Assembly (NCBI RefSeq): GCF_030553305.1
Contig: NZ_JARRAH010000001.1
Coordinates: forward strand, 868,001 to 932,000
Reading direction: 5' to 3'
Origin: Halomarina ordinaria
Lineage (GTDB): Archaea; Halobacteriota; Halobacteria; Halobacteriales; Haloarculaceae
DNA length: 64,000 nucleotides
Part shown: positions 1-64,000 of the stretch, piece after piece
Position numbering within the stretch: position 1 is the first letter of the stretch
How the letters are laid out: every line of letters begins with the position of its first letter
The notes under the pieces: generated by a model
Databases searched by the model: none
Told to the model about the DNA's origin: nothing
Seen by the model: the letters and a program-made list of their open reading frames with translations, nothing else
Made by a program: the position numbers and the translations under genes

Positions 1-107
1 TGCTGGTCGTCGCCATCGACCGCTACACGGACGACCTGGACCTGGCCTCGGAGGTCGACGCCGGGGAGGACCCCGCGCCCGCCGCCCCGGACGGCGGGAA
101 CCGATAG
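1..107 (+). CDS. C-terminal end of an unidentified protein (partial)
   Basis: An open frame enters from the left edge (codons begin at base 3) and stops at TAG 105-107. The visible tail is about 34 residues: a hydrophobic start (LVVAIDRY), then an acidic, Pro/Ala-rich end typical of haloarchaeal C-termini. Codon use matches the neighbours. It lies 44 nt before the DtxR-type regulator on the same strand. Too little is visible to name a family. Confidence 0.6.
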   Translation, partial: LVVAIDRYTDDLDLASEVDAGEDPAPAAPDGGNR

Positions 108-151
108 CGGACAGGGGAACCGTTTTACCGGGGGAGAGCCGAGTATCGGCA

Positions 152-871
152 ATGCTGAGCGACGTGATGGAGGACTACCTGAAGGCCATCTACCTCCTCC
201 AGCGGGACGCGGCCACCGGCACCACGAGCGGAGACCCTCCGAGCGAGGCGCCCGTCCGCGCCGAGCGCGTCTCGACGTCCGCCATCGCCGAGCGCATGGA
301 GGTGACGCCGCCGACGGTGACGAGCATGCTCGACAAACTCGAGGAGCGCAGCCTCGTCGAGCGCGAGAAGTACAAGGGCGTGCGCCTCACCCGCGAGGGG
401 GAGACGGTCGCCATCGAGGTCATCCGTCACCACCGCCTCATCGAGGCGTACCTCGCGGAGGCGCTCGACTACGAGTGGACCGACGTCCACGAGGAGGCCG
501 ACCGCCTCGAACACCACATCAGCGAGCGCTTCGAGGCGCGCATCGCCGAGGCGCTCGGCGACCCCACCGTCGACCCCCACGGCGACCCCATCCCGGGGAC
601 CGACCTCGCGCCGCCGGAGGACGTCCCCGGCCACCGTCTCGACGAGTGCGAGGTGGGCGACCGGGTGGTCGTCCAGCGCGTCCGCCACCGCACCGACGAG
701 GAACTGCGCTACCTCGCGGAGGCGGGCGTCGCACCGGGGACGGAACTCGAAGTCGCCGAGATCGCCCCCTTCGGAATGGTGACCGTCACCGGCGAGACGG
801 GGCGACAGAGCCTCCCCGCGGAGGTGGCCCGCCAGATTCGCGTCGCGGGCGTCGCCGTCACGCGGGAGTGA
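152..871 (+). CDS. DtxR/MntR/SirR-family metal-dependent transcriptional regulator
   Basis: A 239-residue cytoplasmic DNA-binding protein that should sense Fe2+ or Mn2+ and repress uptake genes. The N-terminus begins with the family signature (MLSDVMEDYLKAIY). A winged helix follows (SAIAERMEVTPPTVTSML, about residues 48-70), then the metal-binding/dimerisation domain with the expected His/Glu cluster (VIRHHRLIEAYL, EEADRLEHHISE, about 95-135). The C-terminal ~75 residues form a FeoA/SH3-like domain. A ~20-residue Gly/Ser/Pro-rich insertion (about 21-40) sits between the first helix and the HTH. Four DtxR-like palindromes (TTAGG-N4-CCTAA) occur elsewhere in this window and are plausible targets; none is seen before this gene. 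Halobacteria carry several paralogues (Idr, SirR, TroR types) and I cannot tell which this is. Confidence 0.93.
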   Translation: MLSDVMEDYLKAIYLLQRDAATGTTSGDPPSEAPVRAERVSTSAIAERMEVTPPTVTSMLDKLEERSLVEREKYKGVRLTREGETVAIEVIRHHRLIEAYLAEALDYEWTDVHEEADRLEHHISERFEARIAEALGDPTVDPHGDPIPGTDLAPPEDVPGHRLDECEVGDRVVVQRVRHRTDEELRYLAEAGVAPGTELEVAEIAPFGMVTVTGETGRQSLPAEVARQIRVAGVAVTRE

Positions 872-920
872 CCGCCCGGTATCCGGAGGGTTTAGTCCCT
901 CGCGCGCCGTCCGGGTAGCC

Positions 921-1688
921 GTGCGAATCGAGAACAGCTTCATTCCGGTGGCGGGCGTCGGCGAGCGGACCGAGCGGCGGTTGTGGGAACGCGGCATCAC
1001 TCACTGGGACGACTTCGAGCGCGACGCCGTCGGCGAGACCACCGGCGAGCGCATCGCGGCGTTCATCGAGGACGGCCGGACCCACCTCGACGCCGGGAAC
1101 GCGCGCTACTTCGATTCGGCCTTCCCGAGCGCCCACCAGTGGCGCCTCTACGAGAACTTCCGCGAGGAGGCCTGCTTCTTCGACATCGAGACGACCGGCC
1201 TCTCGCACTCGCGCGACGACGTGACGACGGTGAGCCTCCACCGCGACGGGGAGACGCGGACGCTCGTCAACGACCCCGACCCGTTCGTCGGCGACCCGCT
1301 CACCCGCGAGGCCGTCGCGGACGCGCTCGGCGACGCCTCGCTACTGGTGACGTTCAACGGCAAGCGCTTCGACGTCCCCTTCCTCGAGACGACGTTCGAC
1401 CTCTCGCTCGACGCCCCCCACATCGACCTCATGTACCCGTGCAAGCGACTCGACCTCACGGGCGGGCTGAAGGCCGTCGAGCGCGACGTCGGCATCGAGC
1501 GCGACCGCCCGGACCTCTCGGGGTACGACGCGATTCGCCTCTGGCGGGAGTACGAACGCGGGGCGGACGAGTCGCTGGAGACGCTCGTCTCGTACAACCG
1601 CGCGGACACGGTCAACCTGCGGACGCTCATGGACCACGTCGCCGACGCGCTCCACGACCGGACGTTCGCCGAGTTCGACGCGGACTAA
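921..1688 (+). CDS. RNase H-like / YprB-type exonuclease domain protein
   Basis: 255 residues with a GTG start. The N-terminal ~75 residues hold a helix-hairpin-like region (IPVAGVGERTERRLWERG). This is followed by a DEDD-type exonuclease core: the DxE motif (CFFDIETTGLS), a mid-domain FNGKRFDVPFLE motif, and a later YNRADTVNLRTL segment carrying the last conserved Asp. This matches the YprB/ribonuclease H-like family of predicted 3'-5' exonucleases. It follows the regulator by 49 nt. Its stop overlaps the stop of the convergent gene at 1685-2059. Confidence 0.85.
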   Translation: MRIENSFIPVAGVGERTERRLWERGITHWDDFERDAVGETTGERIAAFIEDGRTHLDAGNARYFDSAFPSAHQWRLYENFREEACFFDIETTGLSHSRDDVTTVSLHRDGETRTLVNDPDPFVGDPLTREAVADALGDASLLVTFNGKRFDVPFLETTFDLSLDAPHIDLMYPCKRLDLTGGLKAVERDVGIERDRPDLSGYDAIRLWREYERGADESLETLVSYNRADTVNLRTLMDHVADALHDRTFAEFDAD

Positions 1689-2059
1689 CAGCGCGGACGG
1701 AGGCCCTCGTCGGCCGGCGAGACGTCCACGATGTCGATGGTACCGACGGTGAGCGCGTCGGGGACGTACTCGTTCGTCCCCGGGAGGTGCGCTCCCGTGG
1801 GGTCGAGCCGCGTCGAGACGAGCACCTGCGGCGTCCCGTAGAGGCTGTGTTCTTGCGGGAAGACCGCGACGGCGTGGCGCTCGCAGCGGTGGAAGAGCGG
1901 CGACCAGACGCCGTCGACGCGCTCGACTTCGAGCTGGATGACGTCGCCGGCGCGCAGACAGCAGGGCTCGTCGTGGAAGCTACAGGTCGCTCGGTCCGGC
2001 CGGCCGTCGCAGCCGACGAACCGGCCGGTCAGGTCCCGACAGAGCGTGTTACGCAACAT
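1685..2059 (-). CDS. conserved haloarchaeal Cys-rich protein of unknown function
   Basis: 124 residues. The longer frame to 2338 is a shadow of cutA, so the ATG at 2059 (MLRNTLCRDL) is preferred. Seven Cys, six of them in the first 70 residues, plus HDEPCC and FHRCERH elements suggest a metal-binding fold. The second half is beta-rich without charged repeats. No family recognised. The gene converges on the exonuclease gene with stop codons overlapping, and an AT-rich stretch (about 2098-2140) precedes its promoter region. Confidence 0.7.
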   Translation of the reverse strand: MLRNTLCRDLTGRFVGCDGRPDRATCSFHDEPCCLRAGDVIQLEVERVDGVWSPLFHRCERHAVAVFPQEHSLYGTPQVLVSTRLDPTGAHLPGTNEYVPDALTVGTIDIVDVSPADEGLRPRC

Positions 2060-2151
2060 CCCCCCTCCCGCGAGTCGATTCGCCGCGACGACTGCCCATA
2101 CACCGACACACCCACTGACGATAATAAACCCCGTGAAACCGGAGACTCCAC

Positions 2152-2454
2152 CTACCGGACGCTCTCCGTGCGCCAGGCGGCGAAGGCGTCGAGTTCGGCC
2201 GCCTCGTCGAAGCGCTCGACGCACGGCACCTCGTAGGGGTGGAGGTCGACCACGCGGGCTTCGAGGGCGTCGTAGCGCTCTGTGGTGGTCTTCGCCAGCA
2301 GTATCACCTCCTCGTCGCGGACGACGTCGCCTCGCCACCGGTAGGTCGACGAGCAGGGGACGGCGTTGACGCAGGCGGCGAGGCCCTCCTCGACGAGCGC
2401 GCTCGCGATGGCCTCGGCGGCGTCCGTCGGGGCGGTGACGTAGACCGTCGGCAC
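2152..2454 (-). CDS. cutA: CutA1 divalent-cation tolerance protein
   Basis: 100 residues, GTG start. The whole protein follows the CutA1 fold: N-terminal VTAPTDAAEAIASALVEE, then ACVNAVP, the Tyr-Arg-Trp segment STYRWRGDV, EVILLAKTT and the characteristic HPYEVPCVE near the C-terminus. CutA1 proteins are small trimers linked to divalent metal tolerance; the biochemical role is poorly defined. It starts 1 nt after the stop of the upstream HEWD-family gene, so the two are almost certainly co-transcribed. Confidence 0.93.
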   Translation of the reverse strand: MPTVYVTAPTDAAEAIASALVEEGLAACVNAVPCSSTYRWRGDVVRDEEVILLAKTTTERYDALEARVVDLHPYEVPCVERFDEAAELDAFAAWRTESVR

Positions 2455-2455
2455 G

Positions 2456-2620
2456 TCACTCCCCGAACGGGTTGTACGTCCCGTTGATGTCCCACTCGTG
2501 GAGGCAGTGCGGGTCCCCTGCCGCCTCGTCGATGGTCCAGTTCTCCCCGTCGGCGTCCCAGACGTCGTGTCGGCCGCAGCGCTCGCAGGTCCGTTCCGTC
2601 GGCGGAATGATGGTCGCCAT
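2456..2620 (-). CDS. HEWD-family small zinc-ribbon-like protein
   Basis: 54 residues from the ATG at 2620; an in-frame upstream ATG at 2650 is less likely. One CxxC pair (CERCGRH) lies near the N-terminus and a third Cys follows. The C-terminus carries the haloarchaeal HEWDINGTYNPF motif that gives the family its name. Function unknown. It is the promoter-proximal gene of a pair with cutA and diverges from the methyltransferase gene at 2712. Confidence 0.8.
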   Translation of the reverse strand: MATIIPPTERTCERCGRHDVWDADGENWTIDEAAGDPHCLHEWDINGTYNPFGE

Positions 2621-2711
2621 ACCCGAGGGATGGCCGCCCAGCGCTATCAATCCCGCGTCGACGCGCGGCCGCGGCGAACGGAGTTATATCGGCCCGCCAC
2701 ACAGAGTCAGT

Positions 2712-3272
2712 ATGGGCTTTCACACCTTCGACGTGGGGCGGGCCGACAACCTCGAGGACCCCGAGCGGTACCAGTACCTCTCGCTCGACGAGTTGCTCGC
2801 CCTGTTCGACCCGGAGGCCGACCAGACCGTCGCCGACCTCGGCAGCGGGACGGGTTTCTACACCGACGACGTCGCCCCCCACGTCGGGACGCTCTACGCC
2901 GTCGACGTCCAGGAGGCGATGCACGAGTACTACCGCGAGAAGGGCGCCCCGCACAACGTGACGTTCGTGGTCGCCGACGTCGAGGACCTGCCGTTCGAGG
3001 ACGACGAACTGGACGGGGCGTACTCGACGATGACCTACCACGAGTTCGCGAGCGAGGCGGCGCTCGCCGAACTCGCGCGTACGATCACCCCCGGCGGCCT
3101 CCTCGGGGTCGCCGACTGGTCGGCGTCCGGCGCGGGCGAGGAGGGACCGCCGACCGACGAGCGGTTCTCGCTCGCGACGGCGATGCGCCAGCTCACCGAC
3201 GCCGGCTTCACCGTCGAGTACGGCAGCGAGCGCCGCGAGACGTTCGTCCTCCGGGCGCGACGGGACACCTGA
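2712..3272 (+). CDS. class I SAM-dependent methyltransferase
   Basis: 186 residues. Motif I is clear (VADLGSGTGFYTDD, about residues 38-51), followed by an acidic end of beta-2 (YAVDVQEAM) and motif IV (DGAYSTMTYHEF), as in UbiE/COQ5-like and methyltransferase-11 proteins. Substrate not predictable. The ATG at 2712 is supported by a TATA-like GTTATAT about 25 nt upstream (2682-2688), which fits a leaderless mRNA. An in-frame extension to 2472 would run through the HEWD gene and is rejected. Confidence 0.9.
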   Translation: MGFHTFDVGRADNLEDPERYQYLSLDELLALFDPEADQTVADLGSGTGFYTDDVAPHVGTLYAVDVQEAMHEYYREKGAPHNVTFVVADVEDLPFEDDELDGAYSTMTYHEFASEAALAELARTITPGGLLGVADWSASGAGEEGPPTDERFSLATAMRQLTDAGFTVEYGSERRETFVLRARRDT

Positions 3273-3375
3273 GCGCGCGCTCCGCTCGTCCCTCCTCCGA
3301 ACGTCCCTCTCCTCGAACGCGACGCCCGGCGCTGCCGCTCTCGGGTCGGCGTCGAAAGAACGGGGGGAGTTCAGG

Positions 3376-3774
3376 TCAGAACTGGCCGCCGTGGACGTCG
3401 ATGTCGGCGTGGAGTTCCTCGCGGAGCGCCGAGTGGACGTGACAGATGCCCTCCGCGCGCTCGACGATGGCGTCGAAGGTCTCGTCGTCGAGGTCGGCCT
3501 CGACGTGCATCTCGAAGCGGATGGCGGTGAGGTCGTCGTCGTCGTCGAGGTCGGCCTCCGACTCGACGGTTATCTTGCCCAGGTCGTCGTGGCCCTCCTG
3601 CTGGCCGCCGACGCGGAACGCCGGGATGAAACACGAGGCGTAGTCGGCGACGAGCACGGCGTTGGGGTCCGGGCCGTCGCCGCCCGTGGCGTCGATGGTG
3701 AGTTCGTAGTCGCCGGCGCGACTGACGGTCGTGTAGCCCTCCTCTGACGTACTGGTGGTGGAGATGTCCGCCAT
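3376..3774 (-). CDS. OsmC family peroxiredoxin-like protein
   Basis: 132 residues from the ATG at 3774 (MADISTTSTSEEGY). OsmC/Ohr-type proteins reduce organic hydroperoxides with two Cys; both are present (ADYASCFIPAF about residue 50; EGICHVHSALRE near 110). An acidic loop (DLDDDDDLT) separates the strands, as expected for a halophilic enzyme. Single-gene unit between a methyltransferase and a UPF0173 hydrolase. Start chosen because the upstream part of the open frame is Arg-rich and unlike the family. Confidence 0.9.
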   Translation of the reverse strand: MADISTTSTSEEGYTTVSRAGDYELTIDATGGDGPDPNAVLVADYASCFIPAFRVGGQQEGHDDLGKITVESEADLDDDDDLTAIRFEMHVEADLDDETFDAIVERAEGICHVHSALREELHADIDVHGGQF

Positions 3775-3867
3775 TGCGTCTCGTGGCTCGGTGCGAGCGG
3801 ACAAAAAGGTGCGTCGTTCGTGTCCGCGCGTCGACGTCACGGTCGGACGTCGAGCGCGCCGGCCGAC

Positions 3868-4584
3868 TCACTCCAGCGTGAACGTCTCGTCGCCCTCCAG
3901 GACGACGACCTCCGCGGAACTCCCGGTCGCTCTCACCTCGCGCGCGAAGTCCTCGGGGTCCTGCTCGATGGGCGGGAAGGTGTCGTAGTGCATCGGGAGG
4001 GCGTAGTCGACGTCGAGCCAGTCGACGGCGATGGCGGCCTGCCACGGTCCCATCGTGAAGTGGTCGCCGATGGGGAGCGCGGCGGCGTCCGGTTCGAGGT
4101 ACGGCCCGACGACCTCGCGCATCTCGGTCATGAGGCCGGTGTCGCCGGCGTGGTAGAACGTCGTCGACTCCTCGTCCGACACCTGCGTCGGCTTCGTGTC
4201 GCTGACGACGTAACCAGCGGGCATGCCGACGTCGTACTCGTAGCCGGTGTTGGTCCCGTTGGTGTGGTCGGCGCGGTGCATCGTCACGTAGGCGTCGCCG
4301 AGTTCGACGGTCCCGCCGAGGTTCATGCCGATGGTCTCCTCGTGGCCGAACTCGTCGCTCACGAAGGCGGTGAGTTCGGGCGTCCCGACGACGGTCGCGT
4401 CGGGGAACTCGCCCGCGTGGGCGATGTGGTCGGCGTGGGCGTGGGTGAGCAGGAGGTAGTCCGGCGACTCCACGTCCGCGGGGTCGAGGTCGGTCTTCGG
4501 GTTGTCGAAGAAGGGGTCGACGAGCAGCGTCGTCCCGTCGACGTCGACGTACCAGGTGGAATGGCCGTGCCAGGTTAGCTCCAT
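3868..4584 (-). CDS. UPF0173 metal-dependent hydrolase (metallo-beta-lactamase fold)
   Basis: 238 residues. It begins [11 protein letters not shown], the usual UPF0173 start. The metal-binding HxHxDH motif is intact ([10 protein letters not shown], about residues 53-62), followed by later conserved His/Asp (YHAGDTGL, about 151-158; [10 protein letters not shown] near 205). These proteins resemble the RNase Z/UlaG group; the substrate is unknown. The ATG at 4584 is preferred over 4611 because MELTWHGH aligns with the family N-terminus. Confidence 0.92.
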
Positions 4585-4700
4585 GACGGGCGGGACATCG
4601 CCCGAGAGCAACTTAACGGTACGCGTCGCGGGCGTCGCTGCCCGGAACGGGGCCGGTACGAGTCCGAAGGGTTAACGCCTCGCGCCCGGATGAGTGGGCC

Positions 4701-5471
4701 ATGCGATACGTTCGCTTCCGTGACGCCGCGGGGAACGTCCGCCGCGGCGAGTGGACGGGCACCGCGGGCGAGGAGATACTGGCACGCGAACACTACGGCG
4801 GCCGACTCACCTTCGGCGACGAGACGTTCGACGCGAGCGAGGTGGACGTCCTCCCGCCCTGTGAGCCGAGCAAGATCGTCTGCATCGGTCGGAACTACGC
4901 CGACCACGCCGCGGAGCGGAACGCGGAGGTCCCCGACCGGCCCATGTTGTTCCTCAAACCGCCGAACACCGTCGCCGCGCACGACGAGCGCATCACGCTC
5001 CCGGCGGGCAAAGAGCGCGTCGAGCACGAGGCCGAACTCGCCGTCGTCATCGCCGACCGGTGCCGGAACGTGGACGCCGAGAACGCGATGGACGTGGTCG
5101 CCGGCTTCACCTGTCTCAACGACATCTCGAACCGCGACGACCAGGACCGCGAGCAGAACTGGGTGCGCGGGAAGGCCTTCGACCAGGCCGCCCCGATGGG
5201 ACCCGTCGTCGCCAAACCCGAACGCGTCCCCGAGGACGCCCACGTCCGCCTCCGGGTCAACGGCGAACTCCGACAGGACGGCACGCGCGACCAGTTCATC
5301 TTCTCCATCCCGGAACTCGTCGAGGAGATAACGCGGTACATGACGCTCGTGCCCGGCGACGTCATCTCGACGGGGACGCCCGCCGGCGTCGGACCGCTGG
5401 CCGACGGCGATACCGTCGAGGTGGACGTCGAGGGCGTCGGCACGCTCCGGAACGAGATTCACGCCCCCTGA
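4701..5471 (+). CDS. fumarylacetoacetate hydrolase (FAH) family protein
   Basis: 256 residues. The core carries CIGRNYADHAAE, LFLKPPNT, the metal-binding Glu region (VEHEAELAVVIA) and the downstream Asp-rich CLNDISNRDDQ, all typical of FAH/HpcE-type Mg-dependent C-C hydrolases and decarboxylases. GDVISTGTPAGVGPL near the end is the family signature. The likely role is hydrolysis of an acylpyruvate or catechol-derived keto acid; substrate not inferable. Monocistronic by context. Confidence 0.92.
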   Translation: MRYVRFRDAAGNVRRGEWTGTAGEEILAREHYGGRLTFGDETFDASEVDVLPPCEPSKIVCIGRNYADHAAERNAEVPDRPMLFLKPPNTVAAHDERITLPAGKERVEHEAELAVVIADRCRNVDAENAMDVVAGFTCLNDISNRDDQDREQNWVRGKAFDQAAPMGPVVAKPERVPEDAHVRLRVNGELRQDGTRDQFIFSIPELVEEITRYMTLVPGDVISTGTPAGVGPLADGDTVEVDVEGVGTLRNEIHAP

Positions 5472-5615
5472 CGTAACCATCGAGGAACCCCTCGACCTCC
5501 CCGACGAGGCGGGCCGGCGCGTCGACGAACCCGGGGTCCGGCAGGTCGTCCATACCCCGACGTCGCCGTGGTCGGGCGTAAGACTGCGCCCGGGGACAGG
5601 TGGCAAGCCATAAGT

Positions 5616-5629
5616 TTAGGTCTGCCTAA
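5616..5629. promoter_or_regulatory. candidate iron box (TTAGG-N4-CCTAA)
   Basis: TTAGGTCTGCCTAA, a 5-4-5 inverted repeat, lies 9 nt before the ATG at 5639 and just downstream of a TATA-like CATAAGTTTA (5609-5617). An operator here would cover the transcription start of a leaderless mRNA and block RNA polymerase. Half-sites match those known for DtxR/IdeR repressors. The same motif recurs at 44165, 50399 and 51625. Confidence 0.75.
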
Positions 5630-5638
5630 TCCGCGTGT

Positions 5639-6157
5639 ATGAAGCTGACGCGCCGGGACGCGCTGGTCGCGCTCGCGAGCCTCGGCGTCGCGGGCGGCGG
5701 CGTCGCCCACCTCGCGCGCGAGGGGGACCGAGCAGCGGCGGACGAGGGAGGTGTCGAGGCGCTCGGGACGCTCGTCGCCGCGGCGGAGGTCCTCTACCCG
5801 AGCGACGTCGAGGGTATCGAGTCGTTCGTCGAGTCCTACTCGCTGGGGCGCGTCGAGGACCGCGAGGCGTACCGCGAGGGCCTCGACGACGCCCTCTCCG
5901 AGGTCGAGGCCGCCGCCCGGTCGTGGTACGACGACTCGTTCGCCGCCCTCGACCGCGAGACGCGCGACGCGCTGTTGCGCGAACTGGGCGCGGACGTGGC
6001 CGACGCCGTCCCCGACGGCTCGCGCGCCGAGCGCGTGCGCTACTACGTCGTCGACGAACTGCTCTACGCGTTCTACGCCTCGCCGACGGGCGCGGAACTC
6101 GCCGGCAACGAGAACCCGGTCGGCCACCCGGGCGGGACGGAGGCCTACCAGGCGTGA
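5639..6157 (+). CDS. gluconate 2-dehydrogenase subunit 3-like protein, Tat-exported
   Basis: 172 residues. The N-terminus is a Tat signal (TRRDALVALASLGVAGG). The rest is helical and matches the subunit-3 family that accompanies membrane or periplasmic GMC dehydrogenases: VLYPSDVEGIESFVESY, then SFAALDRETRDALLREL and a C-terminal YYVVDELLYAFYASPTG. The partner is the overlapping downstream GMC oxidoreductase (GTGA overlap). The subunit probably carries the catalytic partner through the Tat pathway, since the GMC protein has no signal of its own. A candidate iron operator precedes it. Confidence 0.88.
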   Translation: MKLTRRDALVALASLGVAGGGVAHLAREGDRAAADEGGVEALGTLVAAAEVLYPSDVEGIESFVESYSLGRVEDREAYREGLDDALSEVEAAARSWYDDSFAALDRETRDALLRELGADVADAVPDGSRAERVRYYVVDELLYAFYASPTGAELAGNENPVGHPGGTEAYQA

Positions 6158-7752
6158 CCGACGTCTGTATCGTCGGCTCCGGTCCGGCGGGCGCGCTCGT
6201 CGCCCACCGCCTGGCGACGCGCGACCGGGACGTGACGGTCCTCGAAGCAGGGCCACGCTTCGACCCCGACGCCCGACTCGAGCGTATGGAGGAGGCCATC
6301 CGCCCCGGTCACGACGCGCTGTCGGTGTGGGACATGGGCGGGGACCGCGACGCCTTCAGCGCGCCCGAGCGGTTCTACCCGCTGAACAGCACGCGCGTGA
6401 AGGGTATCGGCGGCTCCTCGCTCCACTGGCAGGGGATGGTGATGCGACTCCACGAGTCCGACTTCGACGGGAGCGAGGACGTCGCCTGGCCCATCTCCTA
6501 CGCAGACCTCAGGCCGTACTACGCCGCCGCCGAGGCGGAACTCGGCGTGGCGGGCGCGAGCGACAACCCGTTCGGCCCGCCGCGAGAGGAGTCCCACCCG
6601 ATGCCCGCCTTCCCGCCCTCCGAGACGGACGCCCTGTTCGCCGAGGCGTGCGAGACCCTCGGCATCGCCACCCACTCGGTCGGCAACGCCCGCAACTCCG
6701 AGCAGTACGACGACCGCTCGGCGTGCGTCGGCTACGGGACCTGTAAACCGGTCTGTCCCTCCGGGGCGAAGTACACCGCCGAGCGCCACGTCGAGGCCGC
6801 CGAGGAGGCTGGGGCGACCGTCCTCGCGGAGGCGCCCGTCCAGCGCCTCGAGACCGACGCCTCGGGCGAGCGCGTCACCCGCGCCGTCTACGTGCGAGAG
6901 GGCGAGGAGCGGACCGTCGAGGCGCGACAGTTCGTCGTCGCGGCGGGCGGCGTCGAGACGCCCCGCCTCCTCCTGCTCTCCGCGTCGGAGGCATACCCCG
7001 ATGGCCTGGCCAACTCCTCGGGCCTCGTGGGGCGGTTCTTCAACGACCACCTGTTCGCGGGGATGGGCGGGCGCCTCGACCGGGCGGTGAGCGAGAACGA
7101 CATCGGCTTTCTCACCGCCGAGTCCCACCAGTTCTACGACGACCCCGGCGCCGAGACGCGGGGGATACCCGGCAGCGACGCCGACCTCGGCCCCATCAAA
7201 CTGGAGTTCCTCAACTACGCCGGCCCCTCGACGACGGGCGCGCCGTCGCCGGTCCGCATCGCGCTCGACGGCGACGACTGGGGCGACGCCCTGCTCTCGC
7301 GCATCCGCCGGGAGTACGGCTCGAACGTCGCCCTCGGCGCGCTCGTCGGCCAGCGAGCGCGCGAGGAGAACCGGGTGACGCTCGACCCCGAGCGGACCGA
7401 CGACCACGGCAACCCCGTCCCGCGAGTCGAGTGGTCGGTGGGCGAGCGCGCCCGGCGGACGCTCGCCCGTGCCAACGAGATTCAACGCGCCGTCATGGAC
7501 GAACTCGGCGCCGAGGTGACGTGGGAGGTCGGTCCCGAGAACACCGGCCCCGCGGCCCACCACATGGGGACGACCCGGATGGGGTCGGACCCCGAGGGGA
7601 GCGTCGTCGACGCCCGCCTGCGGACCCACGACGTGGCGAACCTCACCGTCGCCTCCAGCAGCGTCTTCCCGACCGGCGGCGCGGTGAACCCGACGCTCAC
7701 CATCGCCGCGCTCGCGCTGAAGGTGGCCGACCACGTCGACGAGGACCTCTGA
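6154..7752 (+). CDS. GMC family FAD-dependent oxidoreductase
   Basis: 532 residues, GTG start overlapping the previous stop by 4 nt. N-terminal Rossmann FAD motif (VCIVGSGPAGALVAHRL), GMC signature region (GIGGSSLHWQGMV, about residue 87), a Cys-containing GYGTCKPVCPSGAKY segment typical of gluconate/2-keto-gluconate dehydrogenase large subunits, and the C-terminal GMC_oxred_C ending GGAVNPTLTIAALA. Catalyses oxidation of a sugar, alcohol or sugar acid; substrate not predictable. Works with the subunit-3 protein encoded immediately upstream; both sit behind a candidate iron box. Confidence 0.92.
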   Translation: MTDVCIVGSGPAGALVAHRLATRDRDVTVLEAGPRFDPDARLERMEEAIRPGHDALSVWDMGGDRDAFSAPERFYPLNSTRVKGIGGSSLHWQGMVMRLHESDFDGSEDVAWPISYADLRPYYAAAEAELGVAGASDNPFGPPREESHPMPAFPPSETDALFAEACETLGIATHSVGNARNSEQYDDRSACVGYGTCKPVCPSGAKYTAERHVEAAEEAGATVLAEAPVQRLETDASGERVTRAVYVREGEERTVEARQFVVAAGGVETPRLLLLSASEAYPDGLANSSGLVGRFFNDHLFAGMGGRLDRAVSENDIGFLTAESHQFYDDPGAETRGIPGSDADLGPIKLEFLNYAGPSTTGAPSPVRIALDGDDWGDALLSRIRREYGSNVALGALVGQRAREENRVTLDPERTDDHGNPVPRVEWSVGERARRTLARANEIQRAVMDELGAEVTWEVGPENTGPAAHHMGTTRMGSDPEGSVVDARLRTHDVANLTVASSSVFPTGGAVNPTLTIAALALKVADHVDEDL

Positions 7753-7753
7753 C

Positions 7754-8212
7754 TCAGAACGGGAGGCCGCCGGCGAGCAGGCCGGCGACGACGAGCAGGC
7801 CGAGGGCGACGGCGGACCCCGCCTGCCAGAACGGTTTCGCGTCGTTCGCGGGTGTGCGGACCTTCGACCGGCCGAGGCCCCGGCGCATCCGCCCCGCCCC
7901 TATCTCGACGAGCGCGGCGAGCGCGAGCCACAGCGCGACCATCGTGAGCACGAGGTGCCCCCGGCCGCTGCCGAACAGCGACTCGACGGTGTAGCCCGTG
8001 CCGGCCATGTGGCCGCCCGAGAGCAACAGCGCGACGGCGCTGACGCGCGAGACGGTCGTCAGGCGGTCGGTGAGGTACGACAGGGGTTCCGGGCGGACGT
8101 CCCCGCGCTCCGCGAGCGGGAGGACGCTCACGGTGACGAAGAGGACGGCGCCGGTCCAGAGGCCGGCGAACAGGAGGTGGACCACGTACGCGACGGTGTC
8201 GACGGCGGACAT
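7754..8212 (-). CDS. CopD-like four-helix membrane protein
   Basis: 152 residues from the ATG at 8212. Four predicted membrane helices: AYVVHLLFAGLWTGAVLF, VSAVALLLSGGHMAG, LVLTMVALWLALAALVEIG and AVALGLLVVAGLLAG. The first helix contains His plus an aromatic/Gly-rich WTG, as in CopD/DUF4149-like proteins. Function unknown. Converges on the GMC gene with 1 nt between stop codons. The much longer open frame reaching 9376 is the antisense of hisC. Confidence 0.8.
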   Translation of the reverse strand: MSAVDTVAYVVHLLFAGLWTGAVLFVTVSVLPLAERGDVRPEPLSYLTDRLTTVSRVSAVALLLSGGHMAGTGYTVESLFGSGRGHLVLTMVALWLALAALVEIGAGRMRRGLGRSKVRTPANDAKPFWQAGSAVALGLLVVAGLLAGGLPF

Positions 8213-8317
8213 ATCGGAATCGAAGGACGGGGGCGGGAAGAACGGTTCGGAACGCGCCCGTGAGCCGGGGCGACACGGCTTGCGCACGCTTAAGGCGCCG
8301 CGTCCGCAGGTTCCCGT

Positions 8318-9385
8318 ATGCAGCCGCGTGACCTCTCCGCCTACAGCGTCTACCAGGCCGGGCGGGGGAACGAGGAGGTCGCCCGGGAACTCGGGGTCGA
8401 CCCCGAGGACCTCCTCGTGCTCTCCTCGAACGAGAACCCCCTCGGTCCGAGCCCGAAGGCCGTCGACGCGATTCGCGCCGCCGCGTGCAGCGTCAACACC
8501 TACCCGAAGGCGTCGCACGCCGACCTGACCGAGCGCCTCGCCGAGCGGTGGGCCGTCGACGCCGAACAGGTGTGGCTCGCCCCCGGCGGCGACGGCGCCC
8601 TCGACTACCTCCACCGGGCGCTGCTCTCGCCCGGCGACGGCGTCCTCGTCCCGACGCCCGGGTTCTCCTACTACGCCATGAGCGCGCGCTACCACCACGG
8701 CACCGCCAGCACCTACCCCATCGAGAAGGACGACGACTTCGCACAGCGTCCCGAGCGGGTCCTCTCCGCCTACGACGGCGAGCGCATCGTCTACCTCATC
8801 AGCCCACACAGCCCCGTCGGGAGCGAGGTGTCGACCGACGCCGTGGTCGAAATCGCGGAGGGAACCGACGAGGAGACGCTCGTCGTCGTCGACGAGGCGT
8901 ACGCCGAGTTCGCCGACTCGGCGAGCAAGGTCGCCCTCGTCCGCGAGCGCGACGACGTGGCCGTCCTGCGCACCTTCTCGAAGGCGTACGGCCTCGCCGG
9001 CCTCCGACTGGGCTACCTGCTCGCGCCCTCGGCGTGGGCCGACGCCTACGCCCGGGTGAACACGCCGTTCGCGGCGAACAAACTCGCCTGTCGCGCCGGC
9101 CTCGCCGCCCTCGACGACGAGGGGCACGTCGAGCGCAGCGTCGAGGCGGCGCGCTGGGCGCGCGAGTACATGCACGACCACCTCGACGCCCGGACGTGGG
9201 AGAGCGCGGGCAACTTCGTGCTCGCGGAGGTAGGCGACGCGAGCGCCGTCGCCGACGCCTGCGGGCGCGAGGGCGTCGTCGTCCGCGACTGCACGAGCTT
9301 CGGCCTCCCCGACTGCGTGCGCATCACCTGCGGCACCCGCGAGGGGACGAAACGAGCCGTGAGCGTCGTCAACCACGTCGCATGA
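8318..9385 (+). CDS. hisC: histidinol-phosphate aminotransferase
   Basis: 355 residues, class I/II PLP-dependent aminotransferase converting histidinol phosphate and 2-oxoglutarate to imidazole-acetol phosphate and glutamate (histidine pathway). Visible: LSSNENPLGPSPKA, LVVVDEAYAEF, the PLP-Lys segment TFSKAYGLAGLRLGY, and RITCGTREG near the end. First gene of a tight cluster; the next gene starts inside its last codons (ATGA, 9382). TATA-like CTTAAGGC about 25 nt upstream. Confidence 0.95.
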   Translation: MQPRDLSAYSVYQAGRGNEEVARELGVDPEDLLVLSSNENPLGPSPKAVDAIRAAACSVNTYPKASHADLTERLAERWAVDAEQVWLAPGGDGALDYLHRALLSPGDGVLVPTPGFSYYAMSARYHHGTASTYPIEKDDDFAQRPERVLSAYDGERIVYLISPHSPVGSEVSTDAVVEIAEGTDEETLVVVDEAYAEFADSASKVALVRERDDVAVLRTFSKAYGLAGLRLGYLLAPSAWADAYARVNTPFAANKLACRAGLAALDDEGHVERSVEAARWAREYMHDHLDARTWESAGNFVLAEVGDASAVADACGREGVVVRDCTSFGLPDCVRITCGTREGTKRAVSVVNHVA

Positions 9386-9915
9386 GGGTGGCCGTCACCG
9401 GGACGCCCGGCACGGGCAAGACCACCGCGACCGACCGCCTCGCCGACGCCTGGGACGGCGCGGAGGAACTGCGCGTCGTCCACCTCAACGACGTGATTCG
9501 CGAGGAGGGGTTCCACGACGGCGCGGACCCCGACCGGGGGAGCCTCTACGCCGACCTCGACGCCCTCGCGGGGTGGCTCGACGAACGCGCCGACGCCGAC
9601 GTCGAACTGGTCGACTCGCACCTCGCGCACCACCTCGACGCCGACCGCGTCGTCGTGGTGCGCTGTCGGCCCGACGAACTGAAGCGACGGCTGACCGACC
9701 GCGGCGAGACGCCCGCGAAGGCGAGAGAGAACGCGGAAGCGGAGGCGCTCGACGTCGTCCTCGCCGAAGCGGTCGAGCGCCACGGGTTCGACGCCGTCTA
9801 CGAGGTGGACGCGACCGACCGCTCACCGGACGACGTCGCCGATGCCGTCGCCGCCGTCGTCAGGGGCGAGCGCGAGCCGTCGGCGGGGACGGTCGACTTC
9901 GCGGGGTACCTATGA
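9382..9915 (+). CDS. archaeal adenylate kinase family protein (AK6/Fap7-like)
   Basis: 177 residues. P-loop at the N-terminus (VTGTPGTGKTT), then VHLNDVIREEG, a VDSHLAHHL segment corresponding to the AK6 DTHL-like motif, VVVVRCRPDELKRRL and RGETPAKARENAEAEALD. This is the AK6/Fap7/hCINAP group: a small nucleotide kinase also implicated in small-subunit ribosome maturation. Translationally coupled to hisC (ATGA) and to the next gene (ATGA at 9912). Confidence 0.92.
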   Translation: MRVAVTGTPGTGKTTATDRLADAWDGAEELRVVHLNDVIREEGFHDGADPDRGSLYADLDALAGWLDERADADVELVDSHLAHHLDADRVVVVRCRPDELKRRLTDRGETPAKARENAEAEALDVVLAEAVERHGFDAVYEVDATDRSPDDVADAVAAVVRGEREPSAGTVDFAGYL

Positions 9916-10520
9916 CGCTCGACCAGCTCAGACCCGTCGCGAACCGCGCGCTCGACCCCTTCGTCACCGTCTCCGAACGACTGGGGTTGACGCCCGACGC
10001 GGTGAGCGTCGTCGCGATGGGTCTCGCCGTGGCGGCCGGCGGGGCGTTCGCCCTCGGGGGCGAGACGCCGCTGTTCTACCTCGTCGGCGCCGTCCTCGTC
10101 TTCCTCAACGGGTGGCTCGACCTGCTCGACGGGGCGCTCGCGCGACGCCTCGGCACGGCCTCGCGGGCGGGCGACCTGCTCGACCACGTCCTCGACCGCT
10201 ACGCCGACATCGTGATGCTCGTCGGGCTGACCGCCGGCGTCGGGCGCTGGGCCGTCGGCCTCGCGGCCGTGACGGGCGTCCTGATGACCTCCTACCTCGG
10301 GACGCAGGCGCAGGCGGTGGGCCTCGACCGCGTCTACGGCGGGCTCGTGGGGCGCGCGGACCGCCTCGCGCTCATCGGCCTCGCGGGGACGTTCGCGGCG
10401 TTCGTCACCGGGACGCTCGCGGGGTTCACCGTCGTCGGCTGGCTGCTCGTCTTCTTCGCGGTGGTCGGCCACGTCACCGCCCTCCAGCGGTTCTACTACG
10501 CGCTGCGGGCGCTCCACTGA
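9912..10520 (+). CDS. CDP-alcohol phosphatidyltransferase (archaetidyl-inositol-phosphate synthase-like)
   Basis: 202 residues, integral membrane enzyme. The catalytic CDP-OH-P motif D-x2-D-G-x2-A-R-x8-G-x3-D-x3-D is complete (from DLLDGALARR through DLLDHVLDRYAD, about residues 73-99). Several hydrophobic helices flank it. It transfers a CDP-activated archaeal lipid onto an alcohol such as inositol phosphate or glycerol phosphate; the acceptor is not determined here. Last gene of the coupled hisC cluster. Confidence 0.9.
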   Translation: MTLDQLRPVANRALDPFVTVSERLGLTPDAVSVVAMGLAVAAGGAFALGGETPLFYLVGAVLVFLNGWLDLLDGALARRLGTASRAGDLLDHVLDRYADIVMLVGLTAGVGRWAVGLAAVTGVLMTSYLGTQAQAVGLDRVYGGLVGRADRLALIGLAGTFAAFVTGTLAGFTVVGWLLVFFAVVGHVTALQRFYYALRALH

Positions 10521-10576
10521 CGTCCGGACTGGTCCGTCAGCGCACCATTTATACGCCGGCGTGGCAAAGCCCCTGC

Positions 10577-11104
10577 ATGGCACAGTGTGAGATGTGCGGA
10601 GCGGAGACTTCGTCGCCGAAGACGGTGAAGATCGAGGGGGCGGAGATAGACGTCTGCTCGGACTGTGCGGAGTTCGGCACCGAGGTCCGGACCCAGCAGT
10701 CCTCGAGTTCGTCGACGAAGTACTCGACCGGGTCCTCGGGGTCGAGCGGTTCGTCCTCTTCCGGCGGCTCCTCCGCCGGCGGCTCCGGCGGCACGCGCCG
10801 CCGTCGCGACATGTTCGACGAGATGGACGAGGTCGTCCAGGACTACGACGCGCGCATCCGGACCGCCCGCGAGGCGGCCGGCCTCACCCAGGAGGAACTC
10901 GCCAAGGAACTGAACGAGAAGGCGAGCCTCGTCCGCAAACTCGAACGCGGCGACATCCTCCCGAGCGACGACGTCCAGGCGAAGCTCGAACGGAAACTCG
11001 ACATCACGCTCACCGAGGGCGGGAGCCTCGACGACACGGAGTGGGAGGGCGGTTCCTCGACGGGGTCGTACACGCTCGGCGACGTCGTCAAGCGCAAGGA
11101 CTGA
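10577..11104 (+). CDS. archaeal multiprotein bridging factor aMBF1
   Basis: 175 residues. N-terminal zinc ribbon with two CxxC pairs (CEMCGAE; CSDCAEF), a ~45-residue Ser/Gly-rich low-complexity linker (about 45-75), then a Cro/cI-type HTH (ARIRTAREAAGLTQEELAKEL, KASLVRKLERGD). This is the aMBF1/TFIIB-bridging family found in nearly all archaea; it associates with translating ribosomes and the transcription machinery. ATG at 10577 has a TATA-like TTTATACG about 30 nt upstream. Confidence 0.94.
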   Translation: MAQCEMCGAETSSPKTVKIEGAEIDVCSDCAEFGTEVRTQQSSSSSTKYSTGSSGSSGSSSSGGSSAGGSGGTRRRRDMFDEMDEVVQDYDARIRTAREAAGLTQEELAKELNEKASLVRKLERGDILPSDDVQAKLERKLDITLTEGGSLDDTEWEGGSSTGSYTLGDVVKRKD

Positions 11105-11149
11105 GCGCGGAAGGAGTACGCTTTTCTCGTCTCCCCCTGCCTGTGAACC

Positions 11150-11794
11150 ATGTTCGTTCTCGTCAACCTGAAGGCGTACCCCTGTGACCCGGTCGCGGTG
11201 GCGGAGGCGGCGGCGACCGTCGCCGACGACACCGGGACGCGCGTCGCCGTCGCCCCGCAGGCCGCCCACCTCTCTGCCGTCGCGGCGACGGGCGTCGAGA
11301 CGTGGGCCCAGCACGTCAGCGGCGTCGACCACGGGAGCCACACCGGGAGCACGCTCGCGAGCGCCGTCGCCGACGCCGGCGCGGTCGGTACTCTGCTCAA
11401 CCACTCCGAGCGCCGCCTGCGACTCGCGGCTATCGACGCCGGCCTGCGCGCCGCCGAGGACGCGGGCCTCGAGACGGTGGTCTGCGCGAACAACCCCCCA
11501 CAGGTGGGCGCCGTCACCGCGCTCGGTCCGGACATGGTCGCCGTCGAACCCCCCGAACTCATCGGGACCGGGACGCCGGTGAGTCAGGCCGACCCCGACG
11601 TCGTCGAGGAGGCCGTCGCCGCCGCCGGGCGAGTCGACGACGACGTGCCCGTCCTCTGCGGCGCGGGTATCTCGACGGGCGACGACCTCGCTGCCGCCCG
11701 TGACCTGGGAAGCGAGGGCGTCCTCCTCGCCAGCGGCGTGGCGAAGGCCGACGACCCCGAGGCCGCCCTCCGCGACCTCGTCTCCGGCATCTGA
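11150..11794 (+). CDS. tpiA: triosephosphate isomerase (archaeal type)
   Basis: 214 residues, shorter than the ~250 of bacterial enzymes, as usual for archaea. Catalytic residues are visible: Lys in LVNLKAYPC (residue 9), His in LLNHSERR (about 83), Glu in [11 protein letters not shown] (about 133). Phosphate-binding [10 protein letters not shown] and EGVLLASGV follow. Interconverts dihydroxyacetone phosphate and glyceraldehyde 3-phosphate. Confidence 0.96.
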
Positions 11795-11843
11795 CGCCGC
11801 CGTACGCAGCCTTTTGGCCCGTCGGCCCGACTGGTGGGATGCT

Positions 11844-13148
11844 ATGGCACAACGCGAGGTACAACAGGAGCTCTCGGTCGACCAGTTCACGCTCGGGCTC
11901 GTCGGACCCGACCAGGAGTGGGCGGGGACGGTCGCCGACGGGGGGACGGTCCGGACCCACACGCCGCCGGGGTGCTGGGGGCCGATGATAACGCCCTCGT
12001 TCCGCGGCGGCCACGAGGTGACGCGACCCATCGCCGTCGAGGGCGCGGAGGTGGGCGACGCCATCGCCGTCCACATCGAGGACGTGGAGGTGACGAGCGT
12101 CGCCACCAGTACGGGCAGCATGGCGGAACGCGAGGGGGCGTTCAGCGACGACCCGTTCGTCGACCACCGCTGTCCGGAGTGCGGCGCCGAGTGGCCCGAC
12201 AGCGTCGTCGAGGGGACCGGCGAGGACGCCATCAGGTGCGCCGAGTGCGGCGCGAACGCCTCCTCGTTCGGCTTCGAGTACGGCTACACCGTCGTCTTCG
12301 ACGAGGACCGAACCATCGGCATCACGGTGGGTGAAGAGGGCGCCGAGATGCTCGCGGAGAACGCCCACGAACTGATGGCGCTCCCCGAGCACTCCCGCCA
12401 GCACCCCATCCTCCTCTACAAGCCGAGCGAGATGCCCGGCGCGCTCGGGCACCTCCGCCCGTTCGTCGGCAACATCGGGACGACGCCGCCGGTCGAACTG
12501 CCGGACTCGCACAACGCGGGCGACTTCGGGCAGTTCCTCGTCGGCGCCGACCACGACTGGGGGCTGGCCGACGAGGCCGAACTCGCCGAGCGCACCGACG
12601 GTCACATGGACTCGAACGAGGTGCGCGCCGGCGCCGTCCTCGTCTGCCCGGTGAAGGTAGACGGCGGCGGCCTCTACGTCGGCGACCTCCACGCGAACCA
12701 GGGCGACGGCGAACTCTCCCTGCACACGACGGACGTCGCCGGCAAGACGGAGCTGACGGTGGAGGTCATCAAGGACCTCGACATCGACGGCCCGCTCCTC
12801 CTGCCGAACGTCGAGGACCTCCCGCACATCGCGAAACCCATCTCCAGCGAGGAACGCGAGACGGGCGAGGCGCTGGCCGAGGAGTACGGCGTCGACCTCG
12901 ACGACCTCGGCCCCATCCAGGTCGTCGGCAGCGGTGCGACTATCAACGACGCGACGGACAACGCCTTCGAGCGCGCGAGCGACCTCCTCGACATGAGCGT
13001 CGGCGAGGTCAGGGGACGCTGTACGTTCACCGGCGGCGTGGAGATCGCCCGCCTGCCGGGCGTCGTCCAGCTCACGCTGCTCGCGCCCATGGACGTCCTC
13101 GAGGAACGCGGGCTCGCCGACCTCGTCAGGGCACAGTACGACCTCTGA
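11844..13148 (+). CDS. acetamidase/formamidase family protein with a zinc-ribbon insert
   Basis: 434 residues. Family landmarks: GVLGPMITP-like glycine/proline turns, GDAIAVHIEDVEV, LYVGDLHANQGDGELS and GATINDATDNAFERA. An unusual insertion about residues 105-145 has two CxxC pairs (HRCPECGAEW; IRCAECGAN), a typical zinc ribbon absent from formamidase FmdA. A second family member lies at 25849-27105 and lacks it. Presumably hydrolyses an amide; substrate unknown. The 3' end overlaps the convergent SAMP-like gene by 23 nt. Confidence 0.88.
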   Translation: MAQREVQQELSVDQFTLGLVGPDQEWAGTVADGGTVRTHTPPGCWGPMITPSFRGGHEVTRPIAVEGAEVGDAIAVHIEDVEVTSVATSTGSMAEREGAFSDDPFVDHRCPECGAEWPDSVVEGTGEDAIRCAECGANASSFGFEYGYTVVFDEDRTIGITVGEEGAEMLAENAHELMALPEHSRQHPILLYKPSEMPGALGHLRPFVGNIGTTPPVELPDSHNAGDFGQFLVGADHDWGLADEAELAERTDGHMDSNEVRAGAVLVCPVKVDGGGLYVGDLHANQGDGELSLHTTDVAGKTELTVEVIKDLDIDGPLLLPNVEDLPHIAKPISSEERETGEALAEEYGVDLDDLGPIQVVGSGATINDATDNAFERASDLLDMSVGEVRGRCTFTGGVEIARLPGVVQLTLLAPMDVLEERGLADLVRAQYDL

Positions 13149-13410
13149 GCGACCCGCCGCGCATGGCCGGGTAGACCGTCAGCGCGTCCGTCTCGGCGAC
13201 GGCGTCGTCGGGGGTGACGCGCTCGCCGTCGCGGGTCACCCGGACGCTCGGGCGAAGCGCCCCGCCCTCGTCGAACAACTGGTCGCGGGCACGGGGGTAG
13301 CGCTCGACGAACGCGTCGAGGACGTCGCCGACCGTCCCGCCGGCCACCGCCACCTCGACCGTCTTCTCGCCGGTCACGCCGCGCAGGGGACCGAACAGCG
13401 TCAGTTCCAT
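13126..13410 (-). CDS. MoaD/ubiquitin-like small protein (SAMP-like) with residues after the di-Gly
   Basis: 94 residues, beta-grasp fold: MELTLFGPLRGVTGEKTVEV start, GGTVGDVLDAFVERYP, then VYPAMRGG. SAMPs are activated by E1-like UbaA at a C-terminal Gly-Gly and serve protein conjugation, molybdopterin or tRNA thiolation. Here the di-Gly is followed by ten more residues (SLRGRTVP region), so it is not C-terminal. The extension is encoded across the overlap with the acetamidase gene. It may need trimming, or it may no longer conjugate. Confidence 0.85.
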   Translation of the reverse strand: MELTLFGPLRGVTGEKTVEVAVAGGTVGDVLDAFVERYPRARDQLFDEGGALRPSVRVTRDGERVTPDDAVAETDALTVYPAMRGGSLRGRTVP

Positions 13411-13446
13411 GCTCGTGAGTCGCCCGGTCGGGACAAAAAGCCGTAC

Positions 13447-15105
13447 TCACTCCGCTTCGACCGGCCACGGTCCCCCGACGAGGTAGCGCTCGACGCGCTC
13501 GACGACGTCGGTCACCTCCTCGTCCGGGAGTCGACCGTCGTACTCGTCGGCCACGCGCTCGTCGAGCGCGTAGGCGTAGCGCCCGCGCCCCTCGTGGACG
13601 ACGAACCCCTCGCGCCGGAGTTCGCTGTTGCGGCTGTAGGCGATGGTGCGGTCGGCCGACCCGCCCGCGGCGACGTGGACGTCGATGGGCGAGGCCGGGC
13701 CGCGCTCGCGGTAGCGCGCGAGCATCGACCGGGTGGTCGGGTCCATCGCCTCGAGGCACTCGCGGAGACGCTCGACGACGGGCCGTTCGGCGGCCGGCGG
13801 TGACGCGGAGGGTGGCGACGCCCCGTCGGGGTCGTCCGCACCGTCGACCCCGTCCCGACCGTCGCTCGACGGGTCACTCGTCTCGGCCGTCCCGTCCCCG
13901 TTCGCGCCGTTCGAGAGCGTGGGCCACGCCGGGAGGTCGAGCGCGTCGAGACCGGTCGGGTCGTCGTCCCCTCCCGACGCCTCGGGGTACTCCAGCCCGG
14001 GGGTCTCCGCGAGGGTCGCCTGGTCGGACTCGGGGCGCGCCGCGGCCATCCGGGAGTGGCCGGGGTGGTCGAACAGCGCGGCGGCGAACTGGTCGGCCAT
14101 CCGCGAGAGGTCCCGCGCGTCGGCGAGGTCGCGTTCGAGCATCCGGATGCGCTCCTCGCGCTGGCGGAGTTCCTCCTCCAACTCCTCGATACGGTCCTCG
14201 CGCTGGCTGCGCTCGTCGCTGATGCTCTCCAGTTCGCCGACGAGGTCCGCGCTCACGGACTTGAGGTCGGGGCGTTCGAAGTCGTCGAGGCCGGGGGTCG
14301 CGCCGGCGTCGAAGGTGCGCTTGCGCTGGAACTGGACGCGACGGGTCTCCTCCGACCAGTCGGTCACCAGGAAGGCCTCGCCGTCGCCGAGGTCCTCGAC
14401 GGCCTCCGAGTACTCGCTGCCGAGGACGCGCTTGACGACCTTCGTGTCGTTGCGCCAGGTGAGACGGTGCCAGACGAGCCAGTCGCACTGCGTGATGAAG
14501 TCCTTCTTCACGTCGGCGGGGCGCTGGCTGATGCCCGTGATGCCGAGACCGTGTTTGCGCCCGCGCTTGCCGATCTTGATGAGCATGCGGCCGCACTCGT
14601 CGAGGCCGCCGCCCTCCGGTATCCACTCGTGGACCTCCTCGACGACGAGCAGGAAGGGCTTCTTCAGTTTCTTCTCCTTCGCGAAGAGCTGTTTCGCCAC
14701 CTCGGTGAGGAGGTCGGCGGCCTCCCGCTCGTCGAGGAACGACGAGACGTCGAGGATGATGGGGATGTTGTTGGTGAGCGCGAGGTCGGCTATCTTCTCG
14801 GCGTGTTCGGGGCCGACGCGGATGTCGCACTCCTCGTCGTCGCCGACGTGGAGTATCTCGTACTTCTCCTTCAGGCCGTAGTACTCGCCGTCGATGTCGA
14901 CGATGAGCAGGGAGAACTGCCGGTCGAGGAGTTTCTCGATGACGACGCTCGCGGTGTTCGACTTGCCCGACCCCGACTTCCCGGTGACGAAGCCACGGCC
15001 GGTGAGCAACTCGACGGCCGGCATCTCGACGGTGGCGCCGACGTCCCCGGCGCTCCCCGGGCCGTCGCTCACTTCAGCGACGGTGATTGTCTCGGTCTCG
15101 CTCAT
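13447..15105 (-). CDS. HerA/DUF87-type AAA ATPase with C-terminal coiled coil
   Basis: 552 residues. Walker A (VTGKSGSGKSNTA, about residues 40-52), Walker B (FLLVVEEVHEW, about 150), and the FtsK/HerA-like IGKRGRKHGLGITGISQRP segment. This is followed by a ~50-residue coiled coil (ERSQREDRIEELEEEL onward, about 295-345), an acidic low-complexity linker, and a C-terminal winged-helix-like domain (about 450-540). HerA-class ATPases pump DNA, usually with NurA nuclease; no nurA is adjacent. Likely a cytoplasmic DNA-processing ATPase. Confidence 0.88.
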   Translation of the reverse strand: MSETETITVAEVSDGPGSAGDVGATVEMPAVELLTGRGFVTGKSGSGKSNTASVVIEKLLDRQFSLLIVDIDGEYYGLKEKYEILHVGDDEECDIRVGPEHAEKIADLALTNNIPIILDVSSFLDEREAADLLTEVAKQLFAKEKKLKKPFLLVVEEVHEWIPEGGGLDECGRMLIKIGKRGRKHGLGITGISQRPADVKKDFITQCDWLVWHRLTWRNDTKVVKRVLGSEYSEAVEDLGDGEAFLVTDWSEETRRVQFQRKRTFDAGATPGLDDFERPDLKSVSADLVGELESISDERSQREDRIEELEEELRQREERIRMLERDLADARDLSRMADQFAAALFDHPGHSRMAAARPESDQATLAETPGLEYPEASGGDDDPTGLDALDLPAWPTLSNGANGDGTAETSDPSSDGRDGVDGADDPDGASPPSASPPAAERPVVERLRECLEAMDPTTRSMLARYRERGPASPIDVHVAAGGSADRTIAYSRNSELRREGFVVHEGRGRYAYALDERVADEYDGRLPDEEVTDVVERVERYLVGGPWPVEAE

Positions 15106-15181
15106 GTATCGAGGTACGCGCGCGCCGGTATAACCCTCCGTCAGACGCGCGGCAGACGCGCGGTCGGTCGCGTCCGCGCGC

Positions 15182-15367
15182 TCAGTCCACGTTCCAGACG
15201 TTCTCCGCGTCGCAGGCGGGACAGCGCAGCGTCCCCTTCTCGACGGACTTCACGTCGTGTCGGGGGAATATCGTGCCGCAGGTGAAACACTCCATCAGTG
15301 CGATTCGGTCCGGGTCGGGGGCGATGCCGTCGCGGGGGAGTTCGAGGTCGTCCTCGTCGTCGTTCAC
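15182..15367 (-). CDS. small zinc-ribbon protein (paralogue of 15599-15787)
   Basis: 61 residues with GTG start at 15367 (VNDDEDDLELPRDGIAP). Two CxxC pairs (CFTCGTIF; CPACDAEN) separated by FPRHDVKSVEKGTLR form a rubredoxin/zinc-ribbon knuckle. The gene at 15599 has the same architecture (LRLPRDSVDP, CLACEATFPRREV, CPECDSADL). The open frame upstream of the GTG is Arg/Ala-rich and unlikely to be translated. Function unknown. Confidence 0.8.
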   Translation of the reverse strand: MNDDEDDLELPRDGIAPDPDRIALMECFTCGTIFPRHDVKSVEKGTLRCPACDAENVWNVD

Positions 15368-15598
15368 GGTCCTACTAGCGGTCTGCGCCCGATGAGCGCA
15401 CCGGCTAGCACGGTCGTCTCGCCGGGCAGCGACCGCCCGAGGCTTCGCGACCCTCCCGAGTGCGGACGCCGGTCGCGGGGCGCGAGCGACGGTGAGGCAG
15501 TGGGTCGTGCCCGGCGTTCGTTCTGGCCCCACGCCGCGTGCTACCGGCCGCGTCGACGGGGCTACTTAAGTCGAGCGTCTAGTCCCGTTCCCGCCGGG

Positions 15599-15787
15599 TC
15601 ACCCCGTCGACACCCGTTCGAGGTCCGCCGAGTCGCACTCGGGACACCGGAGGCGACCCTTCTCCTCGGAGACCACCTCGCGGCGCGGGAACGTCGCCTC
15701 GCAGGCGAGACAGGTCAGTCGCGCCTTCGTCTCCACCGCCGGGTCGACGCTGTCTCGCGGGAGTCGCAGGTCGTCGTCTCGTGTCAT
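15599..15787 (-). CDS. small zinc-ribbon protein (paralogue of 15182-15367)
   Basis: 62 residues from the ATG at 15787 (MTRDDDLRLPRDSVDP). Two CxxC knuckles, CLACEATF and CPECDSAD, with the shared FPRREVVSEEKGRLR between them. Closely similar to the gene 230 nt downstream, so a tandem duplication is likely. The gap between them (15368-15598) shows no gene. Possibly a nucleic-acid- or protein-binding adaptor; unknown. Confidence 0.82.
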   Translation of the reverse strand: MTRDDDLRLPRDSVDPAVETKARLTCLACEATFPRREVVSEEKGRLRCPECDSADLERVSTG

Positions 15788-15940
15788 ACGTTCGCATAGT
15801 CGGGTGGGACGTATAGCTCCCTCGCCCGCCGACATCCGGGGGTCAGCGCGGGCGTAACCGACGCGCCGCACGCCCACGACGTATCAGTCCGCGTACGTAC
15901 GTCATGATTGATTACGGTTCGAGCGAAGCAGACACACGTC

Positions 15941-17599
15941 ATGTCGACGCACAACATGGGCGATTACGAGTCGACGGTCGAGTCGTTCGGGTGGGACGAT
16001 ATCTACGGGGAGGCGGACTGGGACGCCCCCGAGTCACTGAACATCGGCCACGAGGTGTGCGACCGACACGCCGAGGCGGACCCCGACCGGACGGCCCTGG
16101 AGTGGGTGGGGACCGACGGCGCCCGCGAGACGGTGACCTTCGGCGACCTCCGGGCGCGCTCGAACCGCTTCGCGAACGTCCTCGCCGAGCGCATCGACCG
16201 CGGCGACCGCGTCTTCTCGTACATGCCGCGGATACCGGAACACTACGCCGCGATGGTCGGGACGCTCAAGACCGGCGCCGTCTGGGGGAGCGTCAACGAG
16301 CGCTTCGGACCGGACGGCATCGCCTACCGCCTCGCCGACTGCGACGCGAAGGTGGTCGTGACGACGGGCGACAACCGCGACACCATCGCGGAGGCGCTGG
16401 CGGACGTCCCGAGCGTCGAACACGTCGTCGTGGTCGGGGAGGGCCGCGAGGGGGACGTGGACTTCCACGAGGCGACGCGGGCGGCGAGCGACGAGTTCGA
16501 CGTCGCGGCGACCGGCGGCGAGGACGACGCCCTGCTCTACTACACCTCGGGGACGACCGGTCGCGCGAAGGGCGTCCTCCACAAACACCGCTGGGTCGCG
16601 GGCGTCGCGGCCACCCAGAAGTTCGCCGTCGACGTCCAGGCGGACGACCTCTACTGGTCGACGGGCGACCTCGGGTGGCTCACCGGCCCCATCAACACGC
16701 TCGGGGCGTGGTTCTGGGGAACGAGTATGTTCACCCAGGAGGGCGAGTTCGACCCCGAGGAGTGGGCCGAGTTGCTGGAGGAGTACCCCATCACGGTGCT
16801 GTTCTCGGTGCCGACGGCCTACCGGATGCTCCGGGAGAACCGCGAGGTCCTCGAGGGGCGTGAACTCGACCTCCGCCACGCGCTGTCCATCGGCGAACCG
16901 CTCTCGGCGGGCGTCGTCGAGTGGGGCGAGGAGGCCCTCGGCGTCACCATCCTCGACACCTACGGCCAGACGGAGACGGGGAACATGATCATCAACAACT
17001 ACCCGACGATGGAGGTACGCCCGGGGAGCATGGGCAAGCCCCTGCCGGGCGTCACGGCGGCCGTCGTCGACCCCGAGACGGGCGAGGAACTCCCGACGGG
17101 CGAGACGGGCGTCATCGCCGAGCGCGGGGACTTCCCGTGTTTCTTCGCCGAGTACTGGGAGCGACCGGAGAAGACCGCCGACTGCTTCGTGAACGACTGG
17201 TACCTCTCGGGCGACCTCGGCTACCTCGACGAGGACGGCTACTTCTGGTTCGAGGGGCGCGCCGACGACGTCATCATCAGTTCGGGCTACCGCATCGGCC
17301 CCTTCGAGGTGGAGTCCTCGCTCGGCGAACACCCCGCGGTCGCCGAGGCGGCGGTCGTCCCGAAACCCGACGCCGAGCGGGGCCACGTCGTCAAGGCGTT
17401 CGTCGTCCTCTCGGCGGACTACGAGCCGAGCGACGACCTCGTGAGCGACATCCAGCAGCACGTCCGGAACGAACTCGCCGCCCACGAGTACCCCCGCGAG
17501 GTGGAGTTCGTCGACGACCTCCCGAAGACGGTGACGGGCAAGATTCGTCGCACCGAACTGCGCGACCGCGTCCCCGACGAGGCCGACGAGTCCGCCTGA
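15941..17599 (+). CDS. acyl-CoA synthetase, AMP-forming (acetyl-CoA synthetase-like)
   Basis: 552 residues from the ATG at 15941; an in-frame ATG at 15956 is also possible. Adenylate-forming enzyme: phosphate-binding loop YYTSGTTGRAKGV (about 200), TYGQTETGNMI (about 340), the hinge DLGYLDEDGYFWFEGRADDVI (about 430) and the C-terminal catalytic Lys in KTVTGKIRRTEL. Shorter than canonical Acs (~650) and lacks its N-terminal extension, so short/medium-chain acyl substrates are as likely as acetate. Single-gene unit. Confidence 0.9.
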   Translation: MSTHNMGDYESTVESFGWDDIYGEADWDAPESLNIGHEVCDRHAEADPDRTALEWVGTDGARETVTFGDLRARSNRFANVLAERIDRGDRVFSYMPRIPEHYAAMVGTLKTGAVWGSVNERFGPDGIAYRLADCDAKVVVTTGDNRDTIAEALADVPSVEHVVVVGEGREGDVDFHEATRAASDEFDVAATGGEDDALLYYTSGTTGRAKGVLHKHRWVAGVAATQKFAVDVQADDLYWSTGDLGWLTGPINTLGAWFWGTSMFTQEGEFDPEEWAELLEEYPITVLFSVPTAYRMLRENREVLEGRELDLRHALSIGEPLSAGVVEWGEEALGVTILDTYGQTETGNMIINNYPTMEVRPGSMGKPLPGVTAAVVDPETGEELPTGETGVIAERGDFPCFFAEYWERPEKTADCFVNDWYLSGDLGYLDEDGYFWFEGRADDVIISSGYRIGPFEVESSLGEHPAVAEAAVVPKPDAERGHVVKAFVVLSADYEPSDDLVSDIQQHVRNELAAHEYPREVEFVDDLPKTVTGKIRRTELRDRVPDEADESA

Positions 17600-17606
17600 C
17601 CGGCGA

Positions 17607-17900
17607 CTACCCGTCGTCCGACTCCCGCACCGGCCGGACGACCCACTCGCCCGGCGCCTGTTCCTCGAGTCGCCCGCCCTCGCTGAGCCTGACGACGTAG
17701 CCCGTCGGCGTCCGCTCCGTTCGCGCGTCGGCCTGGACGCGCACGAGGTGGCCGATGAACTGCGCGGCGGGCGGTTTCTGTGCGGCCCCGCAGTCGTAGA
17801 CCGTCAGCAGGTCGCCGTCGTCGCGCTCGGTGTAGACGACGAGGTGCGCGTGGCGCGCGAGACGATACCCCCCGTCGCCGGCGGGTGCGAGGTGGTTCAT
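17607..17900 (-). CDS. conserved haloarchaeal protein of unknown function
   Basis: 97 residues from the ATG at 17900 (MNHLAPAGDGG). Beta-rich: HAHLVVYTERDDGDLLTVYDC, then QFIGHLVRVQADARTER and a C-terminal EWVVRPVRES. A single Cys, no membrane segment. The pattern resembles a small compact domain but no family is recognised. It ends 8 nt after the stop of the convergent acyl-CoA synthetase gene. Confidence 0.65.
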   Translation of the reverse strand: MNHLAPAGDGGYRLARHAHLVVYTERDDGDLLTVYDCGAAQKPPAAQFIGHLVRVQADARTERTPTGYVVRLSEGGRLEEQAPGEWVVRPVRESDDG

Positions 17901-17931
17901 GCGTTCCCTTGTCCGGCGCCGGCTAAAGCCA

Positions 17932-18351
17932 CTAGGGGACGACGTCTCGCCCGACGGTGGACAGGACCCGGCCAATTCCGCCGGCACCGACGAGCATCGG
18001 GACGAGCGTCCGCGGGTTCGTGCAGTCGAACCGACCGGCGATGTCGAAGACGTCGTACCGGTCGCCCCTCCTGACGACCGCTGGGGGGACCGCCCCGCGG
18101 TGCTCGAAGCGCTGGAGGTCGCCGTCGGTGGCGTCGTCGCTCGGCGTCCTGTCCGTCGTAGTGGTCGATGGGCCCGCGAACCGCGGCGGGCCGTCCTTGA
18201 CGCGGTCGAGCGAGTCGGTGGCGCCCCTGTCGTGGGGGGCGAACCGGACGCCCATCCGGGTGGACGTGAGGCTGCTGGCGAGGAAGAACAGCAGGAACCG
18301 GCGGGTGTCGGCTGTGGGGACCACGTGATAGGTGAGCGGACAGCCGACCAT
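17932..18351 (-). CDS. hypothetical protein
   Basis: 139 residues from the ATG at 18351. One short hydrophobic stretch (FLLFFLASSL, about residues 22-31) followed by a Thr/Asp-rich middle and a second mildly hydrophobic segment (TLVPMLVGAGGIG). Codon use is less typical than in the neighbours, with more non-GC third positions. No family recognised; it could be a weakly conserved lineage-specific gene. Confidence 0.4.
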   Translation of the reverse strand: MVGCPLTYHVVPTADTRRFLLFFLASSLTSTRMGVRFAPHDRGATDSLDRVKDGPPRFAGPSTTTTDRTPSDDATDGDLQRFEHRGAVPPAVVRRGDRYDVFDIAGRFDCTNPRTLVPMLVGAGGIGRVLSTVGRDVVP

Positions 18352-18404
18352 AGAACTCGAGGTGCGTCGTGTCCGGGCCGGCCACTGCCCGACGGGCGCG
18401 AGCG

Positions 18405-19652
18405 TCAGCTGAAGTCGACGAACGTCGTCTGCCCCTCGGGGTCTCCGCCTCGCTCCGTCCCACCCGGCCCGTCGTCGGCGTCGTCCTCGGCCGACGTCGG
18501 CGGGGGCGACTCGCCCTCCCAAGCGTCGAGGGGCGCCTGCGTCGCCGCGTCGAACGAGAGGTTCGACACGCGCACGCCGAGTTTTCGGACGCGCTCGCCC
18601 TCGAACTCCCGCGCCAGGTCGAGCGCGACCGACTCCACGAGCGACGCGTCGGCGACCGGCCCCGAGAGCGACCGGGCGCGCGTGTTCACGTCGAACGGCG
18701 GTTCGACCACCTTCACGCCGATGGTCTTGTAGAGCGCGTCGCGCGACTCGGCCCGGGCCGTCACCTCGTCCGCGAGGCGGCGCAGGCGCTCGCGAATCAC
18801 CTCGACGTCGTCGGTCGCCTCGGTGAACGCCGACTCGCTGGAGAGGCTCTTGGGCTTCCCGACGGGTTCGACGACCCGCTCATCGCGCCCGCGCGCGTGG
18901 TCGTGGATGGTCCCACCGCGCGAGCCGAACCGGGAGACGAGGCGGTCGCGCGGCGTCGACGCGAGGTCCCCGGCCGTCTCGATGCCGAGCGACCGCAGTT
19001 CGCGGGCGGTGACCGGCCCCACGCCGTGGAGTTCGTCGACCGGGAGGGGTGCGAGGAACTCGCGGACCGCGTCGGGGGGGACGACGACGAGCCCCTCGGG
19101 CTTGTCGTGGTCGCTGGCCACCTTCGCCGTGCTCATGTTCGGCGCGACGCCGACGCTGGCCGAGACGCCCGCCTCGCGCTCTATGCGTTCTCTGAGGCTC
19201 CCCGCGAATATCTCGACGCTGTGCCAGCCGACGCGGTCGGTCACGTCGAGGTACGCCTCGTCGATACTCACCTCGCGGACGGCGTCGGCGACGTCGTGGA
19301 GTATCGCCCGCACCTCCTCGCTCACCTCGCGATAGTACGGCAGGTCGACGGGGCGATAGTGGCCGACGGGTCCCTCGTGGTCCGGCGGGGCGGTGGCCGC
19401 CCGCGGCAGGGCCGCGAGCGCTCCCGAGATGGGCTGGGCGCTCTCGACGCCGTGGGCGCGCGCCTCGTAGCTCGCGGTGGCGACGGCACCGTGGCGTTCG
19501 CCCGCCTCGTAGCCCATCCCGACCACGACCGGTTCGCCCGCGAGCGTGGGGTCGCGCCGGCGCTCGCACGCCGCGTAGAAGCAGTCCATGTCGACGTGCA
19601 GGACGACGCGCTCCTCGCCCGCGGGCGTGCCGGGGAGCCGCGACCCGCTCAT
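18405..19652 (-). CDS. dinB: DNA polymerase IV (Y-family translesion polymerase)
   Basis: 415 residues from the ATG at 19652. Palm motifs HVDMDCFYAACE (about residue 20) and SIDEAYLDVTDRV (about 115), SVGVAPNMSTAKVASD, and HhH DELHGVGPVTARELRSLG; the little-finger domain follows. The last residues, QTTFVDFS, read as a PCNA-interacting PIP box after a long acidic linker. Error-prone bypass of DNA lesions. The 5' extension of the frame to 19790 is rejected because MSGSRLPG leads directly into the conserved HVDMDC start. Confidence 0.95.
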   Translation of the reverse strand: MSGSRLPGTPAGEERVVLHVDMDCFYAACERRRDPTLAGEPVVVGMGYEAGERHGAVATASYEARAHGVESAQPISGALAALPRAATAPPDHEGPVGHYRPVDLPYYREVSEEVRAILHDVADAVREVSIDEAYLDVTDRVGWHSVEIFAGSLRERIEREAGVSASVGVAPNMSTAKVASDHDKPEGLVVVPPDAVREFLAPLPVDELHGVGPVTARELRSLGIETAGDLASTPRDRLVSRFGSRGGTIHDHARGRDERVVEPVGKPKSLSSESAFTEATDDVEVIRERLRRLADEVTARAESRDALYKTIGVKVVEPPFDVNTRARSLSGPVADASLVESVALDLAREFEGERVRKLGVRVSNLSFDAATQAPLDAWEGESPPPTSAEDDADDGPGGTERGGDPEGQTTFVDFS

Positions 19653-19938
19653 ACGCACGTACTTCGACTCCCGAGGCTTGGACCTTTCCAGTCCGGAGTG
19701 AAAGTGATGCGTGGAACGGCAACGCGGAGTGTTCAGGAGCGAGACGAACCGTGGAATCGCCCGCTCCGGCGTGGTGACTCGCTCGCTCACGGCTCGCTCG
19801 TCACGTCACGCCGCGCCGCGAAAGACGGTGGGGACGGAGGGGTGTGACCCGCGGTCGCTCACTCGCGTTCGCTCCCTCCTTCAAATCCCCCACGTGCATC
19901 TCGCAGTCGCTCGCGTCCGTTCGCGACGGCGAAGAATG
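19653..19938. repeat. intergenic region with degenerate copies of the tRNA-Trp 3' end
   Basis: This stretch downstream of tRNA-Trp contains no convincing gene. At 19830-19840 GGGGACGGAGG repeats the tRNA acceptor/T-arm end (true copy at 19939-19949). At 19872-19893 an inverted version appears (CTCCTTCAAATCCCCCA). The filler between them (GCTCACTCGCGTTCGCTCC) is the kind of repeated octamer sequence seen also beside tRNA-Lys. Together they form an imperfect palindrome that looks like a scar of recombination or integration at the tRNA. Confidence 0.55.
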
Positions 19939-20114
19939 GGGACGGAGGGATTTGAACCCCCGATCGACTGATATCTCCGGTTGCGCCTCGGAACTCCAGA
20001 GGGTCGTCAACGCGGCGAGGTGATCAGCCCGCCGCTCGGTATATCAGTCTGGAGTCTCGTCCCGGGCGCGTGGCCTCTGGAGTCAGTCGCCATGCCTGGC
20101 TTGGCCACGTCCCC
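19939..20114 (-). tRNA. trnW: tRNA-Trp (CCA) with a 103-nt intron
   Basis: Read on the minus strand: acceptor GGGGACG (20114-20108) pairs with CGTCCCC (19945-19939); anticodon stem ACTGA pairs with TCAGT around loop CTCCAGA; anticodon CCA is at 20080-20078; T-arm GGGTTCAAATCCC. The mature tRNA would be 73 nt if an intron at 20076-19974 is removed after position 37. Haloarchaeal tRNA-Trp is known to carry an intron of about this size at this site, cut by the bulge-helix-bulge endonuclease and holding box C/D guide elements; I did not map those boxes precisely. Confidence 0.95.
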
Positions 20115-20185
20115 GCATTCGATGAGGATGGTCAGACGCCGTAAAGCGGTTTCGGTTTCAGAGGACGCTCACGCCCGCCGAGCGG

Positions 20186-20413
20186 TCACTCGCGGTCGGT
20201 CTCGCTCCAGTCGCAGTCCTGGCACTTGTAGCCCGTGACGAACTCCAGCACCGACGGCATGTAGCCCACGGCGAGGACGTTCCCGCCGCAGGCCGGGCAG
20301 TCGCGCTCGGCGTCTCGAATCGGCTCCGCGTCCATCACGTCGTCGCCCTCGACGAGTTCCGCGAGCGATTCGGGCGTCACCATGCGTCCCTGCACGACTC
20401 GGTTGTCGGCCAT
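20186..20413 (-). CDS. small zinc-ribbon protein (DUF5795-like)
   Basis: 75 residues. Two CxxC pairs (CPACGGNV about residue 39; CQDCDWSE about 64) define a zinc ribbon. N-terminus MADNRVVQGRMVTPE and the middle YMPSVLEFVTGYK fit a conserved haloarchaeal family that I recall as DUF5795; I am not certain of the number. It lies downstream of and on the same strand as a DUF5794-like membrane protein. Function unknown. Confidence 0.78.
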   Translation of the reverse strand: MADNRVVQGRMVTPESLAELVEGDDVMDAEPIRDAERDCPACGGNVLAVGYMPSVLEFVTGYKCQDCDWSETDRE

Positions 20414-20479
20414 AGGAGAAGTCGGGCGCGTGGCGTCCCTAAGGCTTGCCTTCCCCGCGACGGTGGCGACGCTCCGGGG

Positions 20480-21439
20480 TCAGAGCCAGGGCGCGCGCTC
20501 CGGGTCGCGCTCGCGAATCGAGTGGCGGTCGCGTCCCGCGTCGTCGCCGTCGGTGACGCTGGCCCCGCGCGCCTCCGGGTCGGCGAAGACCGAGGAGACG
20601 GCGGCCCGACCGACGTCGTCCACGCCCGTCGGGACGGGCGTTCGCTCGGGCGACCGGTCGTCGCCGTCGTCGGCCTCGTCCGCTCCGTCCCCGTCCGCCA
20701 GCGAGGGGGGGTCGCTCGGGTCGAGCGAGAGCAGGCACGTCACGCCGAGGACGGCCAGCGCGAGGGGGGCCTCCGTCTCGACGATGCCGAGCATCGTCAG
20801 CGGGAGGATGCCCAGCGCGACGGCGCTCCCGAAACGGAAGCGGTCGATGTCGACCAGCCGGCGGAGCGTCGGCCCGGCGACGGCGGCGACGAGCGCGAAA
20901 CTCGTCCCGACGCCGGCGGCGGCGGCGGCCGCCAGCAACTCCCCCGTCGCGGGGTTGAACACGAGTTCGAACCCGCCGGGGTCGAGGCTGGCGAGCAGGC
21001 CGAGGCCGACGATGGTGCCCGGACTCGGGAGGTACTCGCCGATGGTCGAACTCGCCGTCTTCGCCGCGATGGCGAGGATGACGAGCGCCGCGAAGCGCTC
21101 GAACGTCGGGAGCACCAGCAGGTTGGCGATGGTCGGCGCGAGCGCCGCCTCGACGACGGCGAGCGTCGTGATGAGCGCGCCGACGCCGAGAACCGAGAGC
21201 ACCTGCTCGCGGCGGGTTCCCTCCATCTCGGCGAGGACGACGGCGAGCGTCGCGCTGCCGCCGAACACGAGGAGACCGACTTCGAGGATGCCAGTTATCG
21301 AACTGAGTGCACCGGCGAGTACCAGCGCGGGGAAGATGCCGTCCACCAGCGGGAGGGCCATGACGGTCCCCAGGAGGCGGGTACCGCGGCCGACGCGTCG
21401 CTCGAGGCGTAACGCGATGGGGTGTCGTGACGTGCTCAT
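20480..21439 (-). CDS. polytopic membrane protein (DUF5794-like)
   Basis: 319 residues. About seven hydrophobic helices in the first 230 residues (for example LVDGIFPALVLAGALSS, VGLLVFGGSATLAVVLA, FAALVILAIAAKTASS, LLAAAAAAGVGTSFALVA, LALAVLGVTCLLSL). An acidic cytoplasmic tail of ~85 residues follows. Conserved in Halobacteria, function unknown; family number from memory. It precedes the zinc-ribbon gene at 20186 by 66 nt and may be co-transcribed with it. Confidence 0.78.
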   Translation of the reverse strand: MSTSRHPIALRLERRVGRGTRLLGTVMALPLVDGIFPALVLAGALSSITGILEVGLLVFGGSATLAVVLAEMEGTRREQVLSVLGVGALITTLAVVEAALAPTIANLLVLPTFERFAALVILAIAAKTASSTIGEYLPSPGTIVGLGLLASLDPGGFELVFNPATGELLAAAAAAGVGTSFALVAAVAGPTLRRLVDIDRFRFGSAVALGILPLTMLGIVETEAPLALAVLGVTCLLSLDPSDPPSLADGDGADEADDGDDRSPERTPVPTGVDDVGRAAVSSVFADPEARGASVTDGDDAGRDRHSIRERDPERAPWL

Positions 21440-21906
21440 CCGTCAGGCGGACGTGGCCTCACCGTGGGCCAGATGGCGGTGTCCGTCACGATACCGGGGG
21501 CGCAGGCGAGCCGTCGCGTTGTCGGACACGGCGGGTATTCGCCAGGTTGTGACGGATTTCCCCGCGAAGTTCCCTGTAAACTGCGTGATAGTCATACCGG
21601 TGGCAAGGGGTTTCGAGCCGGTACACGCTCCGTCGGGAATCGCGGAGTCCATACTCGAACTAAACGTGGTTTCTATCATAAACGTTGTGTGAGTCGTGTA
21701 CGCATGGAACGGGAAATCGACGATACGAATCGTCGCTAAGCGTTCGACACACACTCTCAGCCGCCAGAATTTGAACGAACGTGCAGAACGCTACGGCGGT
21801 GCGAATATTGCCCGGACCGATAACGTGTGCGGCGCGTTCGTGTGAGCAGGTGGCGGGGGAGTCGGCCTCTCGCAACGCTTTTAGAGCGCGACCGACCACC
21901 GTTTAC
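21440..21906. other. 467-nt intergenic region before guaB
   Basis: No gene is convincing here: open frames on either strand lack haloarchaeal codon bias and family resemblance. The region is less GC-rich than its surroundings. The guaB promoter is likely the CTTTTAGAG near 21878-21886, about 25 nt before the ATG at 21907. Another AT-rich run (ATCATAAACGTTGTG, about 21676-21690) could be a second promoter. Confidence 0.5.
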
Positions 21907-23400
21907 ATGGCGAAGACGCCGCGCGAGGAACCCTTCTCGGAGAAGCTTCGAGTCCCGGAAGCGCTCACCTTCGACGACGTCCTGTTGCGTCCGATGGAGA
22001 GCCGTGTCGAACCCGACGAGGCCGAGACGCGCACGCGCGTCTCCACCAACGTCGAACTGAACATCCCGGTGCTCTCGGCGGCGATGGACACCGTCACCGA
22101 GGCCGACCTGGCCATCGGGATGGCCCGCGAGGGCGGCCTCGGCGTCCTCCACCGCAACATGGAGGTCGAGGAGACCGCCGCCCACGTCGAGCGCGTCAAG
22201 CGCGCCGACGAACTCATCATCCGCGACGTGGTCACCGCCGACCCGGACCAGACGGTCCGCGAGGTGGACGCGATGATGGAGCGCGAGGGGGTCTCGGGCG
22301 CGCCCGTCGTCGACGACGAGGGCGTCGTCCTCGGCATCATCTCCGGCACCGACATCCGCCCGTACCTCGAGGTCGGCGACCGCGACGAGGTGCGCGAGGC
22401 CATGACCGACGAGGTCGTCACCGCCGACGAGTCGGTCACCGCCCGCGACGCGCTCGAACTCATGTACGAACACAAGATAGAGCGCGTCCCCGTCGTCGAC
22501 GGGAAGGGCGCGCTCACCGGCCTCGTGACGATGCAGGGCATCCTCCAGCGCCGGGAGTACCAGAACGCCGCCCGCGACGAGGACGGGCGCCTCCTCGTGG
22601 GGGTCGCCGTCGGTCCCTTCGAGACCGACCGGGCGGTCGCCGCCGACGAGGCCGGCGCGGACGTGGTGTTCATCGACTGCGCGCACGCGCACAACAGCAA
22701 CGTCGTCGACTCCGCGCGCGACATCAAGGGGCAGGTCGAGGCGGACGTCGTCGTCGGGAACATCGGGACGCCGGAGGCCGCAGAGGCGCTCGTCGACTTC
22801 GCCGACGGCCTGAAGGTCGGCATCGGCCCCGGTAGCATCTGTACGACGCGCGTCGTCAGCGGGTCGGGGATGCCCCAGATAACGGCCGTCGCGGGCGTCG
22901 CGGACGTCGCGAGCGACCACGACGTCCCGGTCATCGCCGACGGTGGCATCCGGTACTCCGGGGACGCCATCAAGGCCATCGCGGCGGGCGCCGACGCCGT
23001 CATGCTGGGGTCGTACTTCGCGGGCACCGACGAGGCGCCCGGCCGGGTCATCACCATGAACGGCAAGAAGTACAAGCAGTACCGCGGGATGGGGAGCGTC
23101 GGCGCGATGCAGTCCGGCGGCGGCGACCGCTACCTCAAGGAGGTCGACGAGGACGAGGACGAGGAGTTCGTCCCCGAGGGCGTCGAGGCGGCGACCCCCT
23201 ACAAGGGGAGCCTGGCGAGCGAACTCCACCAGCTCGTCGGCGGGATGCAGTCGGGCATGGGCTACGTCGGCGCGGGGTCCATCCCCGAGTTCAAGGAGCG
23301 CGCGCGGTTCGTGCGCGTCTCCGCGGCGGGCCAGAAGGAGAGCCACGCGCACGACGTGGTCATCACCGACGAGGCGCCCAACTACAAGCCCGGCGAGTGA
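21907..23400 (+). CDS. guaB: IMP dehydrogenase
   Basis: 497 residues. Oxidises IMP to XMP with NAD, the committed step to GMP. N-terminal LTFDDVLLRP, MDTVTEADLAI; two CBS domains inserted at about 95-215 (RDVVTADPDQT; MTDEVVTADESVT); active-site loop GIGPGSICTTRVVSG with the catalytic Cys; IADGGIRYSGDAIKA; and the C-terminal flap YRGMGSVGAM. Start at 21907 is supported by a TATA-like TTTTAGAG about 25 nt upstream; earlier in-frame starts lack similarity. Confidence 0.96.
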   Translation: MAKTPREEPFSEKLRVPEALTFDDVLLRPMESRVEPDEAETRTRVSTNVELNIPVLSAAMDTVTEADLAIGMAREGGLGVLHRNMEVEETAAHVERVKRADELIIRDVVTADPDQTVREVDAMMEREGVSGAPVVDDEGVVLGIISGTDIRPYLEVGDRDEVREAMTDEVVTADESVTARDALELMYEHKIERVPVVDGKGALTGLVTMQGILQRREYQNAARDEDGRLLVGVAVGPFETDRAVAADEAGADVVFIDCAHAHNSNVVDSARDIKGQVEADVVVGNIGTPEAAEALVDFADGLKVGIGPGSICTTRVVSGSGMPQITAVAGVADVASDHDVPVIADGGIRYSGDAIKAIAAGADAVMLGSYFAGTDEAPGRVITMNGKKYKQYRGMGSVGAMQSGGGDRYLKEVDEDEDEEFVPEGVEAATPYKGSLASELHQLVGGMQSGMGYVGAGSIPEFKERARFVRVSAAGQKESHAHDVVITDEAPNYKPGE

Positions 23401-23407
23401 CGAGCCC

Positions 23408-23935
23408 TCAGACCCCCCAGGGCCAGAACCCCGCGGCCATCAGGTAGCCCGCCGCCCCCGTGACGATGCCGACGGCGACGGTGTACCAGGCGACGGGCGT
23501 GGTGTAGTCGCTGCGCTGGCGCGCGAGCAGCAACCAGAACCCCGCCCACAGTATCGCCCAGACCCACCACAGCAGGGCCAGGCCGACGTCCCCTCCGAGC
23601 AAGACCAGGTACCCGGTGGGGATGGCGAGGACCGTCACGAGGATGCAGTACCAGCCGAGCGAGCGCTGGTCGCTCGCCTGCCGATACGCGTTCGCCCCCA
23701 CCCACAGGTAGGTGAAGGAGAACAGGAGCGTCCCCGCGGCGTTGAACGCGGTCCCCTCCGACGCCTCCCCGCCGAACGCCCACCAGACGGCGATGAACAG
23801 CGTCAGCGCCCCGACGAAGAAGTTCAGTATCGCGGTGTCCCGGTCCGAGCCCTTCCCGAGCAGCCACAGTCCGTTGACCACGAGGACCATCCCGACGAAC
23901 ACCAGCCCCATCCCGAGTTCCGTGTACAGTGACAT
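23408..23935 (-). CDS. AmiS/UreI family amide/urea channel
   Basis: 175 residues from the ATG at 23935. Six membrane helices (for example GLVFVGMVLVVNGLWLLG, ILNFFVGALTLFIAVWW, FSFTYLWVGANAY, ALLWWVWAILWAGFWLL). The ordering and the N-FFVGA-LT segment match AmiS (short-chain amide uptake) and UreI (urea channel). A formamidase gene lies 1.9 kb away on the same strand, so formamide/acetamide uptake is the best guess. Divergent from the chaperonin gene, sharing a 204-nt intergenic region. Confidence 0.85.
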   Translation of the reverse strand: MSLYTELGMGLVFVGMVLVVNGLWLLGKGSDRDTAILNFFVGALTLFIAVWWAFGGEASEGTAFNAAGTLLFSFTYLWVGANAYRQASDQRSLGWYCILVTVLAIPTGYLVLLGGDVGLALLWWVWAILWAGFWLLLARQRSDYTTPVAWYTVAVGIVTGAAGYLMAAGFWPWGV

Positions 23936-24139
23936 TGGTATCCCTCCGTGTATAGTGTGTTCCGAGCTACCACGACTCAAGTCGAGAGTCCACCGAGGGC
24001 GAAGATATAGCTGATTGTTACGCTCCGGACGGTAGCTATTCGAGCGAAAGACCATACCCGCGCCCGGACCGTCAGTCGCCCCGACCGATTCGACGGCGAG
24101 GTTACACTTTTGTCGTGGTACGTTGACCCCCGACCAGAG

Positions 24140-25825
24140 ATGACGCACGGAACACCCGGCTGGTACGGGCGACTCAGGAGCGCCGGCGGCGAGCGGCTCT
24201 CGGGCGACGAGGCGCGGCGGGCGAACCTCCGGGCGGGACGGGCACTCGCGGGGACCCTGCGGACGACCCTCGGCCCGCGCGGCTGCGACAAACTGCTCGT
24301 CGGGAGCGACGGCGTCGTGGTCGTGACGAACGACGGCGCCTCCATCCTCGACCGGATGGAGATAGACCACCCGGCGGCGTCGCTCCTGCTCGACGTGGCG
24401 AGCCAGCAGGCCGACCAGGTCGGCGACGGAACCACCTCGGCCGTCCTGCTGGCGGGTGCGCTGCTCGGCGAGGCCGAGTCGCTGTTCGAGCGCGGCCTCC
24501 ACCCCACGACCGTCGGGGAAGGGTACTGGCGGGCGTGCGACCTGGCGCTCGACCGCCTCCCGGAACTGACCGTCGAGACCGACGGCGGCGACCGGGAGCG
24601 ACTCGTGGACGTCGTCCGGACCGCCGTGACGGGCAAGTGGACCGACCGCGAGGCGACACACCTCGCGGAACTCGCGGCCGACGCGGTGCTCGCGGTCGGT
24701 GAAGGCGACCGCGTCGACCGCGACCGCATCGTCCTCCACGCGGTCCCAGGAGGGTCGCCGACCGACACGGAACTCGTCGACGGCCTCGTCGTCGACATGG
24801 CCGAGTCCTCGACCACCGCGACCGACCGGGCCGACGACCTCCCGCGACGGCTCACGGACGCCCGCGTCGCCCTCGTCGACACGCCGCTCGACGTGCCCAC
24901 GACGCGGACGACCCGGTCGGTCGCCGTCGAGAGCGTCGACGGCCTGGAGGCGCTGACGACCTACGAGACCGACCAGCGCGACCGGCGCGCCGCGGCGCTC
25001 CTCGACGCCGGAGCCGACGTGGTGTTCTGCCAGCAGGCGGTCGACGAGGACCTCGCGGGGCGACTCGCCGCTGGCGGCGTGTTCGTCGCCGAGCGCACCC
25101 GACAGGACGAGCTGTACAAACTCGCGCGCGCCACGGGCGCGCGCCTCGTCGCCACGACGGCCGACCTCACGCCGACCGACCTCGGGCGGGCGGGCGTCGT
25201 GGAACGCCGCACCGTCGGTGACCGCGACCTGACGGTGGTGCGCGGGAACGCCGCCACCGAGCAGGTCTCGGTGCTCCTGCGCGGCGGGACCGACCACGTC
25301 GTCGAGGAGACGCGCCGCGTGCTGGAGGACTGCCTGACGGTCGCCGTCCTCGCCTACCGGGGGGACGGCCTGCTCCCCGGCGGCGGCGCGACGGAGGCGG
25401 CGCTGGCGGCGCACCTCCGCGAGTCGGCCCGGGGGCTGGGCGGCCGGGAGGCGCTCGCGGTCGAGGCGGCCGCGACGGCGCTCGAAGTCGTCCCGCGCAC
25501 GCTCGCGGAGAACGCGGGCGTCCCCGTCGTCGACGCGCTGACCGACCTCCGGGCGCACCACGCCCAGGGGCGTTCCACCGTCGGTATCGGCGCCGCGACG
25601 GGCGAGGCCACGGAGATGGTGGCCGAGGGCGTCCTCGAACCGCTGGCGGTGAAACGCCGCGCGCTCGCGTGCGCGACGGAGGGCGCGACGCTCCTCCTGC
25701 GCATCGACGACGTCGTCGCGGCGAGCGCGGGCGGCGGCGGACACGGCGAGGAGGGTCACGACCACGGGCACAGCCACGAGCACGACCACGGACACGGTGG
25801 CTACCCGTGGGCGCTCGGACACTGA
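24140..25825 (+). CDS. divergent thermosome (group II chaperonin) subunit with His-rich tail
   Basis: 561 residues from the ATG at 24140. Group II chaperonin: TLGPRGCDKLLVG, VTNDGASILDRMEIDHPAA, the nucleotide-binding GDGTTSAVLLAG (about 98-109), apical domain, then GDGLLPGGGATEAALA and DALTDLRAHH near 440-490. Identity to standard CCT1/CCT2 is reduced in the apical region, and the usual Gly-Met-rich end is replaced by a ~25-residue tail dominated by His, Gly, Glu and Asp (HGEEGHDHGHSHEHDH onward). Such tails bind Ni, Zn or Co. Flanked by an amide channel and a formamidase. Perhaps a specialised metal-handling chaperonin. Confidence 0.9.
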   Translation: MTHGTPGWYGRLRSAGGERLSGDEARRANLRAGRALAGTLRTTLGPRGCDKLLVGSDGVVVVTNDGASILDRMEIDHPAASLLLDVASQQADQVGDGTTSAVLLAGALLGEAESLFERGLHPTTVGEGYWRACDLALDRLPELTVETDGGDRERLVDVVRTAVTGKWTDREATHLAELAADAVLAVGEGDRVDRDRIVLHAVPGGSPTDTELVDGLVVDMAESSTTATDRADDLPRRLTDARVALVDTPLDVPTTRTTRSVAVESVDGLEALTTYETDQRDRRAAALLDAGADVVFCQQAVDEDLAGRLAAGGVFVAERTRQDELYKLARATGARLVATTADLTPTDLGRAGVVERRTVGDRDLTVVRGNAATEQVSVLLRGGTDHVVEETRRVLEDCLTVAVLAYRGDGLLPGGGATEAALAAHLRESARGLGGREALAVEAAATALEVVPRTLAENAGVPVVDALTDLRAHHAQGRSTVGIGAATGEATEMVAEGVLEPLAVKRRALACATEGATLLLRIDDVVAASAGGGGHGEEGHDHGHSHEHDHGHGGYPWALGH

Positions 25826-25848
25826 GGCGGAACGGGAGAAGAAGACGA

Positions 25849-27105
25849 CTACGACGGCTTGGCGACGGTCCCGCGGGCTTCGCTGGGGGCCTCGGCGAGG
25901 CTGTCGGGGTCGACGTCGAACTCGAACACCTCCTGGGGCACCGAGACGGTGACACAGGTGTTCGGCAGGTCGACGATGCCGGCGATACGGCTCTCGACGG
26001 GCACCGTACTCAGGATGAAGTAGCCCTGCTCGCGGGTGTAGCCGAAGTTCGTCAGGTAGTCGATGGCGTCGAGGCAGGCGCGGCGCATCGCCACCGTGGA
26101 GTTCTTGTAGTGCTGGGTACCGTCCTCGTCGACGGAGTAGCCCTCGAAGACGATGTACTCGGAGAACTGCGGTTCGACGTTCCCGGGCTTGAACATCGCG
26201 TGGTCGATGCCGAAGCGCTCGACGCCGTTCTTGATGAGGTCGACGCGCAGGTCGATGAACCCCGCCATCTCGATGGCGCCGCAGAACGTGATTTCCCCGT
26301 CGCCCTGCGAGAAGTGGAGGTCGCCGGTGATGAGCTTCGCGCCGTCGACGAAGATGGGGATGTACACCCGGGACCCCCGGCTCAGGTTCTTGATGTCGCA
26401 GTTGCCCGCGTTCTCCCGGGGCGGGATGGTCCGGGCGGCCTCCTCTGCGGCCTCGTCGACCATGTCCTCGTCCATGTCGCCGAGCAAGACCTCGTTCGGT
26501 TCCGGCGGGAGCGCGAGCGGCGGGTCGTCGTCGCGGGTCTCGTGGTTGACCGCCGTCTCGTCCTCGGGGCCACGCTCGATGAGCGCCCGCTCGCGCTCGT
26601 TCCACTCCGCGAGCAGTTCGTGGGAGGGACACGTCCCCACGATGCCCGGGTGCGAGAGGCCGGCGAAGCGCACGTCGGGGACGTGTCGCGAGGAGGTGTA
26701 CACCCCTTCGAGGTCCCAGATGGTCTTTCTCGCCTCCGGGAAGTGGTCGGTGAGGAACCCCCCGCCGTTGTCCTGCTCGAAGATGCCCGTGAACCCCCAC
26801 TCGTGGTCTGGGAACGGGCCGAGGTCGAGGATGTCCACGACCAGCAGGTCGCCCGGTTGTGCGCCCTCGACCTCGAACGGGCCGCTCAGGTGGTGGTTCG
26901 GGTCGAGACGCATGTCGCGGATGTCGTTCGCGCTGTCGTCGTTGACCACCTGGTTCCCCGTCCAGTCGAGGCACTCGACGCGGAAGCTCTCGCCCGGCGA
27001 CACCGTCGCAGCGGCCGGGACGTCCGGGTGCCACCGGTTCACTATGGGACTCGGTTGTTCGTCGGGCGGACTGTCGGTATCGACTTCGAATACGGTTTCG
27101 ACCAT
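25849..27105 (-). CDS. fmdA: formamidase (acetamidase/formamidase family)
   Basis: 418 residues. Hydrolyses formamide or related short amides to ammonia and the acid. Landmarks: HPDVPAAATVSPGESF, VVNDDSANDIRDM, HHLSGPFEVEGAQPGDLLVV, GLSHPGIVGTCPSHELL, ENAGNCDIKNLSRGS, and GDLHFSQGDGEITFCGA, all characteristic of FmdA rather than of the divergent paralogue at 11844. Ends 23 nt from the stop of the chaperonin gene (convergent). Likely functions with the AmiS/UreI-like channel to use amides as a nitrogen source. Confidence 0.92.
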   Translation of the reverse strand: MVETVFEVDTDSPPDEQPSPIVNRWHPDVPAAATVSPGESFRVECLDWTGNQVVNDDSANDIRDMRLDPNHHLSGPFEVEGAQPGDLLVVDILDLGPFPDHEWGFTGIFEQDNGGGFLTDHFPEARKTIWDLEGVYTSSRHVPDVRFAGLSHPGIVGTCPSHELLAEWNERERALIERGPEDETAVNHETRDDDPPLALPPEPNEVLLGDMDEDMVDEAAEEAARTIPPRENAGNCDIKNLSRGSRVYIPIFVDGAKLITGDLHFSQGDGEITFCGAIEMAGFIDLRVDLIKNGVERFGIDHAMFKPGNVEPQFSEYIVFEGYSVDEDGTQHYKNSTVAMRRACLDAIDYLTNFGYTREQGYFILSTVPVESRIAGIVDLPNTCVTVSVPQEVFEFDVDPDSLAEAPSEARGTVAKPS

Positions 27106-27274
27106 GGTACGCTACGTCACACCACGGACAGGACGATAGTGCTAATCGTTCGTATCGGTACGTTCAACGCTAAATGTAGGTGCAAACAACCCACACCATG
27201 GCACAGTCTCGGCGGAGATGAACTGTCGGCGCGAAAGGGCTATGCTCGCGCTCGGTGATACGGGTCGGACGACC

Positions 27275-27871
27275 ATGACCGACCTCCCGACACTCGGGTC
27301 CTGTGCCGACCTGTACGTCGCCGTCTGGGACGAGTACGGCGGCGAGGCGTTCGGGGCCGCGGCCCTCGACCGCCGACTCGCCGAGCGTGACGGTGCCAAC
27401 GACGCTCCACACGGCGATGCGCTCGGCCGTCGACTCGCCACGCTCGTCGGCGCGGGCGCGCTGGAGCGACTCGACGACGGCCGCCTGCGCGCCCGACTGC
27501 CCCCCGATGCGCCGGCCGAGGACTGGCACGCCCTCGGTGCCGAGCGCGCCGGTGCCGTCCACGCCGCGCTGACGCGAATGGCAGGGGCGGGTGAGGACGA
27601 CCGAACGTACCGCCACGACGGGGAGCGCTACGCGCCGCTCCCCGCGGGTGAGGCCGCCGAACGGCCGCTGGTCCCGCGCGCGGAGCGGGCGCTCGACGAC
27701 AGCGTCGTCGGCGTCGCGCTCTACGCTCCGGCCGAGGAGGCGGCGCCGGTCCAGCGAGCGGCCGACGACCTCTGCGCGATGGACGCCCCCTCGTTCACCA
27801 AAGTCACCTCGGCGGTCGTCGCCGGTGCCGACGGCGACCTGGAGTTTCGCCTCTACCTCCGACGAACCTGA
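27275..27871 (+). CDS. hypothetical haloarchaeal protein
   Basis: 198 residues from the ATG at 27275; in-frame starts at 27218 and 27242 are possible. The N-terminal half looks like a small winged-helix (DLYVAVWDEYGGEAFGAAALDRRL, then TLVGAGALERLDDGRLRARL). The second half is mixed alpha/beta ending VAGADGDLEFRLYLRRT. No known family. Same direction as the AhpD-like gene 42 nt downstream, so possibly co-transcribed. Confidence 0.7.
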   Translation: MTDLPTLGSCADLYVAVWDEYGGEAFGAAALDRRLAERDGANDAPHGDALGRRLATLVGAGALERLDDGRLRARLPPDAPAEDWHALGAERAGAVHAALTRMAGAGEDDRTYRHDGERYAPLPAGEAAERPLVPRAERALDDSVVGVALYAPAEEAAPVQRAADDLCAMDAPSFTKVTSAVVAGADGDLEFRLYLRRT

Positions 27872-27913
27872 CGGGTCCGAGGTGTTTAGTCGGGGGTCGT
27901 GGTACCGACCGTC

Positions 27914-28495
27914 ATGACACGGATAGACATCGTCGAATCGGAGGAGGCGCCCGACGAGACGACGGCGCGACTGCTGGAGGAGGCCCGCGAGGGGTGGTAC
28001 GGCGACGCCGCGTTCTTCGGCGCGATGGCCCATCGACCGGTACTGTTCGAGCGCGTCGTCTCGCTGTTCGAGGCGTTCGCCCGCGAGCGTGGTATCGAGG
28101 CGTCGACGCTCGAACTCGTGCGCCTGCGCGTCGCGGCGACGAACCACTGCGCGTACTGCGCGACGGTCAGGACGCAGTCCGTCGCGGCGGAGGTCGCCCC
28201 GAAGGAGTCGGCCGTCCTCGGTGAGCGCCTCGACGTCGAGTCACTCACTCGGCGCGAGCGACTGGCCGTCCGCCTCGCCGACGGCGTCTCGGATGCACCC
28301 CACGACATCACCGACGAACTCGTCGACGACCTGCGCGAGGAGTTCGGCGACGAGGGGTTCGTCGAACTCCTGTTGTTCGCCTCCCTCGAGGTCGGTCTCG
28401 ACCGCTTCTGCATCGCCCTCGAACTCGACACGACCGAGGAGAGCGCCTACCCGACGGGACTGGACTACCCGTTTCGCCCCGGCGACGGCGAGTGA
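27914..28495 (+). CDS. carboxymuconolactone decarboxylase / AhpD-like protein
   Basis: 193 residues from the ATG at 27914. The AhpD signature is present: LELVRLRVAATNHCAYCATVR (split: two redox Cys in CAYC and the preceding His) about residues 66-86, followed by a helical region (RERLAVRLADGVS). These proteins use a CxxC pair for peroxidase-type redox relay or alkyl hydroperoxide reduction. Full role unknown; no ahpC is nearby. Confidence 0.9.
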   Translation: MTRIDIVESEEAPDETTARLLEEAREGWYGDAAFFGAMAHRPVLFERVVSLFEAFARERGIEASTLELVRLRVAATNHCAYCATVRTQSVAAEVAPKESAVLGERLDVESLTRRERLAVRLADGVSDAPHDITDELVDDLREEFGDEGFVELLLFASLEVGLDRFCIALELDTTEESAYPTGLDYPFRPGDGE

Positions 28496-28583
28496 ACGGG
28501 TCGTCCGAGTGGTTCCCTCCCCCGGTCTGACGCCGCCGGCTTCGACCCCTTCGGTTAACTCACTCGGACGAGACTGGAGAGCT

Positions 28584-29420
28584 ATGGATTTCGAGTCGGT
28601 AGTCGCAGGAGCGAAGACGACCAAGACCGTCTTCAGCGAGAAGAACGTCACGTTCCTCGCCGGGAGTATCGCCTACAGCGCCTTCGTCTCACTCGTCCCG
28701 CTGATCATGTTCGTCATTCTCGCGGTCTCCATCGCCGGCGCACCCGGACTCCAGGACCGAATCGTCGAGGTCGCCACCGAGAACGTCTCGCCCTCCGTCG
28801 GCGGCGTCATCGGCGTGATGATCGATTCACAGAGCAGTGCCGGCGCCGGTTCGACCGTCAGTGCCTCCATCATCGGGGTCCTCACGCTCGTCTGGGGGGC
28901 CATCAAGGTGTTCCGCGGCCTCGACACCGCGTTCTCTGAGCTCTACGAGACGACCACCCGGGAGTCGTTCGTCGGCCAGCTCAAGAAGAGTCTGCTGATA
29001 CTCGTCGTCATCACGCTCGGGGTCGTCGCGATGGTCGGCGCCACCGGCGTCGTCGCGTTCTTCTCGTTCGTCCCGTTCGTCGAACTCGTCGTCCCCCTGC
29101 TGCTCGTCGTCGCCCTCGTCGGCGCGTTCTTCCCGATGTACTACCTGTTCCCGGACGTCGACGTCGAGCCGCGGGACGTCCTCCCGGGCACGGTCATCGG
29201 GGCTGTCGGCTGGGCGGTGTTGCAGGTACTGTTCCAGATGTACGTCTCCCTCAGCGGGGGCGACGGCAACCTCATCGCGAGCATCCTCCTGCTCGTCACG
29301 TGGCTGTACTTCACCGCCGTCGTCCTGCTGCTGGGCGCGACGGTCAACGCCGTCGTCATCGGCCGTGCGGACGAAATCGTCGAGAGCGGTACCGGAACCG
29401 CCGACAGCGTACAGACGTGA
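28584..29420 (+). CDS. YihY/BrkB-family inner-membrane protein
   Basis: 278 residues. Six membrane helices; first conserved segment VTFLAGSIAYSAFVSLVPLIMFV, then SIIGVLTLVWGAIKVFRGLDTAFSELY, YLFPDVDVEPRDVLPGTVIGAVGWAVLQ and SILLLVTWLYFTAVVLLLGATVN. These are the landmarks of the YihY family, once mis-assigned as ribonuclease BN; transport function suspected but unproven. Start at 28584 (MDFESVVAG); the longer frame is a shadow of the AhpD gene. Confidence 0.93.
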   Translation: MDFESVVAGAKTTKTVFSEKNVTFLAGSIAYSAFVSLVPLIMFVILAVSIAGAPGLQDRIVEVATENVSPSVGGVIGVMIDSQSSAGAGSTVSASIIGVLTLVWGAIKVFRGLDTAFSELYETTTRESFVGQLKKSLLILVVITLGVVAMVGATGVVAFFSFVPFVELVVPLLLVVALVGAFFPMYYLFPDVDVEPRDVLPGTVIGAVGWAVLQVLFQMYVSLSGGDGNLIASILLLVTWLYFTAVVLLLGATVNAVVIGRADEIVESGTGTADSVQT

Positions 29421-30044
29421 AGCGCGACACGTAGCTCCGTCACTCACGACGCGAATAGTCGTTATCTGACACAGTTGAGGGGAACGCCGTCGGCCTCCAT
29501 CGACAGGGCGATGGCTCGGTGGTGCGATTCGGTGTGCGGACGAACGGTGACCGAGCGAGGACCGCCCCCAGACCTAACCGTGTCGAGTGCTAACGTCGGC
29601 CTGTATGCACGCACCCATCGTCAGGACCGACAAGTCAGCGATAGAGCGCGTCCGCGACGCGATTCTCAATCGCGGCAACCCGACTGACGACGACGACGAA
29701 TCGTCGAGGGGGCCCGGCGTCCCACTTCCCGGTTGACCGGCGGTCGACCCGCTTCGACCGCGACACCAGGTGGTCCCTCACGGGACCATCGTGACTCAGC
29801 CGAATAGCCGTGTGTTCGAGCGACTGGGGGGTTCGAACCTCGGTCGCTCCGTTCGCTGGTGTTCGCTCTCTACCTCAATCCCGTAGCCGCTTCGCTCGTC
29901 ACGTTCGTTCCTCGCAGAAGCGGCCTGAGAGGGATTTGAACCACGGTCGCACGCTACCTCGCTTCGCTCGAATCGCGTGCTCCCTGACTCGAATCCTCTC
30001 AGGTACGTCCACGGTCGCTCACTGACGTTCGCGACACGTACGAC
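29421..30044. repeat. intergenic mosaic with tRNA-like 3' ends beside tRNA-Lys
   Basis: No established gene except the small frame at 29605. Copies of a tRNA T-arm/acceptor end recur: GGGGGGTTCGAACCTCG near 29826, and CCTGAGAGGGATTTGAA at 29924-29940, which repeats the tRNA-Lys 3' end (true copy near 30048-30063). The latter is mirrored at 29986-30003 (CTCGAATCCTCTCAGG), making an ~80-nt imperfect palindrome that also pairs GCACGC with GCGTGC. Filler octamers such as CGCTTCGCTCG recur. It resembles a graveyard of integration or recombination events at the tRNA. Confidence 0.6.
29605..29736 (+). CDS. possible small protein (43 aa), unverified
   Basis: An ATG-initiated frame encodes MHAPIVRTDKSAIERVRD, then an Asp/Ser-rich end stopping with PGVPLPG. 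Composition (acidic run of five Asp/Glu, amphipathic helix at about 8-22) is haloarchaeal-like and the codon bias is acceptable. No family or ribosome-binding support; it may be spurious. Confidence 0.3.
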   Translation: MHAPIVRTDKSAIERVRDAILNRGNPTDDDDESSRGPGVPLPG

Positions 30045-30117
30045 GGGCTGAGAGGGATTTGAACCCTCGGCCGTCTGGTTAAGAGCCAGATGCTCTGCCT
30101 GGCTGAGCTATCAGCCC
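30045..30117 (-). tRNA. trnK: tRNA-Lys (CTT)
   Basis: 73 nt on the minus strand. Acceptor GGGCTGA pairs with TCAGCCC; D-arm GCTCAGCCAGGCAGAGC; anticodon stem TCTGG/CCAGA around loop CTCTTAA, giving anticodon CTT (reads AAG); T-arm GAGGGTTCAAATCCCTC. No intron; CCA is not encoded. Confidence 0.97.
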
Positions 30118-30239
30118 TCGATTTCGAGTAACGTGGATTGACGCATATAAGTTTCCTTTCGCCCGGGTCGTGCCCGTCGATGACGGCCTCCACGGTGGAA
30201 GGCGACGACACTCGCGGGACGACCGTTCGGCGAAACGAC

Positions 30240-30246
30240 TATATAG
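30240..30246 (+). promoter_or_regulatory. TATA box of a putative RNA gene
   Basis: TATATAG (30240-30246) inside CGACTATATAGAC is a strong archaeal TATA box. About 25 nt downstream, at 30267, begins a perfect 8-bp hairpin (AGAGTTCG/CGAACTCT, 30267-30297), where a transcript would start. No start codon follows in a plausible frame, so an untranslated RNA is likely. Confidence 0.5.
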
Positions 30247-30266
30247 ACATACGCGTCACTCTGTCT

Positions 30267-30600
30267 AGAGTTCGGTCGGGGTGAGCAATCGAACTCTCAC
30301 AGGTGGGGACGGCGACAGGAACGACCGGTGGCCGGCTCTCGTCGTTTTTTGGTGGGTCGAAGGAGAGCGCCGCCGCGATGGCGGACGGCGGCGCGTCGAG
30401 CAACACGCAACCCGACCGCTGCGCCGGGCCGAAGCCCCCCTGCGGCGCAGTCGGTCGGAGCGGACAGGGAACGGGACAGTGTGACCTGTCTGCTAGCCCC
30501 CCGGGCGTCTGGCGCCCGTCGGTTTGCGAATACCGCGTCGGCTTGACGCCGTGCGCGTTTGGGGTGCGGCGGCACCCGCACGTCAAGCCATCCGACCGAT
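30267..30600 (+). ncRNA. candidate structured non-coding RNA, family unknown
   Basis: Between tRNA-Lys and the TrkA-N/DHH gene lie about 330 nt without a protein gene but with six strong hairpins in a row: 30267-30297, 30367-30394 (GCGCCGCCG/CGGCGGCGC), 30412-30458 (14 paired bases capped by GGGC-CGAA-GCCC), 30460-30493, 30502-30518 and 30540-30589 (GGCTTGACG/CGTCAAGCC with an inner GGGTGC/GCACCC). A run of six T at 30345-30350 could terminate an early short form. Hallmarks of RNase P RNA (GAGGAAAGTCC) and of SRP RNA (GGAAGGGAGCA) were not found. Strand is inferred from the TATA box only. Confidence 0.45.
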
Positions 30601-30752
30601 AGGCCCAGACGCGCTTAGTTATCGAGAACGTACAGCCGCCTCGGGCGCTGTAAGTTCGGGCTACTGGGACGGTCACCGTTCGAGGTGGGCGGGTTTCGAC
30701 CACGGCGCCGAGAGGGGAATTTGAAGTACGATGGCGCCAGAGGTAGCGTATC

Positions 30753-32201
30753 ATGAGTACCGCCATTACGATGGCGTCGATGTCCACGTACGCCATCCTC
30801 GGGTGCGGAAGCGTCGGTCACGCCGTCGCCGAAGACCTCGAGGAGGAGGGCAAGGACGTCCTCATCATCGATATGGACGAGGGGCGCGTCGAGGCGCTGC
30901 GCGACCAGGACATGGACGCGCACGCGGCCGACATTCGGGAGGCGGCGGTGGCCGACGAGGTCGCGGGCCGCGACGTCATCCTCATCCTCTCCTCGGACGT
31001 GGACGCGAACATCGCCGCCGTCGAGAACATCCGCGGCCGCGGCGGCGAGCAGTTCATCGTCGCCCGCGCCTCCGACCCCGTCTCCGCCGACGACCTCTCC
31101 GAGAGCGGCGCGGACGTCGTCATCAACCCCTCGACGGTCATCGCCGACTCGGCGCTCCGCGCGCTCGAGACCGGCGAGTTGGAGTACCGGAGCGGCAAAC
31201 TCGCGGAGATAATCGACGGGAGCGCGTCGGGCCTCGCCATCCTCATCCACCGCAGCCCCGACCCGGACTCCATCGCGAGCGCCGTCGCGCTGAAGGCCAT
31301 CGCGGAGGCCCGCGACATCGAGGCCGACATCGTCTACGACGGCGAGATCGGACTCCAGGAGAACCGGGCGTTCGTCAACCTCCTCGGTATCGACCTCGTC
31401 CCCTCCAGCGACGTCGACATCGACCAGTACGACACCGTCGCGCTGGTCGACCACGCCCAGGCGTCGGAACCCGCCGTCGACCGCCCCGTCGACATCTACA
31501 TCGACCACGCCGAACCCGAACTGGAGTACGACGCCCGCTTCGAGGACGTCCGACCGAACATCTCCTCGACGTCGACCATCCTCACGAAGTACATCCAGGA
31601 GTTCGACCTCAACCTCACGGAGGAGGTGGCGACGGCGCTGCTCTACGGTATCCGCGCCGAGACGCTCGACTTCAAGCGCGACACCACCCCGGCCGACCTC
31701 ACCGCCGCGGCGTACCTCTACCCGTTCGTCAACCACGACACGCTCGAACAGGTCGAGTCGCCGAGCATGAGCCCCGAGACGCTGGACGTGCTCGCGGAGG
31801 CCATCCGCAACCGCGACGTCAAGGGGAGCCACCTCGTCTCGAACGCCGGGTTCGTCCGCGAACGCGACGCGCTGGCGCAGGCCGCCCAGCACCTGCTCAA
31901 CCTCGAGGGCATCACCACCACCGCCGTCTTCGCCATCACCGAGGACACCATCTACCTCGCCGCCCGCTCGAAGGACATCCGGATGAACATCGGGGCGGTC
32001 CTCAACGACGCCTTCGGCGACATCGGCGAGGCGCGCGGCCACTCCACCGACGCCACCGTCGAGATACCGCTCGGCATCTTCACCGGCATCGAGACCAGCG
32101 AGGACAACCGGGACACCCTGCTCGCGCTCACGGAGGAGGCCGTCCGCCGGAAGCTCTTCGAGGCGATGGGCGTCGAGACGGGCGACGGCAACGGCAACTG
32201 A
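30753..32201 (+). CDS. TrkA-N / DHH-DHHA1 phosphoesterase fusion protein
   Basis: 482 residues. Residues ~10-130 form a Rossmann RCK/TrkA-N domain (YAILGCGSVGHAVAEDL; VLIIDMDEGRVEALRD). The rest is a DHH phosphoesterase: LIHRSPDPDSIASAVALKAI, VALVDHAQ, IYIDHAEPE and the DHHA1 domain with EARGHSTDATVEIP. The canonical DHH triplet appears as VDHAQ, so metal ligands are partly altered. Domain pairing suggests a nucleotide-regulated phosphodiesterase (c-di-AMP or nanoRNase type). The start may be 30753, 30771 or 30780. Confidence 0.88.
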   Translation: MSTAITMASMSTYAILGCGSVGHAVAEDLEEEGKDVLIIDMDEGRVEALRDQDMDAHAADIREAAVADEVAGRDVILILSSDVDANIAAVENIRGRGGEQFIVARASDPVSADDLSESGADVVINPSTVIADSALRALETGELEYRSGKLAEIIDGSASGLAILIHRSPDPDSIASAVALKAIAEARDIEADIVYDGEIGLQENRAFVNLLGIDLVPSSDVDIDQYDTVALVDHAQASEPAVDRPVDIYIDHAEPELEYDARFEDVRPNISSTSTILTKYIQEFDLNLTEEVATALLYGIRAETLDFKRDTTPADLTAAAYLYPFVNHDTLEQVESPSMSPETLDVLAEAIRNRDVKGSHLVSNAGFVRERDALAQAAQHLLNLEGITTTAVFAITEDTIYLAARSKDIRMNIGAVLNDAFGDIGEARGHSTDATVEIPLGIFTGIETSEDNRDTLLALTEEAVRRKLFEAMGVETGDGNGN

Positions 32202-32301
32202 ACGTCGTCGACCAACGTAGTCGCCCTCGTGCATCGGTCATCTACCGGCAACCACGCCCGCAGCAGCACGTGCTAACCCCTCTCCTGCGAGACGTCCGTA
32301 C

Positions 32302-33438
32302 GTGACGGAAGACACCTTCGCGCCGGGACTGGAGAACGTCGTCGCCGGCGAGACGCGACTGAGCCACGTCGACGGCGAGGCCGGCGACCTCGTCATCGGG
32401 GGGTTCCCGGTCGAGGAACTCGCCGCGAACGCCACCTACGAGGAGACGCTCTTCCTGCTCTGGAACGACCGACTCCCGACACCCGACGAACTCGACGCGC
32501 TCCGGGCGGACCTCGCCTCGCGGCGCGCCCTCACCGACGAGACGCGAGCCGTGGTCCGCGCCGCCGCCGAGGAGGGCGCCGACGCGATGGACGCCCTGCG
32601 CATGGGAGCGGCCGCCGCGTCGCTCGGCCGGTCGGACGACGACCCCGAGGCGGCGGCGCGGACCGCGGTGGCGCGCTTCCCGACCGTCGTCGCCACCTAC
32701 TGGCGCGCGCGGGAGGGAGCAGTGCCGGTCGCCCCCGACCCGGACCTCGGCCACGCCGAGAACTACCTCTACATGCTCACGGGCGAGGTACCCGACGCGG
32801 ACGCGACGCGGGGGCTGGAGACGTACCTCAACACGGTGGTCGACCACGGGCTGAACGCCTCGACGTTCACCGCCCGGACCATCGCCTCGACGCGCTCGGA
32901 CGTGATTTCGGCCGTCACGGGCGCCGTCGGCGCGCTGAAGGGGCCGCTCCACGGCGGCGCACCCGGCCCCGTCCTCGACATGCTGCTCGACATCGAGGCC
33001 TCGGGCGACCCCGAGGCGGCCGTCCGCGCTCGCCTCGACGCCGGCGAGCGCATCATGGGCTTCGGCCACCGCGTCTACCGGGTGCGCGACCCGCGCGCCG
33101 CCGTGCTCTCGGCCGCTGCGGAGCGGTTCTACGACGGCGACGGGGCCGATTCGGCGTTCTTCTCGCTCGCGACCGAGGTCGAGGAGGCGGCCCAGGCCGT
33201 CCTCGCCGAACACAAACCCGACCGGTCGCTGGCGACGAACGTGGAGTTCTACACGGCGCTGTTGCTCTACGGCATCGGCGTGCCCCGCGACCTGTTCGCG
33301 GCGACGTTCGGCGTCGCCCGCGTCGGCGGGTGGACGGCCCACAGCCTCGAACAGCTCGACGCCGACCGGCTCATCCGGCCGCGCGGGCGCTACGTGGGCG
33401 AGCGTGGCCGGACGTGGACGCCGCTCGACGCGCGGTGA
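32302..33438 (+). CDS. citrate synthase family protein (Asp-to-Glu at the catalytic position)
   Basis: 378 residues, GTG start. Condenses oxaloacetate (or propionyl/acyl analogues) with an acyl-CoA. Catalytic His residues are seen in VVDHGLNASTFTAR and MGFGHRVYR; the Arg/His-rich C-terminus and PLHGGAPG are standard. The third catalytic residue, normally Asp in NVDFY, is Glu here (TNVEFYTALLL), a pattern known in some citrate/methylcitrate synthase paralogues. Probably a methylcitrate or divergent citrate synthase rather than the main TCA enzyme. Confidence 0.85.
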   Translation: MTEDTFAPGLENVVAGETRLSHVDGEAGDLVIGGFPVEELAANATYEETLFLLWNDRLPTPDELDALRADLASRRALTDETRAVVRAAAEEGADAMDALRMGAAAASLGRSDDDPEAAARTAVARFPTVVATYWRAREGAVPVAPDPDLGHAENYLYMLTGEVPDADATRGLETYLNTVVDHGLNASTFTARTIASTRSDVISAVTGAVGALKGPLHGGAPGPVLDMLLDIEASGDPEAAVRARLDAGERIMGFGHRVYRVRDPRAAVLSAAAERFYDGDGADSAFFSLATEVEEAAQAVLAEHKPDRSLATNVEFYTALLLYGIGVPRDLFAATFGVARVGGWTAHSLEQLDADRLIRPRGRYVGERGRTWTPLDAR

Positions 33439-33460
33439 GCCGACAGGAGGGAACGGGCGG

Positions 33461-33757
33461 TCAGACGGCGGCCTCTTCTTCGGGTTCCTTCAGGCGTTCG
33501 ACGACGTCGTTGACGAGGATGACGTCGCCGACGGCACGGACCCAGCGGTAGGGGATGAGCACGCCCCGGGCGCCCCGGGCGCGGTCGCGGAACAGTTCGC
33601 CGTTGAGCTGGGCGATGGCGAGGCCCGTGACCCGTTCGGAGTCGAGGTCGAGGCGGAGGTCCTCGACCTGTCCGACGAAGACACCGTTGTTCGAGTAGAC
33701 TTCCCGTCCGACGAGCGAGGTGATCTCCTGGGGGGCAGACGCCGCAGTGATATCCAT
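33461..33757 (-). CDS. PRC-barrel domain protein
   Basis: 98 residues from the ATG at 33757 (MDITAASAPQEITS). The PRC-barrel is compact: SLVGREVYSNNGVFVGQVEDLRLDL, VTGLAIAQLNGELF, GVLIPYRWVRAVGDVILVND. Haloarchaeal PRC-barrel proteins are small adaptor-like proteins, some associated with CdpB-type cell division; this copy cannot be assigned. Convergent with the citrate synthase gene, 22 nt between stop codons. Confidence 0.88.
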   Translation of the reverse strand: MDITAASAPQEITSLVGREVYSNNGVFVGQVEDLRLDLDSERVTGLAIAQLNGELFRDRARGARGVLIPYRWVRAVGDVILVNDVVERLKEPEEEAAV

Positions 33758-33804
33758 GTTCCTGCCGTTGTAGCGGGAGGTCTTAACCCTTGGTACGTCG
33801 CCGC

Positions 33805-34578
33805 TCACCCCGTCGGGAGGGGGGTCGCGTCCGCCCACAGGCGCTCGACGAACGACCGTCCCCACTCGACGGCGCCGGGCGAGTCGTTGTGGACGAGCGC
33901 CCCGAACCCGTCGTCCCGGACGGTCACGCCCAGTACCGCCTCGTCGCCGCGTGCGTAGAGCCTGACCCCGAACGGGGGGAGGTCGGTCGCCTCACGGAGT
34001 TCGGCGCGGTCGGCGTCGACCGCCACCGCGACGGCCTCCGGGTACCGCGCGACCAGGCGACCGAGGAGGTCGGCGTCGAACACCAGTCGAACCGCGGTCC
34101 CGTCGAGTATCTGTTCGCGGTAGGTGGCGACCGTACGGTCGGTGACGACGGTCGCCGTCCCGTGGACCTCGTCGGCCCAGTCGACGAGGTCGCTGACGCG
34201 CTCGAGCACGCGCCCCGGTGTCTCCTCCGAGGCGGTGACGACCTCGGCCCCGTCGAGCGCGCGGACGTCGAGGGGCGCGCCGGCGGGGAGGGCGGCGAGC
34301 ACGTCCCTGCCGTCGCGGACGCCGGCCGCGCGGCGCTCGAAGCGGTCGTACGACGCGACGGCGAGGCCGCCAGCCGTCGTCGTCCGGAATCCCCCGTCCG
34401 TCTCCTCGAGGAGCCCGGCACGCGTGAGGGTTCGGACGGTCCGGTCGACGGTCGACCGGGAGACGTCGAGACGCTCCTGCAGGTCGACCTTCGTGGCGGG
34501 CGCCTCGGCCAGGTATCGCAACAGCGGGGCGTGCCGTGACAGGAGGTCGAACACGTCGGGTGCAGCCACTCGGCACAT
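33805..34578 (-). CDS. winged-helix transcriptional regulator
   Basis: 257 residues. N-terminal HTH (LLRYLAEAPATKVDLQERLDVSRSTVDRTVRTL, about 18-50, split motif) with a wing (DGGFRTTTAGGL), followed by a ~170-residue alpha/beta sensor domain (TATVVTDRTVATYREQIL; YARGDEAVLGVTVRDDGFGALVHND). The arrangement resembles archaeal HTH-plus-effector-domain regulators (FilR/DUF1724-like). Effector unknown. Its 5' region is AT-rich (ACTTAAATAAGC about 34601-34612), likely a promoter. Confidence 0.85.
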   Translation of the reverse strand: MCRVAAPDVFDLLSRHAPLLRYLAEAPATKVDLQERLDVSRSTVDRTVRTLTRAGLLEETDGGFRTTTAGGLAVASYDRFERRAAGVRDGRDVLAALPAGAPLDVRALDGAEVVTASEETPGRVLERVSDLVDWADEVHGTATVVTDRTVATYREQILDGTAVRLVFDADLLGRLVARYPEAVAVAVDADRAELREATDLPPFGVRLYARGDEAVLGVTVRDDGFGALVHNDSPGAVEWGRSFVERLWADATPLPTG

Positions 34579-34940
34579 CTACACGGAACAGACGGAGGTA
34601 ACTTAAATAAGCTATGCCTCCCCGCGTTCAGTAATAAGTGAGGGAAATAGTTATATATATGTTTTCACCACCCTTCGTTCGGAGCGAGCGGTGACGTAAT
34701 GAGGGTAGATACGGTAGCAATGAACGCCGGACGCCTCTGACAGCCCGGCACCGCGTGTTTCGACACGCACTCGTCGTCGGTCTGCCCGAACCGACGGCGA
34801 GGTGGGGTGACTCCCCTTTTGCGACGACGACGAGCCTCGAGCCGCCGCGTTCCTCGTCCCGCCTCGTGACGCCGACCGGTTGTGTACGGAGTGGACACAC
34901 GGCCGGGGTCATTAAGCCGTCGTCTCGACTACCGAGAGGT
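34579..34940. other. 362-nt intergenic region between regulator and thioredoxin
   Basis: AT-rich for this genome, with two promoter-like segments: ACTTAAATAAGC (regulator side) and GTTATATATATG near 34651-34662. Only tiny open frames; no RNA gene recognised. The thioredoxin start at 34941 is preceded by CATTAAGCC about 25 nt upstream. Confidence 0.5.
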
Positions 34941-35342
34941 ATGAGCGAATCAGACGACGAACTCGACGCGATCCGACAGCAGAAGCGCGACGACCTCGTA
35001 GAGCAGGGGTCGGGGAGCGACGCCCCGACCGAACCCGTCTACCTGAACGGGGAGGCGGAGTTCGAGGAGTTCGTCGGGAGCCACGACGTGGTCCTGGTGG
35101 ACTTCTACGCCGACTGGTGTGGCCCGTGCAAGATGCTCGAACCGACCGTCGAGACGCTCGCCGCCGACTCCCCGGCCGCCGTCGCCAAGGTAGACATCGA
35201 CGCCAACCAGCCGCTGGCGCAGTCCTTCGGCATCCGCGGCGTCCCGACGCTCCACGTCTACGCGGGCGGCCAGCGCGTCGAGCAGTTCGTCGGCGTCCAG
35301 GACGAGGCGACGCTCCGCTCGGCCATCGAGCAACACGCCTGA
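34941..35342 (+). CDS. thioredoxin
   Basis: 133 residues. A ~35-residue acidic N-terminal extension (SDDELDAIRQQKRDDL) precedes the thioredoxin fold: VVLVDFYADWCGPCKMLEP with the catalytic CGPC, VAKVDIDANQPLAQSF, GIRGVPTLHVYAGG with the cis-Pro. Reduces protein disulfides. The ATG at 34941 follows a TATA-like sequence by ~25 nt. Confidence 0.95.
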   Translation: MSESDDELDAIRQQKRDDLVEQGSGSDAPTEPVYLNGEAEFEEFVGSHDVVLVDFYADWCGPCKMLEPTVETLAADSPAAVAKVDIDANQPLAQSFGIRGVPTLHVYAGGQRVEQFVGVQDEATLRSAIEQHA

Positions 35343-35429
35343 GGCCGGCGTAGCGCGCGACCACGTCGGTGCGGCGTGCCGACCGTTCTCCGTGTCGAGT
35401 GGAGGCGAGTGGCGACGCCAGCGCGCCCT

Positions 35430-36494
35430 TCACTCGCCGAGCGAGAGCACTGCGTCGACGTCGGCACCGTCCTCGAGCAGGCCGCGCATGACGTCGACCG
35501 TCTCGGGACTCCGGGCGCGCCCCTGCCTGAGGACGTCCTCCGCGCGCTCGACGGCCGTGATGGTGTCAGTCTGGACGCTGAGGATGGGGACGCCCTCGTC
35601 CTCGGCGCGGCCGACGACGGCGCCCGCCGGGCGGAACCCGCCGGTGAGCAGGAGGCACTTGATGCCGGGCGCGTCGAGCGCCGCCGCCTGGACGTCCGAG
35701 CGGTCGCCGCCGGTTATCATCGCGGCGTCGCGGGTGCGGCGGAACTGTCTGAGGGCGTCGTCCGCGCTCATGGCGCCGACGGTGAAGCGCTCGATGAAGG
35801 CGTCGGTCGGGGCGTCGGTCGTGACCACCTGCGCGCCGAGGTCGTCGGCGAGTTCCGCGACGGTGACCCCCGCGAGTTCCTGAACGCGCGGGAGCGCGCC
35901 GAACACCGGGACGCCCCGTCCCTCGAGGAACGGGACGACGTCGGTGACGAGGCCGTCGTAGGCGGCGTCGGGGACGGCGTTGAACAGCACGCCGCCGAGT
36001 CGGTCGCCGAGGTGCCGGGTCGCCGAGAGGACGTCGTCGACGTCGTTCGGCCCGTCGTAGTGCGCGACGAGGACGGCCGTGGCGTCGAGCAGGTCGGCCA
36101 CGTCCGCGTCCGTCAGGTCGACGACGCCGCCCGCGACGGGGCCGCCCCCGTCGACGAACAGGAGGTCGCGGTCGGCGGCGAGGGCGTCGTAGCTCTCCGC
36201 GACGCGCTCGCGGAGCGCGTCGGCGTCCTCACGGCCGCGAAGCGCCTGCTCGACGAACGTTGGCGAGTAGACCACCGGTTCGAGGTCGGCGATGTCCGCC
36301 TCCAGGTCGAGCAGTTCCTGAGCGAGCAGCGGGTCCTCGTCGAGGGTCTTGCCGACCGCGCTCTCGAGGCGGGTGCCCTTCGGTTTCATGTAGCCGACGT
36401 CGAGGCCGCGCTCGCGCGCGAGTTGCGCGAGCGCGAGCGCGACGGCGGTCTTGCCGGTGCTCTCCTCCGTTGACGTGATGAGAATCGGGTTCAT
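35430..36494 (-). CDS. phosphotransacetylase N-terminal/BioD-like P-loop protein with DRTGG domain
   Basis: 354 residues. N-terminal dethiobiotin-synthetase-like P-loop (LITSTEESTGKTAVALAL), a glycine-rich FVDGGGPVAGG loop, and a C-terminal DRTGG-type domain (TVGAMSADDALRQF; CLLLTGGFRPAGAV). This equals the N-terminal regulatory part of bacterial Pta without the acyltransferase domain. Its gene overlaps the stop of the ADP-forming acetyl-CoA synthetase by 4 nt, so the protein probably regulates or assists that enzyme. Function unproven. Confidence 0.85.
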   Translation of the reverse strand: MNPILITSTEESTGKTAVALALAQLARERGLDVGYMKPKGTRLESAVGKTLDEDPLLAQELLDLEADIADLEPVVYSPTFVEQALRGREDADALRERVAESYDALAADRDLLFVDGGGPVAGGVVDLTDADVADLLDATAVLVAHYDGPNDVDDVLSATRHLGDRLGGVLFNAVPDAAYDGLVTDVVPFLEGRGVPVFGALPRVQELAGVTVAELADDLGAQVVTTDAPTDAFIERFTVGAMSADDALRQFRRTRDAAMITGGDRSDVQAAALDAPGIKCLLLTGGFRPAGAVVGRAEDEGVPILSVQTDTITAVERAEDVLRQGRARSPETVDVMRGLLEDGADVDAVLSLGE

Positions 36495-38587
36495 AGCTCG
36501 TCGGGGTCGATGGTGAGTCTGATGTCGACGGCGGTGGCGCCGTCGGGCATCGCGACCAGGGGGTTGACGTCGAGTTCGAGGATGGCGGGGAAGTCCGTCA
36601 CCAGTTGCGAGAGGCGCTGGATGGTGGAGACGACGCTCCCCTCGTCGACGGGCGTCCGCCCGCGCGCGCCGCGCAGGAGCGGTGCCGCCCGGACGTCGTC
36701 GAGCATCCCCGTCGCCTCGGGTTCGCTGACGGGCGCGACCCGGACGGTGGTGTCCTCCAGTACCTCGACGAAGATACCACCGAGGCCGAACAGCACGAGC
36801 GGTCCGAACTGCGGGTCGCGGTTCACGCCGACGATGGTCTCGACGCCGGCGTCGAGGTCGAGCAGTTCCTGGACCTGGACGCCGAGTATCGTCGCGTCGG
36901 GCTGGTAGTTCCTCGCGCGCGCGACGAGGTCCTCGTAGGTGTCGTGGACGTCCCCGTCGGCCACACCGACCTCGACGCCGCCGATGTCGGACTTGTGGAG
37001 GATGTCGGGGCTGACGACCTTCATCACGACGTCGCCGTCGATGGCCTCGGCGGCGTCGAGCGCCGCGTCGGGCGAGGAGACCACTTCCCCGGCCGGCGTC
37101 GCGATGCCGTAGGCGGAGAGGAGGTCCATCGCCTCGACGCCGAGGCGGGTGTCGCCGCGCTCGGCGCCCGCCGCGAGGACCTCGCGGGCGCGCTCGCGGT
37201 CCACGTCGAAGGTCGTCGGCTCGGCGTACTCGCGCTCGCTCGCCGCCCGGTAGGCGGACAGGGTTTCGAGGCTCCCGATGGCCCGCGCCGGGTCGAAGTA
37301 CGTCGGGATGCCGGCCTCGTCGAGTATCGCCCGGGCGGACTCGGTGCGCTCGCCGCCCATGAAGCAGGTGGCGACCGGGAGGCCCGCCTCGCGCTGGCGC
37401 TCGACGACGGCCGCCGCGAGGTCGTCGAACGAGAGCACCGCGGTCGGGCAGGTGACGACGCAGACGGCGCCGACGTTCGGGTCGGAGAGGGCGATGTCGA
37501 CGGCCTCCGCGAAGCGCTCGACGGGGGCGTCGCCGATGACGTCGACCGGGTTGTAGATGTTCGCCTCCTCGGGGAGCGCCCGCTCGAAGCGCGAGAGCGT
37601 CTCGTCGGTGAACGACGCGAGCGAGAGCGACGAGTCGCCGATGGCGTCGGTCGCCATCACGCCGGGGCCGCCCGCGTTCGTCACGACGGCGACCGCGTCC
37701 GTCTCGGGGAGGGGCTGGCTCGCGAGGATGCTCGCCGCGTCGAACAGTTCCTCGACGTTCTCGGCGCGGATGACGCCCGCCTGTTCGAGGCCGGCCTCGT
37801 AGGCCGCCTCGCTCCCCGCGATGGTCCCCGTGTGGGAGGCGGCGGCCGACGCCCCGGCCTCCGTCCGCCCGGACTTCACCAGCACGATGGGCGTCTCCCG
37901 GACCACCTCGCGCGCGGTCTCGATGAACGCGGGGCCGTCGTCGATGCCCTCCAGGTAGCCGAGGACGACGTCGGTGTCGTCGTCCGCCCCCCACGCCTCG
38001 ACGAAGTCCCGTTCGTCGAGGACGGCCTTGTTGCCGAGCGAGACGACGTCCTTGAAGCCGATGCCGCGGTCGTTCGCCCAGTCGAGGACGGCCGTGATGA
38101 ACGCCCCCGACTGGCTCATGAACGAGATGTTGCCCGGGAGGGCGTTCTCCGGACCGAAGGTGGCGTTCAGGCCGGCGGGCGTGCTCACGACGCCGAGGCT
38201 GTTCGGCCCCACGAGGTCGAGGTCGTACTCGGTCGCCACCTCGCGGAGTTCGCGCTCGCGGCGCGCGCCCTCGCTTCCCGTCTCGCCGAACCCGGCGGTG
38301 ATGACGACGACGCTCCCGACGCCCGCCTCAGCCGCCTCGCGGACGACCTCGACCGCGATGCGCCCCGGGACGACGACGACCGCGAGGTCCACCTCGCCCG
38401 GCACGGACGCCACGTCGGGGTACGTCTCGCGGCCGAGGACCGACGCCGCGTTCGGGTTCACCGGCACCGTCTCGCCCTCGAACGAGTCGAGCATGTTCGT
38501 CATCACGGCGCGGCCCACCGACCCCTCGCGCTCGGTGGCGCCGACGACGGCGACCCGACTCGGACTGAACAGCGTTTCCAGACCCAT
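36491..38587 (-). CDS. acd: ADP-forming acetate-CoA ligase (alpha-beta fusion)
   Basis: 698 residues. N-terminal CoA-binding domain (VAVVGATEREGSVGRAV; GPNSLGVVSTPAGLNAT), succinyl-CoA-ligase-like middle with the phospho-His region (ASHTGTIAGSEAAYEAG), and a C-terminal ATP-grasp (about 470-690). Converts acetyl-CoA, ADP and Pi to acetate, CoA and ATP, the archaeal route of acetate formation. Haloarchaea carry the fused form. First gene of the pair with the Pta-N-like protein; promoter lies in the AT-rich 38588-38680. Confidence 0.95.
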   Translation of the reverse strand: MGLETLFSPSRVAVVGATEREGSVGRAVMTNMLDSFEGETVPVNPNAASVLGRETYPDVASVPGEVDLAVVVVPGRIAVEVVREAAEAGVGSVVVITAGFGETGSEGARRERELREVATEYDLDLVGPNSLGVVSTPAGLNATFGPENALPGNISFMSQSGAFITAVLDWANDRGIGFKDVVSLGNKAVLDERDFVEAWGADDDTDVVLGYLEGIDDGPAFIETAREVVRETPIVLVKSGRTEAGASAAASHTGTIAGSEAAYEAGLEQAGVIRAENVEELFDAASILASQPLPETDAVAVVTNAGGPGVMATDAIGDSSLSLASFTDETLSRFERALPEEANIYNPVDVIGDAPVERFAEAVDIALSDPNVGAVCVVTCPTAVLSFDDLAAAVVERQREAGLPVATCFMGGERTESARAILDEAGIPTYFDPARAIGSLETLSAYRAASEREYAEPTTFDVDRERAREVLAAGAERGDTRLGVEAMDLLSAYGIATPAGEVVSSPDAALDAAEAIDGDVVMKVVSPDILHKSDIGGVEVGVADGDVHDTYEDLVARARNYQPDATILGVQVQELLDLDAGVETIVGVNRDPQFGPLVLFGLGGIFVEVLEDTTVRVAPVSEPEATGMLDDVRAAPLLRGARGRTPVDEGSVVSTIQRLSQLVTDFPAILELDVNPLVAMPDGATAVDIRLTIDPDEL

Positions 38588-38685
38588 TCGTCACTCGACG
38601 CTACACCGGCGCCCCCGATATACGTGGCGCCCGACACGAGAGTAACAATCCCTCTCCATTGGATAGTGAATCTTATTAACTAGAT

Positions 38686-38702
38686 CTATAATATTGTTAT
38701 AG
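38686..38702. promoter_or_regulatory. candidate zinc/manganese operator at the znu promoter
   Basis: CTATAATATTGTTATAG, a perfect 6-5-6 inverted repeat, lies 1 nt before the ATG at 38704. A TATA-like CTTATTAAC is at 38672-38680, so the repeat covers the transcription start of a leaderless mRNA, the expected place for a repressor site. It does not resemble the TTAGG iron box, so a different metalloregulator is likely. Confidence 0.6.
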
Positions 38703-38703
38703 C

Positions 38704-39843
38704 ATGGAGCAACTCACGCGACGGTCGCTACTCGCGACGTCGGCTACGGTGACGGCAGGTGCGCTCGCCGGGTGTCTCGGGAGCGTCGACCCCGCCGGCG
38801 GCGAGGAGGCGAGCGCGGTCGAGGCGTCGTTCTACGTCCTCGGCGACTTCGGCGGGCGCGTCGGGGGTGACGCGCTCGACGTCGGGACGCTGGTCCCGTT
38901 CGGGCAGCACGGCCACGGCTGGCAACCCTCCTCGGACCTCCAGCGCGAGGTACGCGAGGCGCAGGTGTTCCTCTACATGGGCGAGGGGTTCCAGCCGTGG
39001 GCCGACGACGTGGTCCGCAGTCTGGAGGAGGACGACGCGGACGTGAGCGTCGTCGCCGCACGGGAGGGCGTCGAACTCCTCGGCGGGGACGGACACGACC
39101 ACGAGGGGGACCACGGTGAGGAGGACGAGGGCAACCACAGCCACGAGGAAGACGAGCACGGCGAAGACGGGCATCAGGAAGGTAACCACAGCGAAGACGA
39201 ACACGACCACGAGAGCGAGGAGAACCACAGCGAGGACGACCACAGCGAGGACGAGGGCGGTCACGAGAACGAAACGAGCGACGGTGGCGACGGCGGCCAC
39301 GACCACTCGGGCGAGGACCCGCACTTCTGGCTCGACCCGACGCGCGCGGTGGTGGCCGTCGAGACGATACGCGACGGGTTCGTCGCGCACTTCCCCGACG
39401 AGGAGGGGACGCTCCGTGACAACGCCGACGCCTTCGCAGAGGAGCTCGACGCCCTCGACGCGGAGTTCGAGGAGGCGCTGTCGGACCGGTCGGCGGAGGC
39501 GGTCCTCGTCGCGGGGCACAACGCGTTCCAGTACCTCGGCGAGCGCTACGACTTCGAGGTGTACGCGCTGACGGACCTCTCGCCGGACGACTCCCCGACG
39601 ACCAGCGACGTCAGGCGCGCCCAGGAGATAATCGAGCGCGAGGGCATCGAGTACGTCCTCGCGCCGGTGTTCGAGTCCGACCGGGCGGCGACCCAGCTCG
39701 TCGAGGAGACCGACGCGACCGAGGTCCTCCCCATCACCGCGCTCGCGGGCTTCAGAGAGGAGTGGGAGGAGGAGGGCTGGGGCTACCTCGACGTGATGCG
39801 AGAGGTCAACCTGAAGAGCCTCCGGACCGCACTCGGAGCATGA
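38704..39843 (+). CDS. znuA: zinc/manganese ABC transporter substrate-binding lipoprotein with His-rich loop
   Basis: 379 residues. Tat lipoprotein signal: TRRSLLATSATVTAGALAGC with lipobox Cys. ZnuA/TroA fold split by a ~75-residue His/Glu/Asp-rich loop (about 125-200; repeated NHS, EDEH, GHD units), typical of zinc-specific binding proteins. The metal site His/Asp/Glu are seen in HFWLDPT and AGHNAFQYL. First gene of a three-gene operon with ATP-binding protein and permease, overlapping by 4 nt. Confidence 0.9.
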   Translation: MEQLTRRSLLATSATVTAGALAGCLGSVDPAGGEEASAVEASFYVLGDFGGRVGGDALDVGTLVPFGQHGHGWQPSSDLQREVREAQVFLYMGEGFQPWADDVVRSLEEDDADVSVVAAREGVELLGGDGHDHEGDHGEEDEGNHSHEEDEHGEDGHQEGNHSEDEHDHESEENHSEDDHSEDEGGHENETSDGGDGGHDHSGEDPHFWLDPTRAVVAVETIRDGFVAHFPDEEGTLRDNADAFAEELDALDAEFEEALSDRSAEAVLVAGHNAFQYLGERYDFEVYALTDLSPDDSPTTSDVRRAQEIIEREGIEYVLAPVFESDRAATQLVEETDATEVLPITALAGFREEWEEEGWGYLDVMREVNLKSLRTALGA

Positions 39844-40580
39844 ACCCGGTCGAGGTCGACGCCGTCACGTTCGCGTACGGCGACGTGCCGGCCGTCGACG
39901 ACGTCTCGTTGACCGTCGAGGACGGCGAGTTCCTCGGCCTCGTCGGCCCCAACGGGTCGGGCAAGAGCACGCTCCTGAAGCTCATGCTCGGTCTCCTCCG
40001 GCCGGACCGCGGAACCGCACGACTGTTCGGCGAACCGGCCCACGAACACGACGACGGCACCCGCGTCGGCTACGTCGCCCAGCAGTCGACCCGGGCGGCG
40101 GGCGAGATGCCCATCACGGTCCGCGAGGTGGTCCGGATGGGGCGATACCCGCACGTCGGCGTCGGCCGGTTCGGGAGCGAGGACCGTACCGCGGTCGCCG
40201 AGGCGCTGGAGACCGTGGGCGTGAGCGACCTCGCGGACCGGCGAATCGGCGCGCTCTCGGGCGGCCAGCGCCAGCGGGTGTTCATCGCGCGCGCGCTCGC
40301 GAGCGAGGCGGACCTGCTCGCGCTCGACGAACCCGCCGTCGGCGTCGACGCCGACTCGCGGGCGGCGTTCTACGACCTCCTGGCCGACCTCAACGAACGG
40401 TCGATGACCGTCATCCTCATCGAGCACGACATCGGCGTCGTCACCGAGCGCGCGTCGCGCATCGTCTGCATCAACCGGGAGGTGTTCTTCCACGGCGACC
40501 CGGGTGCGTTCACCGACAGCGACGCCCTCACCGACGCCTACGGTGCAAACCAGCGGACGCTGCACCACGACCACCCATGA
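39840..40580 (+). CDS. znuC: zinc/manganese ABC transporter ATP-binding protein
   Basis: 246 residues, ATG overlapping the previous stop. Walker A (GLVGPNGSGKSTLL), Q-loop VAQQST, signature LSGGQRQRVFIARAL, Walker B LLALDEPAVGVD, and H-loop ILIEHDIGVV. Energises import together with the adjacent permease; the C-terminus ends in a His-rich TLHHDHP. Confidence 0.93.
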   Translation: MNPVEVDAVTFAYGDVPAVDDVSLTVEDGEFLGLVGPNGSGKSTLLKLMLGLLRPDRGTARLFGEPAHEHDDGTRVGYVAQQSTRAAGEMPITVREVVRMGRYPHVGVGRFGSEDRTAVAEALETVGVSDLADRRIGALSGGQRQRVFIARALASEADLLALDEPAVGVDADSRAAFYDLLADLNERSMTVILIEHDIGVVTERASRIVCINREVFFHGDPGAFTDSDALTDAYGANQRTLHHDHP

Positions 40581-41575
40581 CCGGTGCGGCGTCGCTCTCC
40601 CCTTCGATACTCGCCGTCGGCCTGCTCGCCGAGGGGCTGTTCGACTGGTTACTGGGGCTGTTCGGCGGGGCCGCCTGTACCGCCGGCCGGGTCGTCGTCG
40701 GGGGCGACGTCTTCTGTGCGGGCTACATGCAGCAGGCGCTGCTCGCCGGCCTCTGCATCGGCGTCATCGCCCCCCTCATCGGGACGTTCCTCGTCCACCG
40801 GCGCCTCGCGTTCATCGGCGAGACGCTCGCGCACACCGCCTTCGCGGGCGTCGCCATCGGTCTCGTCGTCGGGACGAGCCTCGCGTCGCCCGTCTCGCCG
40901 TACGTCGCGGCGCTCGTCGTCGCCGTCGGGAGCGCGCTGCTCGTGCAGGCCATCGCCGAGTACACCGACGCCTACGGCGACGTGGCGATGGCCATCGTCC
41001 TCTTCGGCGGGTTCGCCCTCGGGACGGTCATCATGAGCCTCGACAGCGGCGGCCTCTCGGTCGGTATCCGCGACTACCTCTTCGGGAGCCTCTCGCTGGT
41101 CACGCGGGCGAACGTCGGCCTGCTCGTCGTGCTCACCGCCACCGTCGTCGGGACCGTCGCGGTCACCTACCGGCAACTGCTCTACGTCACCTTCGACGAG
41201 ACGGCCGCCCGCGTCGCGGGCGTGAACGTCCGTCGCTACGAGCGCCTGCTCGTCGTGCTCACGGCGCTGGTCGTGGTCGCGGCGATGCAGATCATGGGCG
41301 TCATCCTCGTCGCCGCGATGCTCGTCGTCCCGGTGGCGGCGGCGGCGCAGGTGGCGACGAGCTTTCGCCAGTCGCTCGCGCTCGCGGTCGTCGTCGCCGA
41401 GGTGGCCGTCGTCGCCGGCATCGTCGTCTCGTACTACTTCGGCCTCCAGGAGAGCGGCATCATCGTGCTGGTGACCATCGCCGGGTTCGTGCTGGCCGCG
41501 GGGGCCGCCCACCTCGGCGTCCCCGAGCGCGCGGGGTCACTCCTCGCGCAGGTCGACGACCGTCGCACCCGCTAG
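40577..41575 (+). CDS. znuB: zinc/manganese ABC transporter permease
   Basis: 332 residues. ABC-3 family permease with about eight to nine membrane helices (SILAVGLLAEGLFDWLLGLF; QQALLAGLCIGVIAPLIGTFLVHRRLAFIG; DVAMAIVLFGGFALGTVIM; ALVVVAAMQIMGVILVAAMLVVPVAAAAQ). HRRLAFIGETLAHTAFAGVA is the cytoplasmic coupling region. The 3' end overlaps a convergent YbaK-family gene by 39 nt. Confidence 0.92.
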   Translation: MTGAASLSPSILAVGLLAEGLFDWLLGLFGGAACTAGRVVVGGDVFCAGYMQQALLAGLCIGVIAPLIGTFLVHRRLAFIGETLAHTAFAGVAIGLVVGTSLASPVSPYVAALVVAVGSALLVQAIAEYTDAYGDVAMAIVLFGGFALGTVIMSLDSGGLSVGIRDYLFGSLSLVTRANVGLLVVLTATVVGTVAVTYRQLLYVTFDETAARVAGVNVRRYERLLVVLTALVVVAAMQIMGVILVAAMLVVPVAAAAQVATSFRQSLALAVVVAEVAVVAGIVVSYYFGLQESGIIVLVTIAGFVLAAGAAHLGVPERAGSLLAQVDDRRTR

Positions 41576-42016
41576 CTCGCGCAGGCGGTCGGGGTCGATA
41601 GGGAACACCGCCTCGGGGGTACCGGCCGCGGCCCACACCGTCTCGTACTCCGTGAGCGTCTCGTCCAGGTAGACCGGGACCGCCCGGTCGTGACAGAACG
41701 GCGGGACGCCGCCGATGGACCACCCGAGCGTCTCGCGGACGGCGGTCGGGTCGGCCATCTCGACGGCGTCGGGCGCCACCCCGTGGACCCCGGCGACCTT
41801 CGTCATATCGACCCGGTTGGCGCCGCTGGTGACACAGACGACGAGGTCGTCGGCCGCCCGGAGCGCGATGGAACTGGCGATGTGGGCGACGTCACAGCCG
41901 ACGGCTGCCGCCGCGTCGGCGGCCGTCCGCGTCCCCTCCGGGAACTCCGTGACCGACGGGTCGAAGTCGTACTCGTCGCGCGCTCGCGCGCTGAACTCCT
42001 GGGCGCGTTGATGCAT
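41537..42016 (-). CDS. YbaK/EbsC-family aminoacyl-tRNA deacylase
   Basis: 159 residues. YbaK/ProX editing domain: FPEGTRTAADAAAAVGCDVAHIASSIALRA, TSGANRVDMTKVAGV, LGWSIGGVPPFCH near the C-terminal third. Such proteins hydrolyse mischarged Cys/Ala/Ser-tRNAPro. Convergent overlap with znuB (39 nt) places its C-terminus antisense to the permease end. Confidence 0.9.
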   Translation of the reverse strand: MHQRAQEFSARARDEYDFDPSVTEFPEGTRTAADAAAAVGCDVAHIASSIALRAADDLVVCVTSGANRVDMTKVAGVHGVAPDAVEMADPTAVRETLGWSIGGVPPFCHDRAVPVYLDETLTEYETVWAAAGTPEAVFPIDPDRLRELAGATVVDLREE

Positions 42017-42105
42017 ATCGCGTCTCGCGGCGCCCGTCGGTATAAGTCCCCCTCCGATACTGACACCAGCGTAACTGCTTTCATGCTGGACGATGAGGCC
42101 GCGGT

Positions 42106-42747
42106 ATGAACCGACGTACCGTACTGGGGACGGTTGCGGTGGGACTCGCGGGAGCGCTCGCCGGGTGTTCGGGTGCCGACTCGACCGGCGACGGGAACGA
42201 GACCGACGAGAACGAGACCGACGAGAACGAGACCAACGGGACCGAACCGACCGACGACGCGAGCGAAGGGGAGTCGAACGGGACCGACGAGGACGACGAG
42301 AACGAGACCGACGAGGGAGAGAACGCGACGGACGCGCCCCCGGAGGACGACGAGAACGAGACCGACGGCGGGAGCGACGAGTCGAACGAGAGCGGCGGGA
42401 GCGAGAGCAACTCGGTCGGGTCGACGCAGTTCCAGGCGCGGTCGTCCAACTGCGGGCAGGGGGCCGAGGAGGCGACCATCACGTTCCCCTCCGCGAGCAG
42501 CGTCGAGGTGGAGGGCGTCATCAGCGGGGACAACGCCTGCTACCGGGCACGCCTCGGCGACGTGACCGTCGAGTCGGGGACACTCACGGCCACCGTCGAG
42601 CGGTACGTCTCGGAGGACGGGCCGGGGGAGTGCGAGGACTGCGTCATCGACATCTCCTACAACGCGACGTTCGGCCTCCGGGAGGACGGCCCCGACCGGG
42701 CCGTCGTCTACCACGACGACGAGGAGGTCGCGACGGCGGAGCGCTGA
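42106..42747 (+). CDS. Tat lipoprotein with acidic linker, unknown function
   Basis: 213 residues. Signal NRRTVLGTVAVGLAGALAGC (Tat motif, lipobox Cys about residue 22). A 75-residue linker of Asn/Glu/Thr/Asp repeats (ETDENET units) follows, then a ~110-residue beta-rich domain (EEATITFPSASSVEVEGVI; VESGTLTATVERYVS) with a CEDC pair. Extracellular surface protein; ligand unknown. Single-gene unit. Confidence 0.85.
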   Translation: MNRRTVLGTVAVGLAGALAGCSGADSTGDGNETDENETDENETNGTEPTDDASEGESNGTDEDDENETDEGENATDAPPEDDENETDGGSDESNESGGSESNSVGSTQFQARSSNCGQGAEEATITFPSASSVEVEGVISGDNACYRARLGDVTVESGTLTATVERYVSEDGPGECEDCVIDISYNATFGLREDGPDRAVVYHDDEEVATAER

Positions 42748-42789
42748 GCGCGCGGCGACCTATTTATCCGCGCCGGTCGAACCCGTCGC

Positions 42790-43191
42790 ATGGAGAGGAC
42801 GCTCGGCGCGGTGTTCGACGAGGAAGTCGTGTCGGCCGCCGCGGCCGAACGGGGACTGGACGCGGCGGCGGTCCGACGCGGACTCGACGCGGTACAGGAC
42901 GCGGCCGAGCGCGCCGTCAGCGTCGACGGCCTCGTCTACGAGTGGCGACGCGCCTTCCGGTTCGACCCGCTGGTCGAACGGACGCCCGAGGCGTACTACC
43001 TGCGCGTCGAGCGACGCGTCTGGGACCACTTCGCCGACCGCTGCGGGTTCGACGACGCGACGCGCGCGGCGGTGACGACCGTCCACGCGGTGACCGCCGA
43101 ACGGCGCCCGGACGTGGCTGGCCGCGACGACGAGCGAAGGCCGGACGACGAGCCGAGCGACCACCGGCCGCTCGTTCTGGTCCGTCGATAG
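42790..43191 (+). CDS. conserved haloarchaeal protein of unknown function
   Basis: 133 residues, all helical. GLDAAAVRRGLDAVQDAAERA, LVYEWRRAFRFDPLVER, AYYLRVERRVWDHFADRCGF, then a charged tail. The aromatic-rich YEWRRAF and RRVWDHF segments are conserved-looking. TATTTATCC about 25 nt upstream supports the ATG. No family identified. Confidence 0.75.
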   Translation: MERTLGAVFDEEVVSAAAAERGLDAAAVRRGLDAVQDAAERAVSVDGLVYEWRRAFRFDPLVERTPEAYYLRVERRVWDHFADRCGFDDATRAAVTTVHAVTAERRPDVAGRDDERRPDDEPSDHRPLVLVRR

Positions 43192-43340
43192 GGGCCGCCT
43201 CGGGACGTGCCGGGGAGAGCACGATTGTTTCACGATTCTGTCAAAATAGTACTCAGATGGGAAACTGGCTTTTGGCTTCCCGAAATAATTTTTCTCAGAC
43301 GGTAATCTTTAAGTGGGTCGCGCCCGAGGTTAGAAACGAG

Positions 43341-43889
43341 ATGAGCACCCAGAAAGAAGCGGTTCGACAGCTTGCCGACGAGGTCGAGGAGAACTCCCTT
43401 CGCATCGACAAGGACCGGTCCGAACAGATAATCGACGCGCTGAACACGGACCTGGCGAACGCCTACGTCCTCTACCACCAGCTGAAGAAGCACCACTGGA
43501 ACGTGGAGGGTGCGGAGTTCCGCGACCTGCACCTGTTCCTCGAGGAGGCCTACGAACGGGTCGAACTCGGTGCCGACGTCATCGCGGAGCGCGCCCAGGC
43601 GCTCGGTGGCGTCCCCGTCGCCGGCCCGGCCAACCAGGAGGAGCGTGCCACCGTCGAGTTCGAGGGCGAGGACGTCTACGACGTCCGGACGTCGCTCCAG
43701 AACGACCTCGAGATGTACGGCGACATCATCGAGGCGATGCGCGACCACATCGAACTCGCCTCCAACCTCGGTGACTACACGACCGAAGAGCACCTCCGCG
43801 AGATCCTGGCGCAGGTCGAGGAGGACGCCCACCACATCGAACACTACCTCGAGGACGACACGCTGGTGCTCGAAGAAGCGACCCACTGA
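43341..43889 (+). CDS. dpsA: DNA-protecting ferritin-like protein DpsA
   Basis: 182 residues. Dps fold with inter-subunit ferroxidase residues (LYHQLKKHHWNVEGAEFRDLHLFLEEAYE, split), AERAQALGG, and IEHYLEDDTLVLEE end. Oxidises Fe2+ with H2O2 and stores iron in a 12-mer; DpsA is abundant in haloarchaea. ATG at 43341 is preceded by CTTTAAGTGG about 30 nt upstream. No TTAGG box is present, so it is not an obvious member of the box-marked regulon. An oligo-T (43908-43913) follows. Confidence 0.95.
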   Translation: MSTQKEAVRQLADEVEENSLRIDKDRSEQIIDALNTDLANAYVLYHQLKKHHWNVEGAEFRDLHLFLEEAYERVELGADVIAERAQALGGVPVAGPANQEERATVEFEGEDVYDVRTSLQNDLEMYGDIIEAMRDHIELASNLGDYTTEEHLREILAQVEEDAHHIEHYLEDDTLVLEEATH

Positions 43890-43907
43890 GGTCCACACCT
43901 TCTCCCG

Positions 43908-43913
43908 TTTTTT
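43908..43913 (+). terminator. oligo-T terminator after dpsA
   Basis: Six T within CCCGTTTTTTGCG, 19 nt after the dpsA stop. Archaeal RNA polymerase terminates at such T-runs; no strong hairpin is needed. Confidence 0.5.
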
Positions 43914-44012
43914 GCGCGCGACCAGCGACGGCGTCGCTCGGAGTGGCGGATGTGATCCGAGAGAGCGGAGAGACCGAGATAGGACGAGAAAGCGAGAGCC
44001 GTCGTGCGGGCG

Positions 44013-44156
44013 CTACTCCTCGACGTCGACGACGACGTCCGTCGCTATCCAGCCGTCGGCGTTACCTGATTCGGTGAAGACGGTGCGGTCGGGCGACGGG
44101 TAGTGGGCCGTCACTGAGCGGTCGGCGGGCGCTGAACTCGGTGCCGGTGCTGCCAT
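44013..44156 (-). CDS. small haloarchaeal protein (47 aa, DUF7331-like) behind an iron box
   Basis: Encoded from the ATG at 44156 to TAG at 44013: starts MAAPAPSSAPADRS, then TVFTESGNADGWIATD and VVVDVEE at the end. The FTESGNADGWIATD core is a conserved haloarchaeal signature (I recall DUF7331). Acidic, no Cys, no membrane helix. An exact 14-bp iron box lies 8 nt upstream (44165-44178), strong evidence that this is a real, metal-regulated gene. Function unknown. Confidence 0.8.
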   Translation of the reverse strand: MAAPAPSSAPADRSVTAHYPSPDRTVFTESGNADGWIATDVVVDVEE

Positions 44157-44164
44157 TACGCGAA

Positions 44165-44178
44165 TTAGGCACGCCTAA
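44165..44178. promoter_or_regulatory. candidate iron box (TTAGG-N4-CCTAA)
   Basis: TTAGGCACGCCTAA, with six paired bases per arm (TTAGGC/GCCTAA), the most symmetrical of the four boxes. It sits 8 nt before the ATG of the minus-strand small gene, with a TATA-like CCTTTTAGC just upstream on that strand (44181-44189). The gene at 44201 ends just beside it, so that gene is not the target. Confidence 0.75.
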
Positions 44179-44200
44179 ACGCTAAAAGGTTTTGGTCCCC

Positions 44201-44890
44201 CTAGAGCGGGAGCCAGTCGGTGCTGAGTTCCTCGTCGTGGAGGTGCCAGCGCTGTTCGGTCGTGACGTGCGGCGAGTCGTCCGCCAGCGTCCGCGGGACG
44301 TGGAGTTCGCGTAGCTCGATGGTCGCGGCGAAGTACGGCTCGAGGCGCTCGACGGTCTCGCTGTCGCGTCCGACCGGGAGGTGGACGTGACACATCCCGC
44401 CGTGCTCGACGGTCGCGGCGGTGATGCCCTCGACGAACGACTCCACGTCCGCCTCGTCGTACCCCTCGACCAGCGGTCGCAGCGAGTCGACGCAGACGCG
44501 CAGTTCGGCCGGGGCGAGTCCCTCCGCGGCCCGGTCGAACGTCTCGATAGCGTCGACGACGTCGCGTTCGAGTGCGCCCAGCGTCGTCGGGAGTCCCTCG
44601 GAGGGAACCGTCGCCGCGGCCGCGCTCCGGGTCGCCGGTCGTCGGTCGAACACGGTGAGCGTGTCGTCGCCCTGACCCGTCTCGGGAACCCGGTCGTCGA
44701 GGTTCGCGACACCGTCGGTCAGGACGACGACGCGCCGACGCGGTCCCTCGTCGTCCTCCCCCAGGAGTCGTCGGCACGCCGAGAGGTGGGACCGGCCGCA
44801 GGTCGCGCCGACGACGAGCAGGCTGCTTCCGCGGCGCTTCAACCCGGCGAGCGCCTGTGCGAACGCACCTGCCCCGAATTCTGCAGTCAT
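44201..44890 (-). CDS. haloarchaeal DUF7504-like protein (degenerate RecA/KaiC fold)
   Basis: 229 residues from the ATG at 44890. N-terminal KRRGSSLLVVGATCGRSHL is a P-loop-like loop lacking the canonical GKT. Later elements (RRVVVLTDGVANLDD; LRVCVDSLRPLVEGYDEADV; ATVEHGGMCHVHLPV) fit a haloarchaeal family of inactive RecA-like proteins often beside HTH regulators. Function unknown; family name recalled. A 6-4-6 inverted repeat (44893-44908) touches its start. Confidence 0.75.
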   Translation of the reverse strand: MTAEFGAGAFAQALAGLKRRGSSLLVVGATCGRSHLSACRRLLGEDDEGPRRRVVVLTDGVANLDDRVPETGQGDDTLTVFDRRPATRSAAAATVPSEGLPTTLGALERDVVDAIETFDRAAEGLAPAELRVCVDSLRPLVEGYDEADVESFVEGITAATVEHGGMCHVHLPVGRDSETVERLEPYFAATIELRELHVPRTLADDSPHVTTEQRWHLHDEELSTDWLPL

Positions 44891-44892
44891 AC

Positions 44893-44908
44893 CTATTCTT
44901 TCGAATAG
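44893..44908. promoter_or_regulatory. inverted repeat at the start of the DUF7504-like gene
   Basis: CTATTCTTTCGAATAG, perfect 6-4-6 arms, begins 3 nt upstream of the minus-strand ATG at 44890. An AT-rich TATAATAAGG (44921-44930) upstream may be the TATA box region. Its position suits an operator; the regulator is unknown. Confidence 0.45.
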
Positions 44909-45022
44909 TCCGTGGTAGGATATAATAAGGATTGTGGAGAGAGTCGGGACTCTCGCAGAATAGGACACGTCTCACTTCCGAACGGTCGACACACGTTTGC
45001 CTCGGCGCGCCAACGCCGACAC

Positions 45023-45769
45023 ATGAGCAATCGGCCCCGCGACGACGACCTCGAAGCGCGCGTCGACGACCTCGCGGCGACGCTCGACGCCCTCCGCGAC
45101 GAACTGGCGGACCTCGACGAGCGAGAGGGCCTCGGCGGGCGGGAGAGACGGCCGCGCCGTCGAACGCCGCCGCGTCCCGGGGAGTTCCTCCGGTTCACCG
45201 AGGAGTACACCATCCCGACGCTCGTCTCGTTCCTCGAGGCGAACATCCGCGCGCTGGAACTGCTCCAGGGACTGCTCCGCATCGCGGGCGGGCGGGACCT
45301 CCCCCGGGGCGACGCCGACCGCGAACGGGTCACCCGCGCCGGCCAGCGCGCGCTCGACGGGGTCGACGCCGTCCTCTCGGACCTCGGCGACGCGCTGGAG
45401 GGCCAGCCGACCGACGAGGACGCCCGTGACCTGCTCGGAGAGGCGCGCACGCTCCGCCGCGACATCGACGACGCGCTCCGGGGACGGTCGCGACCGACCC
45501 GACAGGTCGACGACGTGAGGGACGACCCGTCGCGGCGCGACGCGGGGACGGACGCCGACGACGCCGACGGCCCCATCTCCATCGCCGTCGAGGACCGCCG
45601 CGAGGACGAGAACGAGGCGGAACGAACTGGGGCGGACCGCGACGCGGGCGACGCGACGGACGCCCCGCCCGGGGTGGACGTGGACGCGGAACTCGACGCG
45701 ATTCGTCACGAAGTGCGTGGCGACGAGGAGGGGGACGAGTCGTCGTCGCCCGACGAGGAGGAGGAGTAG
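45023..45769 (+). CDS. conserved haloarchaeal protein with coiled coil and acidic tail
   Basis: 248 residues from the ATG at 45023. N-terminal coiled coil (LEARVDDLAATLDALRDELADL), then an ordered middle (FTEEYTIPTLVSFLEANIRALELLQGLLR and TRAGQRALDGVDAVLSDLGDAL), followed by ~100 residues of acidic disorder ending in a Glu run. The coiled coil and conserved central helix suggest a scaffolding or gas-vesicle-like protein; I recall DUF7547. Function unknown. Stop lies 2 nt from the convergent thiolase-subunit gene. Confidence 0.7.
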   Translation: MSNRPRDDDLEARVDDLAATLDALRDELADLDEREGLGGRERRPRRRTPPRPGEFLRFTEEYTIPTLVSFLEANIRALELLQGLLRIAGGRDLPRGDADRERVTRAGQRALDGVDAVLSDLGDALEGQPTDEDARDLLGEARTLRRDIDDALRGRSRPTRQVDDVRDDPSRRDAGTDADDADGPISIAVEDRREDENEAERTGADRDAGDATDAPPGVDVDAELDAIRHEVRGDEEGDESSSPDEEEE

Positions 45770-45771
45770 TC

Positions 45772-46134
45772 CTACTCGACCGGTTCGAACCGGTAGCCGT
45801 CCCAGGTCTGACTCTCGGGTTCGCGGATGCCCGCGTTCGGGTCGCGCAGGTCGTCGGCGTACACCGGTCGGACCTCGTCGCCGATGTCGACGCTCGCCTC
45901 CGTGAGCTGGCCGAGGGCGCGGACGGGTTCGCCGTCGACGTCGAACTCGACGATGGCGAGGTGGTTCGGTTCGCGCACGCCCGGGGGTGCCGACATACTG
46001 GTCGTCCAGGTGACGACCGTCGCGGTGTACTCGCTCAGGTCGACCGTCTCGACCGGTTCGCTCCCGTCGGGGCCGACCGGGTGACCGGGGTAGCTGATGC
46101 TGCCGTCGGCGTACCGGGTCGCCTCCATCGTCAC
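45772..46134 (-). CDS. OB-fold (DUF35) small subunit of a beta-ketothiolase
   Basis: 120 residues. OB-fold: YTATVVTWTTSMSAPPG, HLAIVEFDVDGEPVRALGQL, VRPVYADDLRDP. DUF35 proteins usually carry a zinc ribbon at the N-terminus; this one has no Cys at all. It overlaps the thiolase gene by 4 nt (ATGA). In Haloferax mediterranei, BktB and PhaA thiolases consist of just such an alpha (thiolase) plus beta (DUF35) pair, so this is probably the beta subunit. Confidence 0.85.
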   Translation of the reverse strand: MTMEATRYADGSISYPGHPVGPDGSEPVETVDLSEYTATVVTWTTSMSAPPGVREPNHLAIVEFDVDGEPVRALGQLTEASVDIGDEVRPVYADDLRDPNAGIREPESQTWDGYRFEPVE

Positions 46135-47285
46135 TGTCCCGCCTCCATGATGGTGGTGATGACGCAGTTGCCGAACCCGCCGACGTTACAGCAGAGACCG
46201 ACCTCCGCGTCGACCTGCCGCGGGCCGGCCTCGCCGACGAGTTGCGTGTATATCTCGTAGCCCTGTGCGACGCCGCTCGCGCCCAGCGGGTGGCCCTTGG
46301 ACTTCAGGCCGCCGGAGGTGTTGATGGGCAGGTCGCCGTCGCGTTCGGTGACGCCCTCCTCGACGGCCTCCCAGGCGTGGCCCTTCTCGAAGAAGCCGAG
46401 GTCCTCGCTCTGGAGGAACTCGAGGATGGTGAACATGTCGTGGAGTTCGGCCACGTCGATGTCCTCGGGACCGTAGCCCGACATCTCGTAGGCGATCTCG
46501 CCGCTGTCGACGACGCCGCCCATGGTCGTCGGGTCGGCACGCTCGTGGACGACGTGGGTGTCCGTCGCGCCGCCGACGCCCGCGATGCGGACGTAGTCGT
46601 CGGCGTACTCCTCGGCCACCTCGACGGGACAGAACAGCAGCGCCGCGCTCCCGTCGGTGATGGGACAGAAGTCGTACAGCCGGAGCGGGTCGGCGACGAT
46701 GGGCGACTCGAGGACGGTGTCGAGGTCGACCTCCTTCCGGAACTGCGCGTGGGGGTTGTCGACGCCGTTCTTGTGGTTCTTCACCGCCACGCGCGCGAGG
46801 CTGTCGCGCGGCGCGTCGTAGGTGTCGAGGTAGAGCCGGGCCGTCAGGCCGGCGAAACTCGGCAGCGTGACGCCGTGTTTGTACTCGACGGGGTGGGTGA
46901 TGGACGCGATGACGTCCGTCGCCTCCTTCGTCGTACAGTGGGTCATCTTCTCGCCGCCGACGAGCAGCGTCATGTCGCTCGCGCCGCTGGCGACCGACTG
47001 CCACGCCGCGTAGATGCCCGCGCCACCGGAGGAGGACGTCTGGTCCACGCGCTGGGTGTACGCCGGAATCGCGCCGAGGTCGTGCGCCAGCATGTTCGGC
47101 ACGCCCGTCTGTCCCTCGAACTCGCCGCTCGCCATGTTCGAGACGTACAGGTGGTCTATCTCGTGTGGGGCGACGTTCGCGTCCTCCAGACACGCCTGGC
47201 CGGCCTCGGCGAGCAGGTCGGACACCCAGCCGTCGCGCTGGCCGAACTGGGTCATCGACGCACCGACGATGGCGACGTCCGTCAT
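46131..47285 (-). CDS. beta-ketothiolase alpha subunit, Ser-type (BktB/PhaA-like)
   Basis: 384 residues from the ATG at 47285. Thiolase fold: MTDVAIVGASMTQFG, then VDQTSSSGGAGIYAAW where the catalytic Cys of bacterial thiolases (CASGG) is Ser; active His in VAELHDMFTI and GLKSKGHPLGASG; C-terminal CCNVGGFGNCVI. Haloarchaeal BktB was reported with a Ser-His-His triad, which fits. Condenses acetyl-CoA with acetyl- or propionyl-CoA. Paired with the downstream DUF35 subunit. Confidence 0.88.
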   Translation of the reverse strand: MTDVAIVGASMTQFGQRDGWVSDLLAEAGQACLEDANVAPHEIDHLYVSNMASGEFEGQTGVPNMLAHDLGAIPAYTQRVDQTSSSGGAGIYAAWQSVASGASDMTLLVGGEKMTHCTTKEATDVIASITHPVEYKHGVTLPSFAGLTARLYLDTYDAPRDSLARVAVKNHKNGVDNPHAQFRKEVDLDTVLESPIVADPLRLYDFCPITDGSAALLFCPVEVAEEYADDYVRIAGVGGATDTHVVHERADPTTMGGVVDSGEIAYEMSGYGPEDIDVAELHDMFTILEFLQSEDLGFFEKGHAWEAVEEGVTERDGDLPINTSGGLKSKGHPLGASGVAQGYEIYTQLVGEAGPRQVDAEVGLCCNVGGFGNCVITTIMEAGQ

Positions 47286-47426
47286 CGCCGTCCCTCCGTC
47301 GCGTCCCTCATCGCTCCCCCTGGAACCACGTCCCGTCGCGTGGTGTCTCGATACTGTCACTCATTGTCGTGCCTCATGACGCGGGATGCACTTTGAACCC
47401 TGATAAGTGTTGGCGGTTCGCCGGCG

Positions 47427-47774
47427 TCAGCGCCGGCCGCGGGCGCGGCCGGCCATCTTCCACTCCTCGCCGCGCGCGACCGTCCGGGGGAGGTCACAGC
47501 GGGTGCGACAGCCGTAGCGACCCGCGAGCGACCAGCGGTCGGGCGTCTCGGGGGTCGACTCCCGGGCGGCGGCCGCCCGCCGGTCGGCGAGGTGGGCCTG
47601 GACGGCACAGACGAGCGCCGCGGCCTCCTCGTCGCTCGCGTCCGCCGGAATCGAGACCGAGACGGTTCCGGCCTCCGTGGGGACGTCGACGGTCTGGTCG
47701 GTCGGTTCGGCGTCGAGGGCGGTCTCGGCGTCGCTGTCGATGCTGTGGACGTGGGTGTGGGCTTCGGTGGACAT
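47427..47774 (-). CDS. PccX-like third subunit of acyl-CoA carboxylase
   Basis: 115 residues. Variable acidic N-terminus, then [35 protein letters not shown], a short helix-rich core like the acyl-CoA carboxylase epsilon/PccX peptides. The C-terminus ([17 protein letters not shown]) resembles the end of actinobacterial AccE. H. mediterranei needs PccX for propionyl-CoA carboxylase. Immediately follows pccB (2 nt). Confidence 0.78.
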
Positions 47775-47776
47775 GG

Positions 47777-49348
47777 TTACAGTGGGATGTTGCCGTGGTC
47801 TTTCGGCGGGCCGTCGGCGCGCTTGCGTTCGAGGAGCGCGAGGTCCTCGACGAGCCGCTCGCGCGTCTCCTGCGGCTCGATGACGTCGTCGATGTAGCCC
47901 CGCTGGGCGGGCTTGTACGGGTTGGCGAACTCCGCTCGGTACTCGTCCATCAGGGTCTCGCGGCGGGCGTCGGTGTCCTCGGCCTCGCGCAGTTCGTCGC
48001 GGTAGAGGATGTTGACGGCGCCACGGGGGCCGAGGACGGCCATCTCGGCGCCGGGCCAGGCGTAGTTCACGTCCGCGCCCAGTTCCTTCGACCCCATCAC
48101 GATGTAGGCGCCGCCGTAGGCCTTCCGGGTGATGACCGTCGCCAGCGGGACGGTCGCCTCGGCGTAGGCGTAGATGAGCTTCGCCCCGTGGCGGATGATG
48201 CCGTTGTGCTCCTGGTCGGTGCCGGGCATGAACCCCGGCACGTCGACGAGCGTCACGACGGGGAGGTTGAAGGCGTCACAGAAGCGCACGAAGCGCGCAC
48301 CCTTCTGGCTCGAGTCGATGTCGAGGGTGCCGGCGTTCGCCCGGGGCTGGTTGGCGACGATGCCCACCGGCCGGCCGTCGAGGCGGGCGAAGCCGACGAC
48401 GAGGTTGCGGGCGTAGCCGCCGTGGACCTCGAAGAACGTCTCGCGGTCGACGAGTTCGTCGACCACGTCCACGACGTCGTACGGTTTCCGCGGTTCCTCC
48501 GGGACGATGGCCGACAGCGCCTCGCAGGAGCGCGCCGGGTCGTCGCCGGTGTCGTAGCGCGGCGGGTCCTCCAGGTGGTTCGCCGGGAGGTACGAGAGGA
48601 GGTGGCGGATGTCGTCGAGCGCCGCCTCCTCGGAAGGGGCGGTCATGTGGGCGACGCCGCTCGTCGAGGCGTGGGTGGTGGCGCCGCCGAGTTCGTCCTT
48701 CGATATCTGTTCGCCGGTGACCGTCTCGATGACGTTCGGCCCCGTAATCATCATGTGGCTGGTGTCCTCCACCATGACGGTGAAGTCGGTCAGCGCGGGG
48801 GAGTAGGTCGCCCCACCCGCACACGGACCCATGATACCCGATATCTGCGGGACGAGGCCGGACGCCTTCGTGTTGCGTCGGAAGATGCGGGCGAAGCCGA
48901 CGAGCGAGTCGACGCCCTCCTGGATGCGCGCGCCCGCCGAGTCGTTCAGGCCGACGACGGGAACGCCCGCGTCGACGGCCATGTCCATCGCCTTGCACAC
49001 CTTGTCGGCGACGGCCTCGCCCACGGACCCCCCGAGGACCGTGAAGTCGTGGGCGAAGACGAACACCGGACGGCCGTCCACCTCGCCGCGTCCGGTGACG
49101 ACGGCGTCGCCCGGGAAGCGCTTCTCTGCCATGTCGAAGTTCGTCGACTGATGCTCGACGAAGGTGTCGAGTTCGCGGAACGTGCCGTCGTCGAGGAAGT
49201 AGTCGACGCGCTCGCAGGCGGTCAGTTTCCCCTTCTCGTGCTGGCGCTCGATGCGCGCCTCCCCGCCGCCGAGGTGGGCACGCTCGCGCCGTCTACGGAG
49301 CTCCTCGACGGGGGATTCCTCCGCCGTGCGATGGAGTTCCTCGCTCAT
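47777..49348 (-). CDS. pccB: acyl-CoA (propionyl-CoA) carboxylase carboxyltransferase subunit
   Basis: 523 residues. Carboxyltransferase domains N and [53 protein letters not shown], then [25 protein letters not shown] and [16 protein letters not shown]. Transfers CO2 from biotin to acetyl- or propionyl-CoA. No biotin carboxylase/BCCP gene is nearby, so it must be encoded elsewhere. Operon with the upstream reductase (1 nt gap) and downstream PccX. Confidence 0.94.
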
Positions 49349-49349
49349 C

Positions 49350-50093
49350 TCACCACTCCATGCCGCCGTTGATGGCGAGGATTTGCCCGGTCATGTAGCT
49401 CGACTCGGGACTGGCGAGAAAGCGGACGATGCCGCTGACGTCCTCGACCTCCGCGAAGCGGTTGAGGGGGATGCGCTCGATGATCTTCTCCTGGATGCGC
49501 TCGGGGACGTCGTCGAGCATGTCGGTGCGGACGAAGCCGGGGGCGACGCAGTTGGCCGTCGACCCCGAGCGCGCCATCTCCAGGGCGATGGTCCGCGTGA
49601 AGCCGAAGAGGCCGGACTTCGTGGTGGCGTAGTTGGCCTGGCCGTAGTTGCCCTGCTGGCCCACCACGCTCGAGATGTTGATGAGTCGGCCGTCGGGTGC
49701 CTCCAGGAGGTCGCCGAAGAACGTCTTCGTGCAGTTGAAGACGCCCCCGAGGTTCACGTCCATCACCCGCTCCCAGTCCTCGCGGGTCATGTTCTTGAAC
49801 GTCTTGTCGATGGTCAGACCGGCGTTGTTGACGAGCACGTCGGCGGGCCCGAACGCGCGCGAGACGTCCTCGTACATCGACGCGACGGCGTCGAGGTCCG
49901 AGACGTCGGCCTGGACGGCGATGGCGCTCCCCCCGCTCGCTTCGATGTCGTCCACGACGTCGTACGCCTCCGCCTCCGAGGAGCGGTAGTTGACGACGAC
50001 GTTCGCGCCGCGCTCGCCCAGTTCGCAGGCGATTCCCTTCCCGATACCGCGTGATGCGCCGGTGACGACGCACGTCTGTGATTCGAGTGTCAT
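49350..50093 (-). CDS. acetoacetyl-CoA/3-oxoacyl reductase (PhaB/FabG-like SDR)
   Basis: 247 residues from the ATG at 50093. Rossmann GASRGIGKGIA, NNAG, catalytic Ser (NISSVVGQQG) and Tyr-x3-Lys (YATTK); NGGMEW end. NADP(H)-dependent 3-ketoacyl reductase. Its place at the head of an operon with pccB, pccX and thiolase suggests PhaB, supplying 3-hydroxyacyl-CoA for PHA (PHBV); a fatty-acid role is possible but haloarchaea have little such synthesis. Confidence 0.85.
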   Translation of the reverse strand: MTLESQTCVVTGASRGIGKGIACELGERGANVVVNYRSSEAEAYDVVDDIEASGGSAIAVQADVSDLDAVASMYEDVSRAFGPADVLVNNAGLTIDKTFKNMTREDWERVMDVNLGGVFNCTKTFFGDLLEAPDGRLINISSVVGQQGNYGQANYATTKSGLFGFTRTIALEMARSGSTANCVAPGFVRTDMLDDVPERIQEKIIERIPLNRFAEVEDVSGIVRFLASPESSYMTGQILAINGGMEW

Positions 50094-50429
50094 GGTGTGG
50101 TGTCTGTCGCGCCCGTTCACCCCGGTCGGAGCCCGAAGCCGACATCGGAGATGAACCCGCGCACCGTTGTTGCGGTGGTCACTGCGAGCCGTATGAAAGG
50201 CTTGTCCTAATATGGCCTAGTAGAAAGTAGGTCGAATACATATAACACGTCAATCAGTTGAACGGCACCGAGTATCGGGCTACAGAGAGCTATTGTGTAC
50301 CGGTAACGACCAAGGTGTGTGATTTTATATCATGGAACGTATTCCCACGACACGATGAACCGCTGTCAGGAGTGCGCCCGTCGAGAACGGCAGTTATTTT
50401 AGGTACCCCTAAAACTAGGGGAGTAAGGA
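50094..50429. other. 336-nt divergent intergenic region
   Basis: Separates the ketoreductase operon from the glycosyltransferase gene. AT-rich segments at about 50232-50250 (ATACATATAACACG) and 50320-50335 (GATTTTATATCATGG) are plausible promoters. The iron box at 50399 and its overlapping repeat serve the glycosyltransferase side. No small gene seen. Confidence 0.5.
50399..50412. promoter_or_regulatory. candidate iron box with overlapping second inverted repeat
   Basis: TTAGGTACCCCTAA (50399-50412) lies 17 nt before the ATG at 50430. CCCCTAAAACTAGGGG (50406-50421), a perfect 6-4-6 repeat, overlaps its right arm, so three half-sites (TTAGG, CCTAA, CTAGG) stand in a row. Tandem half-sites allow binding of two repressor dimers, as in DtxR/IdeR operators. 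Confidence 0.75.
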
Positions 50430-51590
50430 ATGACCGCCGACACCTGCGTCATCGTCCCCACGATCCGGGAGTTCGAGTGCATGCGAGCGTACTTCGAGAA
50501 CGCCCGCGCACACGGGTTCGACCTCGACCGACTCCACGTCCTGTTCGTCACGGAGGACTTCTGTGACGTCGGGGCGATGCGCGACCTGCTCGCCGAGGAG
50601 GACGTCTCGGGGGCGGTGTTCGACGGGAGTCGCCGCGAGCAGTGGTACGCCGAGCACGGTATCGAGGCGTACTCGCACCTCGTCCCCGCCGCCAGCCACG
50701 CCGAGACGAGCTTCGGACTGCTCTACCTGTGGGCGAACCCCGAGTTCGAGTACGGCGTCTTCATCGACGACGACACGCTCCCCCATCCCGACTTCGACTT
50801 CTTCGGGCGACACTTCGAGAACCTCGCCTTCGAGGGCGAGGCGACGGCCGTCGGGAGCGACGAGCGCTGGGTGAACGTCCTCTGGCAGAACGCCGACGAC
50901 CACGGCCTCTACCCCCGGGGCTACCCCTACAGCGCGATGGACGAGTCCGTCGAGGTCGGCACCGAGCGCGTCGACCGCGTCGTCGCCTCCCAGGGGCTCT
51001 GGACGAACGTCCCGGACCTCGACGCCGTCCGCATCCTCATGGACGGCGACCTCAGGGGGCAGGCACAGACCCGGACCACGCGCGAGGACTTCGAGGGGGA
51101 CTTCGTCGCCCGCGAGGGCGACTACCTCACCGTCTGCTCGATGAACCTCGCCTTCCGCCGCGAGGTCGTCCCCGCGTTCTACCAGCTGCCCATGGACGAC
51201 AACCCCTGGGACGTGGGCCGGTTCGACGACATCTGGAGCGGCGTCTTCCTCAAGCGCGCCTGCGACCTCCTCGGGACGACCGTCTACAACGGCTACCCGC
51301 TCTGTGAGCACAACAAGGCGGAGCGCTCGACGTTCAGCGACCTGAACAACGAGGTCCCGGCGCTCGAACTCAACGAACACGTCTGGCACATCGTCGACGA
51401 CGCGGGAGAGGGGGCGAGCACCTACGCCGAGGCGTACGAGGCGATGGCGCGGGCGCTCGTCGACCACGAGAACGACTACATCAACGGGGAGTTCCTCACC
51501 TACGTCGGCGAACACATGCACGAGTGGGTCGAGTGCCTCGACGCGCTCGCGGAGGCCGAACCGGCGCCCGCCCCCGCCTCGGACGACTGA
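50430..51590 (+). CDS. RGP/UDP-arabinopyranose-mutase-like glycosyltransferase
   Basis: 386 residues. Family of reversibly glycosylated polypeptides (alpha-1,4-glucan-protein synthase-like): VIVPTIREFECMRAY start, DDD-type metal site in GVFIDDDTLPHPD (about residue 113), then CSMNLAFRREVVPAFYQLP and NPWDVGRFDDIWSG. These enzymes are sugar mutases or self-glycosylating proteins. Positioned behind a compound iron box just upstream of the iron importer; why iron would control it is unclear. Confidence 0.85.
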   Translation: MTADTCVIVPTIREFECMRAYFENARAHGFDLDRLHVLFVTEDFCDVGAMRDLLAEEDVSGAVFDGSRREQWYAEHGIEAYSHLVPAASHAETSFGLLYLWANPEFEYGVFIDDDTLPHPDFDFFGRHFENLAFEGEATAVGSDERWVNVLWQNADDHGLYPRGYPYSAMDESVEVGTERVDRVVASQGLWTNVPDLDAVRILMDGDLRGQAQTRTTREDFEGDFVAREGDYLTVCSMNLAFRREVVPAFYQLPMDDNPWDVGRFDDIWSGVFLKRACDLLGTTVYNGYPLCEHNKAERSTFSDLNNEVPALELNEHVWHIVDDAGEGASTYAEAYEAMARALVDHENDYINGEFLTYVGEHMHEWVECLDALAEAEPAPAPASDD

Positions 51591-51624
51591 CCGACTCGAA
51601 ATCGAACCAGCAGGTATAAGTGTT

Positions 51625-51638
51625 TTAGGCGAACCTAA
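51625..51638. promoter_or_regulatory. candidate iron box before the Fe(III) ABC importer
   Basis: TTAGGCGAACCTAA lies 7 nt before the ATG at 51646. A TATA-like GTATAAGT is at 51613-51620. This is the box with the clearest biological fit: it precedes an iron importer operon. Confidence 0.82.
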
Positions 51639-51645
51639 ACAAGTG

Positions 51646-52815
51646 ATGAGCGACGCAAACCGACCGCGCCGCGCGTTCCTCCAGGCGGCGGCGGTCGCTG
51701 GTACCGCAGGACTCGCGGGATGTATGGGGCTGTTCAGTGACGACGGCGAGAACGACACCGGCAACGGTACCGAAGGGAACGACACCGCCCCCGACACCGG
51801 GCAGATCGGCTCGGGTCGCGAGGGCCGCGGGACGCCCGGCGGGACACCGATGGAGGAGATGCCGGAGCTCTCGGGGACCATCTCGGTCTACTCCGGGCGC
51901 GGCGAACCCCTCGTCGGGGCGCTGTTCGACTACATGGAGGACCTCTACTCCGACCTCACCATCGACGCCCGCTACGACAGCTCCGTCGCGCTGGTCAACC
52001 GAATCGAACAGGAGGGCGACAACAGCGCGGCCGACGTCTACTACACCGTCGACGCCGGCGGCCTGGGGTCGCTCGCGGAGGCCGAACGGACCGTGACACT
52101 CCCCGACGACGTCACCGAACTGGTCAGAGCGGAGTTCCGCTCGCCGGACGACCAGTGGATCGGCACCTCCGGGCGCGCGCGCTCCATCCCGTACAACACC
52201 GAGGCGTTCTCCGAGTCCGACATCCCGACGGACATCATGGCCTTCCCCGAACAGGACCGGTTCGACGACGTGATGGGCTGGGCGCCCTCCTACGGGTCGT
52301 TCCAGTCGTTCGTCACCGCGATGCGCGTCCTCCAGGGACGCGAGGAGACGAAGGCGTGGCTCGAAGGGATGCTCGACTCGGGTATCCAGGAGTACAGCGA
52401 CGAGTTCGCCATCGCCCAGGCCGTCGCCGACGGCGAACTCTCCGCGGGGTTCACGAACCACTACTACATCCAGCGCGTCCTCGACGGGCCGAACATCAGT
52501 CGCGACGACCCGCCCGTCGCCACGGCGTTCACCGAGAACGACGCGGGGGCGGTGTTCAACGTGGCCGGGGCGGCCGTCGTCGACACCGCGGACGACGAGG
52601 AGATGGCCGCGAACTTCGTCCGACACCTGCTCTCGGCCGAAGCACAGGAGTACTTCATCACCGAGACGTTCGAGTACCCGATGATTCCCGAGGCCGAACC
52701 AATCGGCGAACTCCCCACCGTCGACGAACTGGAACCGCCCGAGCTCGACCTGGCTGAACTCGCGGACCTCGAGCCGACGATCGAGCTGCTCAGGGAGGTC
52801 GGCATCACCATCTGA
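51646..52815 (+). CDS. Fe(III) ABC transporter substrate-binding lipoprotein
   Basis: 389 residues; GTG at 51643 is an alternative start. Tat signal and lipobox (RPRRAFLQAAAVAGTAGLAGC), Asn/Thr-rich linker, then the FbpA/FutA-type fold: SVYSGRGEPLVGALFDY, ADVYYTVDAGGLGSL, SGRARSIPYN and the Tyr-rich GFTNHYYIQRV that would bind ferric iron. Head of a three-gene operon (1-nt overlap with the permease). Confidence 0.92.
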   Translation: MSDANRPRRAFLQAAAVAGTAGLAGCMGLFSDDGENDTGNGTEGNDTAPDTGQIGSGREGRGTPGGTPMEEMPELSGTISVYSGRGEPLVGALFDYMEDLYSDLTIDARYDSSVALVNRIEQEGDNSAADVYYTVDAGGLGSLAEAERTVTLPDDVTELVRAEFRSPDDQWIGTSGRARSIPYNTEAFSESDIPTDIMAFPEQDRFDDVMGWAPSYGSFQSFVTAMRVLQGREETKAWLEGMLDSGIQEYSDEFAIAQAVADGELSAGFTNHYYIQRVLDGPNISRDDPPVATAFTENDAGAVFNVAGAAVVDTADDEEMAANFVRHLLSAEAQEYFITETFEYPMIPEAEPIGELPTVDELEPPELDLAELADLEPTIELLREVGITI

Positions 52816-54398
52816 TGGCGACCGACACGGGGACCGAGCGGGGGAACGGGGGGCTGTCGGTCAGCGTCACGCTCGTCGCGGGCGCCATCGCGGCACTCGT
52901 CCTCACGCCCGCCCTGTGGCTACTGTTCGGGGCGTTCGAGGCGCGCGGCAGCCTCGGCCTGCTCCTCGCCGACACCACCGTCGAGGTGTTCGTCAACAGC
53001 GTCCTCCTCGCCGTCGGCGTCACCGTCGCCTCCATCGCCATCGCCGTCCCGCTCGCGTACCTCACCGTCCGGACCGACCTCCCCGGGAAGCGACTGTTCA
53101 CCGTCCTGCTGTCGATGCCGCTGGTCGTCCCCTCCTACATCGGTGCGTTCGCCTTCGTCTGGCTGTTCGGCCCGGGCGGGTGGGTGAGCGACGTCCTCGG
53201 CACCGTCGGCCTCGATTCCCCGTCTATCTACGGGCTGTGGGGGTCCGTCCTCGTGTTGACGCTCTACACCTACCCGTACGTCTTCATCACCACGCGGGCG
53301 GCGCTGAAGACGATGGACACCGCGCTGGTCGACGCCGCCAGGACGCTCCGGCACACCCGCTGGGAGGCGTTCAAGCGCGTCACCTTCCCGCAGATTCGAC
53401 CCGCCATCGCCGCCGGGTCGCTGCTCGTCTCGCTGTACGCGCTCTCGGACTTCGGGACGCCCCAGATAATGCGCTACGACGTGTTCACCCGCGTCATCTA
53501 CAGCGCGCGGGCGTACGACTTCGACCTCGCGCTGTTGCTGTCGCTCCAGCTGGTCGTCGTCACGCTGTTCATCCTCGCCGTCGAGGCCCGGGTGCGCGGC
53601 AGCGGCGTCCGCTCGGAGCATCCGGGGCGCCAGCCGACGCCCGTCCGGCTGGGTCGGTGGACGCTCCCGGCGATGGCGGCCTGCCTGCTCGTCCCCCTCG
53701 TCGCGCTCGCCGTCCCGCTCGGCGTCCTCTCGCACTGGCTCACCGCCGGGACGGCCTCCTACAGCCTCACGTTCCAGCCGCGCTACGGGGCCGCCTCGGC
53801 CGTCCTCTCGCTGGGGGCGGCCGTGGTGGCGGCGCTCTGTGCGCTCCCGCTCGCGTACGTCGGCGCGCGCCGGCGCGGCCTCCTCGCAGCGGTCATCGAG
53901 CGCGCCTCGTACGTCGGCTACGCCGTCCCGGGCGTCGTCATCGGCCTCGCGTTCGTCTTCTTCGGCGCGCGCTACATCGGAGAGGGCTACTCCTCCGTCG
54001 CCGTCGCCATCCCGCTGCTCGTGTTCGCCTACGTCGTCCGGTTCCTGCCGCAGGCCGTGGGGTCGACCCGGACCTCCTTCGAGCGCATCAGTCCCACGCT
54101 GGGGGAGGCCGCACGGACGCTCGGGGAGAGCCCGGGGGGTGCCTTCCGCCGGGTGACGCTCCCGCTCGTGGCCCCCGGCCTGCTCGGCGGGGCGGCGCTC
54201 GTCTTCCTCACGACGATGAAGGAACTCCCGGCGACGCTCCTCTTGCTCCCGGGGTCGCACACCCTCGTGACCTACCTCTGGACCGCGGAGCGGGCGGGTT
54301 ACTACGGACAGGCGGCGCTCCCGGCGTTCGCGCTGCTGGCCGTGAGCGCCTGCTCGCTGCTCGTCATGCTGAAACTGGAGGGATACGATGTCGAATGA
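52815..54398 (+). CDS. Fe(III) ABC transporter permease (two-domain FbpB type)
   Basis: 527 residues, about 12 membrane helices in two homologous halves. Each half has a permease EAA-type loop: DAARTLRHTRWEAFKRVTFPQIRPAI and EAARTLGESPGGAFRRVTLPLVAPG. Such fused permeases (FbpB/SfuB) import ferric iron with one binding protein and ATPase. The ATG overlaps the stop of the binding-protein gene by 1 nt. Confidence 0.93.
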   Translation: MATDTGTERGNGGLSVSVTLVAGAIAALVLTPALWLLFGAFEARGSLGLLLADTTVEVFVNSVLLAVGVTVASIAIAVPLAYLTVRTDLPGKRLFTVLLSMPLVVPSYIGAFAFVWLFGPGGWVSDVLGTVGLDSPSIYGLWGSVLVLTLYTYPYVFITTRAALKTMDTALVDAARTLRHTRWEAFKRVTFPQIRPAIAAGSLLVSLYALSDFGTPQIMRYDVFTRVIYSARAYDFDLALLLSLQLVVVTLFILAVEARVRGSGVRSEHPGRQPTPVRLGRWTLPAMAACLLVPLVALAVPLGVLSHWLTAGTASYSLTFQPRYGAASAVLSLGAAVVAALCALPLAYVGARRRGLLAAVIERASYVGYAVPGVVIGLAFVFFGARYIGEGYSSVAVAIPLLVFAYVVRFLPQAVGSTRTSFERISPTLGEAARTLGESPGGAFRRVTLPLVAPGLLGGAALVFLTTMKELPATLLLLPGSHTLVTYLWTAERAGYYGQAALPAFALLAVSACSLLVMLKLEGYDVE

Positions 54399-55539
54399 AC
54401 TGACACACACGCCGGCGTCCACGACGGACGCCACCGACGCGACGACAGCCGTACCGCGCACCGCCGACCCCGACGGGGCACCCGTCCTCGAACTCGACGG
54501 CGTCTCCAAGGCCTTCGGCGACACCACCGTCGTCGAGGACCTCGACGTCACCGTCCACGAGGGCGAACTGCTCACGCTGCTCGGCCCCTCGGGGTGCGGC
54601 AAGACCACGACGCTCCGGCTCATCGCGGGCCTCGAACGTCCCACCTCGGGAACGGTCCGCCTGAACGGCGAGACCGTCTCCGGCGACGGGTTCGTCCCGC
54701 CCGAGGAGCGCGACGTCGGCGTCGTCTTCCAGGACTTCGCGCTGTTCCCCCACCTCACGGCGGCCGAGAACATCGCCTTCGGGTTGCGCGACCTCGCGGG
54801 GGACGAACGCGAGCGCCGCGTCGCCAACCTCCTCGAACTCGTCGGGTTGCCGGACAAGGGCGAGGCGATGCCGGACGAACTCTCGGGCGGCCAGCGCCAG
54901 CGCGTCGCGCTCGCGCGTTCGCTCGCGCCCGAACCGCACCTCCTCCTGCTCGACGAACCGTTCTCGAACCTCGACGTCGACCTGCGCGTCGAGATGCGCG
55001 AGGAGGTCCGGCGAATCCTCTCCGAGGCGGGCGTCACCGCCGTCTCGGTCACGCACGACCAGGAGGAGGCGATGTCCATCTCCGACCGCGTCGCCGTCAT
55101 CTCGGCGGGGCGACTCGAACAGGTCGACACCCCCGAGCGGGTCTTCCAGCAACCCGCCTCGCGGTTCGTCGCGGGGTTCCTCGGCCACGCGAGCTTCCTC
55201 GCCGGGTCGGTCGAGGGGGAGGTGGTCGAGACGGGCCTCGGTCCCGTCGCCCGCGAGCGCATCCCGGGGCTGACCGCCGAGTACGACGGCACCGACATCG
55301 ACGTGCTGGTGCGTCCGGACGACGTCCACGCCCACGCCGACGGCCCCGACAACGGGACCGTCGTCCATCGGCGCTACCTCGGGCCGACGGTGCTCTACCG
55401 CGTCGAACTCGACGCCGGCGACACTATCTCCTGCATGCACAACCACGCCGACGAGGTCGGCCTCGACGACCGCGTCCGCGTCGACCTGACCGCCGACCAC
55501 GAGCTGGCGTGGTTCCCGCGAGGTGAGCGAGCGTGGTAG
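54388..55539 (+). CDS. Fe(III) ABC transporter ATP-binding protein
   Basis: 383 residues, overlapping the permease by 11 nt. Walker A (LLGPSGCGKTTTLRL), LSGGQRQRVALARSL, Walker B HLLLLDEPFSNLDVD, VTHDQEEAMSISDRV; the C-terminal TOBE-like domain (residues ~280-380) holds DVLVRPDDVHAHAD. The FbpC/PotA class. Its last codons (WFPRGERAW) lie in a sequence repeated twice downstream (see repeat). Confidence 0.93.
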   Translation: MSNELTHTPASTTDATDATTAVPRTADPDGAPVLELDGVSKAFGDTTVVEDLDVTVHEGELLTLLGPSGCGKTTTLRLIAGLERPTSGTVRLNGETVSGDGFVPPEERDVGVVFQDFALFPHLTAAENIAFGLRDLAGDERERRVANLLELVGLPDKGEAMPDELSGGQRQRVALARSLAPEPHLLLLDEPFSNLDVDLRVEMREEVRRILSEAGVTAVSVTHDQEEAMSISDRVAVISAGRLEQVDTPERVFQQPASRFVAGFLGHASFLAGSVEGEVVETGLGPVARERIPGLTAEYDGTDIDVLVRPDDVHAHADGPDNGTVVHRRYLGPTVLYRVELDAGDTISCMHNHADEVGLDDRVRVDLTADHELAWFPRGERAW

Positions 55540-55690
55540 CGAGCGGCCGAGCGGGAGCAGGGAGCGACGAGACTGTGTTCCCGCGAGGTGAGCGAGCGTG
55601 GTAACGCGAGTGACCGAGCGGGAGCAGGGAGCGAACCGGAGCGGAGCGACCGGGTTCCCGCGAGGTGAGCGAGCGTGGTAGCGAGCGACC
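55512..55690 (+). repeat. three direct copies of the end of the ABC ATPase gene
   Basis: The segment starting GTTCCCGCGAGGTGAGCGAG occurs at 55512 (inside the coding end), 55577 and 55654. Copies share ~28 nt (to GTGGTAGCG or GTGGTAACG), and the first two also share the following CCGAGCGGGAGCAGGGAGCG block. Spacing is 65 and 77 nt. The tandem copies fill the gap before the next gene, whose upstream GTG candidate at 55665 lies inside copy three. Confidence 0.8.
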
Positions 55691-55706
55691 TCGTGTCGGC
55701 ACAGCA

Positions 55707-57785
55707 GTGACGAACGCCGGCCCCGTTCGACGGTTCGCCGCCCGACGAGCCTGGTCGCTCGCGCTCTGTGCCCTCGCCGCGCTCGCCGGTCTCTCGGTCC
55801 TCCTCGTCGCCCGCGAACTGTTCCCCTACCTGACGGTGAACCACGACGAGGGGGTCTACCTCCAGCAGGCGGCGATGCTGCTGGAGGGGAACCTCTGGCT
55901 CACGACCGACCACCCCGGGGCGTTCCGCCCGTGGTTCTTCGTCCAGGACGGCGCGCGCCTCTACCCGAAGTACTCGCCCGTCCCGTCGCTGCTGTTCGCG
56001 CCGGGGGTCGCCGTCGGAGCACCGCGGGTCGTCCTCGGCCTCGTCGCGGCGGGGAACGTCGCGCTCGTCGGTCTGCTCGTCCGGGAAGCGTACGACGCGC
56101 CGACGGGCCTCCTCGCCGCCGGGGTCGCGCTGGCGACGCCGTTCTTCGTGCTCATCTCCGCCGCGTTCCTCCCCTACGCCCCGACGACGCTGCTGAACCT
56201 GCTGTTCGCGCTCGGATACGTCCGGATGGTCCGCCGGGGGAGCTACCGGTACGCCCTCCTCGCCGGGGTCGCCGTCGGCCTCGCGTTCTTCGCCCGGCCG
56301 TACACGGCGGTGCTGTTCGCGGCGCCGTTCATCGTCCACGCGCTCCTCACGCTCGTGCGAGTGGTCCGTGAGCGGGGGGTGCGCGGGGCGAGCGTCGTCC
56401 CCACCGCGCGCCTGCTGACCGTCGTCGCCCTGCTCGGGACCGCCGGCGTGGCCGTCACACTGGCGTACAACCGGGTCGTCACGGGCGAGGCGCTCCTGTT
56501 CCCCTACCAGGCGTTCGCGCCGCTCGACGGCCCCGGGTTCGGCTACCGACGGCTCCTGAACCACGACGTGGTGTACACGCCCGCGCTCGCGCTCCGGACG
56601 GCGGGCCACCTGCTGTGGGAACTCGCGACGCGCTGGACCGTCGCGCCCCCCGTCGGGACGCTCCTCGCGCTCGTCGGCCTGCTCACCGTCCGCGGAGAGG
56701 GTGAGGCGGGTCCCGAGGCGCTCCCCGACCGGACGCTCCGCCTGCTGTTCGTCGGCGTCGCGGTCAGTGTCGTCGTCGGCAACGTCTTCTTCTGGGGGTC
56801 GTTCAACGTCCTCGCGGACCTCGGTGACCCGACCGACGGGTTCATGAGCGAGTTCGGCCCCTTCTACCACTTCGACCTGCTGTTGCCCCTCGCGGCGTTC
56901 GGCGCGGCGGGGGCACGCCTGCTCGTGCGGCGGGGGCGCGCAGTCCTCGCCGCGCGGACCGACTACCTCCGCCTCGCGGCGCTGGTCGTCCTCGTGGTCA
57001 GTGCGCCCGCCCTGGTGGGCGCGCAGGTGACGGCCCTCGACGGGCCCGTCGAGGAACACGCCGCCGAGACGGAGAAGTACCGGACGGGCGTCGAACCGGT
57101 GGCCGAGGCGTCGTTCGACCGCGCGCTCGTGTTCGTCCCCCGGACGTACGGCCCGTGGCTCAACCACCCGTTCCAGACGCTCCGGAACGGCGGGTCGCTC
57201 TCGTCGGGTGACGTGCTCTACGCGCAGGACCGCGACGCCGCGGGGAACTTCGCGGTCGTCGACCGCTACCCCGAGCGAACGCTCTACCGCTTCACCTACC
57301 AGGGCGAGTGGGGGACCGACCCCGAGGCCCGGGTGACGCCCGCGCTCCAGGAACTCTCGGTCCGCGAGGGCGAGCGCCACGCGGTCGAGACGACGGTCGG
57401 AACCGTCGGGACGCCCTCGACGGCACGTCTGGAGACCGCGGAGGGGACCGCGACGGTCCCCGTCGAGGCGAGCGGCGAGTCGGCGACCGTCGAGTGGGCG
57501 CTCGACGACGACGGGGCGGCGGTCGGCGGGGAGTCGGTCCCGCTCGCGGCCGACGGGACGGAGACCGTCGCGCTGACGGTGACGTTCGTCCAGGAGGGCG
57601 GGTCGACGCTCACCTACCGACAGGAGGTGGCGGTCGACGCCTCGGAGGGGTCGGTCAGGATACTCTGGCCGGGGAAGACGTCGGTCTGTTCGCTCACGAC
57701 CGACTGCGGCCGCGAGGGGACGTACCTCCCCGACGGGGACTACGTGTCGGGGGCGTCCGTGAACACCACCGTCCGCACCCGTTAG
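55707..57785 (+). CDS. membrane glycosyltransferase of the GT39/ArnT-like class
   Basis: 692 residues from the GTG at 55707; the GTG at 55665 lies in the repeat and is rejected. About ten membrane helices in the first ~450 residues. The first extracellular loop carries the catalytic Asp-Glu motif (NHDEGVYLQQAAM), followed by PKYSPVPSLLFAPG; the C-terminal ~250 residues are a soluble beta-rich domain (TAEGTATVPVEASGE; LTVTFVQEGG). Probably transfers a polyprenyl-phosphate sugar to a surface glycan; acceptor unknown. Confidence 0.82.
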   Translation: MTNAGPVRRFAARRAWSLALCALAALAGLSVLLVARELFPYLTVNHDEGVYLQQAAMLLEGNLWLTTDHPGAFRPWFFVQDGARLYPKYSPVPSLLFAPGVAVGAPRVVLGLVAAGNVALVGLLVREAYDAPTGLLAAGVALATPFFVLISAAFLPYAPTTLLNLLFALGYVRMVRRGSYRYALLAGVAVGLAFFARPYTAVLFAAPFIVHALLTLVRVVRERGVRGASVVPTARLLTVVALLGTAGVAVTLAYNRVVTGEALLFPYQAFAPLDGPGFGYRRLLNHDVVYTPALALRTAGHLLWELATRWTVAPPVGTLLALVGLLTVRGEGEAGPEALPDRTLRLLFVGVAVSVVVGNVFFWGSFNVLADLGDPTDGFMSEFGPFYHFDLLLPLAAFGAAGARLLVRRGRAVLAARTDYLRLAALVVLVVSAPALVGAQVTALDGPVEEHAAETEKYRTGVEPVAEASFDRALVFVPRTYGPWLNHPFQTLRNGGSLSSGDVLYAQDRDAAGNFAVVDRYPERTLYRFTYQGEWGTDPEARVTPALQELSVREGERHAVETTVGTVGTPSTARLETAEGTATVPVEASGESATVEWALDDDGAAVGGESVPLAADGTETVALTVTFVQEGGSTLTYRQEVAVDASEGSVRILWPGKTSVCSLTTDCGREGTYLPDGDYVSGASVNTTVRTR

Positions 57786-58063
57786 ACGCGCAGGCGGACG
57801 TCGGTGCCGGGGACGCGCACCGCCGCGCCGCCGCGGCCCGCACGCCGGCGGGCCAGCCCCGACGCGAGGGTCACGGTGAGGACACCCGCGAGGAAGCCCG
57901 TCGCGACCAGCGCGGCGAGGAGGGGGTAGCTCACGACCAGCAGTACCGCCGGGATGACCAGTGCCACCGCGAACGCCACGAGGACGGCGCGAGCGTCGGG
58001 AACCGTGGGTGGGGTGGGGGTCGCCGAACCGGTGCGACCGGAGAGGGGTCGAGTCGTTCTCAT
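57782..58063 (-). CDS. small two-helix membrane protein
   Basis: 93 residues from the ATG at 58063. Two hydrophobic helices (AVLVAFAVALVIPAVLLVVSY; LLAALVATGFLAGVLTVTLA) between a Thr/Pro-rich N-terminus and a basic C-terminus (RRRAGRGG). Overlaps the stop of the upstream convergent gene by 4 nt. No family recognised. Confidence 0.6.
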   Translation of the reverse strand: MRTTRPLSGRTGSATPTPPTVPDARAVLVAFAVALVIPAVLLVVSYPLLAALVATGFLAGVLTVTLASGLARRRAGRGGAAVRVPGTDVRLRV

Positions 58064-58141
58064 CACGGTTAGAGGGAGGACTCCGGGGGACAAAAGTGCA
58101 ATCTGAAAATCATTTCTGTAGGCGGACGGACTGAAGTCGAG

Positions 58142-59047
58142 TTATGTATCGCGCCTGACCTCTTCGCGGGTCGTCTCGCACACCGCGAGGTCGCCGTCCA
58201 TCGTCACGCGGAGCGTCTCGCCCCCGAGTTCGATGGCGACCTCGACGCGCCAGGGGTCGGTGTCGAGGACGGTGACGGAGTCGTCGGAGACGCACCAGTC
58301 GAGCGTCCAGTAGGGGGTCGACCCCAGGTCGACGCCGTGGTCGCGGTGGAAGGCGACGACGTCCGACTGGTCGAGGAGGCGGAGGCCGACGGCCGAACAG
58401 AGGCGGTGGTTGCACTGGCGACAGACGTGGTCGGCGCGGAGGCCGTCGCCGAGACAGCAGTCCCCCTCGCTCACGAGCAGGGTCTCCATCCGGCCGCTGC
58501 ACTCGGGACAGACGCCGTCGGCGGCGAGACAGTGGAGGTGGCGGACGCGCTGGTCGAACGCCCGCGCCACCTCCTCGGTCGTCCGGTCGTTCAACCCGCC
58601 CGGCGGGAAGGAGTACCGGCCGTGGCGTCGGTCGCAGTCGGTACAGACGACCGCGAGCATCTCGTCGTCGTAGCGCGCCTCCAGGTCGCCCGAGCACCAC
58701 AGGCAGGTCCCCTCGACTGGGAACGGGTCGACGTGCGGGTGTTCGTTGAACGACCCGGCGAGGACGGCCTGGACGACCTTCGTACCGGCGTGGCGCAGGT
58801 CGTAGCCCTCGTCGGTTCGGACGACGAACTGGTCGGTCAGCTTCCCGAGGTGGTAGTTGAACTGCGCGCTGTCGCGCATCCCAACGGCCTCGCGCAGACG
58901 GGAGAACCGGACCGGTCGCTCCTCGGCGCGCCAGAGCGCCTCGAGGATGGAGAGGCGCGTCTCGTTGGCGACGATGGAGAACGCCTCGGCGGGGGCGACG
59001 CAGTCCGAACACTCCGTGATGCTCGGCTCCTGCTCCGTTTCGCTCAT
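58142..59047 (-). CDS. ArsR-type winged-helix regulator with zinc-finger-like C-terminus
   Basis: 301 residues. N-terminal ArsR-type winged helix (AFSIVANETRLSILEALW, VRFSRLREAVGMRDSAQFNYHLGKL), then a middle domain with two pairs of Cys knuckles (CLWCSGD and CTDCDRR; CPECSGR and CRQCNHR), and a C-terminal DUF7351-like beta domain. Regulatory target unknown. Diverges from the TMEM175-like gene; an AT-rich TATTTTGTA (59091-59099) lies between. Confidence 0.88.
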   Translation of the reverse strand: MSETEQEPSITECSDCVAPAEAFSIVANETRLSILEALWRAEERPVRFSRLREAVGMRDSAQFNYHLGKLTDQFVVRTDEGYDLRHAGTKVVQAVLAGSFNEHPHVDPFPVEGTCLWCSGDLEARYDDEMLAVVCTDCDRRHGRYSFPPGGLNDRTTEEVARAFDQRVRHLHCLAADGVCPECSGRMETLLVSEGDCCLGDGLRADHVCRQCNHRLCSAVGLRLLDQSDVVAFHRDHGVDLGSTPYWTLDWCVSDDSVTVLDTDPWRVEVAIELGGETLRVTMDGDLAVCETTREEVRRDT

Positions 59048-59178
59048 ACCGACGCGTTCGTCCCCTGCGTAGTAAAGGCTAGCTGAACTCGTATTTTGTA
59101 CGCGACACGACGGGTCCCGTGACGCTCACCCCACCCCGGCGACCAGCATAAACGCGACGGCGGCCTACCTGCTCTACG

Positions 59179-59790
59179 ATGCGGGTGCGGACCGTCGAGG
59201 GGGAGGGAGTCGACCGGGTGAACGCCATCAGCGACGGCGTCTTCGCCATCGTCCTCACCCTGCTGGTCCTCCAGTTCGAGGTGCCCGACGTGCCCGCCGC
59301 CGACCTCTGGCCGGCACTACGGGCGATGCGCCCGCTCGTCGTCAGCTACCTCCTCACCTTCTCAGTCGTCGGCCTCTACTGGGTGGTCCACCACAACCTC
59401 TTCGACCGCGTCGTCCGCCACGACCGGGTGCTGCTCTACCTCAACCTCCTCTTCTTGCTCACGGTGTCGTTCCTCCCGTTCCCCACGGAACTCGTCGGGG
59501 TGTACGGGACCCGGCTGGCGTGGACGCTGTACGCGGTCAACTTCGCCGTCATCGGCCTGCTGATGACCTGCATCTGGGCGTACGCGGCGAGACGCGCGTT
59601 CCTCGCCGCAGAGGTCGGCGAGCGGACGGCCCGCCTCGTCACGCTCCGCAGCCTCATCAGCCCCGCCGTCTTCCTCGTCTCCATCGCCGTGAGCCTCGTG
59701 AACCTCGACGCCGCCTACCTCACCCCCCTGCTCATCGTCCCCCTGCAGGCGCTGTGGGTACGTCGATACGGTCGCCCGTCCCGTCCCTGA
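59179..59790 (+). CDS. TMEM175-family potassium channel-like protein
   Basis: 203 residues, six membrane helices. The signature RVNAISDGVFAIVLTLLVLQF (split over helix 1) matches the FSD-type pore motif of TMEM175/DUF1211. Helix 2 has SYLLTFSVVGLYWVVHHNLF. Bacterial and archaeal TMEM175 are weakly selective K+ channels. Confidence 0.9.
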   Translation: MRVRTVEGEGVDRVNAISDGVFAIVLTLLVLQFEVPDVPAADLWPALRAMRPLVVSYLLTFSVVGLYWVVHHNLFDRVVRHDRVLLYLNLLFLLTVSFLPFPTELVGVYGTRLAWTLYAVNFAVIGLLMTCIWAYAARRAFLAAEVGERTARLVTLRSLISPAVFLVSIAVSLVNLDAAYLTPLLIVPLQALWVRRYGRPSRP

Positions 59791-60058
59791 GCGGTACAGT
59801 CGGAATAGAAGGATATTACCTGTTGGCGAACGTAGGTACGTACGCAGGCTGTCAGAGGCCTACTCGTCGGTCCCCGTCTCCTCTCGTCGCGACACCAGCG
59901 CGCTCACCGGAGGGTCCGCCGGCCTCCTCCACGAATGTTTTTGGACGAACAGGAACCATTCGGTCGAAAACACATCACAACGTGAATCGATGATGCTCGT
60001 TCGTGGTGGTGCGGCGGGTTTCGAGGGACTGATGTACGGCCCACGGCACCCGAGAGTA
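59791..60058. other. 268-nt intergenic region before the NSS transporter
   Basis: No gene identified. The minus strand has an open segment ending in SALVSRREETGTDE that resembles a haloarchaeal C-terminus, but no good start codon. A TATA-like TATTACC lies near 59813 and a weaker one near 60030; the transporter start at 60059 follows. Confidence 0.4.
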
Positions 60059-61480
60059 ATGAGTGAACGTGAGACGTGGTCGACCAACCTCGGGTTCGTG
60101 CTCGCCGCCATCGGGAGCGCGGTGGGGTTGGGTAACATCTGGCGGTTTCCCTGGCTCACGGCGGAGAACGGGGGGAGTGCCTTCCTCGTCGTCTACCTCG
60201 GTCTCGTCGTCGCCATCGGCGTCCCGGGACTCGTCGCCGAGTTCGTCATCGGACGGCGCGGCCACCGCGACCCGGTCGGCGCGTTCCGCGCGCTCTCGCG
60301 CTCGCGGTGGTGGCCGGTCGTCGGCGTCTACGCCGTCGGGACGACGCTGCTCGTCCTCACCTTCTACAGCGTCGTCGGCGGGTGGATACTGCGTTACACG
60401 GTCGGGAGCCTGACGGGCGCGTACGTCGCGGACCCGGCGACGTACTTCGGGACGGTGTCGTTCGGCCCGGAGGCGGTCGTCGCCCACCTCGTCTTTCTCG
60501 GCGTCGTCGGGGCCATCATCGCGACGGGCGTCAGCGGCGGTATCGAGCGCTCCTCGAAGGCGATGATGCCGGCCATCGTGGTCCTGCTCGGCGGCCTCGC
60601 CGTCTGGGCGTTCTCGCTCCCGGGAGCCGCCGGCGGCTACGAGTTCTTCCTCTCGTTCGACGTCGCGACGCTCCGCGAGAACTTCCTCGCCATCCTCGGC
60701 CCCGCCGCCGGCCAGGCGCTGTTCACCCTCTCGCTCGGCGCGGGGTCGATGCTGACGTACGCCTCCTACCTCGACCGCGACGAGTCGCTGCCCGCCGACG
60801 CCACCGTCATCGCGGTGGCGAACACCCTCATCGGCGTGCTCACCGGTCTCGTCGTCTTCCCGCTGCTGTTCTCGCAGGGCCTGCCCCCGGGCAGCGGCGG
60901 AGAGGGGGCGCTGTTCATCGCGCTCGCGGAGGCGTTCGCCTCGCTCCCGGCCGGTGGCGTGGTCGCGCCGCTGTTCTTCGGCGTCGTGCTCCTCGCGGCG
61001 GTGTCGAGCGCCATCAGCATGCTGGAGACGCCGGTGGCCTACCTCGTCGACGAACACGCCGTCCCCCGGCGGCGGGCGACCCTCGGCGTCGTGGGCCTGC
61101 TCGCGGTGACCGGGTCGGCGACGGCGCTCGCTCCCAGCGCGTTCGGCCTCATCGCCGGGACGCTCGCGGACCTCGCGCTCACCGGCGGCCTGCTCGCGTT
61201 CGTCGTCTTCGTGGGCTGGGTGCTCGGCCGGGACGCCGTCGACGAGTACCGCGCCGGGGCGGGGTCGCTCTCGACACCCCTGGCCGGGGCGTGGCACGCG
61301 CTGGTCGCGTGGGGCCTCCCGGTGGTCCTCGGGTTCACCCTCCTCACGAGCCTCGCCTCGCTGGCCGGCGTGGCGCTCGGCGTGGAACTGCGCGTCGCCC
61401 TGACGCTCGGCGCGCTCGTCGTGGTGCGCACGCTGGTGAGGATGGGCCGCGAGCGCCGGCCGGTCGCGGGCGCCGATTGA
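60059..61480 (+). CDS. sodium-dependent transporter (NSS/SNF family)
   Basis: 473 residues from the ATG at 60059, about 11-12 helices. First helix has the sodium-site signature FVLAAIGSAVGLGNIWRFPW; helix 6-7 region has LSFDVATLRENF and SLGAGSMLTYASYL. Amino-acid or osmolyte symporter; substrate unknown. Convergent with the NhaC gene (4 nt between stop codons). Confidence 0.93.
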   Translation: MSERETWSTNLGFVLAAIGSAVGLGNIWRFPWLTAENGGSAFLVVYLGLVVAIGVPGLVAEFVIGRRGHRDPVGAFRALSRSRWWPVVGVYAVGTTLLVLTFYSVVGGWILRYTVGSLTGAYVADPATYFGTVSFGPEAVVAHLVFLGVVGAIIATGVSGGIERSSKAMMPAIVVLLGGLAVWAFSLPGAAGGYEFFLSFDVATLRENFLAILGPAAGQALFTLSLGAGSMLTYASYLDRDESLPADATVIAVANTLIGVLTGLVVFPLLFSQGLPPGSGGEGALFIALAEAFASLPAGGVVAPLFFGVVLLAAVSSAISMLETPVAYLVDEHAVPRRRATLGVVGLLAVTGSATALAPSAFGLIAGTLADLALTGGLLAFVVFVGWVLGRDAVDEYRAGAGSLSTPLAGAWHALVAWGLPVVLGFTLLTSLASLAGVALGVELRVALTLGALVVVRTLVRMGRERRPVAGAD

Positions 61481-61484
61481 GGGG

Positions 61485-62930
61485 TCAGTCCGCGCCTGCG
61501 GCGTCGGCGTCGTCAGTGGCGACGCTCGCCGGGCGGATGCCCCGGAGCGCCGCCGCGAACAGGACGAGCGGCGAGAGGACGCCGAAGAAGTAGTACGGCG
61601 CGTACGCGAGCGTCTCGACGCCCGTGACGCCGAAGACGAACACCGCGCCCGCGTGCCACGGGAACAGCGCGCCCGTCGGCGTCCCGGCGGACTCGATGGC
61701 GCTCGAGAGGTCACGCGAGGTGAGGCCGAGTTCCTCGTAGACGGTCCGGAGCGTCATCCCCGGGACGACGATGCTCATGTACTGCTGGGCGGTGAGGGCG
61801 TTCGTGGCGAGCGCGGAGACGCCCGTCGCCGCGATGAGTCCACCGGTGCTCCGGGCGCCGCGCGCGAGGCGGTCCGCGAGGACGGCCAGCACGCCCGTCG
61901 CCTCGAGGAGGCCGCCGAGCGAGAGCGCCGCGACGACGACGGCGACGGTCCACGCCGACCCGGAGAGGCCGCCGCTGGCGAGCAGGTCGTTGACCAGCGA
62001 GAGGCCCGTCTCGGGGGCGGTGCCGGACATGAAGACGGTCCAGGCGTCGACGAACGACTCACCCTGCAGGAGGACGCTCGTCCCGACGCCGGCGAAGACG
62101 CCCGAGACGAGCGTCGGGAGCGCCGGGACGCCGTACAGCGCGAGGCCGAAGGTGACCGCGAGCGGGGCGAACGCGAGCGGCGTCACGCTGTAGGTGCCCG
62201 TGAGCGTGCCCTGAATCTCGCCGATGCGGCCTGCGGGAATCGCCCCGTCGAACCCGAGGCCGATGACGACGTACGCGAGGAGCGCGAGGCCGAAGGCGAC
62301 GGCCGTCCCCGCCCGCATCGCCCGGATGTGCTCGTAGAGGTCGGTGTTGGTGACGGCGGCGGCGAGGTTCGTCGTGTCCGAGAGCGGCGACTGCTTGTCG
62401 CCCGCGTAGGCCCCCGACAGGATGGCCCCGACGGTCATCGGTGCGGGGACGCCGAGGCCCGACCCGATGCCGACGAAGGCGACGCCGAGCGTCCCCATCG
62501 TGGTCCACGAGGAACCGATGGCGAAGGCGACGACGGCCGCGAGCAGGGCCGTCACGGGCAGGAACGTCCGCGGCGAGAGCAGGTCGAGGCCGTAGTACAT
62601 CAGCGACGGGATGGTCCCCGCGCTGATCCACGTCGAGATGAGCCCGTAGATGACGAACAGGATGAGCACCGCCTGCAGGCCCATCCGGAGGCTCCGGGCG
62701 ATGCCGTCGTAGAGGTGGTCCCACGACCAGCCGAGGACGTAGCGACCGAGCAGGCCGACGAAGACGATACTCCAGAGCAACGGGACGTGTGGGTCGAGGC
62801 CGAGGACGGCCGACCCCACCCCGAGGAACGCGACGAGCGCGACGACCGGCAGCACCGCCACGGCCAGCGAGGGCCGGTGGGCCGGGTCGACGTCGTCGAG
62901 TCCGCGCGGTGTGAATCGCTGGTCCTCCAT
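61485..62930 (-). CDS. nhaC: Na+/H+ antiporter NhaC family protein
   Basis: 481 residues, about 12 helices. NhaC landmarks: SSWTTMGTLGVAFVGIG, PMTVGAILSGAYAGDKQSPLSDTTNLAA, and TGGLIAATGVSALATNALTAQQYMSI. Exchanges cytoplasmic Na+ for H+, or in the arginine/malate variants Na+ for organic anions. TATA-like GATATAACC just upstream on the minus strand (62941-62949). Confidence 0.93.
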   Translation of the reverse strand: MEDQRFTPRGLDDVDPAHRPSLAVAVLPVVALVAFLGVGSAVLGLDPHVPLLWSIVFVGLLGRYVLGWSWDHLYDGIARSLRMGLQAVLILFVIYGLISTWISAGTIPSLMYYGLDLLSPRTFLPVTALLAAVVAFAIGSSWTTMGTLGVAFVGIGSGLGVPAPMTVGAILSGAYAGDKQSPLSDTTNLAAAVTNTDLYEHIRAMRAGTAVAFGLALLAYVVIGLGFDGAIPAGRIGEIQGTLTGTYSVTPLAFAPLAVTFGLALYGVPALPTLVSGVFAGVGTSVLLQGESFVDAWTVFMSGTAPETGLSLVNDLLASGGLSGSAWTVAVVVAALSLGGLLEATGVLAVLADRLARGARSTGGLIAATGVSALATNALTAQQYMSIVVPGMTLRTVYEELGLTSRDLSSAIESAGTPTGALFPWHAGAVFVFGVTGVETLAYAPYYFFGVLSPLVLFAAALRGIRPASVATDDADAAGAD

Positions 62931-63062
62931 TTCGACCCGAGATATAACCTTTGGGCATTAATGAGTTGCGACTTATGCTCGGTAGAAATACGACGCGTGT
63001 GGACACGCCGCGCGCGCCTCGCGTCACGGGGACAACGTGCGTCCACATCTGTTCACGTAATC

Positions 63063-63557
63063 GTGAGTAGCGGCCCCGCGCCCGTGACGGGGACCAGACG
63101 GTCGGCCGCCGACCTCGCGGTCATCCCGCCGGCCGTCGCCCGCGAGGAGGTGCCGAACGACGGTCGCGTCGGCTGCGTCGCCTACCCCTACCGGGTGTTC
63201 GAGGCGACGTCGAGCATGGACCGTCCCGCGCTCGGGCCGCGCGTCGCGCGCTACGTGGTGAGCGTCGACCGGGTGCGCAGGCTGGCGCTCCGTGCCGACA
63301 CCTTCCCGGCGGTGGAGACGCGTCGCGTCGAGGACGTCCTCGTCCTCCCGGCGGCGCTCCACGACGAGTCGACCCGCGAGAAGGCGCGAACGGCGGTCTT
63401 CCAGTGGACGCTCAGAACGTACTCGCCGCTCGGTCCCCCCGACGTCGAGTTCGACGCGCGCGCGGATGCCTACAAACTGTTCTGGCTGGCGGAACGCGAG
63501 ACGGGCGACGTCATCGTCGACAGCGTCCGGGGCGGGGAACGACCGCTCCGGGACTGA
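63063..63557 (+). CDS. hypothetical haloarchaeal protein
   Basis: 164 residues from the GTG at 63063; an ATG at 62961 (SCDLCSVEIRRV) would add an Arg-rich extension of 34 residues. Alpha/beta: ADLAVIPPAVAREEV, GCVAYPYRVFEATSSM, YVVSVDRVRRLALRADTF, LHDESTREKARTAVFQWTLRTYSPLG, and a C-terminal WLAERETGDVIVDSV. No family recognised. It converges on the GT2 gene with stop codons 3 nt apart. Confidence 0.65.
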   Translation: MSSGPAPVTGTRRSAADLAVIPPAVAREEVPNDGRVGCVAYPYRVFEATSSMDRPALGPRVARYVVSVDRVRRLALRADTFPAVETRRVEDVLVLPAALHDESTREKARTAVFQWTLRTYSPLGPPDVEFDARADAYKLFWLAERETGDVIVDSVRGGERPLRD

Positions 63558-63560
63558 CCC

Positions 63561-64000
63561 TCAGCGTAGCCGCTCTTCGAGGCAGACGCGGAGGATGGAG
63601 CCGGCGATGGCCGCGCCGCCGGCGAGCGGGTCGAGTTTCGTCTCGCCGGCGCGCTCGCGGTAGTCGATGGGTTCCTCGCGCACCCGGTAGTCGCGCATCA
63701 GCGGCCGGACGAGCAGTTCGGCCGAGAGGCCGGTGTTCTCCGTCCAGCGGATGCGCCGGACGACGTCGCGGCGGTAGGCGCGCATCCCGGTGGTGGTGTC
63801 GTGGACGCGCCGGCCCATGAGGGCGCTCGCCAGCAGCGCGAAGGCGTGGTTGCCGAGGCGGTTGAACGCCGGCATCGCCGAGGCCCCGTGGTAGAGGCGG
63901 TCGCCGCTGACCACGTCGTACCCCTCGTTGATTCGCTCGAGGAAGCGCGGGAGCGCCTCCATGGGGTAGGTGTCGTCGCAGTCGGTGGTGACGACGACGG
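63561..64000 (-). CDS. dolichyl-phosphate hexose-type GT2 glycosyltransferase, C-terminal part (N-terminus beyond the window)
   Basis: About 146 residues are visible, entering at the right edge and ending at TGA 63561-63563. The DxD region TDCDDTYPME is present (about residues 6-15 of the visible part), then GYDVVSGDRLYHGASAMPAF, HDTTTGMRAYRRDVV and SAELLVRPLM. This is the DPM1/dolichol-phosphate mannosyltransferase-like GT2 group, making polyprenyl-phosphate sugars for N-glycosylation. Partial at its N-terminal side. Confidence 0.9.
   Translation of the reverse strand, partial: VVVTTDCDDTYPMEALPRFLERINEGYDVVSGDRLYHGASAMPAFNRLGNHAFALLASALMGRRVHDTTTGMRAYRRDVVRRIRWTENTGLSAELLVRPLMRDYRVREEPIDYRERAGETKLDPLAGGAAIAGSILRVCLEERLR

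Follow-up and report, generated by a model that had tools for sequence, protein, structure and literature searches.

What, if anything, is encoded between the genes for tRNA-Lys(CTT) and for a TrkA_N-DHH protein in Halomarina ordinaria, a haloarchaeon of the genus Halomarina? An earlier note on the window (the whole stretch of 64,000 nucleotides that was analysed) had proposed that this gap, which is 635 nt long, contains a structured RNA of some 330 nt, preceded by a TATA box and composed of six successive hairpins. Judging from sequence signals, we favor, with confidence a little above even, a smaller product: an unannotated haloarchaeal intergenic small RNA (sRNA) gene of about 84 nt (30267-30350). 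The landmarks of the gap are as follows.

30044-30117, minus strand: tRNA-Lys(CTT), a kept neighbour
30720-30727, plus strand: TTTGAAGT, promoter-like element of the DHH gene, 26-33 nt before its ATG and kept in relatives
30753-32201, plus strand: TrkA_N-DHH-DHHA1 gene, a neighbour outside the RNA, with Pfam TrkA_N and DHH above cut-off

The adjacency of tRNA-Lys and the DHH gene is kept in nearly all of the haloarchaeal loci examined, and the gap between them measures 94-200 nt in many genera as compared with 296-1159 nt across eight Halomarina. Because the DHH gene has a promoter-like element of its own, the predicted RNA probably does not serve as a leader for it. On the other side of the gap, several truncated copies of the 3' sequence of tRNA-Lys (GAGAGGGATTTGAACC...) are present beside the intact tRNA gene, at 29815-30066, and such copies are also found in relatives; they are possibly traces of integration.

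The predicted gene consists of the following parts.

30231-30245, plus strand: core promoter (sequence signal), BRE CGAAA at 30231-30235 and TATA box TATATA at 30240-30245
30267-30350, plus strand: predicted small RNA of ~84 nt, from the spacing of promoter and T6; Rfam-negative
30267-30297, plus strand: hairpin 1, which opens the RNA at its predicted start; loop CGGGGUGAGCA closed by a 10-bp stem, AGAGUUCGGU/AUCGAACUCU
30298-30307, plus strand: linker CACAGGTGGG, recurring between the same two genes in H. halobia (G004) and G003, with a degenerate form in G001
30302-30343, plus strand: hairpin 2, upstream of the T run, from the minimum free energy (MFE) fold of 30267-30350
30345-30350, plus strand: T6, predicted intrinsic terminator, one of two T6 runs in the 64 kb

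The TATA box to which the earlier note had called attention is present and is preceded by a BRE, the two being haloarchaeal promoter elements whose consensus we took from Haloferax volcanii (PMC4983044). A strict BRE-plus-TATA pattern has a single match in the 64 kb, both strands included, at this site; the pattern was picked after the site had been seen and misses most real promoters, so the count gauges only the rarity of such sequence. Of the two T6 runs on both strands of the window, the one at 30345-30350 lies about 100 nt downstream of the promoter and on the same strand. In Haloferax volcanii, transcription ends at T stretches, with T5C reaching 95% in a reporter (PMC7237163). The earlier note had placed this T6 at exactly these coordinates and had considered it a possible source of an early, short variant. 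It is, however, the only run of five or more T residues on the plus strand from the promoter to the DHH gene, and the ~84-nt form would therefore be expected to predominate. The single strict BRE-plus-TATA match and the T6 some 100 nt beyond it likewise make a short RNA likelier than one of 330 nt.

We infer promoter activity, termination at the T6 and a mode of action for the predicted sRNA as follows. RNA polymerase would initiate at about 30267, some 27 nt beyond the BRE/TATA element (the start is placed from the TATA box only, and the end is set at the T6). The transcript would open with the 10-bp hairpin, displaying the G-rich loop CGGGGUGAGCA, would then run through CACAGGUGGG and the second hairpin, and would stop at the T6. 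By analogy with haloarchaeal sRNAs, it would most likely act in trans, its G-rich loop or linker base-pairing to C-rich segments of mRNAs. Loop CGGGGUGAGCA and linker CACAGGUGGGGAC gave computed energies of -10.9 and -7.3 kcal/mol against an assumed 3' end of 16S rRNA, both obtained without a control; pairing of loop and linker with the anti-Shine-Dalgarno sequence is speculation. Structure counts against the predicted sRNA rather than for it: the 84-nt form by itself is not unusually stable (fold z -0.9), and a 10-bp stem like that of hairpin 1 arises in 53 of 500 shuffles of the 84-nt RNA. The outer pairs of hairpin 2 are mostly G-U and include part of the CACAGGTGGG linker.

Does the locus belong to a known family or encode a protein? 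A search of Rfam (gathering threshold or E<=5) returned no match at this locus save the neighbouring tRNA-Lys and matches overlapping it, and in relatives' loci (gathering, E<=5) tRNAs alone were above threshold. RNase P RNA (RF00373) and SRP RNA (RF01857) resemble the long RNA proposed earlier in being structured and about 300 nt in length. Neither model matches here, however, and the genome's own archaeal copies lie elsewhere (C1:1925716-1926086 and C1:1330039-1330348, respectively); the earlier note was thus right to set both aside. The guide-RNA families in Rfam were also unmatched, and hairpin 1 is, by inspection only, too short for an H/ACA pocket. We rejected a coding function as well, in agreement with the earlier note: overlapping open reading frames had no match in Pfam and are disrupted by indels of 1, 2 and 5 nt relative to Halomarina G005, the one relative in which part of the gap can be aligned.

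The closest known kind of RNA is the haloarchaeal intergenic sRNA, as exemplified by sRNA132 (PMC6560208) and s479 (PMC8155600) of Haloferax volcanii, an organism in which intergenic sRNAs are abundant (PMC6560208). The predicted RNA is like these in being small, non-coding and lineage-restricted and in lying between genes in DNA without a credible coding frame, with a BRE/TATA signal in front of it and a T run as a stop signal at its end, all as read from sequence. A point of difference is that tRNA-Lys and DHH are only about 132 nt apart in the Haloferax loci that were examined.

We now turn to the longer stretch. The hairpins reported earlier are indeed present in the fold: the MFE structure of 30260-30622 contains about six and has an energy of -194.8 kcal/mol, as compared with a shuffle mean of -171.1 (z -4.09; 0/100). 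The GGGC-CGAA-GCCC cap (30426-30437) tops a lower stem GACCGCTGCGCC/GGCGCAGTCGGTC (30414-30425 with 30444-30456), so that the capped stem occupies 30414-30456. Taken separately, 30351-30622 had a fold z of -5.0, as compared with -2.7 to +1.9 in 48 control stretches of the window. Most of these hairpins lie within a block that could be compared with a relative.

30361-30674, strand unassigned: non-coding stretch kept only in G005 (71-73% identity), bearing the later hairpins of the earlier note

In a DNA search of 148 family genomes, this block aligned in one of the 147 others, that of G005 (73% identity by BLAST and 71% of ungapped columns, over 314 nt), and was not found in six other Halomarina or in the rest of the family. 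The block includes exact matches to G005 such as GAGCAACACGCAACCCGA and CGCTTAGTTA. Every match to the 18-mer GAGCAACACGCAACCCGA outside G000 and G005 carries two mismatches, and one, which is viral, falls in apparent coding sequence. The remaining DNA matches in the search were short (about 24-60 nt) and were dismissed as chance matches of GC-rich sequence; one of them, an 82% match in H. halobia (E 1e-7), is harder to dismiss. Since most other intergenic DNA of the two genomes fails to align, the block is probably constrained, though not as the predicted RNA.

The comparison with G005 did not bear out the compensating stems claimed earlier. Of the 82 ungapped pairs of the window fold, 33 are broken in G005, among them 8 in the long stem, which has 14; 3 of the 4 pairs of the GGGC-CGAA-GCCC cap are broken as well. 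The hairpins GCGCCGCCG/CGGCGGCGC and GGCTTGACG/CGTCAAGCC are largely intact. The number of pairs kept (49) exceeds that in slid versions of the alignment (26-36), a surplus attributable to sequence identity and to the derivation of the structure from one sequence. The consensus fold of the two sequences was no better than that of column shuffles (z 0.02, and -0.89 for the minus strand), and G005 itself folds in an ordinary way (z 0.08). This test of the stems draws on a single relative, and some conservation could be concealed where gapped hairpins are misaligned. The case is a warning for GC-rich spacers of haloarchaea: a fold of very low energy (z -5) may have no equal in the one relative that can be aligned, so that stability by itself says little about whether an RNA structure is conserved.

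These results bear on two other interpretations of the longer stretch. One is that 30267-30610 encodes a single structured non-coding RNA, some 330 nt long, and that the short form is a by-product of the T6. Its appeal lies in the folding energies of the whole and of the downstream part, in the retention of the block in G005 against a background of intergenic DNA that, for the most part, the two genomes do not share, and in the two hairpins that are largely conserved there. Against it, the T6 sits between the promoter and most of the hairpins with no later T run of five or more before DHH, the gap in G005 is without the promoter, the first part of the RNA (including the short RNA) and the T6, and the broken pairs and the z scores near zero weigh on the same side. 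We regard it as very unlikely. What survives of the earlier proposal of a functional RNA is a likely promoter-driven, non-coding and Rfam-negative transcript; its long conserved structure does not.

The other takes 30361-30674 to be functional in its own right, apart from the short RNA, whether as an RNA of the minus strand or as a region that controls DHH at the level of DNA. Its identity to G005 over 314 nt with the exact blocks, its retention there in the absence of the upstream promoter, and the 82% identity of a 62-nt minus-strand stretch to a conserved spacer of H. halobia all speak for such an element, whereas its absence from the six remaining Halomarina and all other members of the family searched, the indifferent minus-strand consensus fold and the failure to find a recognisable promoter on the minus strand speak against it. 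It is a possibility to be taken seriously, if on the unlikely side. For our part, we propose that the block is a separate conserved non-coding stretch beyond the predicted terminator and does not belong to a 330-nt RNA.

The same gap in other species is also of interest. G006, H. oriensis (G002) and H. rubra (G007) have in common an RNA-like element of about 130 nt between tRNA-Lys and DHH, in which all 23 proposed pairs are kept and 4 are changed on both sides, a pattern of covariation seen in three sequences on which the structure itself was drawn. The consensus fold of the element had a z of about -3 in 120-nt windows. Like the window RNA, it occupies the same gap in the same direction, with several hairpins and a T-rich end; unlike it, it has no detectable counterpart here in sequence or structure. 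A covariance model of the element (R1) found no match at 30240-30640 up to an E value of 10, and its best match beyond the three source species (E 0.016 per genome) was noise. Because R1 finds nothing at the window locus, the element is, as far as sequence comparison indicates, a positional analogue of the window RNA whose homology is unsupported. In H. halobia, too, a TATA-like element, hairpins and CACAGGTGGG are present in the gap, which ends in a T-rich stretch; this and the covarying element of the three species favor an sRNA in the window. The link that CACAGGTGGG makes between the window, H. halobia and G003 is weak because shuffling yielded a 10-mer common to three groups in 32 of 300 sets. 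As a genome-wide motif CACAGGTGGG was rejected: its counts were near those of a reversed-pattern control, and most matches outside the gap look coding.

It is conceivable that there is no RNA gene here at all and that the TATA box, the T6 and the hairpins of a GC-rich spacer are products of chance. Rapid turnover of the gap (296-1159 nt) and weak sequence conservation are in keeping with such a spacer, as is the ease with which hairpins are found in DNA of this kind. Yet the BRE-plus-TATA element and the T6 are jointly rare in one orientation, the fold is more stable than all 48 controls, and an RNA-like element with covariation occupies this gap in sister species; we judge a chance origin improbable, at perhaps one chance in four, and slightly less likely than a second element. 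A more ambitious variant of the sRNA interpretation, which we hold to be distinctly doubtful, is that the gap contains one and the same orthologous sRNA gene throughout Halomarina, evolving extremely fast: each lineage would have remade the structure but preserved the position and a short G-rich core (CACAGGUGGG / GUGGG), which might pair with a shared target such as the C-rich beginnings of mRNAs or the 3' end of 16S rRNA. If transcribed, the predicted sRNA of 84 nt would represent an additional, Rfam-negative sRNA gene in a haloarchaeal genus that has been little studied, and the tRNA-Lys/DHH gap would be a site of sRNA gene turnover.

Finally, we note three observations made along the way. 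In Halegenticoccus (L113 and L118), the tRNA-Lys/DHH gap contains a stem whose sequence is ACCCGCCGT/ACGGCGGGT in one species and ACCCGCTGC/GCGGCGGGT in the other (minus strand, by eye), and a further structured RNA is possible there. A second tRNA of the window (19937-20114, minus strand), matched by Rfam and missed by ARAGORN, probably contains an intron, since the match spans 178 nt. The H. halobia spacer mentioned above (L003:1440-1620) is intergenic and has a counterpart in G005 (L175:1501-1675) with 90% identity between the two species; at 51 of 62 nt it agrees with the minus strand of the window at 30387-30447. It begins with a promoter-like sequence, CGAACCTTTTTATCCGAGAACGGGACCAG, that recurs at many other sites in Halomarina genomes, and is a candidate for an sRNA or a shared promoter element.

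Follow-up and report, generated by a model that had tools for sequence, protein, structure and literature searches.

Sequence comparison supports a predicted iron operator before an RGP-family gene of Halomarina ordinaria that lies beside a Fe(III) importer. We favour, on balance, a model in which an iron-repressed operon joins Fe(III) uptake to a putative two-enzyme, probably furanose-based, surface-glycosylation step. This model is based on conserved boxes, tight gene spacing, a GT75 fold with intact catalytic residues, and the near-perfect co-presence and co-absence of two glycan genes. Iron-dependent glycan remodelling, raised in an earlier note on this DNA, would be the likeliest role of the gene, and the arrangement, present in most of the haloarchaea examined, suggests a change in the sugar coat of the cell when iron is short. 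In the window (the whole 64,000-nucleotide stretch that was analysed), the predicted operon runs in the order GT75 gene, ferric-binding lipoprotein, permease, ATPase and GT-C transferase:

50397 to 50414, no strand: DtxR-type iron box TTTTAGG-tacc-CCTAAAA, exact, before the GT75 gene
50406 to 50421, no strand: second inverted repeat CCCCTA-aaac-TAGGGG, present in the window, not conserved, probably not regulatory
50430 to 51590, plus strand: GT75/RGP-family protein, 386 aa, matching PF03214 and MtdL, with a predicted model resembling MtdL
51623 to 51639, no strand: second iron box TTTAGG-cgaa-CCTAAA, exact, before the ferric-binding protein gene
51643 to 52815, plus strand: FbpA-type ferric-binding lipoprotein (SBP), with a PDB match and an NxYY motif
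52815 to 54398, plus strand: ABC permease (BPD_transp_1)
54388 to 55539, plus strand: ABC ATPase with a TOBE domain (ABC_tran, TOBE_2)
55665 to 57785, plus strand: probable GT-C-type membrane glycosyltransferase (PMT), 706 aa, with Pfam PMT_2 and DUF7846, co-occurring with the GT75 gene

The box before the RGP gene had been described as an inverted repeat at 50399-50412; it is exact and longer, spanning 50397-50414. Of 293 Halobacteriales genomes, 220 have a GT75 orthologue, and we surveyed the 150 nt upstream of the GT75/RGP start in 123 loci from 122 genomes. These comprise 60 spread over genera, 59 low-scoring loci from which fragments were excluded and 4 named records, a non-random sample outside which lie about 99 of the 220 gene-bearing genomes. 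The box is exact in 112 loci, carries one mismatch in 6 and is missing from 5, and an exact match arises in 0.03% of shuffled upstream regions (first 60 loci). Across these orthologous promoters the flanks of the ten selected box positions are also kept (T 99%, A 96%), and the spacer is variable. Within the 250 nt before the other operon genes, a box with at most one mismatch is found in none of 121 loci for PMT and none of 85 for the ATPase gene; an exact box precedes the permease gene in 9 of 101. The earlier note had staked its reading on conservation of both adjacency and box in relatives, and suggested looking for RGP homologues with iron transporter genes in other Halobacteria. Both features are kept, the box at the frequencies above and the SBP gene at its normal spacing of 1.0-1.6 kb downstream of RGP in 115 of the 123 loci.

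The same palindrome marks other iron genes of this genome. An extended form, TTTAGGNNNNCCTAAA, has 12 copies in the 3.61 Mb genome versus 0 for the reversed pattern, and the shorter form, TTAGGNNNNCCTAA, occurs exactly at 15 places. By a simple reading of open reading frames by eye, four of these 15 sites lie 1-6 nt before FhuD-like siderophore-binding lipoproteins; the RGP gene, the iron SBP and a gluconate-dehydrogenase-subunit-3/GMC oxidoreductase pair each follow one site, two sites lie 2 nt before HTH regulators, and the remaining six have no clear target. Common to iron genes and conserved between species, the palindrome has the properties of a DtxR-type iron operator. It resembles the known haloarchaeal DtxR-family iron regulons (Idr/SirR/FerR) in placing TTAGG-N4-CCTAA boxes upstream of both FhuD-like and FbpA-type genes, but the predicted regulon here takes in a GT75/GT-C pair. 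The available part of PMC11349517 mentions FerR signals upstream of fhu operons. One candidate reader of the box, from a genome with three PF02742 matches (one below cut-off), lies within the window, 50 kb from the operon:

152 to 871, plus strand: DtxR/SirR-type regulator, 239 aa, candidate box reader (PF02742, 99.2 bits)

Further boxes were observed elsewhere. The window holds an additional exact TTAGG-N4-CCTAA box at 44165-44178, without a clear target gene, and another exact iron box at 5616-5629, 10 nt before a gluconate-2-dehydrogenase-subunit-3 gene (5639-6157) that is followed by a GMC oxidoreductase gene (about 6160-7749). A GMC gene adjoins the RGP cluster in 25 of 60 relatives, often with boxes. 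The two HTH regulators (L012 and L016; G000 C2:153128 and C4:114873) are paralogous and bat/HTH-10-like by eye, and the ATG of each lies 2 nt after an exact iron box, which suggests an iron-controlled regulator layer.

Two overlapping repeats had been read in the earlier note as a compound operator of three half-sites before the RGP gene. The second repeat is indeed present at 50406-50421, but a third half-site TAGG at the window's register occurs in 0 of the 112 exact-box orthologous promoters, and the compound three-half-site operator is therefore not supported. The best orthologous copy of the second repeat is 2 mismatches away, and in the window the repeat continues into the GGGGAG that precedes the GT75 ATG; it is probably a product of chance and the ribosome-binding stretch. 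True tandem boxes are seen in the RGP promoters of other lineages (for example L056, L071 and L096): 21 of the 112 promoters contain two separate exact boxes, 29 nt apart in 13 of these.

The importer next to the GT75 gene had been called a Fe(III) transporter with its own box, and both parts of this description are borne out by the box at 51623-51639 and by the match of its SBP to iron-binding proteins. Searched against the PDB, the SBP matches 28 sequences, almost all of which bear the names of iron-binding proteins (7w3w best, at 5.9e-59), and the NxYY motif is present in all 119 RGP-linked SBP orthologues; homology and the Tyr-Tyr motif together identify it as an FbpA-type ferric-binding protein. 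The operon shares with FbpABC-type ferric ABC importers the SBP sequence match, the NHYY motif and an adjoining permease and ATPase. It differs from them in being bracketed by GT75 and GT-C genes, and in that 27 of 119 haloarchaeal loci have the SBP without a permease or ATPase before the GT-C gene. Median gaps are 48 nt between RGP and SBP, 7 nt between SBP and permease, -8 nt between permease and ATPase, 2 nt between ATPase and PMT and 17 nt between SBP and PMT where the two adjoin. This tight spacing through to the GT-C gene supports a single predicted operon. The ATPase-PMT gap in the window is 125 nt, which makes it less sure than in most relatives that PMT is co-transcribed. Relatives of the transporter also occur without the pair: among genomes that lack RGP, an SBP match is found in 53 of 57 searched, some of them only short signal-peptide matches, and a box within one mismatch stands at 15 of 30 SBP loci inspected.

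The strongest rival to the iron-and-glycan operon holds that the box is simply the operator of the iron-transport genes, and that the glycan genes are there by history, under an iron control that means nothing physiologically. It draws its strength from the five box-less loci, four of which have either no SBP or a displaced one: L047 and L048 have neither SBP nor box, and L066 and L107 have a displaced SBP and no box before RGP. The fifth, L162, is a second RGP copy. This pattern fits a box kept for the transporter. In addition, 17 of 119 loci have no separate SBP box, which leaves the transporter there dependent on the first box. On the other hand, the SBP has a box of its own with at most one mismatch in 102 of the 119 loci (99 exact, 3 with one mismatch), yet the GT75 box is kept; L117 and L120 retain an exact box though their SBP is displaced to about 2.1 kb. 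The last locus outside the normal spacing, L124, stops at a contig edge and has an exact box. We regard this explanation as unlikely, though a serious competitor to the operon model.

The protein encoded behind the first box is a divergent homologue of the GT75 family and comes closest to MtdL, an NDP-pyranose mutase. Its RGP-type identity, proposed from the sequence at the outset, is confirmed by the Pfam RGP family (PF03214, 58.3 bits against a cut-off of 23.8, profile positions 91-339 of 342). The closest solved relatives by sequence in the PDB are MtdL (4.4e-26) and rice UAM (6e-5). An AlphaFold2 model built from 7 sequences (pLDDT 70.5, pTM 0.79, some weak loops) has MtdL as its top Foldseek match (E 3.5e-20, TM 0.74-0.76 by query and 0.77-0.78 by target), followed by rice UAM2 (TM 0.60 by query, 0.67 by target). 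On this match the protein is assigned the GT75 fold (GT-A part, core and C-terminal helices).

Residue roles in this family (the DDD motif, a Mn-binding His, an autoglycosylated Arg and a general-base Asp) come from the MtdL work, as described in the available part of PMC9937993, which also states that GT75 enzymes need Mn2+ or Mg2+ and that mutation of MtdL D87 abolishes activity. Across 124 sequences (the window and the 123 loci), the DDD motif at D113-115, R163 (MtdL R159), D267 (D260) and H294 (H287) are invariant, and by alignment R163 is the predicted autoglycosylated Arg, H294 the Mn-binding His and D267 the general-base Asp. Also invariant in all 124 are D196 (MtdL D195), S237 (S228) and R264 (R257). 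The likeness to the GT75 mutases, MtdL of the Marinactinospora A201A pathway and plant UAM/RGP, extends over fold, DDD motif and the predicted autoglycosylated Arg, Mn-binding His and general-base Asp, but identity to MtdL is 25%, and no acidic residue occurs at MtdL position 87 or at 86 (the plant type) in any of the 124 sequences. Both positions are Ser89-His90 throughout, with D87 aligning to the invariant His90, and MtdL R289/H292 align to K296/R299. These substitutions stand against the GT75 activity proposed in the operon model. Because the D87 equivalent is an invariant His, we file the protein as a GT75 homologue, not a mutase, and its pyranose-furanose mutase activity is putative. The base-selecting MtdL positions, read by eye, are mixed (P10 plant-like, S89 MtdL-like), and we therefore make no prediction of nucleotide specificity. 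A further difference from MtdL and plant UAM, as compared by sequence and model, is that the haloarchaeal gene sits in an iron-boxed operon and not among antibiotic or cell-wall genes.

In a phylum sample of 294 genomes, PF03214 gives 40 matches, all within this order; since the profile detects the haloarchaeal branch weakly, absence from the rest of the sample can be claimed only at this sensitivity. The Haloferax volcanii genome has a match. One haloarchaeon encodes, besides a divergent member, a plant-type RGP (L176; G049 C2:1525556-1526527) that scores 451.9 bits to PF03214 and has Asp-Ser at the MtdL 86/87 positions.

The predicted GT-C gene at the operon end appears, from its distribution, to be an obligate partner of the GT75 gene. 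Both genes are present in 219 of 293 genomes and both absent from 72, with two discordant cases: G133 (77% complete) has PMT only, and the sole RGP-only genome, G190, has a 43-residue match with a stop. Fifteen genera include both species with the pair and species without it. Deletion of one linked cluster could account for part of this co-loss. The earlier note, which rightly placed its glycosyltransferase in the RGP family (now a GT75 homologue closest to MtdL), had not named this partner. PMT matches PMT_2 at 34.7 bits (cut-off 26.1) and has no sequence match in the PDB. Its predicted model is weak (pLDDT 64.8), and 29 of the best 30 Foldseek matches are named GT-C enzymes or OST complexes, at TM 0.24-0.37 by query; they include the arabinosyltransferases AftA, AftD and Emb, with AftD titled an arabinofuranosyltransferase. 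AftA, AftD and Emb use furanose donors. In this low-confidence model, PMT resembles GT-C transferases (PMT, STT3/AglB, ArnT, Emb/Aft) in a multi-helix N-terminal part aligned by Foldseek, a PMT_2 domain and a beta-rich C-terminal part; it differs in those low TM scores and in its DUF7846 C-terminal domain.

In the operon model, a Fe-loaded DtxR/SirR-type repressor would occupy the box in iron-replete cells, overlapping a putative TATA element, and block transcription. Iron shortage would release the repressor, so that importer and glycan enzymes would be made together. The GT75 protein may convert an NDP-pyranose to an NDP-furanose via an arginine-sugar adduct, or hand the sugar on from that Arg. 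A polyprenyl carrier would bring the sugar to the outer face, and an extracytoplasmic acceptor would receive it from the GT-C enzyme; this acceptor may be a surface glycolipid or the glycan of the S-layer or of a lipoprotein. The cell would thereby alter its surface glycan while raising Fe(III) import.

A bolder version, which we consider speculative and rather doubtful, makes the GT75 gene, SBP and GT-C gene one unit. Under iron starvation, the GT75 mutase and an Emb/Aft-like GT-C enzyme would build a furanose-containing surface glycan that acts in concert with the ferric-binding lipoprotein; it might, for instance, retain Fe(III) at the surface or channel it there. If true, this unit would be a mode of iron acquisition that we have not seen described.

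The pair could instead glycosylate the ferric-binding lipoprotein encoded between its two genes, or the complex, for high-salt stability or anchoring. Of 123 loci, 119 have the SBP between the pair, and in the 27 of these noted above no permease or ATPase intervenes before PMT; N-x-T sequons are visible by eye in the linker of the window's SBP. However, in L047 and L048 the pair is present although no SBP separates the two genes, and sequon counts over the whole protein are similar, at 1.31 (RGP-linked) and 1.48 (RGP-less). Linker sequons occur in 11 of 53 measurable RGP-linked SBPs versus 1 of 16 in RGP-less genomes, a weak comparison, since the rule used to define the linker failed in 66 of the 119 RGP-linked and 14 of the 30 RGP-less proteins. 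With no general sequon enrichment in these SBPs, we judge such a cognate target improbable.

The earlier note had also raised a siderophore-glycosylation step; on this reading the GT75 protein would modify a siderophore taken up by the adjoining importer, as the iron box and iron transporter beside the gene might suggest. The importer is instead of FbpA type, predicted to take up free Fe(III), and the partner enzyme is a membrane protein of GT-C-like kind. IucA/IucC siderophore synthetase is missing from the window's genome and does not track the gene among 293 genomes (63 of 220 with the gene, 26 of 73 without; p = 0.30). For the IucA/IucC route, which is what these counts cover, this distribution disfavours siderophore tailoring, and we hold the proposal to be very improbable. 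DtxR-family members may sense Mn, and a DtxR/MntR-type sensor could tune a Mn2+-dependent GT75 enzyme to metal supply in keeping with the metal need of the family, but the same box precedes FhuD-like and FbpA-type iron genes, and control by manganese in place of iron is equally hard to credit.

Other glycan genes lie near the cluster. In relatives, its neighbours include a GT2 gene (38 of 60), a UPF0104/LPG_synthase_TM gene (21 of 60) and an epimerase gene (16 of 60), and the window ends in a partial GT2 gene:

63564 to 63998, minus strand: partial GT2 gene, polyprenyl-phosphate-sugar-synthase-like (tblastn, 80% identity over 145 aa; GT2 Pfam match on a representative)

The UPF0104 family is a predicted glycan-lipid flippase family in the portion of PMC5898192 available, and its member HVO_1859 rises 11.6-fold in iron-starved Haloferax volcanii according to the accessible text of PMC11349517. 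We dropped HVO_1859 as a flippase gene beside RGP: HVO_1861 is called ThiL in an excerpt of PMC4215014, and the gene before RGP in two Haloferax loci is a helicase-like ORF.

Haloarchaeal iron regulons were already known, as were archaeal GT75 entries, the latter noted in the consulted part of PMC9937993. Our literature search, whose scope did not take in the main regulon papers (Leyn and Rodionov 2015, Idr), returned no paper joining an archaeal GT75 gene to haloarchaeal iron regulation. The iron-gene table of PMC11218638, in the portion available, names no glycosyltransferase, and the available part of PMC8305020 contains nothing on this subject.

Each part of the proposed operon is of a known kind, and its wiring is unusual. 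Three quarters of the sampled Halobacteriales genomes retain the GT75 gene and the GT-C gene as a pair, placed behind an iron box and by a ferric importer. The haloarchaeal protein offers an archaeal GT75 enzyme in which the Asp-to-His change at the sugar site would probe the mutase mechanism, and the question of whether archaeal surface glycans change with nutrient state becomes testable in a tractable organism.
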